The translations under genes and the position numbers were made by a program. A DNA stretch of 40,835 bases, taken from the NCBI GenBank assembly GCA_020848745.1, contig JADLHM010000073.1, forward strand, positions 1 to 40,835, in the 5' to 3' direction. The notes below the pieces were generated by a model, which worked only from the letters and a program-made list of their open reading frames with translations, had not been told where the DNA came from and ran no database searches. This document shows, in pieces, positions 1 to 40,835 of the stretch. Every line of letters begins with the position of its first letter. The stretch's first letter is position 1. The stretch is from Deltaproteobacteria bacterium. GTDB taxonomy: Bacteria; Desulfobacterota; Binatia; UTPRO1.

Positions 1-20
1 TCAGCTGCACCTCTGGTAGC

Positions 21-118
21 AGCGCCCTTCAGGGCGCTCACAGGGCCGCTCGTGAGCGGCCAACATTCCAGCCGCTTTGAGCGGCTCACTCTTCAAATTC
101 CCCCGGCTTTGCCGGGGG
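21..118. repeat. Cluster of four tandem perfect hairpins
   Basis: Four perfect inverted repeats sit in under 100 bp. They are 21-27/32-38 (AGCGCCC, TTCA loop), 44-51/54-61 (GGCCGCTC, 2-nt gap), 70-76/80-86 (AGCCGCT, TTG loop) and 100-107/111-118 (CCCCCGGC, TTT loop). The second and third share the core CCGCT/AGCGG. Such runs occur as REP/BIME-like clusters, as recognition ends of IS200/IS605-type elements, or as stacked terminators. The window edge hides the left neighbour, so I cannot choose. If transcribed from the right, they lie about 415 bases beyond the stop of the 533-3919 gene, which is far for its terminator. Confidence 0.75.
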
Positions 119-532
119 ATCATTAAGTAGTCCGCGTCTGCCGGTTCGACCATTCCCCCCACCCCACTGTCTCACGATCATTGGCAGAGAGGGTTCACGC
201 GATCCTACCTCAGCCATCGTTCCGCGCCGTCCAACGGATGGCCGCTCACTTGCGGCCGCGCGTGCAGGTTGCCACGAACCGTGAGGGTGAGAGCGCGCGA
301 GTTGAGTCGACAGCAAGCTCGACGAAGTGACGAAGTGTTCGACGCACGACGGTGTGCGTCTCGATCGGCCTCGTCGACAGCCCCGGCTCCAGGCACTCGA
401 CACATCGCAGCTTCGCGATCGCGCGGACTGACGACGCCTGTGCGTTGGACCGCCGCGTCCCTCACTCCTCCGGCGGCGATCTCCCCGAGCTCGCGCCGCG
501 CTAGCGAGACGATTGACAGAGGTCGCTCCATA
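119..532. other. Gene-free stretch, no feature recognised
   Basis: The stretch lies between the hairpin cluster and the stop codon of the large repeat protein. Short open frames exist on both strands, but their products are Arg/Ser-rich low-complexity sequences typical of shadow frames in GC-rich DNA. None has a recognisable motif or ribosome binding site. I see no further strong hairpin and no tRNA. Confidence 0.6.
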
Positions 533-3500
533 CTAGTCGGCTTTGTCACTGAAGATCGGGTCGCCCTGTTTGGTGAAGGGCGCGCTGAACGTCGAGCTCC
601 AGCACGTCCCGTCGCTGGATTGTTTGAGCTGGACGACGACCGGAGTCACCAGGCTCCCGACCGTCGGGGGGACCTCCAGGTAAAAGCCCTTACCCTTGAA
701 CTGGAGCTGCGCCTTGCCATCGACGCCCCCCTTCAACGCCAACCCGACGCCGCCCTCGGGGTCCAGAGCCTTGGTCTTGAACTGATAGCCCTTGCTCCCT
801 TCCTTCCAGCAAGGCTTGCCGGAGCAGGTGCCGCCGGCAGGGAAGGAGGTCGTGCTGACGAGCGCACCGGCACTGTACAGGCACACATGGTACGACTCGG
901 TCGCGGTGGGATCGCCGAACTCGGCTTTCGTCGTCGCGGCGCCCACCCACTTCCACTGGAACTGACTCTTGTAGGGGTCGCCCGTGATGACCTTGAGCTT
1001 CACCGAGGCCTTGCCGGTGACGGGCGCGCGACAGCCGAGCGTCGGCGCCGCCTCGCAGGGCTCGATGGTGCAGGTGGCCGAGCACCCGTCGTCGTCCTCG
1101 ACGTTGTTGTCGTCGCACTCCTCCCCCGCGTCGAGATTGCCGTCCCCACAGATGCCGGGGGTCACCGTGACCGTCGGCGTCGGCGTCAGGGTGAACGTCG
1201 GCGTGACGGTCGGGGTCGGTGTGGCGGTCCGGGTGGGTGTGATGGTGGTCGTCGGCGTCGGGGTCTCGGTGACCGTCGGCGTCGGGGTGAACGTCGGCGT
1301 CGCGGTCGGCGTCGGTGTCGGTCCGGTCGTGACGACAAGCGTCACGTCAGTCGCGTTCACGATCTTCTGGAACACCTTGCCGCCCCCGATGACGAGGCCG
1401 GCCACGTGGTTGAAGTCGCCGGTCCGTGATCCGAAGGTCATGACCGTGAACGTGTCGCCGACGTTCGGATCGAAGCCGTCGATGAGGACGATGTCGAGCG
1501 TGCCGCCGAGGGTCGCGGCACCGCTCGTCGCCAGGCGATCGTACTGCGAACCGACCGTGAGGCCGCCGATCTCGGATTTGAAGGTGCCGCCGCTCGCCTG
1601 CGTGTAGGCGCCGGTGTGATTGAGCTGCCCGGCGGACAGGCCGGGCCCGACGGTGCCGCCCGTGTTGTTGACCGTGCCGGTCAGTGTGCCGGTGCCCTCG
1701 AGCGTACCGCCCTGGATGGTCATCGCGACGCCCGTCTTCGTGATGGCGCCGCCGTTCAGTCGGGTGAACCCGGCGGTCTGCGTGTACGTCCCGCCGAAGC
1801 TGAGCGTACCGGAGAGGCTCTCGATCGTGCCCGTGTTGACGAGGGTCGGAGCGATCGAGCTGGTGGCCGTACCGCTCGCCTTCCGGAGCGTGCCGTTGTT
1901 GGTGAACGTGCCCGTGCCGCTGATCGACTGGCCGCCGCCGTCGTTCACGAACTCGAACGTGGAGTTGTTCACGATCGCCGCCGGCGCCGCCATGCTGATG
2001 CCGGAGCCGATGAAATCGGCGCCGGTAAACGTCGTGCCGCCGGCGAGCACGAGTGTCCGGCCGTTCATGTTCTTTCCGCCGGTCGGACCGTTCACCGTGA
2101 GGAGTCCGTTCACAGTGATCGTGCCCGTACCGGTGATGAGGGTTCCGAGGAAGCCATTGCCCGACCAGCTCATGGTTCCCGCCACGTTGATGTCGGCCGA
2201 GCCGCCGATCGTCGCACCCTGGAAGGTCAGGCTGCTGGCGCTGACGGGGGTCGCACTCGTGAAGTTGGCGACCGAGCTGTTGTTGACCGTGAGCAGCCCC
2301 ATCGACGGGCTCGCGCCGCTAAAGGTCGTGGTGCCGCCGGTGACCTGCGTCGCGCCGACGCTGAGCGTGCCTGGCACCGTCGTCGTGACGCCGGTGAAGC
2401 GGGCGGTGCCCGCGCCGGTGACGGTCGTGGTCGGGTGTAGGCTCTGACCGGACCCGGCGAAGATCAGGGTCGCACCGGACGCGATGCTGTAGGTCGAACC
2501 GGCGCTGCTCGTGCCACCGGCGACGCTGACCGTTCCCGACAACGCTTCGACCGCACCGTTGTTGGTGAACGTGGGCTCGATCGTGCTCGTCCCGGTGTTA
2601 CCCACCTGCTTCCGGATGATGCCGTTGTTGGTGAACGTCCCCGTTCCGCTGATGGCCTGGTTGGCCCCGGAGTCGCTCACGAACTCGAAGGTGGCGTTGT
2701 TGATCATGGCGGCTCCACCCGACAGAGCGACCCCATGCTGGTTCCCGGTGAACGTGGCTCCGCTGGTCAGCACCATGGTGCGCCCATCCAGGGTCTTCTG
2801 CCCGAAGACGGTAGCATTGATGGTGAAAAGGCCATTGACCGTGATTGTGCCGCTGCCGCTGACGTGACTCGACGTGAAGCCGGCACCCGTCCAGCTCATT
2901 GCCCCCGCGATCGCGATGTCGTCGGTGCCGCCGAGGATGGCTTGAGAGAACGTGAGGCTGGCGGCGTTGACGACGGTGCCGGAGGTGAAATTGCCGACCG
3001 ACCCGCCGCTCATCGTGAGGGCACCCATCAACGGGTTGGCGCCGGTGAAGTTCGTGGTGCCGCCAGCGAGCTGGGTCGTCGCGGCGGCGTACGGACAAGC
3101 GACGGTGGTAGTCGTAGCGACGAACCGCACCGTCCCGGCCGCACTGATGCTCGACGTCGCGTTCAAACTCTGGCCGGTCCCGGCGAAGGTCAGGGTCGTG
3201 CCGGATGCGGCGCTGTAGCTCGACCCGGCGCTGCTGGTGCCGCCCGCGATGCTGAGCGTACCCGACAAGGCTTCGACCGTGCCGTTGTTCGTGAACGTGG
3301 GGTCGATCGCGCTCGTCCCGGTATTGCCCGCCTGCTTCCGCACGGTGCCGTTGTTCGTGAACGTGCCCGTGCCGCCGATGACCTGGGAGGCGCCGGAGTC
3401 GCTCACGAATTCGAAGGTGGCGTCGTTGATGATGGCGGCTCCGGACGACAGGCTCACTCCGTGCTGGTTCCCCGTGTAGATGGCCCCACCGACCAGGTGC

Positions 3501-3919
3501 AGCGTGCGCCCGCTCAGGGACTTCGCGCCGAACACGGTAGCATTGATCGTCATGAGGCCGTTCACCGTGATCGTGCCGCTGCCGGATACCTGGCTCGCCA
3601 GGAAGCCGGCACCCGTCCAGGCCATCGTACCGGTGATCTGGAGGTTGCCGTTGCCGGCCAGGGTGCCGTTGCCAATCGCGAGACTCTGGATCGAAGCCCC
3701 GGGAGCATCGAGCGTGCACGTGCCGCCGTTCGAGATCGTGACGCTGTCGCCGACGCCGGGCACGCCGTTCGGGTTCCAGTTGGTCGCCGTGAACCAGTCG
3801 CCCGAGGCGACGTTCCACGAGTACGACACCGCGTGCGCGCTCGGGGCGAATAGCAGGACGAAGCACGCGGCGATGACGAACGAGGCGAGGCGGCCTGGGG
3901 CGGTGAAGGATGGTGACAT
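533..3919 (-). CDS. Secreted beta-repeat protein with TP linker, DUF4215 motif and Binatia-type C-terminal domain
   Basis: The product is 1128 aa. The ATG at 3919 is chosen because AGGAGG lies 5 nt upstream and a clear signal peptide follows (residues 1-30, ending SAHA). Residues about 92-816 are Gly/Thr/Asn-rich beta-strand sequence. Three repeats are in exact 242-residue phase (landmark Trp101, Trp343, Trp585). The last grades into a passenger-like section (about 700-860) resembling autotransporter or hemagglutinin repeat regions. A Thr/Pro linker (about 868-920) leads to a Cys-rich DUF4215 motif beginning CGDGNLDAGEECDD (about 923-962). A C-terminal domain follows (about 965-1128) that also occurs at the N-terminus of the 22926-25439 protein. 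I see no autotransporter barrel, LPXTG or PEP-CTERM anchor, so secretion to the surface is inferred but the anchoring is unknown. A role in adhesion or as a surface layer is a guess. Confidence 0.85.
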   Translation of the reverse strand: MSPSFTAPGRLASFVIAACFVLLFAPSAHAVSYSWNVASGDWFTATNWNPNGVPGVGDSVTISNGGTCTLDAPGASIQSLAIGNGTLAGNGNLQITGTMAWTGAGFLASQVSGSGTITVNGLMTINATVFGAKSLSGRTLHLVGGAIYTGNQHGVSLSSGAAIINDATFEFVSDSGASQVIGGTGTFTNNGTVRKQAGNTGTSAIDPTFTNNGTVEALSGTLSIAGGTSSAGSSYSAASGTTLTFAGTGQSLNATSSISAAGTVRFVATTTTVACPYAAATTQLAGGTTNFTGANPLMGALTMSGGSVGNFTSGTVVNAASLTFSQAILGGTDDIAIAGAMSWTGAGFTSSHVSGSGTITVNGLFTINATVFGQKTLDGRTMVLTSGATFTGNQHGVALSGGAAMINNATFEFVSDSGANQAISGTGTFTNNGIIRKQVGNTGTSTIEPTFTNNGAVEALSGTVSVAGGTSSAGSTYSIASGATLIFAGSGQSLHPTTTVTGAGTARFTGVTTTVPGTLSVGATQVTGGTTTFSGASPSMGLLTVNNSSVANFTSATPVSASSLTFQGATIGGSADINVAGTMSWSGNGFLGTLITGTGTITVNGLLTVNGPTGGKNMNGRTLVLAGGTTFTGADFIGSGISMAAPAAIVNNSTFEFVNDGGGQSISGTGTFTNNGTLRKASGTATSSIAPTLVNTGTIESLSGTLSFGGTYTQTAGFTRLNGGAITKTGVAMTIQGGTLEGTGTLTGTVNNTGGTVGPGLSAGQLNHTGAYTQASGGTFKSEIGGLTVGSQYDRLATSGAATLGGTLDIVLIDGFDPNVGDTFTVMTFGSRTGDFNHVAGLVIGGGKVFQKIVNATDVTLVVTTGPTPTPTATPTFTPTPTVTETPTPTTTITPTRTATPTPTVTPTFTLTPTPTVTVTPGICGDGNLDAGEECDDNNVEDDDGCSATCTIEPCEAAPTLGCRAPVTGKASVKLKVITGDPYKSQFQWKWVGAATTKAEFGDPTATESYHVCLYSAGALVSTTSFPAGGTCSGKPCWKEGSKGYQFKTKALDPEGGVGLALKGGVDGKAQLQFKGKGFYLEVPPTVGSLVTPVVVQLKQSSDGTCWSSTFSAPFTKQGDPIFSDKAD
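1850..3646 (-). repeat. Three in-phase 726-bp coding repeats
   Basis: Within the beta-repeat gene the units begin near 3646, 2920 and 2194, each offset by exactly 726 bp (242 codons). The WTGAGF / GTITVNGL / TFEFV.D.G / GTFTNNGT.RK series recurs in order in each. The first two copies are closest. The third diverges and runs into a different ending near 1850. This is internal gene duplication; unequal crossing-over between the copies would change the length of the protein. Confidence 0.8.
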
Positions 3920-4448
3920 GACAACCTCCTGACAAGCGCTCTCAAGGTCGGAAGATTCCACATCCGTCGCGAAAAGATCGAGCGAAATCCTGACGAATGG
4001 CTGGCGCCCCCGTTCGAAATGGTGCGCCGTTCTGACGCAACCTTGCAGGACAGGGACACGGTGACGCTCAAGGCAATGTCGGACGCCCATCGGTCGAGGT
4101 TCGGACTCTTCGGCTACGATCCGGTCAAGCAGAGGCGCAAGCTCCGCCGGAGCGGGCAGATCTACGCCCGCATCATCACGCTGCTCCGCTGCTTCATCGT
4201 CCATCGCGGCCTGCCGAACGCGAGCCCGGACCGCCTCCGGTTGTCCGCCGACTTCCGCTACCAGCCGGCCGCATGATCGGCAGCGGTAGCAGCCCGCGGC
4301 CTGTGATGCTGAGCCTGCGCGTGCGCGTGGCGGCGCGCTCGGTTGCCGCCGCGAGAATATGTCATAGGAAGGGAGCGCGTACCCGTCACGCCGAGCCGAG
4401 GGCTCCTCGTGACGACGCCGCGCGACGTTTCTGGCGGGAGGGCCACTC
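3920..4448. other. Divergent intergenic region, one doubtful small ORF
   Basis: The 529 bp separate the leftward repeat protein from the rightward sulfatase, so both promoters should lie here. A plus-strand frame at 4019-4276 encodes 85 aa with the plausible-looking stretch GLFGYDPVKQRRKLRRSGQI, but it has no Shine-Dalgarno sequence and I do not recognise it. It could be a gene remnant. The sulfatase ribosome binding site (GGGAGG, 4437-4442) is at the right end. I could not pick a convincing -35/-10 pair. Confidence 0.45.
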
Positions 4449-6833
4449 ATGGCTGAGAAAAAGGGGATCGACCGCCGCTCGTTCCTGCTCGGCGCCGCGG
4501 GCGGTGCGGCGGCGACCGCGCTCGGCGCGGCCGGCGTCGCGGCCGTACGCGAGAAGTCGCGCCGCTTGCGCACGCCCGCCGCGGTCGATGCCGGGAAGCC
4601 GGCCGAGATCGCCGAGTCGTTCGCCGACTCGCGGCCGGCGTACGCCGCCGACGCGACGGCGCCGGCCGGCGCGCCGAACGTCGTGGTGATCATCCTCGAC
4701 GACGTCGGCTTCGCGGACCTCGGTTGCTACGGTAGCGAGATCCGCACGCCGAGTCTGGACGCGCTCGCGGCGGGCGGGCTCCGCTACACGAACTTCCGTA
4801 CCTGCGCGATGTGCTCGCCGACCCGGGCTGCCCTGATGACCGGCCTGAACCACCATTCCGCCGGCATGGGCTGGCTCGCCGACGTCGACGCCGGCTACCC
4901 CGGCTACCGCGGCGACCTGACGCACGACGCCGCGACGCTCGCCGAGGTGCTGCGCGAGCGCGGCTGGTCGACGCTGCACGTCGGCAAGTGGCACGTGAAC
5001 CTGGCCGCGTCGTGCGGCCCGACCGGTCCCTACCACAACTGGCCGACGAGCCGCGGCTTCGAGCGCGCCTACTGGTTCCAGGGCCATTCGACCGACTACT
5101 TCAAGCCGTCGGAGCTGATCGACGGCGTGACGCCGGTCGAGGCCGAGGAGCGCGACGACTACTTCGTCAACGACGCCCTCACCGACCGGGCGATCGCCTA
5201 CGTGCAGACGCAGAAGGCCGTCACGCCGGAGAAGCCCTTCTACCTCCAGCTCTGCTACCCGGCGGCGCACTCCCCGCTGCAGGCGCGTCCGCGCGACCGT
5301 GACGCGTACCGCGGCGCCTACGACGCGGGCTGGGACGTCGTGCGCGCGCGGCGCCTCGAGCGCCAGCGCGCGCTCGGCGTCGTGCCCGGGACGACGCAGC
5401 TTCCGCCGCTCTCGCCGGGCGCCGACCCGTGGGACCGCCTCGACGCCACCCAGCAGCGGGTCTGCGCGCGCTACATGGAGGTCTACGCCGGCTGCATCTC
5501 GAACGCCGACGCCAACATCGGCCGCTTCCTCGCCGCGCTCGACGCCGGGGGATGGCGCGAGAACACGCTCGTCCTCGTGTTCTCCGACAACGGCGGCTCG
5601 GCGGAGGGCACGCCGACCGGCACCCCGAACGTGTTCGCCCCGGCCTTCGGGCGGCCGGTACCGGTCGAGGAGGCCGCGAAGCTCTACGACGTCATGGGCG
5701 AGGACGCGACCTTCCCGCACTACCCGATCGGCTGGGCCTGCTGCTCGAACACGCCCTACAGGCTCTACAAGCAGTACGCGCACCTCGGCGGCGTCGCCGA
5801 CCCGCTGATCGTGTCGTGGCCGAAGCGCATCGCGGCCAAGGGCGAGCTGCGCACGCGCTTCGTGCACGTCGTCGACCTCTATCCGACGATCCTCGAGGCG
5901 ACCGGCGTCGAACGGCCCGCGACCCATCGCGGGCGGCGCCTCAAGCCCGTCGAGGGCACGAGCGTGCTCGCCACCTTCGCCGACCCCGCCGCGCCGACGC
6001 GCACCAGCCAGTACTTCGAGCTCGGCGGCCAGCGCGCGTTCCTGGATGGCGACTGGCGGCTCGCGACCCGCCACGCGCGCGGCACGCGCTTCGAGGACGA
6101 CGTCTGGGAGCTCTACGACCTCGCGGCGGATCCGAACGAGCTCGTCGATCTCGCCGCCGAGCATCCCGACAAGGTGCGCGAGCTCGTCGCGAAGTGGAAC
6201 GCCGCCGCCGAGCGGTACGGCGTCTTTCCGCTCGACGACCGCAACCTCGTCATCAAGATGGTGCAGGACCGGCAGCGGCGCGGCCTGCGCGCCGACTGGG
6301 AGCTCGTGCCGCCGCTCGAGCGGCTCGCGAGCCAGGTCGCGCCCCTCGTCTGCGCGCTCGGACACGAGATCACCGTCGAGCTCGAACGGCCGGCCGGGCG
6401 CGGCGACGGCGTCCTGCTCGCGCACGGGTCGCGGCACGCGGGCTACGTCCTGCACGTGCGCGACGGCCGGCTCGTCTACGAGCAGAGTCTGGCGCCGTGG
6501 AACGAGCGCATCGAGAGCGACGTCGCGCTGCCGGACGGCCCGGTCACGGTGCGCTACGTGCAGACGATGACCGCGCGTCCCTTCGACGGCACCGGCGCGC
6601 TCTACGTCGGCGATCGCAAGGTCGCCGAGCACGCGTTCGCGCGCGTGCTCTTTTCGACGTCCTACGACGGCTTCTCGCTGGGATCCGATCTCGGCAACCG
6701 CGTCTCGACGCTCTACGCGGGACCGAACCCCTTCCAGGGACGCATCGTGCGCGTCAAGATCCACGTCGACACCACGCCGTTCAGCGCGATCGAGACGATG
6801 CGCTTCATCGACGCGATCGGCATCCGCGTGTAG
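4449..6833 (+). CDS. Tat-exported type I sulfatase (arylsulfatase family)
   Basis: This enzyme hydrolyses sulfate esters using a formylglycine made from an active-site Cys. The 794-aa product begins with a twin-arginine motif (DRRSFLLG, Arg9-Arg10) followed by an Ala/Gly hydrophobic segment, so folded export to the periplasm is likely. ILDDVGFADLGCYG (about 82-95) supplies metal-binding Asp residues. CSPTR at Cys122-Arg126 is the canonical sulfatase signature. VFSDNGG (about 377-383) gives further metal ligands. The C-terminal ~220 residues form a beta-rich extension found in the larger arylsulfatases of about 750-800 aa. The start has GGGAGG upstream. The FGE-type gene follows within about 20 bp, which fits co-expression of substrate and activator. 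The substrate cannot be read from the sequence. Confidence 0.93.
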   Translation: MAEKKGIDRRSFLLGAAGGAAATALGAAGVAAVREKSRRLRTPAAVDAGKPAEIAESFADSRPAYAADATAPAGAPNVVVIILDDVGFADLGCYGSEIRTPSLDALAAGGLRYTNFRTCAMCSPTRAALMTGLNHHSAGMGWLADVDAGYPGYRGDLTHDAATLAEVLRERGWSTLHVGKWHVNLAASCGPTGPYHNWPTSRGFERAYWFQGHSTDYFKPSELIDGVTPVEAEERDDYFVNDALTDRAIAYVQTQKAVTPEKPFYLQLCYPAAHSPLQARPRDRDAYRGAYDAGWDVVRARRLERQRALGVVPGTTQLPPLSPGADPWDRLDATQQRVCARYMEVYAGCISNADANIGRFLAALDAGGWRENTLVLVFSDNGGSAEGTPTGTPNVFAPAFGRPVPVEEAAKLYDVMGEDATFPHYPIGWACCSNTPYRLYKQYAHLGGVADPLIVSWPKRIAAKGELRTRFVHVVDLYPTILEATGVERPATHRGRRLKPVEGTSVLATFADPAAPTRTSQYFELGGQRAFLDGDWRLATRHARGTRFEDDVWELYDLAADPNELVDLAAEHPDKVRELVAKWNAAAERYGVFPLDDRNLVIKMVQDRQRRGLRADWELVPPLERLASQVAPLVCALGHEITVELERPAGRGDGVLLAHGSRHAGYVLHVRDGRLVYEQSLAPWNERIESDVALPDGPVTVRYVQTMTARPFDGTGALYVGDRKVAEHAFARVLFSTSYDGFSLGSDLGNRVSTLYAGPNPFQGRIVRVKIHVDTTPFSAIETMRFIDAIGIRV

Positions 6834-6854
6834 CCGGCCGTGGGAGGCGAGGGC

Positions 6855-7730
6855 GTGCGCGACGTCGACGCGATGGTCACGGTGCCGGGTGGACGCTACG
6901 TCGTCGGGTCCGACGAGCACTACGCGGAGGAGCGGCCGGTGCGCGCGGTCGAGGTCGCGGCGTTCCGCGTCGGCGCGACGCCGGTCACCAACGGGGCGTT
7001 CGCGGCTTTCATCGAGGCGACGGGGTGGGTGACCGCCGCCGAGCGCGCCGACCCGCCGGGCTCCGCCGTGTTCGCGATGACGGCGGGACCGGTCGACCTC
7101 CACGACCCGATGCGCTGGTGGCGCTTCGTCGCGGGGGCGACGTGGCGCGCGCCCTTCGGCCCCGGCTCGACGATCGACGGCCGCGCCGACCACCCGGTCG
7201 TGCACGTCGGGCTCGCGGACGCCGAGGCGTACGCCGCGTGGCTCGGCAAGCGCCTGCCGACGGAGACCGAATGGGAGGCGGCGGCGCGCGGCGGTCTCGC
7301 GGGCGCCGCGTACGCCTGGGGCGACGAGCTCCTGCCCGCGGGGAGGCTCCTCGCGAACTTCTGGACCGGCGCCTTCCCCTGGTACTTCGCGCGCGCCGGC
7401 GCGCCCGGCACCACGCCGGTGGGGACGTTCCCCGCGAACGGCTTCGGGGCCTACGACATGATCGGCAACGTGTGGGAGTGGACCGCGTCGCCGTTCGCGG
7501 CGCCCGCCGCCGGGCCGCGCTGTGCGTGCGGAGGCGGCGATGTCGCCACGGGGCCGCCCGCTTCCGCGGGGCTCGCGGCCGCCGCGGAGCCCGCCCTCAT
7601 CACGCTCAAGGGCGGCTCGTACCTCTGCGCCGCCGAGTACTGCGCCCGCTACCGGCCCGCGGCGCGCATCGGCCTCACTGCGGATTCGACCACCGCGCAC
7701 GTCGGCTTCCGCTGCGCGGCCGACGCCTGA
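6855..7730 (+). CDS. Formylglycine-generating enzyme (SUMF1/FGE family)
   Basis: The enzyme oxidises the Cys of the sulfatase CxPxR motif to formylglycine, probably in the cytoplasm before Tat export. The frame opens at GTG 6840, but I prefer GTG 6855, which has GGGAGG 7 nt upstream; this gives 291 aa. Family features include [13 protein letters not shown] near the start, [14 protein letters not shown], and [31 protein letters not shown] holds the two catalytic cysteines, Cys258 and Cys263, with the spacing of the true aerobic copper-dependent FGE. Many family members (for example PvdO and EgtB-type proteins) lack this pair, so this is a strong call for real FGE activity. It lies directly downstream of its presumed client. 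Confidence 0.92.
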
Positions 7731-7795
7731 GCCGGCGGGCGCCGTCCCGCGGATTGGCAGGGCGGGGAACGTGGGTTAAGCAGCGACCGATCATC

Positions 7796-9208
7796 GTGCA
7801 CCTGCCGTCCCACAAGACGCGGATCGTCGCCACGATCGGGCCCGCATCGGAGTCGCCCGAGGTGCTCGAGCGCATGATCGGCGCCGGCATGAACGTTGCG
7901 CGCCTCAACTTCTCGCACGGGGACTTCGCGGCCCACGGCCGGCACATCGCGGCGATCCGCGCCGCGGCCGCGCGCGCCGGGCGGCCGGTCGCGATCATGG
8001 CCGATCTTTCCGGGCCGAAGATGCGGATCGGGACGCTCGCGGCCGAGCCGATCACGCTCCGCGCGGGCGATCGGCTCGTGCTCACGACCGACGACGTCGC
8101 CGGCACGGCCGAGCGGATCGGGGTGACGTTCGCGCGTCTGCCCGAGGTCGTGACGCCGGGCGACGTGCTGTCGCTCAACGACGGCTACATCCAGCTCGAG
8201 GTCGCACAGGCGCGCGGACGCGAGGTCGCGTGCGTGGTGCGGGTCGGCGGCGAGCTGCGGTCGAAGAAGGGCTTGAACCTCCCCGGTGTCGATCTCGGCA
8301 TCGGCGCCTTCACCGCGCGCGATCGAGAGTGTCTGGCGTTCGCGCTTGCGCACGGCGTCGACGCGGTGAGCCAGTCGTTCGTCGAGAGCGCCGCCGACGT
8401 CGACGCCGTTCGCGCGGCGGCACGCGCGCTCGGCCACGAGCCCTTCGTCATCGCCAAGATCGAGCGCTCGCGCGCGCTCACCCGGCTCGACGAGATCCTC
8501 GACGCCGCCGACGGCGTCATGATCGCGCGCGGCGACCTCGGGGTGGAGGTGCCGATCGAGCGCATCGCGGTCGTGCAGAAGGACATCATGCGACGCGCCA
8601 ATCAGCGCGCGAAGCCCGTCATCACCGCGACGCAGATGCTCGAGTCGATGACGGCCTACCGCCTGCCGACGCGCGCCGAGGCGACCGACGTCGCCAACGC
8701 CATCCTCGACGGCACCGACGCCGTGATGCTCTCCGGCGAGTCGGCGCTCGGCGCCTTTCCGGTCGAGTCGGTCGCGACGCTGGCGCGGATCGCGACCGAG
8801 GTCGAACCGACGCGCTGCCAGCTCACGGTCGCCGGGATGTTCGCCGGCATCGACCTGCGCGGGCGGCTCCTCCCCGCGCACCTCGTCCTCGTCGGCATCG
8901 AGGCGAGCGTCGCGTACCTGAAGCCCGCCGCCGTGTTCGCGCGGACCCGTGACGGCAACTCGGCCCGCCGCCTCGCCGCGTTCCGCCTCCCGGTCTGGAC
9001 CGTCGCCGTGTGCGACGACGCTCGCACCGCGCAGCAGCTGCTCTTCTCGTGCGGCGTCGTCCCGGTGCACCTTCCGGAGGCCCCGGCCTCATGGAACGAC
9101 TGGATCCGGGGCTGGCTCGCCGGGCACGATCTCGCCGGGGGCTTCGCCATCCTCACGCAGCGGACGGAGGAGGAGGGGAACCACCGGGTGGACTTCATCG
9201 AGCTGTAG
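7796..9208 (+). CDS. pyk: Pyruvate kinase
   Basis: It transfers phosphate from phosphoenolpyruvate to ADP, the last step of glycolysis. The 470-aa product is the normal bacterial length. Diagnostic segments in order are HKTRIVATIGPAS, GMNVARLNFSHG, MADLSGPKMRIG, AVSQSFV, the catalytic-Lys segment FVIAKIERS, the metal-binding MIARGDLGVE and the signature TATQMLESM. A C-terminal allosteric-type domain follows. I chose GTG 7796 because it places the N-terminus just before the family's first strand; no good ribosome binding site is visible. TTG 7754 would add 14 residues. The gene is separated by only 65 bp from the FGE gene, so read-through is possible, but a functional link is not implied. It converges with the MBL gene 44 bp away. 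Confidence 0.95.
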   Translation: MHLPSHKTRIVATIGPASESPEVLERMIGAGMNVARLNFSHGDFAAHGRHIAAIRAAAARAGRPVAIMADLSGPKMRIGTLAAEPITLRAGDRLVLTTDDVAGTAERIGVTFARLPEVVTPGDVLSLNDGYIQLEVAQARGREVACVVRVGGELRSKKGLNLPGVDLGIGAFTARDRECLAFALAHGVDAVSQSFVESAADVDAVRAAARALGHEPFVIAKIERSRALTRLDEILDAADGVMIARGDLGVEVPIERIAVVQKDIMRRANQRAKPVITATQMLESMTAYRLPTRAEATDVANAILDGTDAVMLSGESALGAFPVESVATLARIATEVEPTRCQLTVAGMFAGIDLRGRLLPAHLVLVGIEASVAYLKPAAVFARTRDGNSARRLAAFRLPVWTVAVCDDARTAQQLLFSCGVVPVHLPEAPASWNDWIRGWLAGHDLAGGFAILTQRTEEEGNHRVDFIEL

Positions 9209-9252
9209 GGCCCGCGACGGCAGCCCGGCACGGGTGCGCGCGCCGTGCGGAG

Positions 9253-10335
9253 CTATTGGCGCACCACCCCCACCACGACCTCGTTCGACGCCGCCGGCAG
9301 CGTGACCAACGTCCCGTCGTCGCCGAGGATCCAGCCCTCGGGGCGCACGTCCGCGACGCCGCGCAGGAAGACCTTCGCGACGAGCGCGTTCGGGGGCGGC
9401 GGGTTCAGGTGGTACATCACGAGGAGGCGCACGCCGGCCTCGTTCGCGCTCTCGGCCGCCTCGACCGGCGTCGCGTGGTAGCTCGGGATGTCGCGCATGA
9501 TCCTGGCGACGCGGTCGCGGCCGGCGCCGGCCGCCGCCTCGCCGATCATGGCGATCAGGTGGTTCGCCTGGGCCTCGTGGACGAGGACGTCGGCGCCGTG
9601 CGCCGCGGCGATCAGGGCGGGGCTCTTGGCGGTATCGCCGCTCACCACGACCGACCGGCCCCGGTAGTCGAAGCGATAGCCGTAGGCGGGTGTCGCCGGC
9701 TCGTGGTTCACCGGGAACGCGGTGACGACGAGCCCGCCCTCCTCGAGCACCGTGACCGGTTTCGCGCCGGGCGGCGCCACGACGGGAAGCGCGCGCATGC
9801 GTTCGATCGCGGGCGGCAGGAGATCGGCGCCGTGATGGGCGACGCGATAGCTCGTGTCGAGCGCGTAGGCCTCCTGGAAGCCGGCGACCACGCGCTCGAC
9901 GCCTGGCGGCCCGTAGACGCGCAGAGGCTCGGGACGGCCGGCCGCCCAGGTCTGGAGGTTGAGCTCGCCGAGCTCGGCGATGTGGTCGGAATGGAAGTGC
10001 GTGTAGAGCACGGCGCCGATGTGCTTGCCGTCGACGCGCATCAAGGCGAGCCGATTCCACGACTGTGGCCCCGTATCGACGACCCAGAGCTTGCCGGCCG
10101 CGAAGACGGCGACGCACGCCTTCGCGCGCGTCGGATGCGGCAGCGGCGCGTCCGATCCGCAGAGCGCGACGCGCAGCGCGTCGTCCGCGAGGAGCGCGTT
10201 GCCGCGCTGCTCGATCAGGCGCGGGATCACCTGGCGCAGCACCGCGTCCTGGAGCGCCGGCGAGCGCCAGAGCGCCGCGAGCCCGAGCGCCCCGACCAGC
10301 ACGAGGCCGACCACCAGCCGGAGAAGTCGTCGCAT
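9253..10335 (-). CDS. Exported or membrane-tethered MBL-fold metallohydrolase
   Basis: The product is 360 aa. Residues 7-22 form a hydrophobic N-terminal segment (uncleaved anchor or signal peptide), so the enzyme probably acts in the periplasm. The binuclear metal site is visible: THFHSDH (His113, His115, Asp117, His118), the Asp in VVSGDTAKS, and a late His in MYHL. The arrangement resembles the RNase Z / zinc-dependent arylsulfatase (AtsA-like) branch of the superfamily. The ATG has GGAGAG upstream. It is the last gene of the operon with HupE, PPIase and DUF3604, 37 bp after the HupE stop. The substrate is unknown; a phosphodiester, sulfate ester or lactone are all possible. Confidence 0.85.
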   Translation of the reverse strand: MRRLLRLVVGLVLVGALGLAALWRSPALQDAVLRQVIPRLIEQRGNALLADDALRVALCGSDAPLPHPTRAKACVAVFAAGKLWVVDTGPQSWNRLALMRVDGKHIGAVLYTHFHSDHIAELGELNLQTWAAGRPEPLRVYGPPGVERVVAGFQEAYALDTSYRVAHHGADLLPPAIERMRALPVVAPPGAKPVTVLEEGGLVVTAFPVNHEPATPAYGYRFDYRGRSVVVSGDTAKSPALIAAAHGADVLVHEAQANHLIAMIGEAAAGAGRDRVARIMRDIPSYHATPVEAAESANEAGVRLLVMYHLNPPPPNALVAKVFLRGVADVRPEGWILGDDGTLVTLPAASNEVVVGVVRQ

Positions 10336-10372
10336 GGCGCGCTCTCCTACCGGGTCGGGGCGGCCCGTGCCA

Positions 10373-11494
10373 TCACGCGAGAAGGAGGCGTGCGCGCTCG
10401 ATCATCCAGCACGCGGCGAGCGATCCCATCGCATAGATCGGCACCGCGTCGGCCCAGGCGGGAAGGCGAGCGACGACCGGCCGCGTGAGAGCGCGGAGCG
10501 CGAGCACCGTCAGCACGAACGCGAGCTGTCCGAGCTCGATGCCGGCGTTGAAGCCGAGGAGCGCGAGCGGCACGGCGTCGGCGGGGAGGCCGGCGGCGCG
10601 CAGCGTGCCCGCGAAGCCGAGCCCGTGGAGGAAGCCGAACGCGAGCGCCATGAGCCAGGGACGGCGCCGCATCCGGGTCGCGCCGCCGGCGCCGCCGTCG
10701 AGCCTGTCCGCGTCGGCGCGGCTCCTCGGGCGCGCCAGCTCGACCGCGAGCACGAAGATGCTGAACGCGATCAGCACCTCGACCGGCGCCGGCGGCACGC
10801 GGGCGACGTCGAGGACGGCGAGCGTCAGCGTGACGCTGTGGCCGAGCGTGAACGCGGTGATCGTCGCCACCAGGCGTCGCCAGTCGGTCGCGAGCAGCAG
10901 CAGCCCGAACACGAAGAGCAGGTGGTCGTACCCGGTCAGGATGTGGTCGACGCCGAGGCCGACGTAGCGCCGTGCGACGTCGAGCGCCGTGTCACGCTCC
11001 GATACGATGAACGTCGGGTCGCGCGCGCGCAGCACCGTGTCGATCGTGCGTCCGTCGGCAAGCTCGAGATGAAGGAGCGCATCCGTCTTCGCGCCGCCGA
11101 GGCCGTCGACGCCGAGGGTCGCGCCGACGAGACCCGTCGTGCCGCAGTCGGCCGTCCAGTGCGACGTGAGGCTCTCCGTGGTCTCGTCGATCGTCGGCGG
11201 GCCGGTCGCGGCGCACGCCGGCGGCAGGACCGGACGGAGCTCGGCCCCGATGAGCCGGAGCGTCGGGATCTTCCAGGTGACCGCGAACGTGCCGGGCGTC
11301 GTCTCGCGAAGCCCGAGGAGGGCGGGCGAGAGCGCGTGCGCGCCGACGCGTGCGGGCGCGGCGGCGAGCGCGCCGAGCCCGACGAGCAGCGCGAGCGCGA
11401 GCGGCCGCGCGACCCGTGCGCGTGGCGACGCCAGGCGACATCCGGCGGCGCCACGTCGCGCGCCGTGCCCGGCGGCCGCCCGGCTACCCGGCAT
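10373..11494 (-). CDS. HupE/UreJ-family multi-pass membrane protein with exported N-terminal domain
   Basis: The product is 373 aa. A basic N-terminus and hydrophobic segment (about 30-48) end in AHA, then an extracytoplasmic domain of about 130 residues with two Cys. Six or seven membrane helices follow with the HupE/UreJ hallmarks GYDHLLFVFGLLLL, TAFTLGHSVTLTLA, FGFLHGLGFA and FNAGIELGQLAFV, which carry conserved His/Asp/Glu in the membrane. Relatives next to hydrogenases and ureases are thought to move nickel or cobalt; this longer type is uncharacterised. The start codon overlaps the end of the PPIase gene by 11 nt, suggesting translational coupling. No hydrogenase or urease genes are present, so the metal and partner must be sought in the operon itself. 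Confidence 0.88.
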   Translation of the reverse strand: MPGSRAAAGHGARRGAAGCRLASPRARVARPLALALLVGLGALAAAPARVGAHALSPALLGLRETTPGTFAVTWKIPTLRLIGAELRPVLPPACAATGPPTIDETTESLTSHWTADCGTTGLVGATLGVDGLGGAKTDALLHLELADGRTIDTVLRARDPTFIVSERDTALDVARRYVGLGVDHILTGYDHLLFVFGLLLLATDWRRLVATITAFTLGHSVTLTLAVLDVARVPPAPVEVLIAFSIFVLAVELARPRSRADADRLDGGAGGATRMRRRPWLMALAFGFLHGLGFAGTLRAAGLPADAVPLALLGFNAGIELGQLAFVLTVLALRALTRPVVARLPAWADAVPIYAMGSLAACWMIERARLLLA

Positions 11495-12479
11495 GCTCGT
11501 TCTCCACCCGTACGACGTACGCGGCGCGGAGCTCGTCCATCATGCGGGCGAGGTACCGATCGCGCCGCTCGGCGCGCCAGGCGCGGAGCACGCGCGCGCG
11601 GACGGCGTCGAGGGGCGGCAGGTCGCCGGCGCGCCGTGCGCTCACCCGGACGAGGTGGACGCCGTAGGGAGAGCGGATCGGCTCCGACCACGTGTCGGCG
11701 GGGAGCGCGAGCGCGGCGACGGCGAAGTCGTCCCCGAACGTCTTCGCGAGCGTGGCGCGCGAGACGGCGCGGAGCGTGCTGCCGGCGATGAACGGGTCGC
11801 CGAAGCGCGCGGCGACCTCGGGGGAGACGCGCTCGGAGCGGAGACGCGCGAGCAGCGCCCATGCGTCGCCGTCGAGCGTCGCTCCGCGGGTCGTCGCGTT
11901 CAGGAACACCTGCGTCAGCGTGACGCTGTCGCTCCGCCGATAGCGCACCGGCTGGCGCGTCATGAAGGCGACGAGCTCGCGGTCGAGCGCCGCCCCCGTC
12001 GGCTCGTCCTGGCGGCTCGCGGCCTTGGCGAGGAGGCGCATCTTGGTGACGAGGGCGTTTCGCACCACGACGTCGTCCTTGTCGAGGCCGAGCGCGATGC
12101 CGCGCCGGTAGGCCGTCTCCGCATCGCCCGCCGCCTCGCCATAGAGGAAGTGCATCTTCTCGACGACCCGCCAGCGGACGGCGCCGTCGCCGCGGTCGAG
12201 GCCGAGCACGAGCGCCTCGCGGTAGAGCATCTCCTCGTCGGCGGCGCGGGCGACGAGCGCCCGCAGCTCCTCGGAGGTCGGTGGCGCGAGGCTCCGCGCG
12301 TAGTCGGCGCGGATCTCGGCGACCCGCGCCGCCGAGATCACGATCGGGTCCCGCCCGCGCGCCGCGTCCGGGGGGCGGGCCGCGGCCTGGAGCGCCGCGA
12401 GCCCGGCGCCGAGCAGGAGGAAGTGCAGCGCCGGGAGGCGAGCCCCGGCGCCGATGATGCGACCGGCGGCGGCGAGCAC
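11484..12479 (-). CDS. Parvulin-type peptidyl-prolyl cis-trans isomerase, membrane-anchored
   Basis: The product is 331 aa. A hydrophobic N-terminal segment (about 15-35) gives an exported or anchored topology. A helical SurA/PpiC-like N-domain follows, and a C-terminal parvulin domain (about 190-305) includes the recognisable ending EPIRSPYGVHLVRV. Parvulins speed proline isomerisation and act as periplasmic chaperones. It starts at GTG 12479, 9 nt after the DUF3604 stop with no strong ribosome binding site, so its translation may depend on the upstream gene. The DUF3604-PPIase-HupE order suggests it helps fold one of its neighbours, most likely the exported DUF3604 protein. Confidence 0.85.
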   Translation of the reverse strand: MLAAAGRIIGAGARLPALHFLLLGAGLAALQAAARPPDAARGRDPIVISAARVAEIRADYARSLAPPTSEELRALVARAADEEMLYREALVLGLDRGDGAVRWRVVEKMHFLYGEAAGDAETAYRRGIALGLDKDDVVVRNALVTKMRLLAKAASRQDEPTGAALDRELVAFMTRQPVRYRRSDSVTLTQVFLNATTRGATLDGDAWALLARLRSERVSPEVAARFGDPFIAGSTLRAVSRATLAKTFGDDFAVAALALPADTWSEPIRSPYGVHLVRVSARRAGDLPPLDAVRARVLRAWRAERRDRYLARMMDELRAAYVVRVENEHAG

Positions 12480-12488
12480 GAGCGGGGG

Positions 12489-14879
12489 CTAACGCGAGGC
12501 TTTCAGCTTCCCGCGGAGCCCCTCCCAGACGCGGCCGTCGCTCTGGTCGTAGGCGCCGCTCGCGAGCCGGACGTCCACCCGGTGCGTCGTCGTCCCGGCG
12601 TTCGAAAGGTCCAGGCGCACGGTGTCGAGCGTCAACGTCGCGGTGCCGTGCTTGTTGATCCGGAGCCGCGCCTTCTTGACGCCGTCGACGCTGCCGGTCG
12701 GGTCGTCGTAGAGGTAGTTCCGGCCCGGGCTGCGCGTGGCGAACGCGCCCGCCGGAAGCGTCGCGGCGTAGACGGCGTCGTCGTCCGTCACGGTCACCGT
12801 GAGGCCGTTCGCGACGACGTCGAGCGCGGCGGGCAGCCGGCCGATGGTGAGCTCGAGGCGCAGCCGGTCGCTCGCCGGCGCCTTCCCGAAGCGGATCTGG
12901 CCCTTCGTGCCGAACCGCTCCGGCTGGTAGTAGATCGGCGAGGTCCAGGCGCGCTCCTGGATCGTGTCGTCGGCGAGGCCGAGGCAGCACTCGCGGTAGA
13001 TCGTCGGCACCGACGCGAAGTCGGTGCAGTCGACGGCGAGCGCGTTGCAGAGCCGCTTGCTCCACCGGCAGACCGGGTTCTCGAGCACGCGGGCGTAGTA
13101 GAAGGCGCGCTCCTCGGGACGGAACGAGGGATCCTGCCAGACGGCGCAGAGCGACGACGCGCCCGTCCCCGTCGGCGCGCAGGTGGCGAGATCGACGCCC
13201 GCCTTGCCGCGGGCGTCGCCCGCGACCTCGAAGACGCGCTCGTGGACCTGACCGTCCGCGTCGGCCCAGCCCTTCACGATCTGGACGCGCTCGAGGGGGG
13301 TGCTCGGCTCGCCGTTGCCGCCGGGATCCCGCAGCGCCATGACCGCGAAGCGCGGGCTCCGCCGCCCGAGCGCGGGTCCGATCTCGCCGCCCATCGGCAC
13401 GCCGTGCGTGTAGCCCTCCTCGACGAAGCTCGCGTCCTCGCACGCGCCCTTCGGGGGATGCCCGCCGAAGAAGCGGACGATCGGCCGCGTGCCGCTCGTC
13501 GCGTACGCCTCACGGCGCCGCATGGCCGCGAAGAGCGCGTCGCGCGAGTTCTCCTCCGCCCACAGGACGGTGAGGCCGCCGCCGTTGGTGACGATGCCGC
13601 CGGGCGCGATCTTCGAGAGGATGTTCTCGGCGCTGCCGTCGCGCACGCCGAGGTGTCCGGTCGTGCCGAAGTCCTCTTCGACGACACCGCCGGCGAGGCT
13701 CGAGTGGCCGTCGGTGCCGCCGACGAAGCCGAGCGCGAAGGGGTTGGCGCCGAGCACGTCCTGCAGGCGGAGGCCCTCCATGAGCGCGTTCCGGACGAAG
13801 TTCCGCGCCGGCACGGGCTGGTCCTTGAGCGTACTGGAGAAGAGCTGCTGGCGTTGCAGCTGCTCGAACCCGCAGAGCTCGTCGTTCGGCGAACTCGAGG
13901 GCTGGCACTCCGAGCTGCCCTTGTGCTGGAAGACCTCGACGAGCGTCTCGTGGCCGGCGCGCCGCTCGGCGTCGGCGCGCGTGAGCGGCGAGCCGTCGCC
14001 GTTCTTCGACTCGAACATCAGCCCGCCGCTCACGTTCGAGTTGTGCGGGATCGAGACGAAGTCGCAATTGCCCGCGGCGTCGAGGCAGTCGGTTTCGAGG
14101 ACGCTCCACAAGCCCTCGACGAGGGGCTGCTCGTAGTAGCTCGTGGGCAGCGCCGGCACCTCGGCGTTCCGGAAGATGATGTTGCGGTGCAGGTTGTAGC
14201 CGTCGAGGTTGTTCGTCCACTCGTACGCCGGGAAGGTCGTGAAGGCGCACGCGTCGGTGCGGTCGTAGAACTCCTCGGCTGCGTCGAGCTCGTCCTGCCA
14301 CACGAGCGCCGCCTGGGTGAGACAGTTGACGTTGCCCGGTCCGCAGAGGCCGAGCCGCATCGGGTTCGCCGCCTGGATCGTCAGCTGGAACGCGATCACG
14401 ACCGCCGGGATCGGCGCGGTGATGCCGTCGGGCGGGCTCGCGAGCTCGGCGCGGGCGTCCTGGCAGATCGGGTCGTCGTAGCCCGGCAGGCCCGCGGTCA
14501 AGCAGGTGCGGATCTCGCCGAGGAACTCCGAGTGATCGGTGACGGCGGTGAAGTCGAGCGGCCGGCGGAGCTGCGCGGAGCGCGTCGGCTGGTCCAGCGC
14601 GTCGTAGGGCGGGAGCGCGATCTGCTCGCCGCGCGCGAAGCGGTAGGCGTCGCGCGGCGTCGTGCGCACCCGGACGAACGCCGCGTCGCCCGAGAAGCTC
14701 GTGTGGATGTGGGTCTCGCCGAAGAAGGGGGTCCGCAGGGGATCGTAGCTTGCGCAGTCGGCGCGGCTCTCGGTGCGGACCCAGTCCTGCTGCGGCGGAT
14801 CCGCGTAGGCCGCGGCGGCGACCGACATCGCGAGACACGAGAAGGCCACGAAGGCGAACGAACGTGGGGGGCGACGCAT
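12489..14879 (-). CDS. DUF3604 exported PHP-like metallohydrolase
   Basis: The product is 796 aa. ATG 14879 has GAGGAGG 5 nt upstream and starts a signal peptide ending near residue 27 (AAAYA-DP). The motifs resemble PHP-type metal sites: FGETHIHTSFS (His57, His59), TDHSEFLG (Asp115, His116), VSIPHNSN and GGTDGHSSLAGG. The C-terminal third is beta-rich. DUF3604 proteins have no established function that I know of; by analogy with PHP proteins, hydrolysis of a phosphoester or related ester is plausible. Many Cys residues are present, fitting an oxidising periplasm. It is the first gene of a four-gene operon. A possible -35 TTGACG lies at 14957-14952 (minus strand), but no good -10 follows it. 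Confidence 0.9.
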   Translation of the reverse strand: MRRPPRSFAFVAFSCLAMSVAAAAYADPPQQDWVRTESRADCASYDPLRTPFFGETHIHTSFSGDAAFVRVRTTPRDAYRFARGEQIALPPYDALDQPTRSAQLRRPLDFTAVTDHSEFLGEIRTCLTAGLPGYDDPICQDARAELASPPDGITAPIPAVVIAFQLTIQAANPMRLGLCGPGNVNCLTQAALVWQDELDAAEEFYDRTDACAFTTFPAYEWTNNLDGYNLHRNIIFRNAEVPALPTSYYEQPLVEGLWSVLETDCLDAAGNCDFVSIPHNSNVSGGLMFESKNGDGSPLTRADAERRAGHETLVEVFQHKGSSECQPSSSPNDELCGFEQLQRQQLFSSTLKDQPVPARNFVRNALMEGLRLQDVLGANPFALGFVGGTDGHSSLAGGVVEEDFGTTGHLGVRDGSAENILSKIAPGGIVTNGGGLTVLWAEENSRDALFAAMRRREAYATSGTRPIVRFFGGHPPKGACEDASFVEEGYTHGVPMGGEIGPALGRRSPRFAVMALRDPGGNGEPSTPLERVQIVKGWADADGQVHERVFEVAGDARGKAGVDLATCAPTGTGASSLCAVWQDPSFRPEERAFYYARVLENPVCRWSKRLCNALAVDCTDFASVPTIYRECCLGLADDTIQERAWTSPIYYQPERFGTKGQIRFGKAPASDRLRLELTIGRLPAALDVVANGLTVTVTDDDAVYAATLPAGAFATRSPGRNYLYDDPTGSVDGVKKARLRINKHGTATLTLDTVRLDLSNAGTTTHRVDVRLASGAYDQSDGRVWEGLRGKLKASR

Positions 14880-15057
14880 GGAAGTCCTCCTCGCGGCCGA
14901 CGGCTCGGCACGGCACCGCGAAGATCCACGAGTCTCAGGACGATCGTCCAACGTCAAGAGAAAAAACGACCGGGAGCACGCTCGGTGGCGTGATCCATGC
15001 GCTTGACGCTCTCGCGACGTGGACCTGGTGAGAAATGCGGGCTAAGCCAGCGGCGCC

Positions 15058-16230
15058 GTGGCGTCGCCGCGTCTCGCGCTCTGGGGGTCGGAGCTCTCGC
15101 CGTTCGCGCTCAAGGTGCGGGCGTGTCTCGACTGGGCGGGCCTCGGCTACGAATGGCTGCCCGCCGAGGGCGGACGGCTCCGCAACCTGCGCGTGAATTG
15201 GATGATCGAGCGCGCCAAGCGGGCGCGGACCGTCGAGCGCCATCCGCGTCTCGACCCGCTCGACGAGTATCCGCTCGTGCCGTTCCTCGTGGTCGACGAC
15301 CGGCGCGTGCTCTACGACTCGTCGGCGCTCGCGCGGTGGATCGACGACTGCCACCCCTCCGCGCACGGACGCCTCGTGCCGACCGATCCCGCGGCCGCGT
15401 TCGTGGCGCGTCTCCTCGACGAGGCCTTCGACGAATTCGGGCTCTACATCGCGCACCACAACCGCTGGGTCGTGTCGGCGACCACCAACGACGCGGGTGC
15501 GCGGCTCGCGCGCGAGTTCCGCCGCGTGCTGCCGCCGGGCACGGGATGGATCATGGCGCGACGCTTCGCCGCGCGGCAGGTGCGGCGGCTGCCGTACCTC
15601 TTCAGCGTCGCGCCGGCGGGCTTCTCGGTCGGCCTCCGACCGGCGCTCACGCCGCCCGCGCCCGCCGGTTTCCCGCCGACACACGCGCTCCTCGGCGAGG
15701 CGTGGGTCGGCTTCCTCGCGGCCCTCGAGCCCGTGCTGGCCCGCCGTCCCTACCTTCTCGGCGCCGGCTTCACGATCGCCGACGCCGGCGTGTACGGGCA
15801 GCTCGCGATGAACCTCGCCGACCCGACGGCGGCCGACGATCTCCGCGCGCGCGCGCCACGGACGTTCGCATGGCTCCAGGCGGTCCGCGCCCGCCGGCAC
15901 GCCGGCGCGAGCGGCCCACCGGCCCTCCCGCACGACCTCGCCCCGCTCCTCGACGTCGTCGCGCGCACCTTCGTGCCGCTCATGCGGCAGAACGCGCACG
16001 CCTACGCGGCGACGCGCGGGCACGGCGAGACGCTCTTCAACGAGCGCGCCTTCGACCGTGGGCGGGCGCTCTATGACGGGACGCTCCTCGGGCGCCCGTT
16101 CCGCGCGGTCGTGAAGACCTTCCAGGTGCGCGTCTGGCGGGAGCTGCGAGCGGCCTGGAGGGCGCTCGACGCCGACGCCCGCGCGCGCGTCGGCGCGCTC
16201 GTGTCCCCCGAGCCGTTCGACGCGGGATGA
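15058..16230 (+). CDS. Glutathione S-transferase-like protein with long C-terminal region
   Basis: The product is 390 aa. The thioredoxin-fold N-domain is visible: SELSPFALKVRACLDWAGL (about 12-30), followed by the cis-Pro region YPLVPFLVVDD and the glutathione-contact segment LYDSSALARWIDD. A helical C-domain includes YLLGAGFTIADAGVYGQLAM (about 237-256), the GST helix carrying the conserved Asp. At about 390 aa it is much longer than standard GSTs (about 210), with about 120 additional C-terminal residues I do not recognise. It starts at GTG 15058 with a poor ribosome binding site. It is transcribed divergently from the DUF3604 operon across 178 bp. Conjugation, dehalogenation or stress functions cannot be separated from sequence. 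Confidence 0.85.
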   Translation: MASPRLALWGSELSPFALKVRACLDWAGLGYEWLPAEGGRLRNLRVNWMIERAKRARTVERHPRLDPLDEYPLVPFLVVDDRRVLYDSSALARWIDDCHPSAHGRLVPTDPAAAFVARLLDEAFDEFGLYIAHHNRWVVSATTNDAGARLAREFRRVLPPGTGWIMARRFAARQVRRLPYLFSVAPAGFSVGLRPALTPPAPAGFPPTHALLGEAWVGFLAALEPVLARRPYLLGAGFTIADAGVYGQLAMNLADPTAADDLRARAPRTFAWLQAVRARRHAGASGPPALPHDLAPLLDVVARTFVPLMRQNAHAYAATRGHGETLFNERAFDRGRALYDGTLLGRPFRAVVKTFQVRVWRELRAAWRALDADARARVGALVSPEPFDAG

Positions 16231-16312
16231 ATCTCGCGAAGTGGGGTTGGCGAGCGCCGGGCGGCGCGGCATGATCCCGCGGCCCGGGCGCTCGGCCCGG
16301 GGGTGGAGGACG

Positions 16313-17713
16313 ATGCGCGTACGACGGTTCCTGGCGGCGATGGGTTTGGCGACGGTCGTGGCATGCGGCGCGGCGGTGCCGGCGGCGCGGGGGGCGATCG
16401 ACGTTCCGGTCGAGAAGACGACGCTCGCGAACGGCCTCACGGTACTGGTCCACGAGGATCGCGATCTTCCCGTGGTGAGCCTCTACATCTTCTTCCGCAC
16501 CGGCTCGCGCAACGAGCGCCCCGGGATCACCGGCATCTCGCACCTCTTCGAGCACATGATGTTCAACGGCGGCGAGCACACGGTCGGCAAGTTCGACGAG
16601 ATCATCGAAGGGAACGGCGGCTCCACCAACGGCTATACGACGCGCGACTTCACCGTGTACCTCGAGAGCTTCCCGCCCCCGGCCCTCGAGCGCGTGCTGT
16701 GGCTCGAAGCCGACCGCATGCGCGCCCTCGCCATCACGGAGAAGAACCTCGAGCAGGAGCGCGGCATCGTGAAGGAGGAGCGGCGCCTGCGCACCGACGA
16801 CGATCCCGAAGGCACGATGTACGAGCAGATCTATCTCGCCGCCTACGAGGCCAGCACCTATCGCTGGGGGCCGATCGGGTTCATGGCCGACATCGGCGCG
16901 ATCACGCTCGACGACGCCAAGAGCTACTTCCGCACCTACTACGCCCCCAACAACGCGACGGTGGTGCTGGCCGGCGCGGTGACCGCGCGCGAGGGCTTCG
17001 CGCTCGTCGACAAATACTTCGGCGGCATCCCGGCGCAGGCGCCGCCGCGGGCGGTCGTGAACGTCGAGCCGCCCCAGAACGGGCCGAAGACCGTCGAGTA
17101 TCACAAGGTCGCCGAGCTGCCTTCGGTCGCGATCGCGTACAAGGCCGTGAGCGCGCGCCATCCCGACCGCCCCGCGCTCGACGTCCTGCAGACGATCCTC
17201 GGCCACGGACAGAGCTCGCGGCTCCATCGCGCCATCGTCCGCGAGAAGGAGCTCGCGAGCGGCGTCGATGTGAGCTTCAACTGGGGGATCGACCCGGAGC
17301 TCTTCTGGTTTTCGGGCCAGGTGCGTCCCGGCAAGAGCGCCAAGGCGCTCGCGCGGGCGATCGAGGCCGAGGTCGTGAAGCTCCGCGAGCATCCACCCGA
17401 CGAGCGCGAGCTCCGCAAGGCCAAGAACCTCCTCCAGGCCGACTACGTGCGCGGGCTGAGCTCGGTCTCCGGCAAGGCGAACCAGCTCGGGTTCTACGAG
17501 GTCGTGTTCGGCGATCACCGTGAGATGTTCAAGGAGACGGAGCGGGTCGAGGCGGTGACGGCGGCCGACGTGCAGCGCGTGGCGCGCACCTACCTGGTGC
17601 CGAGCGAGCGGACGACCATCGAGCTCGTGCCCGAGCGGCCGACGGCGGGGACCCCGCCGCCACGGCCGGCCGGCGCGTCCACCGGTCCGTCGGAGCCGGG
17701 GGTGACGCGATGA
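16313..17713 (+). CDS. M16 zinc peptidase, catalytic partner
   Basis: The product is 466 aa. ATG 16313 has GGAGGA upstream and leads into a signal peptide (residues 1-27, ending ARG-A). The inverted zinc motif HLFEH is intact (His77, Glu80, His81), and a Glu about 75 residues later (KEER, 155-156) completes the site. It is therefore a predicted active pitrilysin-type M16B protease of the periplasm or outer membrane, related to mitochondrial processing peptidase beta. Its stop overlaps the start of the second M16 gene by 4 nt (ATGA), implying coupled translation and a stoichiometric complex. The last ~30 residues are a Pro/Gly/Thr-rich tail. Confidence 0.93.
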   Translation: MRVRRFLAAMGLATVVACGAAVPAARGAIDVPVEKTTLANGLTVLVHEDRDLPVVSLYIFFRTGSRNERPGITGISHLFEHMMFNGGEHTVGKFDEIIEGNGGSTNGYTTRDFTVYLESFPPPALERVLWLEADRMRALAITEKNLEQERGIVKEERRLRTDDDPEGTMYEQIYLAAYEASTYRWGPIGFMADIGAITLDDAKSYFRTYYAPNNATVVLAGAVTAREGFALVDKYFGGIPAQAPPRAVVNVEPPQNGPKTVEYHKVAELPSVAIAYKAVSARHPDRPALDVLQTILGHGQSSRLHRAIVREKELASGVDVSFNWGIDPELFWFSGQVRPGKSAKALARAIEAEVVKLREHPPDERELRKAKNLLQADYVRGLSSVSGKANQLGFYEVVFGDHREMFKETERVEAVTAADVQRVARTYLVPSERTTIELVPERPTAGTPPPRPAGASTGPSEPGVTR

Positions 17714-19194
17714 CGCGCCAGATGTCGCGTTCTTCGCGTGCCGCCCTCGTGCTCGCGTGCGCGGCTTCCGTGGCGGTCGGGTGCGCGCCGCGCGGCGCGC
17801 TCTTCGGCGCGAGCCGGTCGACGCCGCCGTCGATCGGGCCGCCGGCGGCCGCGGTCACGATGCCGCGGGTCACCGAGCGGGTCCTCGCGAACGGCCTCAC
17901 GGTGCTCGTCTCGGAGTACCACGCGCTGCCGATCATGCGCTTCCACCTCCTCCTCCCCGGCGGTGCGGCGTACGATCCGGCCGGCAAGGAGGGCGTCGCC
18001 GAGCTCACGGCCGAGCTCCTGGACCAGGGCACGATCCGGCGTAGCGCCGAGGACCTCGCGCGCGAGGTCGAGTTCCTCGGCGGCCAGCTCGGTGCCGATG
18101 CCGGCACCGACTTCTCCACGGTCGGGGGGGAGTTCCTGAGCAAGGATTTCGATGCCGGTCTCGATCTCTTCAGCGACGTGGTGTTGCATCCTGCCTTCCG
18201 CGCCGACGAGCTGAAGCGCACGCGGGGCCTCATGCTCGCCGGCCTCGTCTCCGGACGCGACAACCCGGCCACGGTCGCCGAGACTTGCTACGCGCGCTGG
18301 CTCTACGGCGCGCACCCCTACGGCCACCTCTCGCGCGGCACCGAGGGGAGCGTGCGGCGTCTCGGCGGCCCCGACGTGCAGCGTTTCTACGCGCGGCACT
18401 ACGTGCCCGACCACGCCATCCTCGTCGTGATCGGGGACGCGCCGAGCGCCGACATCCTCGCCAGGGTCGAGCGCGCCTTCGGCGGATGGAAGCGGGGCGG
18501 AGCGGCGGTCGAGCCGCCGGCGGCGCCGAGCCGCATCAGCGGTCGGCGCATCCTGCTGGTCGACAAGCCCGACGCCACCCAGACCCACATCCGCATCGGC
18601 AACATCGCGATCGCCCGTACCGATCCGAGCTACGTGGCCGCCAACGTCACCAGCACGATCCTCGGCGGCGGGTTCGGGGCGCGGCTGATCGACGAGCTGC
18701 GCGTGAAGCGGAGCCTCACCTACGGCGCGTGGAGCGGCTTCGCCGCGCGTAAGGCGCCGGGCGATTTCCGGGTCGGCACGTTCACCAAGGTCGAGACGAC
18801 GGGCGAGGCGCTCGAGGTCGCGCTCGGCGTGCTCGACGGCTTCGCGGCGAAGGGCGCGACGTCCGAGGAGCTGGCGCGGGCGCAGAGCCTGCTGACGGGC
18901 CAGTTCCCGAAGCAGCTCGAGACGCCGGGCGCCGTCGCGGGGAAGCTCGCGGAGCTCGCCGGGTTCGGGCTCCCGCGGAGCGATCTCGAGGCCTATCCGG
19001 CGCGCGTGAACGCGACCTCGCTCGCGGACGTGGCGCGTCTCGCCCGGCGCTGGGTGCCGACCGCCGACGCCGCGATCGTCGTCGTGGGCCCGGCCGAGCG
19101 CATCGCGCCGCAGCTCGCGAAGTTCGGGACGGTGGAGCGAACGACGCCCGCCGGCTGCGAGGGGCCGCAGGCGCCGACGGCGGCGGGTCGCTGA
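17710..19194 (+). CDS. M16-family lipoprotein, predicted non-catalytic partner
   Basis: The product is 494 aa. The N-terminus has a hydrophobic stretch ending AVGC, a plausible lipobox, so membrane tethering is likely. The position corresponding to HxxEH reads GVAELTAELL: both zinc-binding His residues are gone. A glycine-rich loop (GGGFGARLIDELR) is retained in the second half, as in the non-catalytic subunits of MPP-type heterodimers. With the coupled upstream active subunit this suggests an active/inactive heterodimer held at a membrane. The substrate is unknown; signal or lipoprotein-type peptides and misfolded exported proteins are candidates. Confidence 0.92.
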   Translation: MTRQMSRSSRAALVLACAASVAVGCAPRGALFGASRSTPPSIGPPAAAVTMPRVTERVLANGLTVLVSEYHALPIMRFHLLLPGGAAYDPAGKEGVAELTAELLDQGTIRRSAEDLAREVEFLGGQLGADAGTDFSTVGGEFLSKDFDAGLDLFSDVVLHPAFRADELKRTRGLMLAGLVSGRDNPATVAETCYARWLYGAHPYGHLSRGTEGSVRRLGGPDVQRFYARHYVPDHAILVVIGDAPSADILARVERAFGGWKRGGAAVEPPAAPSRISGRRILLVDKPDATQTHIRIGNIAIARTDPSYVAANVTSTILGGGFGARLIDELRVKRSLTYGAWSGFAARKAPGDFRVGTFTKVETTGEALEVALGVLDGFAAKGATSEELARAQSLLTGQFPKQLETPGAVAGKLAELAGFGLPRSDLEAYPARVNATSLADVARLARRWVPTADAAIVVVGPAERIAPQLAKFGTVERTTPAGCEGPQAPTAAGR

Positions 19195-19635
19195 GACGCA
19201 GCAGTTCGATCACGCAGCGGAGGCTCGCTCTGGCGCGCGCTGTCTTCGTTCGGTGTCGGCGGTGGGGTGAGTCCGCGATGGCCCTTCGCCGGGATCATGC
19301 CACCCGGCGCGTAGGGCCCGCCGGTGCCGGCCTGGCTTGCGCACCCTCTCCGAGGGCACGGCGAGCGAGCTGCGGTTCCCCGAGCCATCGCGGACCCACC
19401 CCACCGCCGAAGCGTCGCAGCACGGACCAAGCGATCGGCGCCCCGACCCGCTCGCCTGCGGCCACCGCCTCCGAATTGCTCCGCCGCGTGAGAATCGAAC
19501 CGAGACACTACCGGCCGCCGGGCGCGCTTGCTCCCATTCGCGCGAATCGGCGGGCGGGAAATTCCGGCGGCGGCGAATCGGCTTCCGCGAAGCCGGCGAT
19601 TCCGCCGCGGCACGGCGCGTGCTCGTGCCCCCGGC
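19195..19635. other. Gene-free stretch carrying a long inverted repeat
   Basis: Between the M16 pair and the flavoprotein gene, no convincing frame or Shine-Dalgarno site is present. The notable content is the 25-bp inverted repeat described separately (19258-19408). The sequence near 19495 superficially resembles a tRNA T-loop, but no cloverleaf can be built. Confidence 0.6.
19258..19408. repeat. 25-bp near-perfect inverted repeat around a 101-bp core
   Basis: The left arm, 19258-19282, begins GGCGGTGGGGTGAG. The right arm, 19384-19408, is its reverse complement with one mismatch (24/25). The arms enclose 101 bp containing small GC-rich stems and no frame. The size (151 bp) and terminal inverted repeats would fit a MITE-like or REP-like element, or a structured RNA. 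No target-site duplication is obvious at the outer edges. Confidence 0.6.
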
Positions 19636-21291
19636 ATGCGCGATAGCCCGCTCGAGCAGAACGAGAGTCATGCCGCGGCCGTCCGGAGCCATCCCGACCG
19701 TTTCCGGCGCCCGGTGGCCGAGGGGTACGACGTCGTGGTGGTGGGCGCCGGGCCCGGGGGGCTCGTCGCCGCGGCGCTCGCGGCCCGCGCCGGCAAGCGC
19801 GTGCTCGTGCTCGACGGCCACTACGTCGCCGGCGGCAACGCCACGGTGTTCCGGCGCAAGCGCTGGGAGTTCGACGTGGGCATCCACTATCTCGGCGACT
19901 GTCAGCCGGGCGGGCTGATCCCGCGCATCCTGGAGGCGTGCGGTGCGCGCGGGGTGCGGTTCCTGCCGATGGACCCGGAGCTCGAGCAGCTGAGCTTCCC
20001 CGACTTCGACTTCTGCATCCCGCGCGACCGCGCCGAGTTCGAGGCGCGGCTGCTGGCCCGCTTCCCCGCCGAGGCCCGCGGCATCCGCCGCTGGTTCCGC
20101 TTCCTCCGCCAGGTCGAGCGCGTCACGACCGCGATGTCCTCGGGCGTGCGCTGGCGGGAGATCCTCGCGCTGCTCCGTTCGCCCCTGGTGCTCCGCTACG
20201 GTCGCGGCCCGCTCGGGCGGTTGCTCGACGACTGCACGAGCGATCCGCGGCTGCGCGCGGTGCTCACCGCGCAGAACGGCACCTACGCGATCGACCCGGC
20301 GCGCGTGTCGGCGGTGCTGCACGCGGGATTGCAGAACCACTACTTCGTGAGCGGCGGCTGGTACCCCGAGGGCGGGGGCCAAGTCCTCGCCGACCGCCTG
20401 GCGGAGGCGATCGAGGCCGCGGGCGGCGAGATCCGCCTGCGCTCGCGCGTGCGCCGCATCCACGTGGAGGACGGCCGCGTGACCGGCGTGACGTTCGACA
20501 ACAAGCATCTCGGGACGGTCCGAGTGGCGGCGCCGATCGTCGTCAGCAACGCCGACTTGAAGCGCACCGTGCAGGAGCTCGTCGGCGCCGAGCACTTCCC
20601 GCCCGAGGTCGTCGAACGCGTCCGGCGCTTCGAGATGGCGCTCCCGCTCTTCGTCGTCTTCCTCGGGCTCGACGTTCCGGCCGAGCGCTTGCCCTACGGC
20701 AACGTCAATCGCTGGTGGTTCGGCGACTACGATTTCGCGGCCGCCTACGCGCGCGTCACGCGCGGCGAGATGCCGGACGTCCCGTTCCTCTACGTCGCGA
20801 CCGCGTCGCGCAAGGATCCGACGAACACGCGGCTCGCGCCGCCCGGGCACACGAACCTCCAGCTGATGACGATCGCCCCGCCGCAGCTCGCCTTCTGGGG
20901 CGTGAGCGCGCAGGAGGTGGTGGACGGTACCTACGAAGCGAACGAGGGCTATCAGGCGGTGAAGCACGCGCTCATGGAGCGGCTGATCGCCGCCGCCGAG
21001 CAGGTCGTTCCGGGCCTCGGCGCGCACATCGTCTATCGCGAGGCCGCGACGCCCCTCACGCACACGCGCTACACCGGCTCGACCGGCGGCACCTCGTACG
21101 GCATCGCGGCGACCCCCGGGCAGTTCCTCGAGCGGCGGCCGGGCGCGGCGACGCCGGTCGAGGGGCTCTTCCTCGCGGGCGCCTCGACGCGGGCCGGACA
21201 CGGCATCGTCGGGGCGATGACCTCCGGGGTGCAGGCGGCCGACCGCCTGCTCGGGGACGGCTGCGCCGCCCGCATCCTCGGATCGCGCTGA
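19636..21291 (+). CDS. FAD-dependent carotenoid isomerase / retinol saturase-like oxidoreductase
   Basis: The product is 551 aa from ATG 19636. The FAD-binding Rossmann motif VVVGAGPGGLVAAALAARAG is near residue 35, followed by GGNATVFRRKRWEFDVGIHY as in the CrtI/CRTISO/RetSat family. The C-terminal FAD motif GLFLAGASTRAGHGIVGAMT closes the fold. Family members saturate, desaturate or isomerise polyene chains. No phytoene synthase or other carotenoid gene is nearby, so it cannot be assigned to carotenoid synthesis; retinoid or polyprenoid-like substrates are possible. An upstream extension of the frame to 19528 is Arg-rich and unlikely to be real. Confidence 0.88.
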   Translation: MRDSPLEQNESHAAAVRSHPDRFRRPVAEGYDVVVVGAGPGGLVAAALAARAGKRVLVLDGHYVAGGNATVFRRKRWEFDVGIHYLGDCQPGGLIPRILEACGARGVRFLPMDPELEQLSFPDFDFCIPRDRAEFEARLLARFPAEARGIRRWFRFLRQVERVTTAMSSGVRWREILALLRSPLVLRYGRGPLGRLLDDCTSDPRLRAVLTAQNGTYAIDPARVSAVLHAGLQNHYFVSGGWYPEGGGQVLADRLAEAIEAAGGEIRLRSRVRRIHVEDGRVTGVTFDNKHLGTVRVAAPIVVSNADLKRTVQELVGAEHFPPEVVERVRRFEMALPLFVVFLGLDVPAERLPYGNVNRWWFGDYDFAAAYARVTRGEMPDVPFLYVATASRKDPTNTRLAPPGHTNLQLMTIAPPQLAFWGVSAQEVVDGTYEANEGYQAVKHALMERLIAAAEQVVPGLGAHIVYREAATPLTHTRYTGSTGGTSYGIAATPGQFLERRPGAATPVEGLFLAGASTRAGHGIVGAMTSGVQAADRLLGDGCAARILGSR

Positions 21292-21363
21292 CGCTGCCCG
21301 CGCCGGCGCGCGCACCCGCCGACCGTCAGATCGACCGCGATTCCGGCGCCGGGCCATGCCACA

Positions 21364-21399
21364 TTGACACCTGGGTGGGTAGTCAATACACCTGTATGC
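21364..21399 (+). promoter_or_regulatory. Candidate leaderless promoter and operator of the first TA pair
   Basis: A consensus -35 TTGACA (21364-21369) is followed after 17 bp by TACACC (21387-21392), a poor -10. Transcription would start at about 21399, one base before the antitoxin ATG, and there is no Shine-Dalgarno sequence there. The perfect inverted repeat ATACA-CC-TGTAT (21386-21397) overlaps the -10 and is a natural site for autorepression by the RHH antitoxin. Confidence 0.5.
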
Positions 21400-21630
21400 A
21401 TGAAGCGCACCACCCTGGTGCTGGAGGACGCCTGCATCGACGGCGTCCGCGAGCTGGCGCGCCGCGAGGGCCGGCAGCTCTCGGACGTCGTGAACGAGCT
21501 CCTCGCCGACGGTCTGCAACGTCGTCGAGCGCGGCGGGCGCGTGCGTTCGCGCTGCCGAGCTTCTCGATGGGGCGGCCCAGGGTCAATCTCGGCGATCGG
21601 AACGCGCTCGAAGCCTTGATGGACTCGTGA
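21400..21630 (+). CDS. Ribbon-helix-helix antitoxin (VapB-like)
   Basis: The product is 76 aa from ATG 21400. The opening MKRTTLVLEDACIDGVRELA fits the beta-strand and first helix of a CopG/Arc-type ribbon-helix-helix, and QLSDVVNELLADGL the second helix. The remaining ~35 residues would bind and block the toxin. It ends 7 nt before the PIN toxin gene. The usual role is neutralising the toxin and repressing the operon through the upstream palindrome. An upstream start at 21364 would run through the promoter and is less likely. Confidence 0.82.
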   Translation: MKRTTLVLEDACIDGVRELARREGRQLSDVVNELLADGLQRRRARRARAFALPSFSMGRPRVNLGDRNALEALMDS

Positions 21631-21637
21631 CCACGCG

Positions 21638-22084
21638 GTGTCGGGTCTCGTCGACACGAACGTGTTGCTCTACGGCGCCAACGCGGATGCCGACGAGTAT
21701 GCCGTCGCCCGCGTGTTTCTGAGCGCCGTGGGACGGGCACCGGACCCTTGGTACCTGACCGACGGTATCGTCTACGAGTTCCTGCGCGTCGCGACCCATC
21801 CGAAGGTGTTCCCGCAACCACTCACGTGGCGCGATGCGCTCGCGTTCCTCCAACCGTTCCTCGAGGCGGCCAACGTCCACGTGTTGCGCGCTACCGACGC
21901 GCACTGGGCGCTCCTGCCGCGCGTCCTCGAGCGCCTGACCCACCCGAGCGGGAATCTCTTCTTCGACGTGCGTACGGTGGTGACCATGCGCGAGCACGGC
22001 CTGCGGCGCATCTACACGACCGACGTCGATTTCCTCCAGTTCGACGACCTCGAGGTCGTGAACCCTCTGCGCGCCGCGCGCTAA
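21638..22084 (+). CDS. PIN-domain ribonuclease toxin (VapC family)
   Basis: The product is 148 aa from GTG 21638. It is a predicted Mg-dependent RNase that cleaves specific RNA, often tRNA. The acidic site is visible: LVDTNVLLY (Asp6), IVYEFLR (Glu47), NLFFDVRT (Asp110) and TTDVDF (Asp129, Asp131). The NLFFDV...YTTDVDFLQF ending is typical of the TA-system VapC subgroup often seen with RHH antitoxins. All four acidic positions are intact, so the toxin is probably active. It converges with the DUF1566 gene 97 bp downstream. Confidence 0.88.
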   Translation: MSGLVDTNVLLYGANADADEYAVARVFLSAVGRAPDPWYLTDGIVYEFLRVATHPKVFPQPLTWRDALAFLQPFLEAANVHVLRATDAHWALLPRVLERLTHPSGNLFFDVRTVVTMREHGLRRIYTTDVDFLQFDDLEVVNPLRAAR

Positions 22085-22180
22085 AGTCGACGACGGTACG
22101 TCGGCCGCGTGCGCACCTGCCGTCGCGCGCACGAGCGACGCCATCGCCGAGGGCTCCCACCGCGGGGGCGGACGGAGGAC

Positions 22181-22897
22181 CTACAAGCCGCCGCGCACCG
22201 CTCGCACCATGCTCGTCTGGTGCGTGTAGTTGTAGAAGACGTAGCCGGTTCCGAAGTGCACGGTCCAGGCGAACCTCGGCAAGCCCGGCACGTTGGTGCT
22301 CGCCCAGTACAGGGAGCCGTTGGTCGGCCCGAACCCCGGCGGGATGCAGGGGTTCTCCGCGCACGGGTACCCTTGCGACAGGATCGTCTCGAGCTCGCCG
22401 CGCGTCGGCAGCCGCCAATCGCACTGGCCGGCGAAGCAACCGCCGTTCAATGTCGCGAGGAAGGTGGTGAAGACGGCTCCGTCCGCCGCCGGTGAGGTCA
22501 TCGAGGTCGCGCTCCAATCGTAGAAGTCGTCTTTATCGTGCACGCCGCCGTCGTCGGTCTTCATCTCCCACTGGAGGCCGGTGAGGTTGTCGACGACGGT
22601 CGTCCCGGCGACCTCGACGAAGCGATCCGTGTCGCAGCTCGATCCGGTGCCGAGCGCCTGGGTCCAGAGCTTCGCCCATGCCGCCTGGTACTTGACGCGG
22701 CACTTGCCGACCGCGGCGGAGAGCTTGTCGTGATCGCCCGTCGCCACGACGACGCTCGCGGCCTTCTGCTCGCAGGCGGCGAACCGGGCGGCCGCCGAGA
22801 CGCGGCCCTTCTGACAGGCAGCTTCAGGGTCGCCGGCCGCGAGGGCGATGGACGCGGAGGCGACCGAGAGGATCAGGACGATCGCCGGGCGGAACAT
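22181..22897 (-). CDS. Exported DUF1566-domain protein with Cys-pair N-terminal region
   Basis: The product is 238 aa with a signal peptide (residues 1-20, ending LA-AG). Residues about 27-95 are helical with spaced cysteines (CQKG, ACEQK, KCRVKY), a module I associate with repetitive exported proteins of this lineage. Residues about 98-238 form a DUF1566 (Lcl-type) domain: VVDNLTGLQWEMK, then CDWRLPTRGELETIL, and the ending TSMVRAVRGGL. DUF1566 is a lectin-like fold often found in secreted or surface proteins. The gene starts 28 bp after the stop of the lamin-tail protein and is probably cotranscribed with it. No ligand can be named. Confidence 0.85.
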   Translation of the reverse strand: MFRPAIVLILSVASASIALAAGDPEAACQKGRVSAAARFAACEQKAASVVVATGDHDKLSAAVGKCRVKYQAAWAKLWTQALGTGSSCDTDRFVEVAGTTVVDNLTGLQWEMKTDDGGVHDKDDFYDWSATSMTSPAADGAVFTTFLATLNGGCFAGQCDWRLPTRGELETILSQGYPCAENPCIPPGFGPTNGSLYWASTNVPGLPRFAWTVHFGTGYVFYNYTHQTSMVRAVRGGL

Positions 22898-22925
22898 CCT
22901 CGGGGTGGCTTCGTCCGGGGGTGCC

Positions 22926-25439
22926 TCAGTCGTCGTCGAAGCGCAGCGCCTGCGCGATGTCGAGCGTCCCGACGACGGGCAGGGCCACGTCCATGTTGAC
23001 GTTCGGGGCGACGATGCTGGCGGGACCGTTCTCCGTCCACGCGCCGCAGTCGAAGGGCTTGCCCGGGAGCGTCACGACCGTTTGCGCGCCGCCCTGCCGG
23101 GGATTCAGGATCGTGCTCTTGGCGATTGCGGTCGTGAAGGCGGTCTCGACGGTCGGGGCCGGCGAGTAGTCGGCGTCCTCGCACGGCGTGACGCCGTCCG
23201 GTGTCTGCGCCGCCGTCGCGCGGACGCGGATCACTGCCGCTCCCGCGCCGGAGTCGCCGGCGCCGGCGCCGACCGTGATCGTCGGCGTGCCGTTCGCGCC
23301 GAGCCCGGCGCTGTCGACGACGAGGTCCACGTCGTAGTTGGTGCCGCCGTCGCAGTCGATCTCGCCGGCATGCGCGGGATCCTGCTCGATGCGGAGGCAC
23401 ACGCGTCCGGGGCCGGCGATGGAGGGGACGCTCGCGCCGATGTACGCCGTCGCCGTCAGGTAGAGCGCCGTCCTGCCGTTGACGTCGGGGATGCCGGCCT
23501 CGAGGTGGAGCGGTCCGGGGTTGAAGTTCCCCTGGGTGCCGTTGTTGATGCCGAACGTCGGTGTGACGCTGAGCCAGCTCGACTCTCCGTCGTCCGTCAC
23601 CATCGAGGTCGACGGCCCCGGCGCGACGCTGAAGTCGAGCGCCCCGAGCAGCGAGCCCGTGAGGCAGACGCATCCGAAGCAGGTCTCGCCGGGGGCGCAC
23701 TCCGCGTCCGCTTCGCAGGCCTCGCCGGCGACGGGATCGATGATGCCGTCGCCGCAGCGGCGCAGCGTGCAGTCGGTGCGGCACGCCGCGTCCGGCGCGT
23801 CGGAGTTGGCGGCGCCGTCGTCGCATTGCTCGCCCGCGGTCGTGACGCCGTCGCCGCAGAAGAGCTCGGGGCAGTGCAGGTCCTGGCCGGGGTTCTCGCG
23901 GCCCGGCGAGTCCGAGAACTCCGTGCACGTGAGGTCGAAGAGGCCGGCGTCCGTGCAACTGCCGGAGAGGTCCCATTCGGCGGTGCTGGTGGCACGGCCG
24001 ATCTGGCTGCGCTTCTCGAACGAGACGCCGGTCTTGAAGCCCTGGTCGACGCCCGCGCTGTACGGCGTCACCTGGAAGAGCGGCCCGAAGCTGCCGACGC
24101 CGGGCACGGTGCCCTCGTAGCTGACGGCATCCGCGAGCCCGCCCTGCGGATCGAGCAGCAGGATCCCGTCGGGACACTGCCACCCGTTCGAATTGAGGAA
24201 GTCTCCGTTCTGGAGGTTCGTCTCGGTGCTCGGCGCCGGGAGCACGAGATCGCAGTCGCCGGCCGCGACGTGGCGTGCCGACGTGTAGCTGAAGCACGCC
24301 ACCACGAACCCGACGCCGAGGCCGGTATCGTCGGGGACGATCGTGCCCGCCGGGATGACCGACGTGAAGTTGGCATTGCCCGTCGTGACGCCGACGAAGC
24401 CCGTGAAGCCGCAGCCGCTGTTGCCTTCGACCGCCACGATCGCGTAGCCGCCGAGATCGGTCCCGGCGGGCGCCGCGATCTCGACGAACTCGTCGCGGTC
24501 GATGTTCCCGCCCTGGGCGATGTCGTCGTAGTCGAATTCGTTGATCCAGGGCTTCACCGCCGCGCCGACGCAGGTTGAGCCGACGCAGACGTCGCCGCTC
24601 GTGCAGAGGTCGCCGTCGGTGCACGGCCCGCCGTCCTCGGCCGCGCAGGTCGCCGAGCAGCAGTCGCCGTCGACGACGTTGCCGTCGTCGCATTGCTCGC
24701 CGGGGTCGACGATGGCGTCGCCGCACGCCTCGACGGTGCAGTCGGCGCGACAGCCATCGCCCGGTGCGATGTTGCCGTCGTCGCAAACTTCGGTGCCGGA
24801 CGTGACGCCGTTGCCGCACGCGGTCGGCGTGCAGTTGGCGTCGCACCCGTCGCCGCTCTGCAGGTCACCGTCGTCGCACACCTCGTTCGGGTCGACGATG
24901 CCGTCGCCGCAGATCGGCTGGCACGCGACGGTCGGGCCCTTGCCGCCGATCCGGCTGGCCTCGTTGGCCTTGAAGGTCGTGAAGCGGCCGCAGTAGCGCG
25001 TGTCACCGATCCGGAGCCGCACCTCGGCGAAGTCGACGGGACCCGTGAGCGGCGAGAGGGCCGCGCCCTTCATCTTGATGGCGAGCTTGCCGCCCTTGTA
25101 CGTGATGCGTTGCACGCCGCCCGCGGCGCCGAGCTTGTCCTTGTACGCGAAGCCGCCCCCGGCGATCGCCCAGTTGGCGCAGGGAAGGCTGATCTCGGTT
25201 TTCACCTGGCTCGACGACGAGAGCCGCAGCGCCGAGGTCGCGGGGCAGAGCGGGTTCGTGAGCGCGTAGAGTTCCGGGTCCTTCACGAAGCCGATGCTCG
25301 TGGATGGCGGCTTGCCGGGCTTCGCCTTGACGTTCAGCGTACGGCCGCCGACGAGGGTCGTCTGGGCGTCGGCAACGGAGGCCAGCAGGAGGCCGGCGGC
25401 GAGGGTGGCTCCGAGGAGCGAGCGCGGGCGCATGAACAT
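22926..25439 (-). CDS. Large exported protein: Binatia-type domain, DUF4215 repeats, lamin-tail domain
   Basis: The product is 837 aa. ATG 25439 has GGAGG 10 nt upstream; the signal peptide ends near residue 25 (ADA-QT). Domains in order: residues about 30-155 form the ~120-aa domain shared with the C-terminus of the 533-3919 protein. Residues about 176-266 hold three DUF4215 Cys repeats of the CGDGIVDPNEVCDDG type. Residues about 297-470 form a lamin-tail-like domain (WINEFDYDD...DRDEFVEIAAP). Two more Cys repeats (about 575-645) and a C-terminal beta-rich domain of ~200 aa that I do not recognise follow. It is presumably a surface or secreted structural or binding protein. First gene of a pair with the DUF1566 protein. 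Confidence 0.87.
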   Translation of the reverse strand: MFMRPRSLLGATLAAGLLLASVADAQTTLVGGRTLNVKAKPGKPPSTSIGFVKDPELYALTNPLCPATSALRLSSSSQVKTEISLPCANWAIAGGGFAYKDKLGAAGGVQRITYKGGKLAIKMKGAALSPLTGPVDFAEVRLRIGDTRYCGRFTTFKANEASRIGGKGPTVACQPICGDGIVDPNEVCDDGDLQSGDGCDANCTPTACGNGVTSGTEVCDDGNIAPGDGCRADCTVEACGDAIVDPGEQCDDGNVVDGDCCSATCAAEDGGPCTDGDLCTSGDVCVGSTCVGAAVKPWINEFDYDDIAQGGNIDRDEFVEIAAPAGTDLGGYAIVAVEGNSGCGFTGFVGVTTGNANFTSVIPAGTIVPDDTGLGVGFVVACFSYTSARHVAAGDCDLVLPAPSTETNLQNGDFLNSNGWQCPDGILLLDPQGGLADAVSYEGTVPGVGSFGPLFQVTPYSAGVDQGFKTGVSFEKRSQIGRATSTAEWDLSGSCTDAGLFDLTCTEFSDSPGRENPGQDLHCPELFCGDGVTTAGEQCDDGAANSDAPDAACRTDCTLRRCGDGIIDPVAGEACEADAECAPGETCFGCVCLTGSLLGALDFSVAPGPSTSMVTDDGESSWLSVTPTFGINNGTQGNFNPGPLHLEAGIPDVNGRTALYLTATAYIGASVPSIAGPGRVCLRIEQDPAHAGEIDCDGGTNYDVDLVVDSAGLGANGTPTITVGAGAGDSGAGAAVIRVRATAAQTPDGVTPCEDADYSPAPTVETAFTTAIAKSTILNPRQGGAQTVVTLPGKPFDCGAWTENGPASIVAPNVNMDVALPVVGTLDIAQALRFDDD

Positions 25440-25524
25440 GAAGGGAGAACCTCCGTCGGCGAATGTTGGCGCGCGGTTACGGGAAACTGCCCGATCGGTC
25501 AAGACGCACAGCGTTACGCGCGGC

Positions 25525-25575
25525 CCCGCCGTCACTTTGCCGGCGCGGCACAGGCGCCGGCAAAGTGACGGCGGG
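25525..25575. terminator. 22-bp perfect palindrome between two leftward units
   Basis: The left arm 25525-25546 (CCCGCCGTCACTTTGC...) and right arm 25554-25575 are exact reverse complements around a 7-nt loop. The palindrome begins 27 bp beyond the acyltransferase stop and lies upstream of the lamin-tail gene start. It is the strongest hairpin seen in the window. No T-run follows on either strand, so it may be a Rho-assisted terminator, an RNA-processing or stabilising structure, or a repeated element. Confidence 0.7.
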
Positions 25576-25601
25576 CGGCGCGCCCGTGGGGACGGCGTCC
25601 C

Positions 25602-26324
25602 TCACGAGCCCGGGGTCGCTCCGGCCGTCGGGCGCTGGCGGGGCCGCGCCCGACGGCGATAGCGCAGGATGCGCGCGGGTACGCCGGCGACGATCGCAAG
25701 CGGCGGCACGTCGCGGGTCACGACCGCGGCCGCGCCGACCACGCTCTCCCGCCCGATGGTGACACCGGGAAGGACGACCGCGTTCACGCCGACGTCGGCG
25801 CCGCGCTCGATGCGTACGGGCTCCGCGGCGACGTCGGCGTCGATCGCGGGCGGGTCGGGGGGCAGTCCGGTGTGCGCCGAGCCGAGGATGCGCACCCCCG
25901 GGCCGATCCCGACGTCGTCCTCGATCACCAGGTCGCGGGCGTCGAGGTAGGCCTGCGGTCCGATCCAGACCCGCGTACCGATGCGGCACGTCCCGCCGCT
26001 TCGTCCCTGCAGGTAGGCCTGCGCTCCGATGAAGACCCCGTCGGCCACCTCGAAGGTCTCGGCGTGCAGGAAGCCGGCGCCGGGCTCGATGCGGACGCCG
26101 TCGCCGACGCGCACCGCGAGGGCTCGTAGCACGGCGCGCCGCATGAGCGCGTCGAAGTCGCTCGTGCCGTCGACGAAACGACCCCAGAGCTCGGCGATCG
26201 TCTTCGGCGTCATCGTCGCGCGGAGGTGGGCCGCGAGCCCGCGTTCGAACTCGGCGTCGGGCACGATGGGCCGCCGCGCGTGGGTCGCGGGCAGGCGCGA
26301 GACCGGTACGCGACGCGGACTCAC
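25602..26324 (-). CDS. Left-handed beta-helix acyltransferase (hexapeptide repeat)
   Basis: The product is 240 aa. GTG 26324 overlaps the epimerase stop by 4 nt (GTGA), the expected coupled start. Residues about 80-230 contain hexapeptide-type turns such as IEPGAGFLHAE, FIGAQAYLQG, WIGPQAYLDAR, DVGIGPGVRILGSAHTG and VLPGVTIGRESVVGAAAVVTRDVPPLAIVAGVPARIL. The last is the classic ending of O- or N-acetyltransferases of sugars and the GSAHTG His is the usual catalytic base region. Coupling to an NAD-dependent sugar epimerase suggests modification of a surface or lipid-linked sugar. Confidence 0.88.
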   Translation of the reverse strand: MSPRRVPVSRLPATHARRPIVPDAEFERGLAAHLRATMTPKTIAELWGRFVDGTSDFDALMRRAVLRALAVRVGDGVRIEPGAGFLHAETFEVADGVFIGAQAYLQGRSGGTCRIGTRVWIGPQAYLDARDLVIEDDVGIGPGVRILGSAHTGLPPDPPAIDADVAAEPVRIERGADVGVNAVVLPGVTIGRESVVGAAAVVTRDVPPLAIVAGVPARILRYRRRARPRQRPTAGATPGS

Positions 26325-27334
26325 GAACGTGCCTCCGGGTCGCGCCGGCGCTCGGTGTAGAACGCGACGGCATCGCGGATCGCGGCCTCGATCGGCCGCG
26401 GCTCCCAGCCGAGCTCGGTGCGCGCCTTCGACGCGTCCGTGTCGGGGATGCGACGGGAGCATTCGAGGGACGCCATCGTCATCGTGGTCTCGATGCCGAG
26501 GAGGCGCGCGACGGTCTCGATCGCCCGGACCCCCACCTCCATGATCGGCGTCGGCACGTGCCAGCGCGGCGGGCGTGCACCCCCGGCCCGCGCGGCGAGC
26601 TCGAGGAGCTCGCGGAACGTGAGCCAGCGCTCGGCGACGATGTAGCGCTCGCCGACGCGGCCTTGCGTCTCCGCGAGCAGGAGCGCGCGCGCCGCGTCGT
26701 CCACGTCCACCGACGGGCCGCCGCCATTCCAGGAGAAGAGCATGCGGCCGCGTGCGGCCTTCCGGACGAGATTGCCGTGCGGCGTTGGCGCCCAGTCGCC
26801 GGCGCCGTACGTGTTGCCGACACACAGCGCGAGGCCGGGCAGGCCGCGCTCGCGGCAGGCGGTGAGGAAGAGGCGTTCGGCCTCGACGCGCGACCGTACG
26901 TAGGCGGGCACGTCCTCGCCCGGATCGATCGCGTCCTCCTCGGTCGCGCGGCCGCCGTTCACGGGCCGTCCGATGGTCGCGATCGAGCTTGTGAAGACGA
27001 AACGGCGGACGCCGGCAGCGAGCGCAGCGTCGATCACGTTCCGCAGTCCGTCGACGTTCACGCGAAAGAGGGGCGCCGAGTCGTGCAGCCAGGCGCGCGT
27101 GTCGACCGCGCAGTGGAAGACGCTTCCGCAGCCCTCCATGGCGGCTCGCAGCGACGCCGGGTCGAGGACGTCGCCGCGCGCCCGCTCGACCGCGAGGTCG
27201 TCGATCGCGCGCGTGTCGCTGGTCGCGCGGACGAGGACGCGGACGGCACGTCCGGCGGCGACGAGCTGTCGGGTGACGTGGCTGCCGAGGAAGCCGTTCG
27301 CGCCGAGGACGAGGGCTTTCGGGGTCGCCGGCAC
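26321..27334 (-). CDS. Extended SDR epimerase/dehydratase with altered YxxxK site
   Basis: The product is 337 aa. The NAD(P)-binding motif GANGFLGSHV is at residues 11-20. FTSSIATIG supplies the catalytic Ser/Thr, and Tyr145 lies in AYVRSRVEAERL. The expected catalytic Lys four residues after Tyr is Arg149 (codon CGC), a non-trivial change from Lys. C-terminal substrate-domain features (VDVDDAARALLLA, RYIVAERWLTFREL) match NAD-dependent epimerases/dehydratases, including hopanoid-associated HpnA-like and dihydroflavonol-reductase-like groups. It is coupled to the acyltransferase. The Arg substitution may slow, alter or abolish dehydrogenase chemistry. Confidence 0.87.
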   Translation of the reverse strand: MPATPKALVLGANGFLGSHVTRQLVAAGRAVRVLVRATSDTRAIDDLAVERARGDVLDPASLRAAMEGCGSVFHCAVDTRAWLHDSAPLFRVNVDGLRNVIDAALAAGVRRFVFTSSIATIGRPVNGGRATEEDAIDPGEDVPAYVRSRVEAERLFLTACRERGLPGLALCVGNTYGAGDWAPTPHGNLVRKAARGRMLFSWNGGGPSVDVDDAARALLLAETQGRVGERYIVAERWLTFRELLELAARAGGARPPRWHVPTPIMEVGVRAIETVARLLGIETTMTMASLECSRRIPDTDASKARTELGWEPRPIEAAIRDAVAFYTERRRDPEARS

Positions 27335-27381
27335 GAGCGGCGGTGTACCGCCAACGGGGCCCGGGCGCCAAGCGCCCGCCT

Positions 27382-27424
27382 CCGGCGCGGGCAGGAGCGC
27401 GTGATCGGCTCCTGCCCGCGCCGG
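27382..27424 (-). terminator. 17-bp stem hairpin after the Cys-repeat protein gene
   Basis: The arms 27382-27398 (CCGGCGCGGGCAGGAGC) and 27408-27424 are perfect complements with a 9-nt loop. The hairpin begins 16 bp past the stop of the 27440-28522 gene. A second 7-bp stem follows at 27362-27378. There is no clear T-run. This is probably a terminator of the Cys-repeat gene, separating it from the epimerase pair. Confidence 0.7.
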
Positions 27425-27439
27425 GCGGTCATCGAGCGT

Positions 27440-28522
27440 TTACTGGCAATTGCAGCTGCCGCCCGGGACGGGACCGACGGCGACGCAGGCCAGGCCAGCG
27501 GGACAGGCGCCGAGGCATTGCGGATTGCCTGCGAGCGCGCCGCAGGGCGGCGGCGTTCCCGTCTCGCAGAAGCAGGAGGTCGGCCCGTTCGGCACGCATG
27601 CCTCTCCCGAGTTCGGGCACGCGCCATCGCAGGTCGGGGCGTTCGTGCCGCCACAGGGCGGATTGGTCGGCGGCCGGCAGTCGCATCCGCCGGCCGTGTT
27701 CACGACGCACACCTCGGTCGGATCCGGACAATCGCCGCTGCATTGCGGGACCGCCGTCGGATCGAGGCTGCACGGATGACTACAGATGCAGCCGTCGTCG
27801 GGCGCCACCCGACATTGGTCGCGCGGGTCGGGGCAGGGACCGGCGCAGACGTGCGCGCCCGCGGACTGGCAGGCGGGATCCGGCTCGCGACAATCGCAGT
27901 CGGCGGTGCCGTCGGCGTTGATCACGAACACGCATTGCTGCGGATTCCCGTTCGCCGAGAGCGGGCACGGTCCGGCGCACTGACCACCGCCGGCCACGGT
28001 GTTGAAATCGCACCCGGGTGTGCGGGTCGCGGTGGGCGTCTCGGTCGGCGCGAGCGGCGTCGCCGTCGCCGTCGGCACCGGCGTCGGATGCAGGATCTCC
28101 TTGGTGGCCGGTGCGCACAGGAACTTCGGTGGTTTCACCGTGACGTCGCGGGATCCGAACTGATCGTCGACGAGCAGCGTGGGCAGCGTCTGCTTCGGAC
28201 ACGCGAGCTTGTAGCAGAGGTAATCGTAGGCTTTCGGTCCCGGGGCTGCGCCCGGGGGCGGCGGCTGCACGTTCTGCTTGACGACGTCGATGCAGAACAG
28301 CTTGGCGGGCACGATCAGCTTGCACCCCGTTTCGAGATTGAAGGGCGGGCGCTGTTCCGGAAGCAGATCGACCTTGTAGACGGCTTTCTGCGCATAGTCC
28401 TTGATGGCGTAGCATTTCAGGTGATCGAAGAGGGGAACCAACTGTGCGGTCGCGACCGAGGTCGTGGCGAGCGTGAGGAGGGCCGCTCCGCATGCGATCC
28501 AACGTCCATGTCGAATGCTCAT
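27440..28522 (-). CDS. Exported protein with DHxKCY domain, TP linker and five Cys repeats
   Basis: The product is 360 aa. ATG 28522 is preceded by AAGGAG. The signal peptide ends near residue 27 (ATA-QL). Residues about 32-140 form a domain with the markers FDHLKCYAIKD, YLCYKLAC and DDQFGSRDVTVKPPKFLCAP, a pattern recurring in exported proteins of uncultured bacteria (possibly the DUF7450 family, from memory). A Thr/Pro linker (about 146-169) precedes five Cys-rich repeats of roughly 30-38 residues with the pattern CxGxCP...C...CxC, reaching the C-terminus (CNCQ). The cysteines suggest a disulfide-knotted extracellular stalk. The function is unknown. Confidence 0.82.
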   Translation of the reverse strand: MSIRHGRWIACGAALLTLATTSVATAQLVPLFDHLKCYAIKDYAQKAVYKVDLLPEQRPPFNLETGCKLIVPAKLFCIDVVKQNVQPPPPGAAPGPKAYDYLCYKLACPKQTLPTLLVDDQFGSRDVTVKPPKFLCAPATKEILHPTPVPTATATPLAPTETPTATRTPGCDFNTVAGGGQCAGPCPLSANGNPQQCVFVINADGTADCDCREPDPACQSAGAHVCAGPCPDPRDQCRVAPDDGCICSHPCSLDPTAVPQCSGDCPDPTEVCVVNTAGGCDCRPPTNPPCGGTNAPTCDGACPNSGEACVPNGPTSCFCETGTPPPCGALAGNPQCLGACPAGLACVAVGPVPGGSCNCQ

Positions 28523-28734
28523 GGTGTGCTCCTTCGTCGAGCTGCCGTGGACGAACAATGGGCGAACGCGGACGAACGCTCGGGAGCGCGCGGCGGGGCG
28601 CGCGGCCGCGAAGGCGCCGGGTGGCCGCGTGGAGCGGACACGGGCGTGTCACGAGCGCACAGGACAGCCATCACCTCTCCTGTCCCGAACCGTTGAAACC
28701 GTCTCTCGCGGAAGGAACCGGAACGTGGCTAACC

Positions 28735-28790
28735 GGGAGCTCCCAGGAACGCCAAGGCGTTTCCTAGGACCGGCACGGGCCGCCTGTCAA
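28735..28790 (-). promoter_or_regulatory. Possible promoter and stem structures upstream of the Cys-repeat gene
   Basis: On the minus strand TTGACA (28790-28785) is followed after 18 bp by TAGGAA (28766-28761), a weak -10. This would leave a leader of about 230 nt before ATG 28522. The leader start holds a 9-bp stem with one bulge (28745-28765) and a perfect 10-bp palindrome GGGAGCTCCC (28735-28744). The same stem lies about 50 nt after the stop of the 28816-29181 gene and could instead be its terminator. Confidence 0.35.
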
Positions 28791-28815
28791 CGAAATTCTC
28801 GTCGGGAAGCTTTCG

Positions 28816-29181
28816 TCAGGACGTGGCGCGACGGAAGGTCGGCTCCGCCCGTGGAGCGGCCGCGCTGGCGGCCCGGCGGCGGTCGCGCACCGCGAAGATG
28901 CGGCGGCGGAGGGAGCCGGGCTCGAATCCGAGCACGTTGCAGACGCTCTCGTAGGCGTAGAGGTGCGTGTCCTCAGACGACGCGAACCAGGCGTGCGCCT
29001 CCTCGTAGAGCGCGCGCTGCTTGCGGTCGGACGACGCGCAGTAGTTGAGGAAGCAGCGCGAGGCCTCCTCCAGCACCGCGATCATGAGGGCCCGCTCGGG
29101 CTCGGGCAGGCCCGACCGGGGCGCGTGGAACTCCGACGCCAGTACGGCGTCGGGCTCGAACATGTGGTTCTCGGAGTCCAT
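28816..29181 (-). CDS. Small conserved protein of unknown function
   Basis: The product is 121 aa, soluble, with no signal peptide. The visible pattern is ERALMIAVLEEASRCFLNY, then a charged stretch, HAWFASSEDTHLYAYESVCN and VLGFEPGSLRRRI. It resembles a small family common in Deltaproteobacteria-like genomes in which an ALxxAVLEDA helix and a CxxLGLDPxxLR helix flank a W-containing segment. No function is known to me; the LG.(D/E)P..LRR ending looks like a helix-turn-helix fragment, so nucleic-acid binding is possible. No good Shine-Dalgarno site precedes ATG 29181. The C-terminus is Ala/Arg-rich. Confidence 0.7.
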   Translation of the reverse strand: MDSENHMFEPDAVLASEFHAPRSGLPEPERALMIAVLEEASRCFLNYCASSDRKQRALYEEAHAWFASSEDTHLYAYESVCNVLGFEPGSLRRRIFAVRDRRRAASAAAPRAEPTFRRATS

Positions 29182-29194
29182 TACGGTAGCGGGC

Positions 29195-29221
29195 GGCGCC
29201 GCCCGCGGGGCGGGCGGCGCC
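29195..29221 (-). terminator. 12-bp GC hairpin between Rieske and small conserved gene
   Basis: The arms 29195-29206 (GGCGCCGCCCGC) and 29210-29221 pair perfectly around GGG. It lies about 205 bp past the Rieske gene stop and 14 bp before the small gene's ATG on the same strand. It may be a late terminator, or a leader hairpin next to the start of the small gene. There is no T-run. Confidence 0.5.
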
Positions 29222-29426
29222 TCGTCTCCTCCAGTCGTTGCGTCGATCGTCGGGTGCGGCGGTGCGAACCGGATCTGCCGAAGGGCGATCCGCAGGGTAA
29301 GAACGAATCGGTCGAGGTCAACCCGCGACGACCGGCCGCATCGCGTCGGCGTACGCCGACACGGAGCTCGTCAGCGAGGCGGTGACGTACGTGCCTGCGT
29401 CGGGCCCGGAAGCCGTCCGCGACGCC

Positions 29427-30593
29427 TCACGCCGTCGCCTCGGGAACGACGCCGCGCGCGGCGAGCGCGTCACGGAGCGTGCGGTGGAAGTGCTGGATCG
29501 CGCCTTCGGCGCGGCCGAACTCGAGCCACGCGTTGGCGCCGCTCGCGAGGCCTTCCTGCACGGCGATCGTGGCGGCGTTGTCCTCGGCCGCGCCGGCGGC
29601 GATGAGCGCGGCGCCCTCGGCGGAGGTGGCGCGCAGGCGCGGCGCCGCCGGGACGCCTCCCGCGGTGCCGTTGCGTTGGTCCGCCGCCGTGACCCAGGTG
29701 AGGAAGCGCGTGCGGTCGATCGCGACCGGCTCGATCGCGACCACGAAGACGAAGTGCGGGAACGTGGCGACCATGACGTTCGGGAAGAGGTGGTAGACGT
29801 AGGTGAGCTTGCCGTCGACGCGCCACTCGGCGGCCGGCCGGGCGCGTAGCCGCTCGATCGCGCGATAGGGAAACGTGATCCGCGTGTACGGTCCGACGTG
29901 CTCGACGACGTTCAGGTTGTCGTACTGCACCGGGTAGAACGTGTCCCGGTGGGTCGAGCGGATGTGGTAGCCCTCGAGGAACGACTCGACGAAGACCTTC
30001 CAGTTGACGGGCAGCTCCTGGTCGGTCGCCTGGACGAGGCGGTTCCCGGCGGGGACGAGGGCCGGCCACCCGTCGAGCTCGGGGTCGGCCGCGACGGCGG
30101 GCTCCTGGCACATGAACACGAGTCCGTGCGTCTCGACGGTCGGCAGCGCGACGAGGCCGCGCTGCGCCTGATCGAGCCCCGGAAAGGCGTCCGCATGCGG
30201 CACGTGGCGGAGCGCGCCGTCGAGCCCGTAGGTCCATCCGTGGTAGCGGCAGACGAACGCCTTGGCGCAGCCGTCGCCGGTGGCGACGCGCGCGCCGCGG
30301 TGGCGGCACGCGTTCCGGAAGACGCGGGCGCACCCGTCGGTGCCGCGCACCGCGACGAGCGGCGTTCCGGCCGCCGTGCGTGCGAGATACGATCCCGTTT
30401 CGGGCAGGGCCGCGGACGGGCAGAAAGCCGCGATGCGGCCGCGCAACAGCTCGAGCTCGGCCGCGTAGCGCGCGGCCGACCGATAGTGGGCCACGGGCTC
30501 GCGCCACACACCCTCCGCGAGATCGGTCCCGCCCCGGTCCATGTGGTCGAAGAGCCGCCGCGCCACGTCCGCGTCGCTGAGCCATGCCGTCAT
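29427..30593 (-). CDS. Rieske non-haem iron oxygenase, large subunit type
   Basis: The product is 388 aa; ATG 30593 has GGAGGAG upstream. The Rieske 2Fe-2S ligands are visible: CRH (Cys96, His98) and CRYH (Cys115, His118). The mononuclear iron site is EGYHIRSTH (His210, His215), with Asp in AEDNAATIAVQEGL as the likely third ligand. This is the architecture of ring-hydroxylating or choline/carnitine/sterol-type oxygenases, which use electrons from a separate reductase. No ferredoxin or flavin reductase gene is adjacent. A medium-chain reductase is divergently transcribed 100 bp away. The substrate is unknown. Confidence 0.93.
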   Translation of the reverse strand: MTAWLSDADVARRLFDHMDRGGTDLAEGVWREPVAHYRSAARYAAELELLRGRIAAFCPSAALPETGSYLARTAAGTPLVAVRGTDGCARVFRNACRHRGARVATGDGCAKAFVCRYHGWTYGLDGALRHVPHADAFPGLDQAQRGLVALPTVETHGLVFMCQEPAVAADPELDGWPALVPAGNRLVQATDQELPVNWKVFVESFLEGYHIRSTHRDTFYPVQYDNLNVVEHVGPYTRITFPYRAIERLRARPAAEWRVDGKLTYVYHLFPNVMVATFPHFVFVVAIEPVAIDRTRFLTWVTAADQRNGTAGGVPAAPRLRATSAEGAALIAAGAAEDNAATIAVQEGLASGANAWLEFGRAEGAIQHFHRTLRDALAARGVVPEATA

Positions 30594-30693
30594 GTCGCAC
30601 TCCTCCGGACGGAGTGAATCATGATTCGCGCGCCAAGGAACAGCCTGGTGTCGGCACGGCGCCCGTGCGAAGGTCCCGCGCCGGAGGACAGCA

Positions 30694-31722
30694 ATGAGCA
30701 CGACCGTGAGCCGCGAGATCCACCTGAAGAAGCGTCCCGTCGGGATGCCGACGGCCGCCGACTTCGAGCTCGTCGACGTCCCGATTCCGACGCCGGCCGC
30801 CGGACAGTTCCTGGTGCGGAACGTCTTCATGTCGGTCGATCCCTACATGCGCGGCCGCATGATGGACCGCCCGAGCTACATCCCGCCGTTCGAGGTCGGG
30901 CAGGTGATGGACGGCGGCTCGGTCGGGCAGGTGATGAAGTCCGAGCACCCGGGCTTCGCCGCCGGCGACTACGTCTGCGGCGTCGCCACCGGCGGCTGGC
31001 GCGAGTGGTGGCTCTCCGACGGGACGATGATGCAGCAGGTCGATCCCGCCCTCGCGCCGCTGCAGGCGTACCTCGGCGTGCTCGGCATGCCGGGGATCAC
31101 CGCGTACGCGGGGCTCCTGCGCATCGGGCAGCCGAAGGAGGGCGAGACGGTCTTCGTGTCGGCGGCCGCAGGCGCGGTCGGGTCGGTGGTGTGTCAGGTC
31201 GCCAAAGCGAAGGGCTGCCGCGTGGTCGGCTCCGTCGGGTCGGACGCGAAGGCCGACTGGCTCCGCCGCGAGGCCGGCGTCGACGCGATCGTGAACTACA
31301 AGACCTGCGGCAGTCTGCTGGCGGCGGTGAAGGCCGCGGCGCCGCGGGGCATCGACGTGTACTTCGAGAACGTCGGCGGCGAGCATCTCGAGGTCGCGCT
31401 CGAGCTCATGAACCGCTTCGGGCGCATCGTCGCGTGCGGGATGATCAGCCAGTACAACGCGACCGAGCCGCCGCCCGGCCCGCGCAATCTCGGCCTCGTC
31501 ATCGGCAGGAGCCTCACCCTGCAGGGCTTCATCGTGTCGGACTACCTCGACATGGTCCCGAGTTTCTTCGCCGACATGGGGCAGTGGGTGCGGGAAGGCA
31601 AGATGAAGTGGGAGGAGACGATCGTCGACGGCATCGCCAGGGCGCCCGAGGCGTTCCTCGGCCTCTTCAGCGGCGTCAACGCCGGCAAGATGCTCGTGCG
31701 ATTGGGTCCCGACCGCGCGTGA
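30694..31722 (+). CDS. NADP-dependent medium-chain reductase (CurA/leukotriene B4 dehydrogenase-like)
   Basis: The product is 342 aa; ATG 30694 has GGAGG upstream. It is a zinc-free MDR: the N-terminus runs REIHLKKRPVGMPTAADFEL, then MSVDPYMRGRM. VFVSAAAGAVGSVVCQVAKA is the NADPH-binding motif, and YFENVGG and GFIVSDY follow as in the CurA/YncB and prostaglandin reductase group. Members reduce the double bond of alpha,beta-unsaturated ketones or aldehydes. The divergent arrangement with the Rieske oxygenase suggests shared control and perhaps a shared catabolic route, which is inference only. Confidence 0.93.
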   Translation: MSTTVSREIHLKKRPVGMPTAADFELVDVPIPTPAAGQFLVRNVFMSVDPYMRGRMMDRPSYIPPFEVGQVMDGGSVGQVMKSEHPGFAAGDYVCGVATGGWREWWLSDGTMMQQVDPALAPLQAYLGVLGMPGITAYAGLLRIGQPKEGETVFVSAAAGAVGSVVCQVAKAKGCRVVGSVGSDAKADWLRREAGVDAIVNYKTCGSLLAAVKAAAPRGIDVYFENVGGEHLEVALELMNRFGRIVACGMISQYNATEPPPGPRNLGLVIGRSLTLQGFIVSDYLDMVPSFFADMGQWVREGKMKWEETIVDGIARAPEAFLGLFSGVNAGKMLVRLGPDRA

Positions 31723-31941
31723 GCGGCCGGCGGCGTCGTGGCTCGTCCTGGAACGGGACGGCGCGGATGCGCTACCACGGCCACGCGCGCTGACGTCGTT
31801 CCCGCGGCGGCGTTCCGGACGGCGCGAAACGCCCTCGGGTGTCGCTCGCAGCGCTGGGAATCGCGCCCGGCTTCGCGCTGCTCCCGCGCGGGTGGTGCGT
31901 GGCATGGTCTCTGCATTTCCGAAGATCGGGAGGCGCACGTT

Positions 31942-32451
31942 ATGACGCGACCCGAAGGCGAGCGCATCACGCTCGACGAGATCCTGATCGAAACGTTCAC
32001 GACGGAAATCGGCGCGCCCGGAGCGGCGCGCGCTCCGGCGATCCGCCGTGTCCTCGTGCCGACGGACTTCTCGCCGTCGTCGCTGCACGCGCTTCCCTAC
32101 GCGGAGGAGATGGCGCGCCGTTTCGACGCGGAGCTCCTCGTCCTCTACGTCGACTTCGCCCCGTCGATCTACGATCCGACGCAGGACGACGTCGTCACCT
32201 CGAAGGTCGCGATCGGGCGCGCCGCCGACGTGCTGCGCGCACGCGGCGTTCGGGCGCGCGCGGTGTACCGGCGCGGCGCCGCCGCCGACGAGATCGTGCG
32301 CGGGGCGGCCGACGAGAAGGCGGACCTGATCGTCATGGCGACGCACGGCCGCACCGGCCTCGCGCACGCGCTCATGGGCAGCGTCGCGGAGAGCGTGGTG
32401 CGTCGCGCCGCGTGCCCGGTCCTGAGCGTGCGCGGTCTCGCGTCGAAGTGA
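31942..32451 (+). CDS. Universal stress protein (UspA family)
   Basis: The product is 169 aa. ATG 31942 has GGGAGG 8 nt upstream. A ~35-residue N-terminal extension precedes the Usp fold, which begins IRRVLVPTDFSPSSLHAL. The nucleotide-binding motif G-2X-G-9X-G-S is present in MATHGRTGLAHALMGSVAE, so this is an ATP-binding type. It ends ACPVLSVRGL. Its last 80 bp overlap the 3' end of the convergent RNase R gene. Confidence 0.92.
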   Translation: MTRPEGERITLDEILIETFTTEIGAPGAARAPAIRRVLVPTDFSPSSLHALPYAEEMARRFDAELLVLYVDFAPSIYDPTQDDVVTSKVAIGRAADVLRARGVRARAVYRRGAAADEIVRGAADEKADLIVMATHGRTGLAHALMGSVAESVVRRAACPVLSVRGLASK

Positions 32452-34654
32452 CGCGAGCGGCCCGGCGCGCGACGTCGTCGCGACGCGCCTCGGCGAGCAC
32501 GAGGTCGATCTGCTTCCGCTCGATCGACACGGCTGCCACGCGCACCGTCACGGCGTCACCGACGCGGAACGTCCGCCCGCGCCGGCGGCCGACGAGGCGG
32601 TGCTGACGTTCGACGAGGTCGTAGTGGTCGTCGGTCAGGGTGGCGACGTGGACGAGGCCGTCCACGAAGTACTCGGCGAGCTCGACGAAGAGGCCGAACG
32701 CCGCCACGCCCGAGACGAAGCCGTCGTAGGTTTCGCCGACCTTGTCCTCCATGAACTGCACCTTCTTCAGCTGGATCACCGCGCGCTCGGCGTCCATGGC
32801 GAGGCGCTCGCGCTTCGAGCTCTCCTCGCAGATCGGTCCGAGCTCGCCCGCGATCGCCGCGAGGACGCGCCCGTCGCCGCGGAGGTGCGCCGCGAGGATA
32901 CGGTGCAGAACGAGGTCGGGATAGCGCCGGATCGGCGACGTGAAGTGGGTGTAGTGCGACGCGGCGAGGCCGAAGTGGCCGGCGTTCTCCGGCGCGTAGC
33001 GGGCCTGGGTCATCGAGCGCAGCACGATCGTGTGGACGAGGCGTTCCTCGGGACGACCGGCGGCGCCGTCGAGGACGCGCTGCACGGCGCGCGGCCGGAC
33101 CGCGCCCTCCTGGAGCACGAGGCGTAGGCCGAACCCTTCCAGGAAGCGCGCGAGATCGCGGAGCGCGTCTTCGGCAGGCGGCTCGTGGATGCGGTAGGGC
33201 AGCGGGATCCGTCGGGTCGTGAGGTAGTGCGCGACCGCCTCGTTGGCGGCGAGCATGAAGCTCTCGATCAAGCGGTGCGCCGCGTTCCGCTCGGCGCGCA
33301 CGATGTTCTCGGGACGTCCGGTCGCGTCGATGATCACCTCGGCCTCGGGGAGATCGAGGTCGATCGAGCCACGCCGGCGCCGCATGGCGGTGAGGCGTTC
33401 GGCGAGCGCCGCCATGCGCTCGAGGTGCTCGACCAGGTCGGCGTGCTCCTGCCGCGTCGGCGGGTGCTGATCGACGATGACCCGCCGCACCGTCGTATAC
33501 GTGAGGCGCGCCCGGCTCCGCATCACGCCCGGGAAGAACGCGGCGCCGAGCACCTCGCCGCGCGCGTCGCAGTCGAGGAGCACCGCCTGGACGAGCCGGT
33601 CGACCCCCGGGTTCAGGCTGCAGATGCCGTTCGAGAGCGCCTCGGGGAGCATCGGCAGCACGTGGTCCGGGAAGTAGACGCTGGTCCCGCGCAGGCGCGC
33701 CTCGCGGTCGAGGGCGCTCCCGCGCCGCACGTAGGCCGCCACGTCCGCGATCGCGACCAGGAGCCGCGCGCCGCCGTGCGGGCCCGGCAGCACGGCGACC
33801 GCGTCGTCGAAGTCGCGCGCCGTCTCGCCGTCGATCGTGACGAGCGGCAGCGCGCGGAGGTCGAGGCGCTCGCGGATGGTCACGGCTTCGTGCCACGGAC
33901 GCCGGGCCGTGACGGGCGGCGGCAGCTCGCCGGCGAGCGCGCCGAGCACGGCGGGATCGATCGCCGCGGGAATCCTGGCGGCCTCGGCGAGCACGTCCGG
34001 CGGGAACTCCGTCGGGAGCTCGAGGCGCCGGATCACGGCTTCGGTCTCGACGCGCGGGTCGCTCGCCGGGCCGAGCACCGCTTCCACGCGCGCCTCGAGG
34101 TCGTGGTGCGGGCCGGGGTACTGGGTGACGACGGCGCTCACCATGTCGCCGTCGCGCGCGCCGGCCGTCTCGACGAGCCGGCACCCGTAGAGGAGGCGGT
34201 GGTCCTGCGGGATGAGGTACGCGCCGCTCCGACCCCGGCGACAGACGCCGAGGAGGCGCTGCCAGCGCCGCGTGACGACGAAGACGACCCGCCCCTCGGA
34301 ACGCGTGAACCGTCCGCGCCGCGCATGGCGAACGGCGGCGAGCACCGTGTCGCCGTGCATGGCCGGACGGAGCCCGGCGCCGCCGATGTAGAGGTCCTCG
34401 CCGCGCCGCTCGTCGCCGCCCGGCTCGACGAGGAACGCGTAGCCGTCGGGATGCACCGAGACGGTGCCGGCGCGGAGGCCGTGCTCGGCGGCGAGGGCGG
34501 CGAGCGCCTCGCCGCCGGGCGGCGCCGCCATGACGCCGAGGCCGCGCTCGATCGCGGCGACGGCTGCCGCCTCGTCACGCGCGCCGGCCGCGTCCCGCCG
34601 GCGGTCGCCGCCGTGCTCTCGCGCGTGTCGCGCCCGGCCGCGCGCTTGCTTCAC
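32372..34654 (-). CDS. rnr: Ribonuclease R / RNase II family exoribonuclease
   Basis: The product is about 760 aa from GTG 34654; the start is uncertain because no ribosome binding site is seen, and ATG 34531 (MAAPPGG) is the alternative. Domains: cold-shock-like RNA-binding section (about 55-190, GTVSVHPDGYAFLV). A catalytic RNB domain (about 250-580) holds the acidic cluster DGETARDFDDAVAV and the motifs FPDHVLPMLPEALSNGICSL, RLTYT and SPIRRYPDLVLHR. A C-terminal S1 domain (about 640-720) reads VGETYDGFVSGVAAFGLFVEL. It degrades structured RNA 3' to 5'. The 75-bp gap behind speA suggests cotranscription. The last ~26 codons lie antisense to the Usp gene. Confidence 0.92.
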   Translation of the reverse strand: MKQARGRARHAREHGGDRRRDAAGARDEAAAVAAIERGLGVMAAPPGGEALAALAAEHGLRAGTVSVHPDGYAFLVEPGGDERRGEDLYIGGAGLRPAMHGDTVLAAVRHARRGRFTRSEGRVVFVVTRRWQRLLGVCRRGRSGAYLIPQDHRLLYGCRLVETAGARDGDMVSAVVTQYPGPHHDLEARVEAVLGPASDPRVETEAVIRRLELPTEFPPDVLAEAARIPAAIDPAVLGALAGELPPPVTARRPWHEAVTIRERLDLRALPLVTIDGETARDFDDAVAVLPGPHGGARLLVAIADVAAYVRRGSALDREARLRGTSVYFPDHVLPMLPEALSNGICSLNPGVDRLVQAVLLDCDARGEVLGAAFFPGVMRSRARLTYTTVRRVIVDQHPPTRQEHADLVEHLERMAALAERLTAMRRRRGSIDLDLPEAEVIIDATGRPENIVRAERNAAHRLIESFMLAANEAVAHYLTTRRIPLPYRIHEPPAEDALRDLARFLEGFGLRLVLQEGAVRPRAVQRVLDGAAGRPEERLVHTIVLRSMTQARYAPENAGHFGLAASHYTHFTSPIRRYPDLVLHRILAAHLRGDGRVLAAIAGELGPICEESSKRERLAMDAERAVIQLKKVQFMEDKVGETYDGFVSGVAAFGLFVELAEYFVDGLVHVATLTDDHYDLVERQHRLVGRRRGRTFRVGDAVTVRVAAVSIERKQIDLVLAEARRDDVARRAARVTSTRDRARSGPGTRRDAPRSPRRCP

Positions 34655-34729
34655 GATCGCGCGGGTGCGCCCGGTGCGCGCGCGGCGCGTCTTCGGGGGG
34701 CGCGGTGGTCGCGAACGACGGATGGCGCT

Positions 34730-36655
34730 CTACTCGCTCTCCGTCAGGTAGGTGTAGCCTTCGAGGGCCTCCTCGTAGCGACGGAGGAGGCGGCCCGACT
34801 CGGCCATCGTGAGGCGCTTCTCGCGTAGCGCCACCTCGACCGCGCGCCGCACCCGCGAGACGAGATCCTCCTTCGAGTACTGCACGTAGGAGAGCACCTC
34901 GTTCACCGAGTCGCCCTCGACGACGTGCTCCACCCGGTAGTCGTCGCCGTCGAGGCGGACGTGCACCGCGTCGGTGTCGCCGAAGAGGTTGTGGAGGTCG
35001 CCGAGGATCTCCTGATAGGCGCCGACGAGGAAGCTTCCGATGTAGTACGCCTCGCCGTTCGGGGCGTGCAGCTCGAGGGTGTGTTTCACGTCGCGGAGGT
35101 CGATGAACTGGTCCATCTTGCCGTCGCTGTCGCAGGTGAGGTCGGCGAGGACCGCCCGGCGCGTCGGCGGCCGGTTCAGGCGGTGGATCGGCAGGGTGGG
35201 GAAGAGCTGGCGGACGGCCCAGTGGTCCGGCATCGATTGGAAGATGGAGAAGTTGCAGTAGTAGGTGTCGGAGAGCTGCTTTTCGAGGCCCTCGAGCTCG
35301 TCCGGCACGTAGGGAAGGTCGCGGACGACCTTGAGGATGCGCTCGCAGACCGCCCAGAAGAGCTGCTCGACGCGGGCCCGGCCCTTGAGATCGAGCACGC
35401 CGAGGTTGAAGGCGGTGATCGCCTCCTCCTTCAGCTGGAGCGCGTCGTGGTAGGCCTCCTGGAAGTTCTTCCGCGAGATGCCCTCGTAGGTCTCGTGCAG
35501 CTGCTTGATGATCGTGTGCTCGTTCCCGGAGAGTGCCTCGGGCACCTGGCCGTCGAGGATCTCGTGCGTGCCGAGGACGTTGAAGACGAGGAGCGAGTGG
35601 TGCGCGACGAGCGCGCGCCCCGACTCGGTCACGATGTCCGGATGGGGGACGTCGGCCGCGTTGCACGCCTCGGCGACCTGGCTCACGATGTCGCTCGCGT
35701 ACTCCTGGAGCGTGTAGTTCACCGACGAGTGGAAGTTCGTCTGGCTGCCGTCGTAGTCGACGCCGAGGCCGCCGCCGCAGTCGAGGAAGCGCATGTTGGC
35801 GCCGAGGTGGTGCAGCTCGACGAAGATGCGGCTCGACTCGCGGAGCGCGTCCTTGACCGCCCTGATGTTCGTGACCTGCGAGCCGATGTGGAAGTGGAGG
35901 AGCTGGAGGCAGTCGAGCATGCCTTCCTGCTTCAGCCGCTCGACCGTCGCCACGATCTCCGCGGTCGTGAGGCCGAACTTCGAGCGGTCGCCCGCCGACT
36001 CGATCCACTTGCCCGCGCCCTTGGTGGCGAGCCGCGCCCGCACTCCCAGCACCGGTCGGACCTGGAGGTCGCGCGCGCAGGCGAGGATCGTCTCGAGTTC
36101 GCCGATCCGGTCCATGATGATGATGATCTGACGTCCGAGCTTCTGGGCGAGCATCGCCGTCTCGATGTAGGCGCGATCCTTGTAGCCGTTGCAGAGGATC
36201 AGCGCCTCGGGGTTGTCCTGGAGCGCCAGCGCGACTAGCAGCTCGGGCTTGGAGCCGGCCTCGATGCCGAGGTTCCAGGGCCGGCCGTACTCGACCAGCT
36301 CCTCGACGATGTGGCGCTGCTGATTGACCTTGATCGGGTAGACGCCGCGATACGCGCCCTTGTAATCGCTTTCGCCGATCGCCTGCGCGAACGACCCGGC
36401 GAGCTGCTGGATGCGGGTCTTCAGGATGTCGGAGAAGCGAATGAGAAGGGGGAGCTTCAAGCCGCGGCTGCGGAGGTCGTCGACGAGCTCCTTGAGGTCG
36501 ATCTTCGGGGAGCCTGGGCCGCCGGGCGTCACCTCGATGTTGCCGGCGTCGTTGATCGTGAAGAAGTCCCGACCCCAGCCGTTGACGTTGTAGAGCTCGA
36601 TCGAGTCTCGGATCGTCCAGGCTCGGAGATCGTTCTGCGACGCGACTTTCAGCAA
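34730..36655 (-). CDS. speA: Biosynthetic arginine decarboxylase
   Basis: It decarboxylates arginine to agmatine, the first step of the agmatine route to putrescine. The 641-aa product is normal SpeA length. It starts at TTG 36655 (AAGAGGGA just upstream). Landmarks are WTIRDSIELYNVNGWG, the PLP-binding RGVYPIKVNQQ (Lys109), HFHIGSQVTNIRAVK, FLDCGGGLGVDYDG, DIVTESGRALVAHHS, and TCDSDGKMDQFID with the substrate-site Cys/Asp near the C-terminal third. No agmatine-processing gene (speB or aguA/B) is in the window. It is divergent from the aminotransferase gene. Confidence 0.96.
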   Translation of the reverse strand: MLKVASQNDLRAWTIRDSIELYNVNGWGRDFFTINDAGNIEVTPGGPGSPKIDLKELVDDLRSRGLKLPLLIRFSDILKTRIQQLAGSFAQAIGESDYKGAYRGVYPIKVNQQRHIVEELVEYGRPWNLGIEAGSKPELLVALALQDNPEALILCNGYKDRAYIETAMLAQKLGRQIIIIMDRIGELETILACARDLQVRPVLGVRARLATKGAGKWIESAGDRSKFGLTTAEIVATVERLKQEGMLDCLQLLHFHIGSQVTNIRAVKDALRESSRIFVELHHLGANMRFLDCGGGLGVDYDGSQTNFHSSVNYTLQEYASDIVSQVAEACNAADVPHPDIVTESGRALVAHHSLLVFNVLGTHEILDGQVPEALSGNEHTIIKQLHETYEGISRKNFQEAYHDALQLKEEAITAFNLGVLDLKGRARVEQLFWAVCERILKVVRDLPYVPDELEGLEKQLSDTYYCNFSIFQSMPDHWAVRQLFPTLPIHRLNRPPTRRAVLADLTCDSDGKMDQFIDLRDVKHTLELHAPNGEAYYIGSFLVGAYQEILGDLHNLFGDTDAVHVRLDGDDYRVEHVVEGDSVNEVLSYVQYSKEDLVSRVRRAVEVALREKRLTMAESGRLLRRYEEALEGYTYLTESE

Positions 36656-36806
36656 CAGTCCCTCTTGCCTCCTTCACGGGACGCGCGCGCGCGTCGTGGC
36701 TCGACATCTATAGCGCAGCGCCTGCGAAGTCTAGGCGAGAACTCGTTTCGGCGGGGCTCGGCGTCGCGCTTGCCGGCCGCGCGGGGTGCGATCATCATGC
36801 GCGGCC

Positions 36807-38006
36807 ATGCCGACTCGCGAGCCGTCGCCGTACGCCGCGCTCTGGACCCTCGATCCGGCCGTCACGTATCTCAACCACGGCTCGTTCGGCGCCTGTCCCG
36901 TGCCGGTCCTGGCGCGGCAAGCCGAGTGGCGCGCACGGCTCGAGCGGCAGCCGGTGCAGTTCATGGCGCGCGAGCTCGAGGGGCTTCTCGACGAGGCACG
37001 GACGGCGCTCGCGGCGTTCGTTGGCGCGGCGCCGGGTGACCTCGCGTTCGTGCCGAACGCCACCTCCGGAGTCAACACGGTCCTGCGCTCGCTCGTGTTC
37101 GCGCCCGGTGACGAACTGCTCACGACCGATCACGCCTACGTCGCCTGCGAGAACGCGCTCCACTTCGTCGCCGAGCGGAGCGGCGCGACGGTCGTGGTCG
37201 CCAAGGTGCCGTTCCCGCTCGACGGGCCGGCCGCGGTCGCGGAGGCCGTGCTCGCCCGCGTCACCCCGCGCACCCGGCTCGCGCTCCTCGACCACGTGAC
37301 GAGCCCGACCGGGCTCGTCTGGCCGATCGCCGAGCTCGTGGCGGCGCTCGCCGAGCGCGGCGTCGAGACGCTCGTCGACGGCGCGCACGCCGTCGCCATG
37401 CTGCCGCTCGACGTGTCGGCGATCGGCGCGGCCTACTACACCGGCAACTGCCACAAGTGGCTCTGCGCCCCGAAGACGGCTGCCTTCCTGCACGTGCGCC
37501 GCGACGTCCAGGCGCTCGTGCGGCCACTCGCGATCAGCCACGGCGCGCGGCTCCGGCGCGCCGACCGCTCGCGCTTCCTTCTCGAGTTCGACTGGACGGG
37601 CACCGTCGACCCGACCGCGTACCTGAGCGTGCCGGAGGCCATCCGGGTGCTCGGGTCGCTCCTCCCGGGCGGCTGGCCGGCGCTCCGCGCCCGCAATCGC
37701 GACCTCGCGCTCGCGGGCCGCCGCCTCCTCTGCGAGAGCCTCGGGATCGCCGAGCCGGCGCCCGAGTCGATGATCGGCTCGCTCGCCGCCGTGCCGGTCC
37801 CCGACGGCTCGCCCGCGCCGCCGACGTCGGGGCCGTACCGTGATCCGCTCCAGGACGCGCTCTTGGCGGAAGCCGGCATCGAGGTGCCGGTCGGGCCGTG
37901 GCCGGCGGCTCCGCGCCGGCTGCTGCGCATCTCGGCGGCGGCGTACAACACGATCGCCGACTACGAACGCCTGGCGGTCGCGTTGCCGGCGCTGCTGCGG
38001 CGCTGA
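36807..38006 (+). CDS. Class V PLP-dependent aminotransferase (isopenicillin N epimerase-like)
   Basis: The product is 399 aa from ATG 36807 (GTG 36786 would add 7 residues). YLNHGSFGACPVPVL opens the fold as in the CefD/isopenicillin-N-epimerase-like group. FVPNATSGVNTVLRSL binds the cofactor phosphate, and LVDGAHAVAMLPLD carries the Asp (Asp191) that pairs with the pyridine nitrogen. GNCHKWLCAPK contains the PLP Lys217. The name 'epimerase-like' is a family label; many members are cysteine desulfurase-like lyases or ergothioneine-lyase relatives. No pathway partner is adjacent. Confidence 0.92.
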   Translation: MPTREPSPYAALWTLDPAVTYLNHGSFGACPVPVLARQAEWRARLERQPVQFMARELEGLLDEARTALAAFVGAAPGDLAFVPNATSGVNTVLRSLVFAPGDELLTTDHAYVACENALHFVAERSGATVVVAKVPFPLDGPAAVAEAVLARVTPRTRLALLDHVTSPTGLVWPIAELVAALAERGVETLVDGAHAVAMLPLDVSAIGAAYYTGNCHKWLCAPKTAAFLHVRRDVQALVRPLAISHGARLRRADRSRFLLEFDWTGTVDPTAYLSVPEAIRVLGSLLPGGWPALRARNRDLALAGRRLLCESLGIAEPAPESMIGSLAAVPVPDGSPAPPTSGPYRDPLQDALLAEAGIEVPVGPWPAAPRRLLRISAAAYNTIADYERLAVALPALLRR

Positions 38007-38077
38007 CCCTGATACTCGTCGTCTCGCGCCGCTTTTGCTTGGCGTGTACGCGGATCGCCGTGGTAGCGTCCGAGCGT

Positions 38078-38707
38078 ATGAGCCGCGCGTCCCGCGAGTC
38101 CGAGTCGGAGCCCCTGGTTTCCCGCCCGATGTCCATCGACGAGTGGGCAGACCTGCCGGAGGACGAGCCGGGCGAGCTCGTGGACGGCTACCTGGTGGAG
38201 GAAGAGATGCCAGGTCTGCTGCACGAGATCGTGCTCACGTGGCTGGTCTACTCGTTGCGGTCGTGGGCGGCGCCGCGCGGGGGGCTCGTGTTCGGGTCGG
38301 AAGGCAAGTTCGCCGTCGCCGCGCGGCGGGGACGGAAGCCCGACCTCACCATGTACCTTCCGGGACATCCCGCGCTCCCGCGCCGCGGCGCCGTGCGGGT
38401 GCCGCCTGACGTCGCGATCGAGATCGTCACCCCGACGCCGCGGGACGTCCGCCGCGACCGGGTGGAGAAGGTCGAGGACTACGCCGGCTTCGGCGTCCGC
38501 TACTACTGGATCGTCGATCCCGAGCAGCAGACGTTCGAGATCCTCGAGCTCGGCGCCGACGGCCGCTACGTCCGCGCCCTCGGCGCCACGGGCGGGATCC
38601 TCGCGACGGTCCCGGGCTGCGCGGACCTCACGCTCGATCTCGACGAGCTCTGGCGCGAGGGCGACAAGCTCGGTTCCGCCGAGCCCGAGCCGCGCAGCCA
38701 GCCTTGA
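38078..38707 (+). CDS. Uma2-family (DUF820) PD-(D/E)XK nuclease-like protein
   Basis: The product is 209 aa from ATG 38078. The order is typical: EDEPGELVDGYLVEEEMPGLLHEIVLTWLVYSL, then the nuclease-core Asp in GRKPDLTMYLPG. PPDVAIEIVTPTPRDVRRDRVEKVEDYAGFGVRYYWIVDPE follows, where E-I-V and the following basic residues fill the E-x-K region (here Val sits where Lys is often found). Uma2 proteins are abundant in environmental bacteria, and their role is unproved; they have been linked to transposons and to restriction-like functions. It borders a degraded region. Confidence 0.88.
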   Translation: MSRASRESESEPLVSRPMSIDEWADLPEDEPGELVDGYLVEEEMPGLLHEIVLTWLVYSLRSWAAPRGGLVFGSEGKFAVAARRGRKPDLTMYLPGHPALPRRGAVRVPPDVAIEIVTPTPRDVRRDRVEKVEDYAGFGVRYYWIVDPEQQTFEILELGADGRYVRALGATGGILATVPGCADLTLDLDELWREGDKLGSAEPEPRSQP

Positions 38708-38982
38708 TCTGACGATAAGTCGCGCTCAGGCGGCGCGAGGGAGTCGGTTGTCGGTCGCCAGGAGCCGTCGTCGGACCGCGGCGGTGGTCCGGACCTCCAG
38801 TGTGGGTGCGTTCCGCGTGGTGCTCGATGCGCTGGGCGGCTACGCCGCGCACCAGCGCGGGATGAGTCGATGCTCATGGGCCTCGCCGTTCCCGATCCCG
38901 ACGTGTGGCGCTCGCGGACGTTGAATGCCGCGCCGAGCCTCGTCCGCCTGCTGACGGAGGGCGAATCACGCGCATGCGCGTG
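38708..38982. other. Degraded stretch with an unrecognised coding remnant
   Basis: No intact gene is present. On the plus strand GAFRVVLDALGGYAAHQRG (38811-38867) and, in another frame, MGLAVPDPDVWRSRTLNAA with its continuation LVRLLTEGESR (about 38876-38968) read like pieces of one frameshifted protein, but I cannot identify it. The stretch ends at a perfect 16-bp palindrome, CACGCGCATGCGCGTG (38967-38982), immediately beside the point where the neighbouring PIN toxin loses its homology. Confidence 0.45.
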
Positions 38983-39198
38983 CGCTGGCTCGACCTGATC
39001 CCACCAGCGTTCCGCCGCGTCGACTCCCAGGCGAACGCGGAGCAACGTCAGCGCCTCGTCCATGACGAAGTCCGTGGAAACGAAGACCCCGCGCTTGACG
39101 AGCCACTGATCGCGAAAGTCGGCGGCGGCCTCGTGCAACGGATCGGCCGCATCGGCGAGCATCATCCATCCCGCCGTGTCCACGAAGGCCGCCTTCAC
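38983..39198 (-). pseudogene. 3'-truncated PIN-domain toxin (VapC-like)
   Basis: From GTG 39198, about 70 residues match the first half of a PIN toxin: AFVDTAGWMMLADAADPLHE with Asp7, then STDFVMDEALTLLR with Asp47 and Glu48, ending AERWWDQVE. A complete protein should continue for ~65 residues with the catalytic Asp residues in a TDxxSF- and TxDxHF-like segment. Instead the frame runs on into Arg/Ser-rich sequence antisense to the Uma2 gene with no such motifs. The start overlaps the antitoxin stop by 4 nt (GTGA), showing the original coupled pair. The toxin is very probably dead. Confidence 0.78.
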
Positions 39199-39455
39199 GA
39201 ATCGTCGATATCGTAGAGAATGCGATCGTGATCGCGTGAGGTCCGACCGTCGGTCGAGCGTCCGACCGGCTCGGCCCGGTAGAGCGGATCGTCTTCCACG
39301 CTCTGCGCTGGCTCGAGGCGACCATCGGCGACCGGCACGATTCGGCATGCAGGCCGGCTGCGATACAGTACGGTGAAGCGCTCGCCACGCCGAACGCGCT
39401 CCACCATCTTGGGAAGCGCCGCCCTCAGCTGCTTGGTGTTGATGATGCGCTCCAT
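39195..39455 (-). CDS. Phd/YefM-type antitoxin
   Basis: The product is 86 aa from ATG 39455 (TTG 39461 is an alternative). MERIINTKQLRAALPKMVERVRRGERFTVLYRSRPACRIVP is the usual Phd/YefM DNA-binding N-domain; the Asp/Arg-rich tail ending YDIDDS would wrap the toxin. It is coupled to a truncated PIN toxin, so it may now act as an orphan repressor or as protection against related toxins. The palindrome AACTCGAGTT sits just upstream of its start and is its likely operator. Confidence 0.83.
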   Translation of the reverse strand: MERIINTKQLRAALPKMVERVRRGERFTVLYRSRPACRIVPVADGRLEPAQSVEDDPLYRAEPVGRSTDGRTSRDHDRILYDIDDS

Positions 39456-39459
39456 GTTC

Positions 39460-39469
39460 AACTCGAGTT
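39460..39469 (-). promoter_or_regulatory. Candidate operator palindrome of the Phd/YefM antitoxin
   Basis: The perfect 10-bp palindrome AACTCGAGTT lies 4 nt upstream of the antitoxin ATG and is overlapped by a second one, GTTAAC (39467-39472). Phd-type antitoxins repress their own operon from sites in this position. No clear -35/-10 pair could be fitted. Confidence 0.4.
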
Positions 39470-39472
39470 AAC

Positions 39473-39863
39473 CTGGGGTAGGTCCCCGGGTCCACATCGT
39501 GTTCAACCGTGGGGCGAGGCGCGAGAGAAGAGGCGGACGTACCTGATCCCCGTTCGCACGTGGGTCACGGTCGACCTGGCCAGCTCGGTCGTCGCGCCGG
39601 TGACGCGGTCGCGGTCGCCGATCCCGACGGCGGCTGTGGCAACCTGGCCGTACGAGCGTGAGCGGCCGTTGACGCGAATTGACAACTGGCGGGAGCGAAA
39701 ACGCAACCGAAGTGTCCTTCAACTCCGTCGATGCTGCGCGCGCTCGTAGCCGGGGAATGCGCTCCTGCCGTGCTCGCGAATCGTAGCCGTACCAAGGGCG
39801 GTGGCGATCTCCTCGGTGCCGCGCCCGGTGTCGTGCTGACGATCCACGGTGCTGGCGATCCGG
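39473..39863. other. Gene-free stretch between two divergent TA modules
   Basis: About 390 bp without a convincing gene. A minus-strand frame at 39503-39706 encodes 67 aa (core VNGRSRSYGQVATAAVGIGD) without a ribosome binding site or recognisable family. It could be a remnant. The flanking TA modules read outward in opposite directions, so the promoters of both lie at its two ends. Confidence 0.45.
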
Positions 39864-39902
39864 TTGACCGTTGATATCAACATACTCTATTGTGATAACA
39901 AT
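39864..39902 (+). promoter_or_regulatory. Candidate leaderless promoter with two operator palindromes, third TA pair
   Basis: TTGACC (39864-39869) and TATTGT (39888-39893) are separated by 18 bp, placing the start of transcription at about 39900, at or beside the ATG (39901). The perfect palindrome TTGATATCAA (39871-39880) lies in the spacer. A second inverted repeat, ATTGT-GATA-ACAAT (39889-39902), covers the -10 and the start codon. No Shine-Dalgarno sequence is present. The layout fits autorepression by the RHH antitoxin. Confidence 0.5.
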
Positions 39903-40134
39903 GATCCGCACGCAAATCTCGCTCGACGAAGACGCCTACCGCGAAGCCAAGCGGGAAGCGCGGCAGCAAGGCATTTCATTGGCGGAGCTGGTGCGCCGAC
40001 TGGTCGCCAGCGGCATCCGGCACCGGCGAACGAAGCAGCGACCCTGGATGCGCCATGCCGGTGCGTTGGCCTCGGGTGACTCCAAGGCGAGCCGGAGCGT
40101 CGATGCGGTCGTCTACGGACGACCGCGACCGTGA
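39901..40134 (+). CDS. Ribbon-helix-helix antitoxin (CopG/VapB-like)
   Basis: The product is 77 aa from ATG 39901. MIRTQISLDEDAYREAKREA is a clear RHH strand and first helix; GISLAELVRRLVASGI is the second helix. A basic middle and Ala/Ser-rich tail follow. The stop overlaps the toxin start by 4 nt (GTGA). In-frame ATGs upstream (39871) lie inside the promoter and are rejected. This is a stronger RHH match than the antitoxin at 21400. Confidence 0.87.
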   Translation: MIRTQISLDEDAYREAKREARQQGISLAELVRRLVASGIRHRRTKQRPWMRHAGALASGDSKASRSVDAVVYGRPRP

Positions 40135-40544
40135 GAGTCGACACGGTCTTCCTGGACAGCGGGATCTTCATCGCCTTCCTCGACCGCTCGGATCGCTTTC
40201 ACTCTGCTGCCCTCGAGTTGTTCTCGAGTCCGCCGCGCCGTTGTCACACGTCCCTCGCGGTGATCGCGGAGACGTACGGATGGTTCCTGCACCGGCTCGG
40301 CGAGGAGGCGGCGCGCACCTTTCGCCTCGCCCTGGCCGACTTCACCTGGCTGACCCTCCAGACGCTCGACGCTGCACACCACAGTGCCGTGCTCGTCAAG
40401 CTCGAGCGCCTGCGGGGCCACAAGCTCACCTATGTCGATGCCTCGAGCCTGGTGTTGCTGAGCCGCCTGAGGATTCGGGAGGTCTGGGGCACGGATCGCG
40501 ATCTGAGCATCGAAGGGGCACGGATCGTTCCGACGGGAGCCTGA
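40131..40544 (+). CDS. PIN-domain ribonuclease toxin (VapC family), intact
   Basis: The product is 137 aa from GTG 40131. The acidic residues are complete: VFLDSGIFIAFLD (Asp9), AVIAETYGWFLHR (Glu47), LTYVDASSLVLLSRL (Asp103) and GTDRDLSIEGA (Asp122, Asp124). The length and the V-D-A-S-S and T-D-R-D segments match TA-type VapC. The start is coupled to the antitoxin by GTGA. A small GC stem immediately follows the stop. Confidence 0.9.
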   Translation: MRVDTVFLDSGIFIAFLDRSDRFHSAALELFSSPPRRCHTSLAVIAETYGWFLHRLGEEAARTFRLALADFTWLTLQTLDAAHHSAVLVKLERLRGHKLTYVDASSLVLLSRLRIREVWGTDRDLSIEGARIVPTGA

Positions 40545-40563
40545 GCGCCGGGCTGACCGGCGC
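40545..40563 (+). terminator. Weak 7-bp stem directly after the toxin stop
   Basis: GCGCCGG (40545-40551) pairs with CCGGCGC (40557-40563) around GCTGA. The run after it is CTCCTTC rather than a T-run. It may help end or stabilise the TA transcript. Confidence 0.35.
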
Positions 40564-40680
40564 CTCCTTCGACACGCGCGACCGTACGAAGCTCACCAAA
40601 CGGCTCATCCGTCGGGTTGCCGACCTGGGTGTCTGAGGCAACCTCGGGACGCCGCCTGATTCGATCGCCGGAGTTTCTTC

Positions 40681-40835
40681 TCAGCCGAGCGCGACTTCCC
40701 TGGCGACCTCGTAGGCCTTGATGTCGAGACCCTTCGGCTGGAGCGCAGCGACCGCCAGGTTGAACTCCGCCATGTGCGGGCTCACGAGGTGCGCCTTGAT
40801 CGCATCGAGGGACTCCCAGCGCTCGACAACGCGGA
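40681..40835 (-). CDS. Partial: antibiotic biosynthesis monooxygenase (ABM)-domain protein, C-terminus
   Basis: Only the last ~51 codons are inside the window; the 5' end lies beyond 40835. Reading from the edge on the minus strand gives RVVERWESLDAIKAHLVSPH followed by MAEFNLAVAALQPKG, ending in a TGA at 40683-40681. The ERWES..A..AHL.SPHM.EF pattern is the C-terminal half of a YgiN/ABM ferredoxin-like monomer (quinol monooxygenase or related). These are small (~100 aa) dimeric cytoplasmic proteins. No neighbour indicates the substrate. Confidence 0.8.
   Translation of the reverse strand, partial: RVVERWESLDAIKAHLVSPHMAEFNLAVAALQPKGLDIKAYEVAREVALG

Follow-up and report, generated by a model that had tools for sequence, protein, structure and literature searches.

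In many bacterial phyla the genes of a DUF3604 protein, a parvulin-type protein (PPI) and a HupE-type permease are passed on together as a single unit. Our main reading, to which we give a probability of about one half, is that the chaperone and the metal-capturing permease serve one or more exported PHP-type hydrolases. In the window, by which we mean the whole analysed stretch of 40,835 nucleotides, the trio is followed by an MBL gene:

12489..14879, minus strand: DUF3604 gene, 796 aa; PF12228, E 2.5e-161
11484..12479, minus strand: parvulin gene, 331 aa, GTG start; PF13145, 40 bits
10373..11494, minus strand: HupE_UreJ_2 gene, 373 aa; PF13795, 151 bits
9253..10335, minus strand: MBL gene, 360 aa; PF12706/PF00753
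14880..15057, no strand: intergenic region of 178 nt between the DUF3604 gene and a divergent GST-like gene

The original prediction described a compact four-gene operon, and all genes and spacings were found as it had given them. The order on the minus strand is DUF3604-parvulin-HupE-MBL with gaps of 9, -11 and 37 nt between the gene calls; the GTG start of the parvulin lies 9 nt past the DUF3604 stop, and the parvulin and HupE genes overlap by 11 nt. Good Shine-Dalgarno-like sequences precede the starts of DUF3604, HupE and MBL. A scan of positions 9000-15200, which counts as weak evidence, returned no sigma-70-like promoter sites in this range and no terminator-like sites between the four genes. 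Since there is no sigma-70-like match in the 178-nt region upstream of DUF3604, we can only infer that this region is the likely site of the operon promoter.

That the trio travels together in other bacteria had been put forward in the original prediction; the neighbourhood survey and a swap test showed that the association is real and far above chance. Among 80 GTDB loci (1.35 Mb) picked by DUF3604 similarity only, the trio was present with its order and tight spacing in 21, and no HupE match lay more than 4.5 kb from a DUF3604 gene. The same arrangement was seen in all nine annotated plasmid regions examined. The carriers belong to the source phylum, where the order and the tight spacing are kept in 12 loci, to Myxococcota, Gammaproteobacteria, Alphaproteobacteria (including annotated Rhizobium plasmids) and Flavobacteriia, and to one cyanobacterium. 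The trees of DUF3604 and the parvulin were weakly correlated (r 0.33, simple Mantel). Since the simple Mantel test partly reflects species phylogeny, paralogous trios were subjected to a within-genome swap test, in which the true partner pairing ranked at the top of 480 pairings for DUF3604-parvulin, DUF3604-HupE and parvulin-HupE alike. The linkage of the trio is not reported in the literature searched.

Arrays of three to five DUF3604 genes with one parvulin and one HupE gene occur in Flavobacteriia and in Symploca, as expected if the latter two are accessory factors. DUF3604 is alone in 26 of the 45 loci with full flanks, and so many solitary genes mean that the enzyme either has no need of the pair or relies on one located far away. 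Parvulin-HupE pairs lacking DUF3604 were found in four loci (L037, L047, L050, L055), thus DUF3604 is not the sole purpose of the pair; moreover, the parvulin adjoins HupE in nearly every locus having both. These last two observations would suit an arrangement of two partners only, in which the parvulin serves HupE by helping its periplasmic domain to insert or fold, while the link to DUF3604 lies in shared regulation and not in a need for metal or folding. We consider this unlikely, since DUF3604-parvulin pairs without HupE also exist (L052, L053, L054, L088, L104, L121) and DUF3604 keeps its partners significantly with both genes in the swap test.

The DUF3604 protein of the window matched PF12228 with 538.5 bits (gathering cut-off 20.4), positions 3-591 of 591 being covered. 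Residues H57, H59, D65, H116, H231, H279, E315, D390 and H392 are invariant in 58 homologues and D115 is nearly so; all of these, with D115-H116 as a pair, are candidate metal ligands. The PHP metal motifs HxH, DH, H and DxH are all present (H57/H59, H116, H231, H279, D390/H392). Since neither the DUF3604 nor the HupE family profile matched any PDB sequence, fold comparison was needed. The AlphaFold model of DUF3604 (pLDDT 86.9) matched the PHP protein 3e38 with a Z of 15.9 over 234 residues (rmsd 3.7), and the next match reached Z 5.3. Antibody domains occupied the top Foldseek rows and were set aside, as they matched only the C-terminal beta region. By fold and motif, the protein is a PHP-superfamily metallohydrolase with the distorted beta/alpha barrel of the PHP fold. 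Its likeness to this superfamily (CehA/McbA, 3e38) lies in the fold, in the invariant HxH, DH, H, H, E and DxH and in a bridging relative (L063), which matched both PF12228 (66.8 bits) and the CehA/McbA model NF038032 (91.7 bits, cut-off 80). The window protein itself gave no match to NF038032 (NCBIfam cut-off 80) at E 0.001, and in contrast to CehA/McbA and BVU_3505 it is much longer than the PHP core and has an extra C-terminal beta domain. CehA is a carbaryl/oxamyl hydrolase, and 3e38 is BVU_3505. The DUF3604 protein is presumably Sec-exported and active as an enzyme. No function has been assigned to DUF3604, which the literature searched names only in passing.

The parvulin has an N-terminal membrane anchor, a SurA/PrsA-like domain and a diverged single parvulin domain. 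It matched PF13145 (Rotamase_2) with 40 bits against a gathering score of 27, only positions 59-120 of 121 being covered, and its family profile matched the SurA, PrsA and HP_0175 chains of the PDB. With the SurA/PrsA chaperones it shares the succession of a SurA-like N-domain and a parvulin domain; it differs from them in the single diverged domain, the membrane anchor, a His to Gln replacement and the fixed genomic partners. Parvulins have histidines with a catalytic role. In the window protein the first catalytic His position is occupied by Q190 and the last His, H275, is retained, so the two catalytic histidines of an active isomerase are not both present; about half of the homologues (n=58) also have Gln at the first position. 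Since this His is lost, "chaperone" is a safer label than "isomerase". The suggestion that the parvulin folds the DUF3604 protein is weakened: the parvulin is not bound to DUF3604 alone, parvulin-HupE pairs being found without DUF3604 and DUF3604-parvulin pairs without HupE, and its first catalytic histidine is lost.

HupE matched PF13795 (HupE_UreJ_2) with 151.3 bits (gathering score 24.5). It comprises a signal peptide, a His53 at the mature N-terminus, a beta-sandwich at 58-163 and a transmembrane part with H184-X5-D190-H191. His53 is conserved in 52 of 55 homologues, and cleavage is placed between VGA and H53 on the basis of the sequence. HupE-type nickel permeases are marked by HX5DH in their first transmembrane region; the residues of this motif are conserved in 54 (H184), 53 (D190) and 55 (H191) of the 55 homologues. 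In the model (pLDDT 85.2) the N-domain matched ZrgA (8f1b, Z 10.2), PA4063 (7bgo, Z 9.4) and Ang-1 (9gce, Z 8.1; 105 residues, rmsd 3.2, an Ig-like beta-sandwich). ZrgA and PA4063 are periplasmic zinc-binding proteins, and 9gce shows the Ang-1 domain of a HupE/UreJ-2 protein with Cu bound. The Ang-1 homologue RbAng-1a binds Cu2+ at 74 nM and Ni2+ at 220 nM, the N-terminal His holding the Cu (PMC12537917). With the anglerases (RbAng-1a, 9gce; PMC12537917) the window protein shares the PF13795 permease, the periplasmic beta-sandwich and the His at the mature N-terminus. It is an anglerase-type permease, for which metal capture may be assumed by analogy with RbAng-1a. The original prediction that HupE handles the metal is in line with these marks of a metal-capturing permease, namely the mature His, the Ang/ZrgA-like domain of the model and HX5DH. 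The anglerase neighbours described are DUF4198, indigoidine-synthase-like and PfkB, while DUF3604 and the parvulin are unmentioned (PMC12537917); unlike the described anglerases, HupE of the window type has these two as constant partners.

The same prediction noted that no urease or hydrogenase is present to explain HupE, which holds beyond the window, since neither urease nor NiFe-hydrogenase genes were found in the whole genome assembly (99.5% complete). Supply of nickel to either enzyme was therefore rejected as the role of HupE in the source genome.

A metal-scavenging function was also considered, in which the parvulin-HupE pair is an importer and DUF3604 cleaves a periplasmic metal-binding compound, the freed ion being caught by the anglerase arm and imported. 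This would account for an importer beside an exported hydrolase and for the pair occurring by itself; the closeness of the HupE N-domain to the two zinc-binding proteins and the CobW/ZigA-like metal-chaperone GTPase following the Rhizobium indicum trio also point this way. However, in a Pfam tally of 149 neighbour proteins the only genes to recur were the widespread ones for SDR and acyl-CoA dehydrogenase proteins; no pathway did, nor did genes for TonB receptors, metal regulators or metallophores. An Rfam scan of six loci gave no riboswitches. Several DUF3604 genes per single HupE are likewise not expected of a helper, and we find scavenging improbable.

In the main reading, that the pair serves the exported hydrolase, the DUF3604 protein would be exported by Sec and fold in the periplasm to a PHP hydrolase with a multi-metal centre. 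The membrane-tethered SurA-like parvulin, probably a chaperone more than an isomerase, would hold or fold protein at the inner membrane just after its export. The periplasmic domain of HupE would catch a transition-metal ion through its mature N-terminal His and may hand it to the HX5DH permease, so that one or more DUF3604 enzymes would be assisted in folding and provided with metal by parvulin and HupE. In the source class the anchored MBL, added to the same transcription unit, would probably draw on the same metal supply. A stricter version, somewhat unlikely in our estimate, makes the trio a dedicated periplasmic metallation machine, the tethered chaperone holding the PHP enzyme while the anglerase arm delivers the metal.

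Several observations run against the main reading. HupE is thought to import metal to the cytosol, whereas DUF3604 needs it in the periplasm. The usual metal of PHP enzymes is Mn, Fe or Zn, whereas the tested anglerases bind Cu and Ni best. The weak correlation of the DUF3604 and parvulin trees, the solitary DUF3604 genes and the pairs lacking DUF3604 belong here as well.

DUF3604 is most often partnered by a chaperone and by a metal-catching permease of the anglerase kind, which was named only in 2025. For anglerases this provides a candidate client enzyme, for DUF3604 a metal dependence that can be tested, and the question is raised how Sec-exported metalloenzymes obtain their metal. If the metallation machine is true, a metalloenzyme exported by Sec would be loaded outside the cytosol, with a metal donor linked to a permease. 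Since the same trio is carried by rhizobial plasmids, this can be tested in tractable strains.

The MBL protein has an N-terminal membrane anchor, is RNase Z/GntH/arylsulfatase-like and matches PF12706/PF00753. Its HFHSDH motif, H211, D234 and H287/H309 are invariant in 10 homologues, the HxHxDH and the H, D and H ligands being intact. It resembles the RNase Z-like MBLs (PNGM-1 6j4n, arylsulfatase 8gyg, GntH) in sequence matches and in the intact dinuclear-zinc motif; it differs from them in the membrane anchor and in staying below all RNase Z/GntH equivalog cut-offs (NF000806, 148 against 363; GntH, 117 against 333). The proposal that DUF3604 and the MBL act in succession on one extracellular ester, HupE and the parvulin being maturation factors, agrees with the recurring trio-MBL order, with the MBL directly before DUF3604 in L170 and L171, where parvulin and HupE are missing, and with a GntH-type MBL after the Rhizobium indicum trio, but it is very unlikely, as the MBL is unlinked in many genomes having both genes (G018, G092, G174, G271, G274-276), where its neighbours are GST or SDR genes, the window MBL is only 28% identical to GntH over 220 residues, and most trio loci have no MBL. 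The MBL is a recurrent addition in the source class, outside the general module: a class-wide search found it adjoining the trio in the same order in six genomes of three families, and the earlier remark that a fourth metallohydrolase joins the trio is thereby borne out.

Four genes on the minus strand of the window were analysed as a putative operon, the first three of them forming the trio and the fourth coding for an MBL-fold metallohydrolase (MBL):

14879-12489, minus strand, DUF3604 gene
12479-11484, minus strand, parvulin gene
11494-10373, minus strand, HupE/UreJ_2 permease gene
10335-9253, minus strand, MBL gene

The arrangement agrees exactly with the original description of four genes separated by 9, -11 and 37 nt, and a codon-based gene caller written for the analysis recovered the same genes, placing the MBL start slightly later. 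Upstream of the DUF3604 gene a 178-nt gap precedes a divergent GST-like gene; at the other end the MBL gene converges with a pyruvate-kinase-like gene, their stops being 44 nt apart. Since the consensus scans of the operon, in which neither a promoter nor an inter-gene terminator was found, are weak evidence in a GC-rich genome, we infer co-transcription of the four genes only from their spacing and conservation.

The linkage of the trio was borne out by the neighbourhood survey in several phyla. In the own phylum DUF3604 was present in 13 of 198 sampled genomes, and all three genes stood together in twelve loci, identified from the HupE_UreJ_2 and Rotamase_2 match positions plus fetched regions. 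Their order was mostly DUF3604-parvulin-HupE, with ends overlapping or almost touching; one locus (L041) has the order HupE-DUF3604-parvulin. The 4.88 Mb genome of the window (G000, contig C73) carries a second trio on contig C5 (L031). A DUF3604-alignment scan of one genome per species, ranked by DUF3604 similarity alone, gave 80 loci, with both partners nearby in 21 and a parvulin without HupE in 5 more; these 26 loci belong to Myxococcota, Gammaproteobacteria, Alphaproteobacteria, Flavobacteriia, Acidobacteriota (parvulin only) and one cyanobacterium. Where both flanks covered at least 6 kb (45 loci), both partners were found in 16, parvulin only in 3 and neither in 26. Across 1.35 Mb of DUF3604-selected loci no HupE match lay farther than 4.5 kb from DUF3604, and no parvulin match of the trio subfamily farther than 3.6 kb. 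In each of nine annotated plasmid regions, from Rhizobium, Sinorhizobium, Ensifer and Rhodobacter, the three genes stand together, labelled 'DUF3604 domain-containing protein', peptidyl-prolyl isomerase and 'HupE/UreJ family protein'; no constant neighbour beyond the trio was found among these nine. The permease kind (named in 2025), SurA-like chaperones and the fold of PHP proteins are already known; the constant three-gene combination did not turn up in the literature searched, whose coverage excluded most subscription journals. The DUF3604 protein of the second trio (L031, 5688-10235) is extended at its N-terminus by about 250 residues, and this trio lies directly downstream of genes resembling, by eye, a short histidine kinase and a response regulator.

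Trees of the three proteins (41 loci) gave the same main paralogue groups; L031, L183, L042 and L100 cluster in all three, though L031 shares its genome with the window copy. Partners were then exchanged among the paralogous trios within G000, G018 and G092, which removes the species signal. The real pairing had the highest correlation of 480 (DUF3604-parvulin 0.327, DUF3604-HupE 0.719, parvulin-HupE 0.437) and, once the divergent L043 was removed, again ranked first, among 96 pairings, for each gene pair. Thus the trio genes are inherited as units.

Sequence libraries list the window protein as DUF3604, a domain without assigned function. The residues invariant in 58 homologues (H57, H59, D65, H116, H231, H279, E315, D390, H392) read as PHP motifs. 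The AlphaFold model (pLDDT 86.9, pTM 0.84) matched the PHP-like protein 3e38 with Z 15.9 over 234 residues, the next row having Z 5.3. A divergent homologue (L063; DUF3604 match 66.8 bits, PHP match weak) scored 91.7 against the CehA/McbA metallohydrolase model, with a cut-off of 80. For CehA, from the best-characterised neighbour family, published work describes hydrolysis of carbamates, carbaryl and oxamyl among them.

The parvulin has an N-terminal membrane anchor, and its family profile matches SurA, PrsA and HP_0175. At the first catalytic histidine position the window protein has Gln (Gln in 28/58 homologues, His in 25/58); the second is kept in 54/58. The parvulin is thus likelier to act as a chaperone than as a proline isomerase.

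The N-terminal half of HupE consists of a signal peptide and a beta-sandwich. In the alignment the first mature residue is histidine in 52/55 homologues, and H184-X5-D190-H191 is almost invariant. The modelled N-domain matched zinc-bound ZrgA (Z 10.2), PA4063 with zinc (Z 9.4) and 9gce, the Cu-bound Ang-1 domain of a HupE/UreJ-2 protein (Z 8.1); the main text of the Ang-1 paper (PMC12537917) is silent on DUF3604 and parvulin, the partners here. As had been claimed for the window, a search of the host genome for urease alpha and the NiFe-hydrogenase large subunit gave no match, and the classical HupE clients are therefore absent. In two HupE homologues (L050 3510-5681, L061 8206-10407) the N-terminal part is much longer, which brings the proteins to over 720 aa; they read ADDAGIT after the signal peptide, hence lack the mature histidine, and one adjoins a parvulin.

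Several DUF3604 genes accompany one parvulin and one HupE in Flavobacteria and Symploca (L137, L140, L133, L142). Since L137, L140 and L142 have three to five DUF3604 genes in an array but a single parvulin and a single HupE, these two appear accessory to the DUF3604 enzyme, and we prefer to regard the trio as a module for maturation and supply. In this model the parvulin would handle the exported enzyme as its client, by an export route that we infer, and HupE would capture a metal, putatively transferred onwards, in the same compartment; the MBL, where present, may draw on the same supply. Linkage, co-inheritance, folds, motifs and, by alignment, the mature histidine are directly supported. 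Parvulin-HupE pairs without DUF3604, solitary DUF3604 genes and the inward transport to be expected of HupE count against this model. Inward transport better fits the main alternative, in which parvulin and HupE form a metal importer and DUF3604 helps by freeing metal from a periplasmic metal-binding compound.

The MBL gene follows the trio on the same strand in six genomes of three families (G000; G338, same genus; G334, same family; G257 and G258, second family; G277, third family), a linkage with a rough binomial estimate of <5e-5 for about 50 genomes, a guide only as the genomes are related. In G257 and G258 a DUF1330 or GST-like gene intervenes, and in G258 the genes from GST through MBL all overlap by 1-4 nt. 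Close full-length homologues occur in many genomes of the class, where the MBL is otherwise unlinked to the trio, often beside GST-like or SDR genes; in L170 and L171 it directly precedes DUF3604 genes, parvulin and HupE being absent. Independently, Rhizobium indicum plasmids (L146, L149) have two further genes after the trio, one for a true GntH-type MBL (536 bits) and one for a CobW/ZigA-like metal-chaperone GTPase, which suggests a connection with the handling of zinc or other metals; this GntH shares just 28% identity with the window MBL over 220 residues. In the class of the window genome, genes for GST-like proteins of 340-430 aa are repeatedly found next to the MBL or the trio (L165, L166, L168, L175, L177, L182, window 15058-16230), with a DSBA-like gene alongside in L166.

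Elsewhere in the window (4449-7730, plus strand), an FGE-like sulfatase-modifying gene comes directly after the gene of a Tat-type sulfatase that carries the formylglycine motif CSPTR, apparently a self-contained sulfatase and activator pair; L165 has the same pair in the equivalent position. Two adjoining M16-type peptidase genes (16340-19194, plus strand) resemble a zinc-protease pair.
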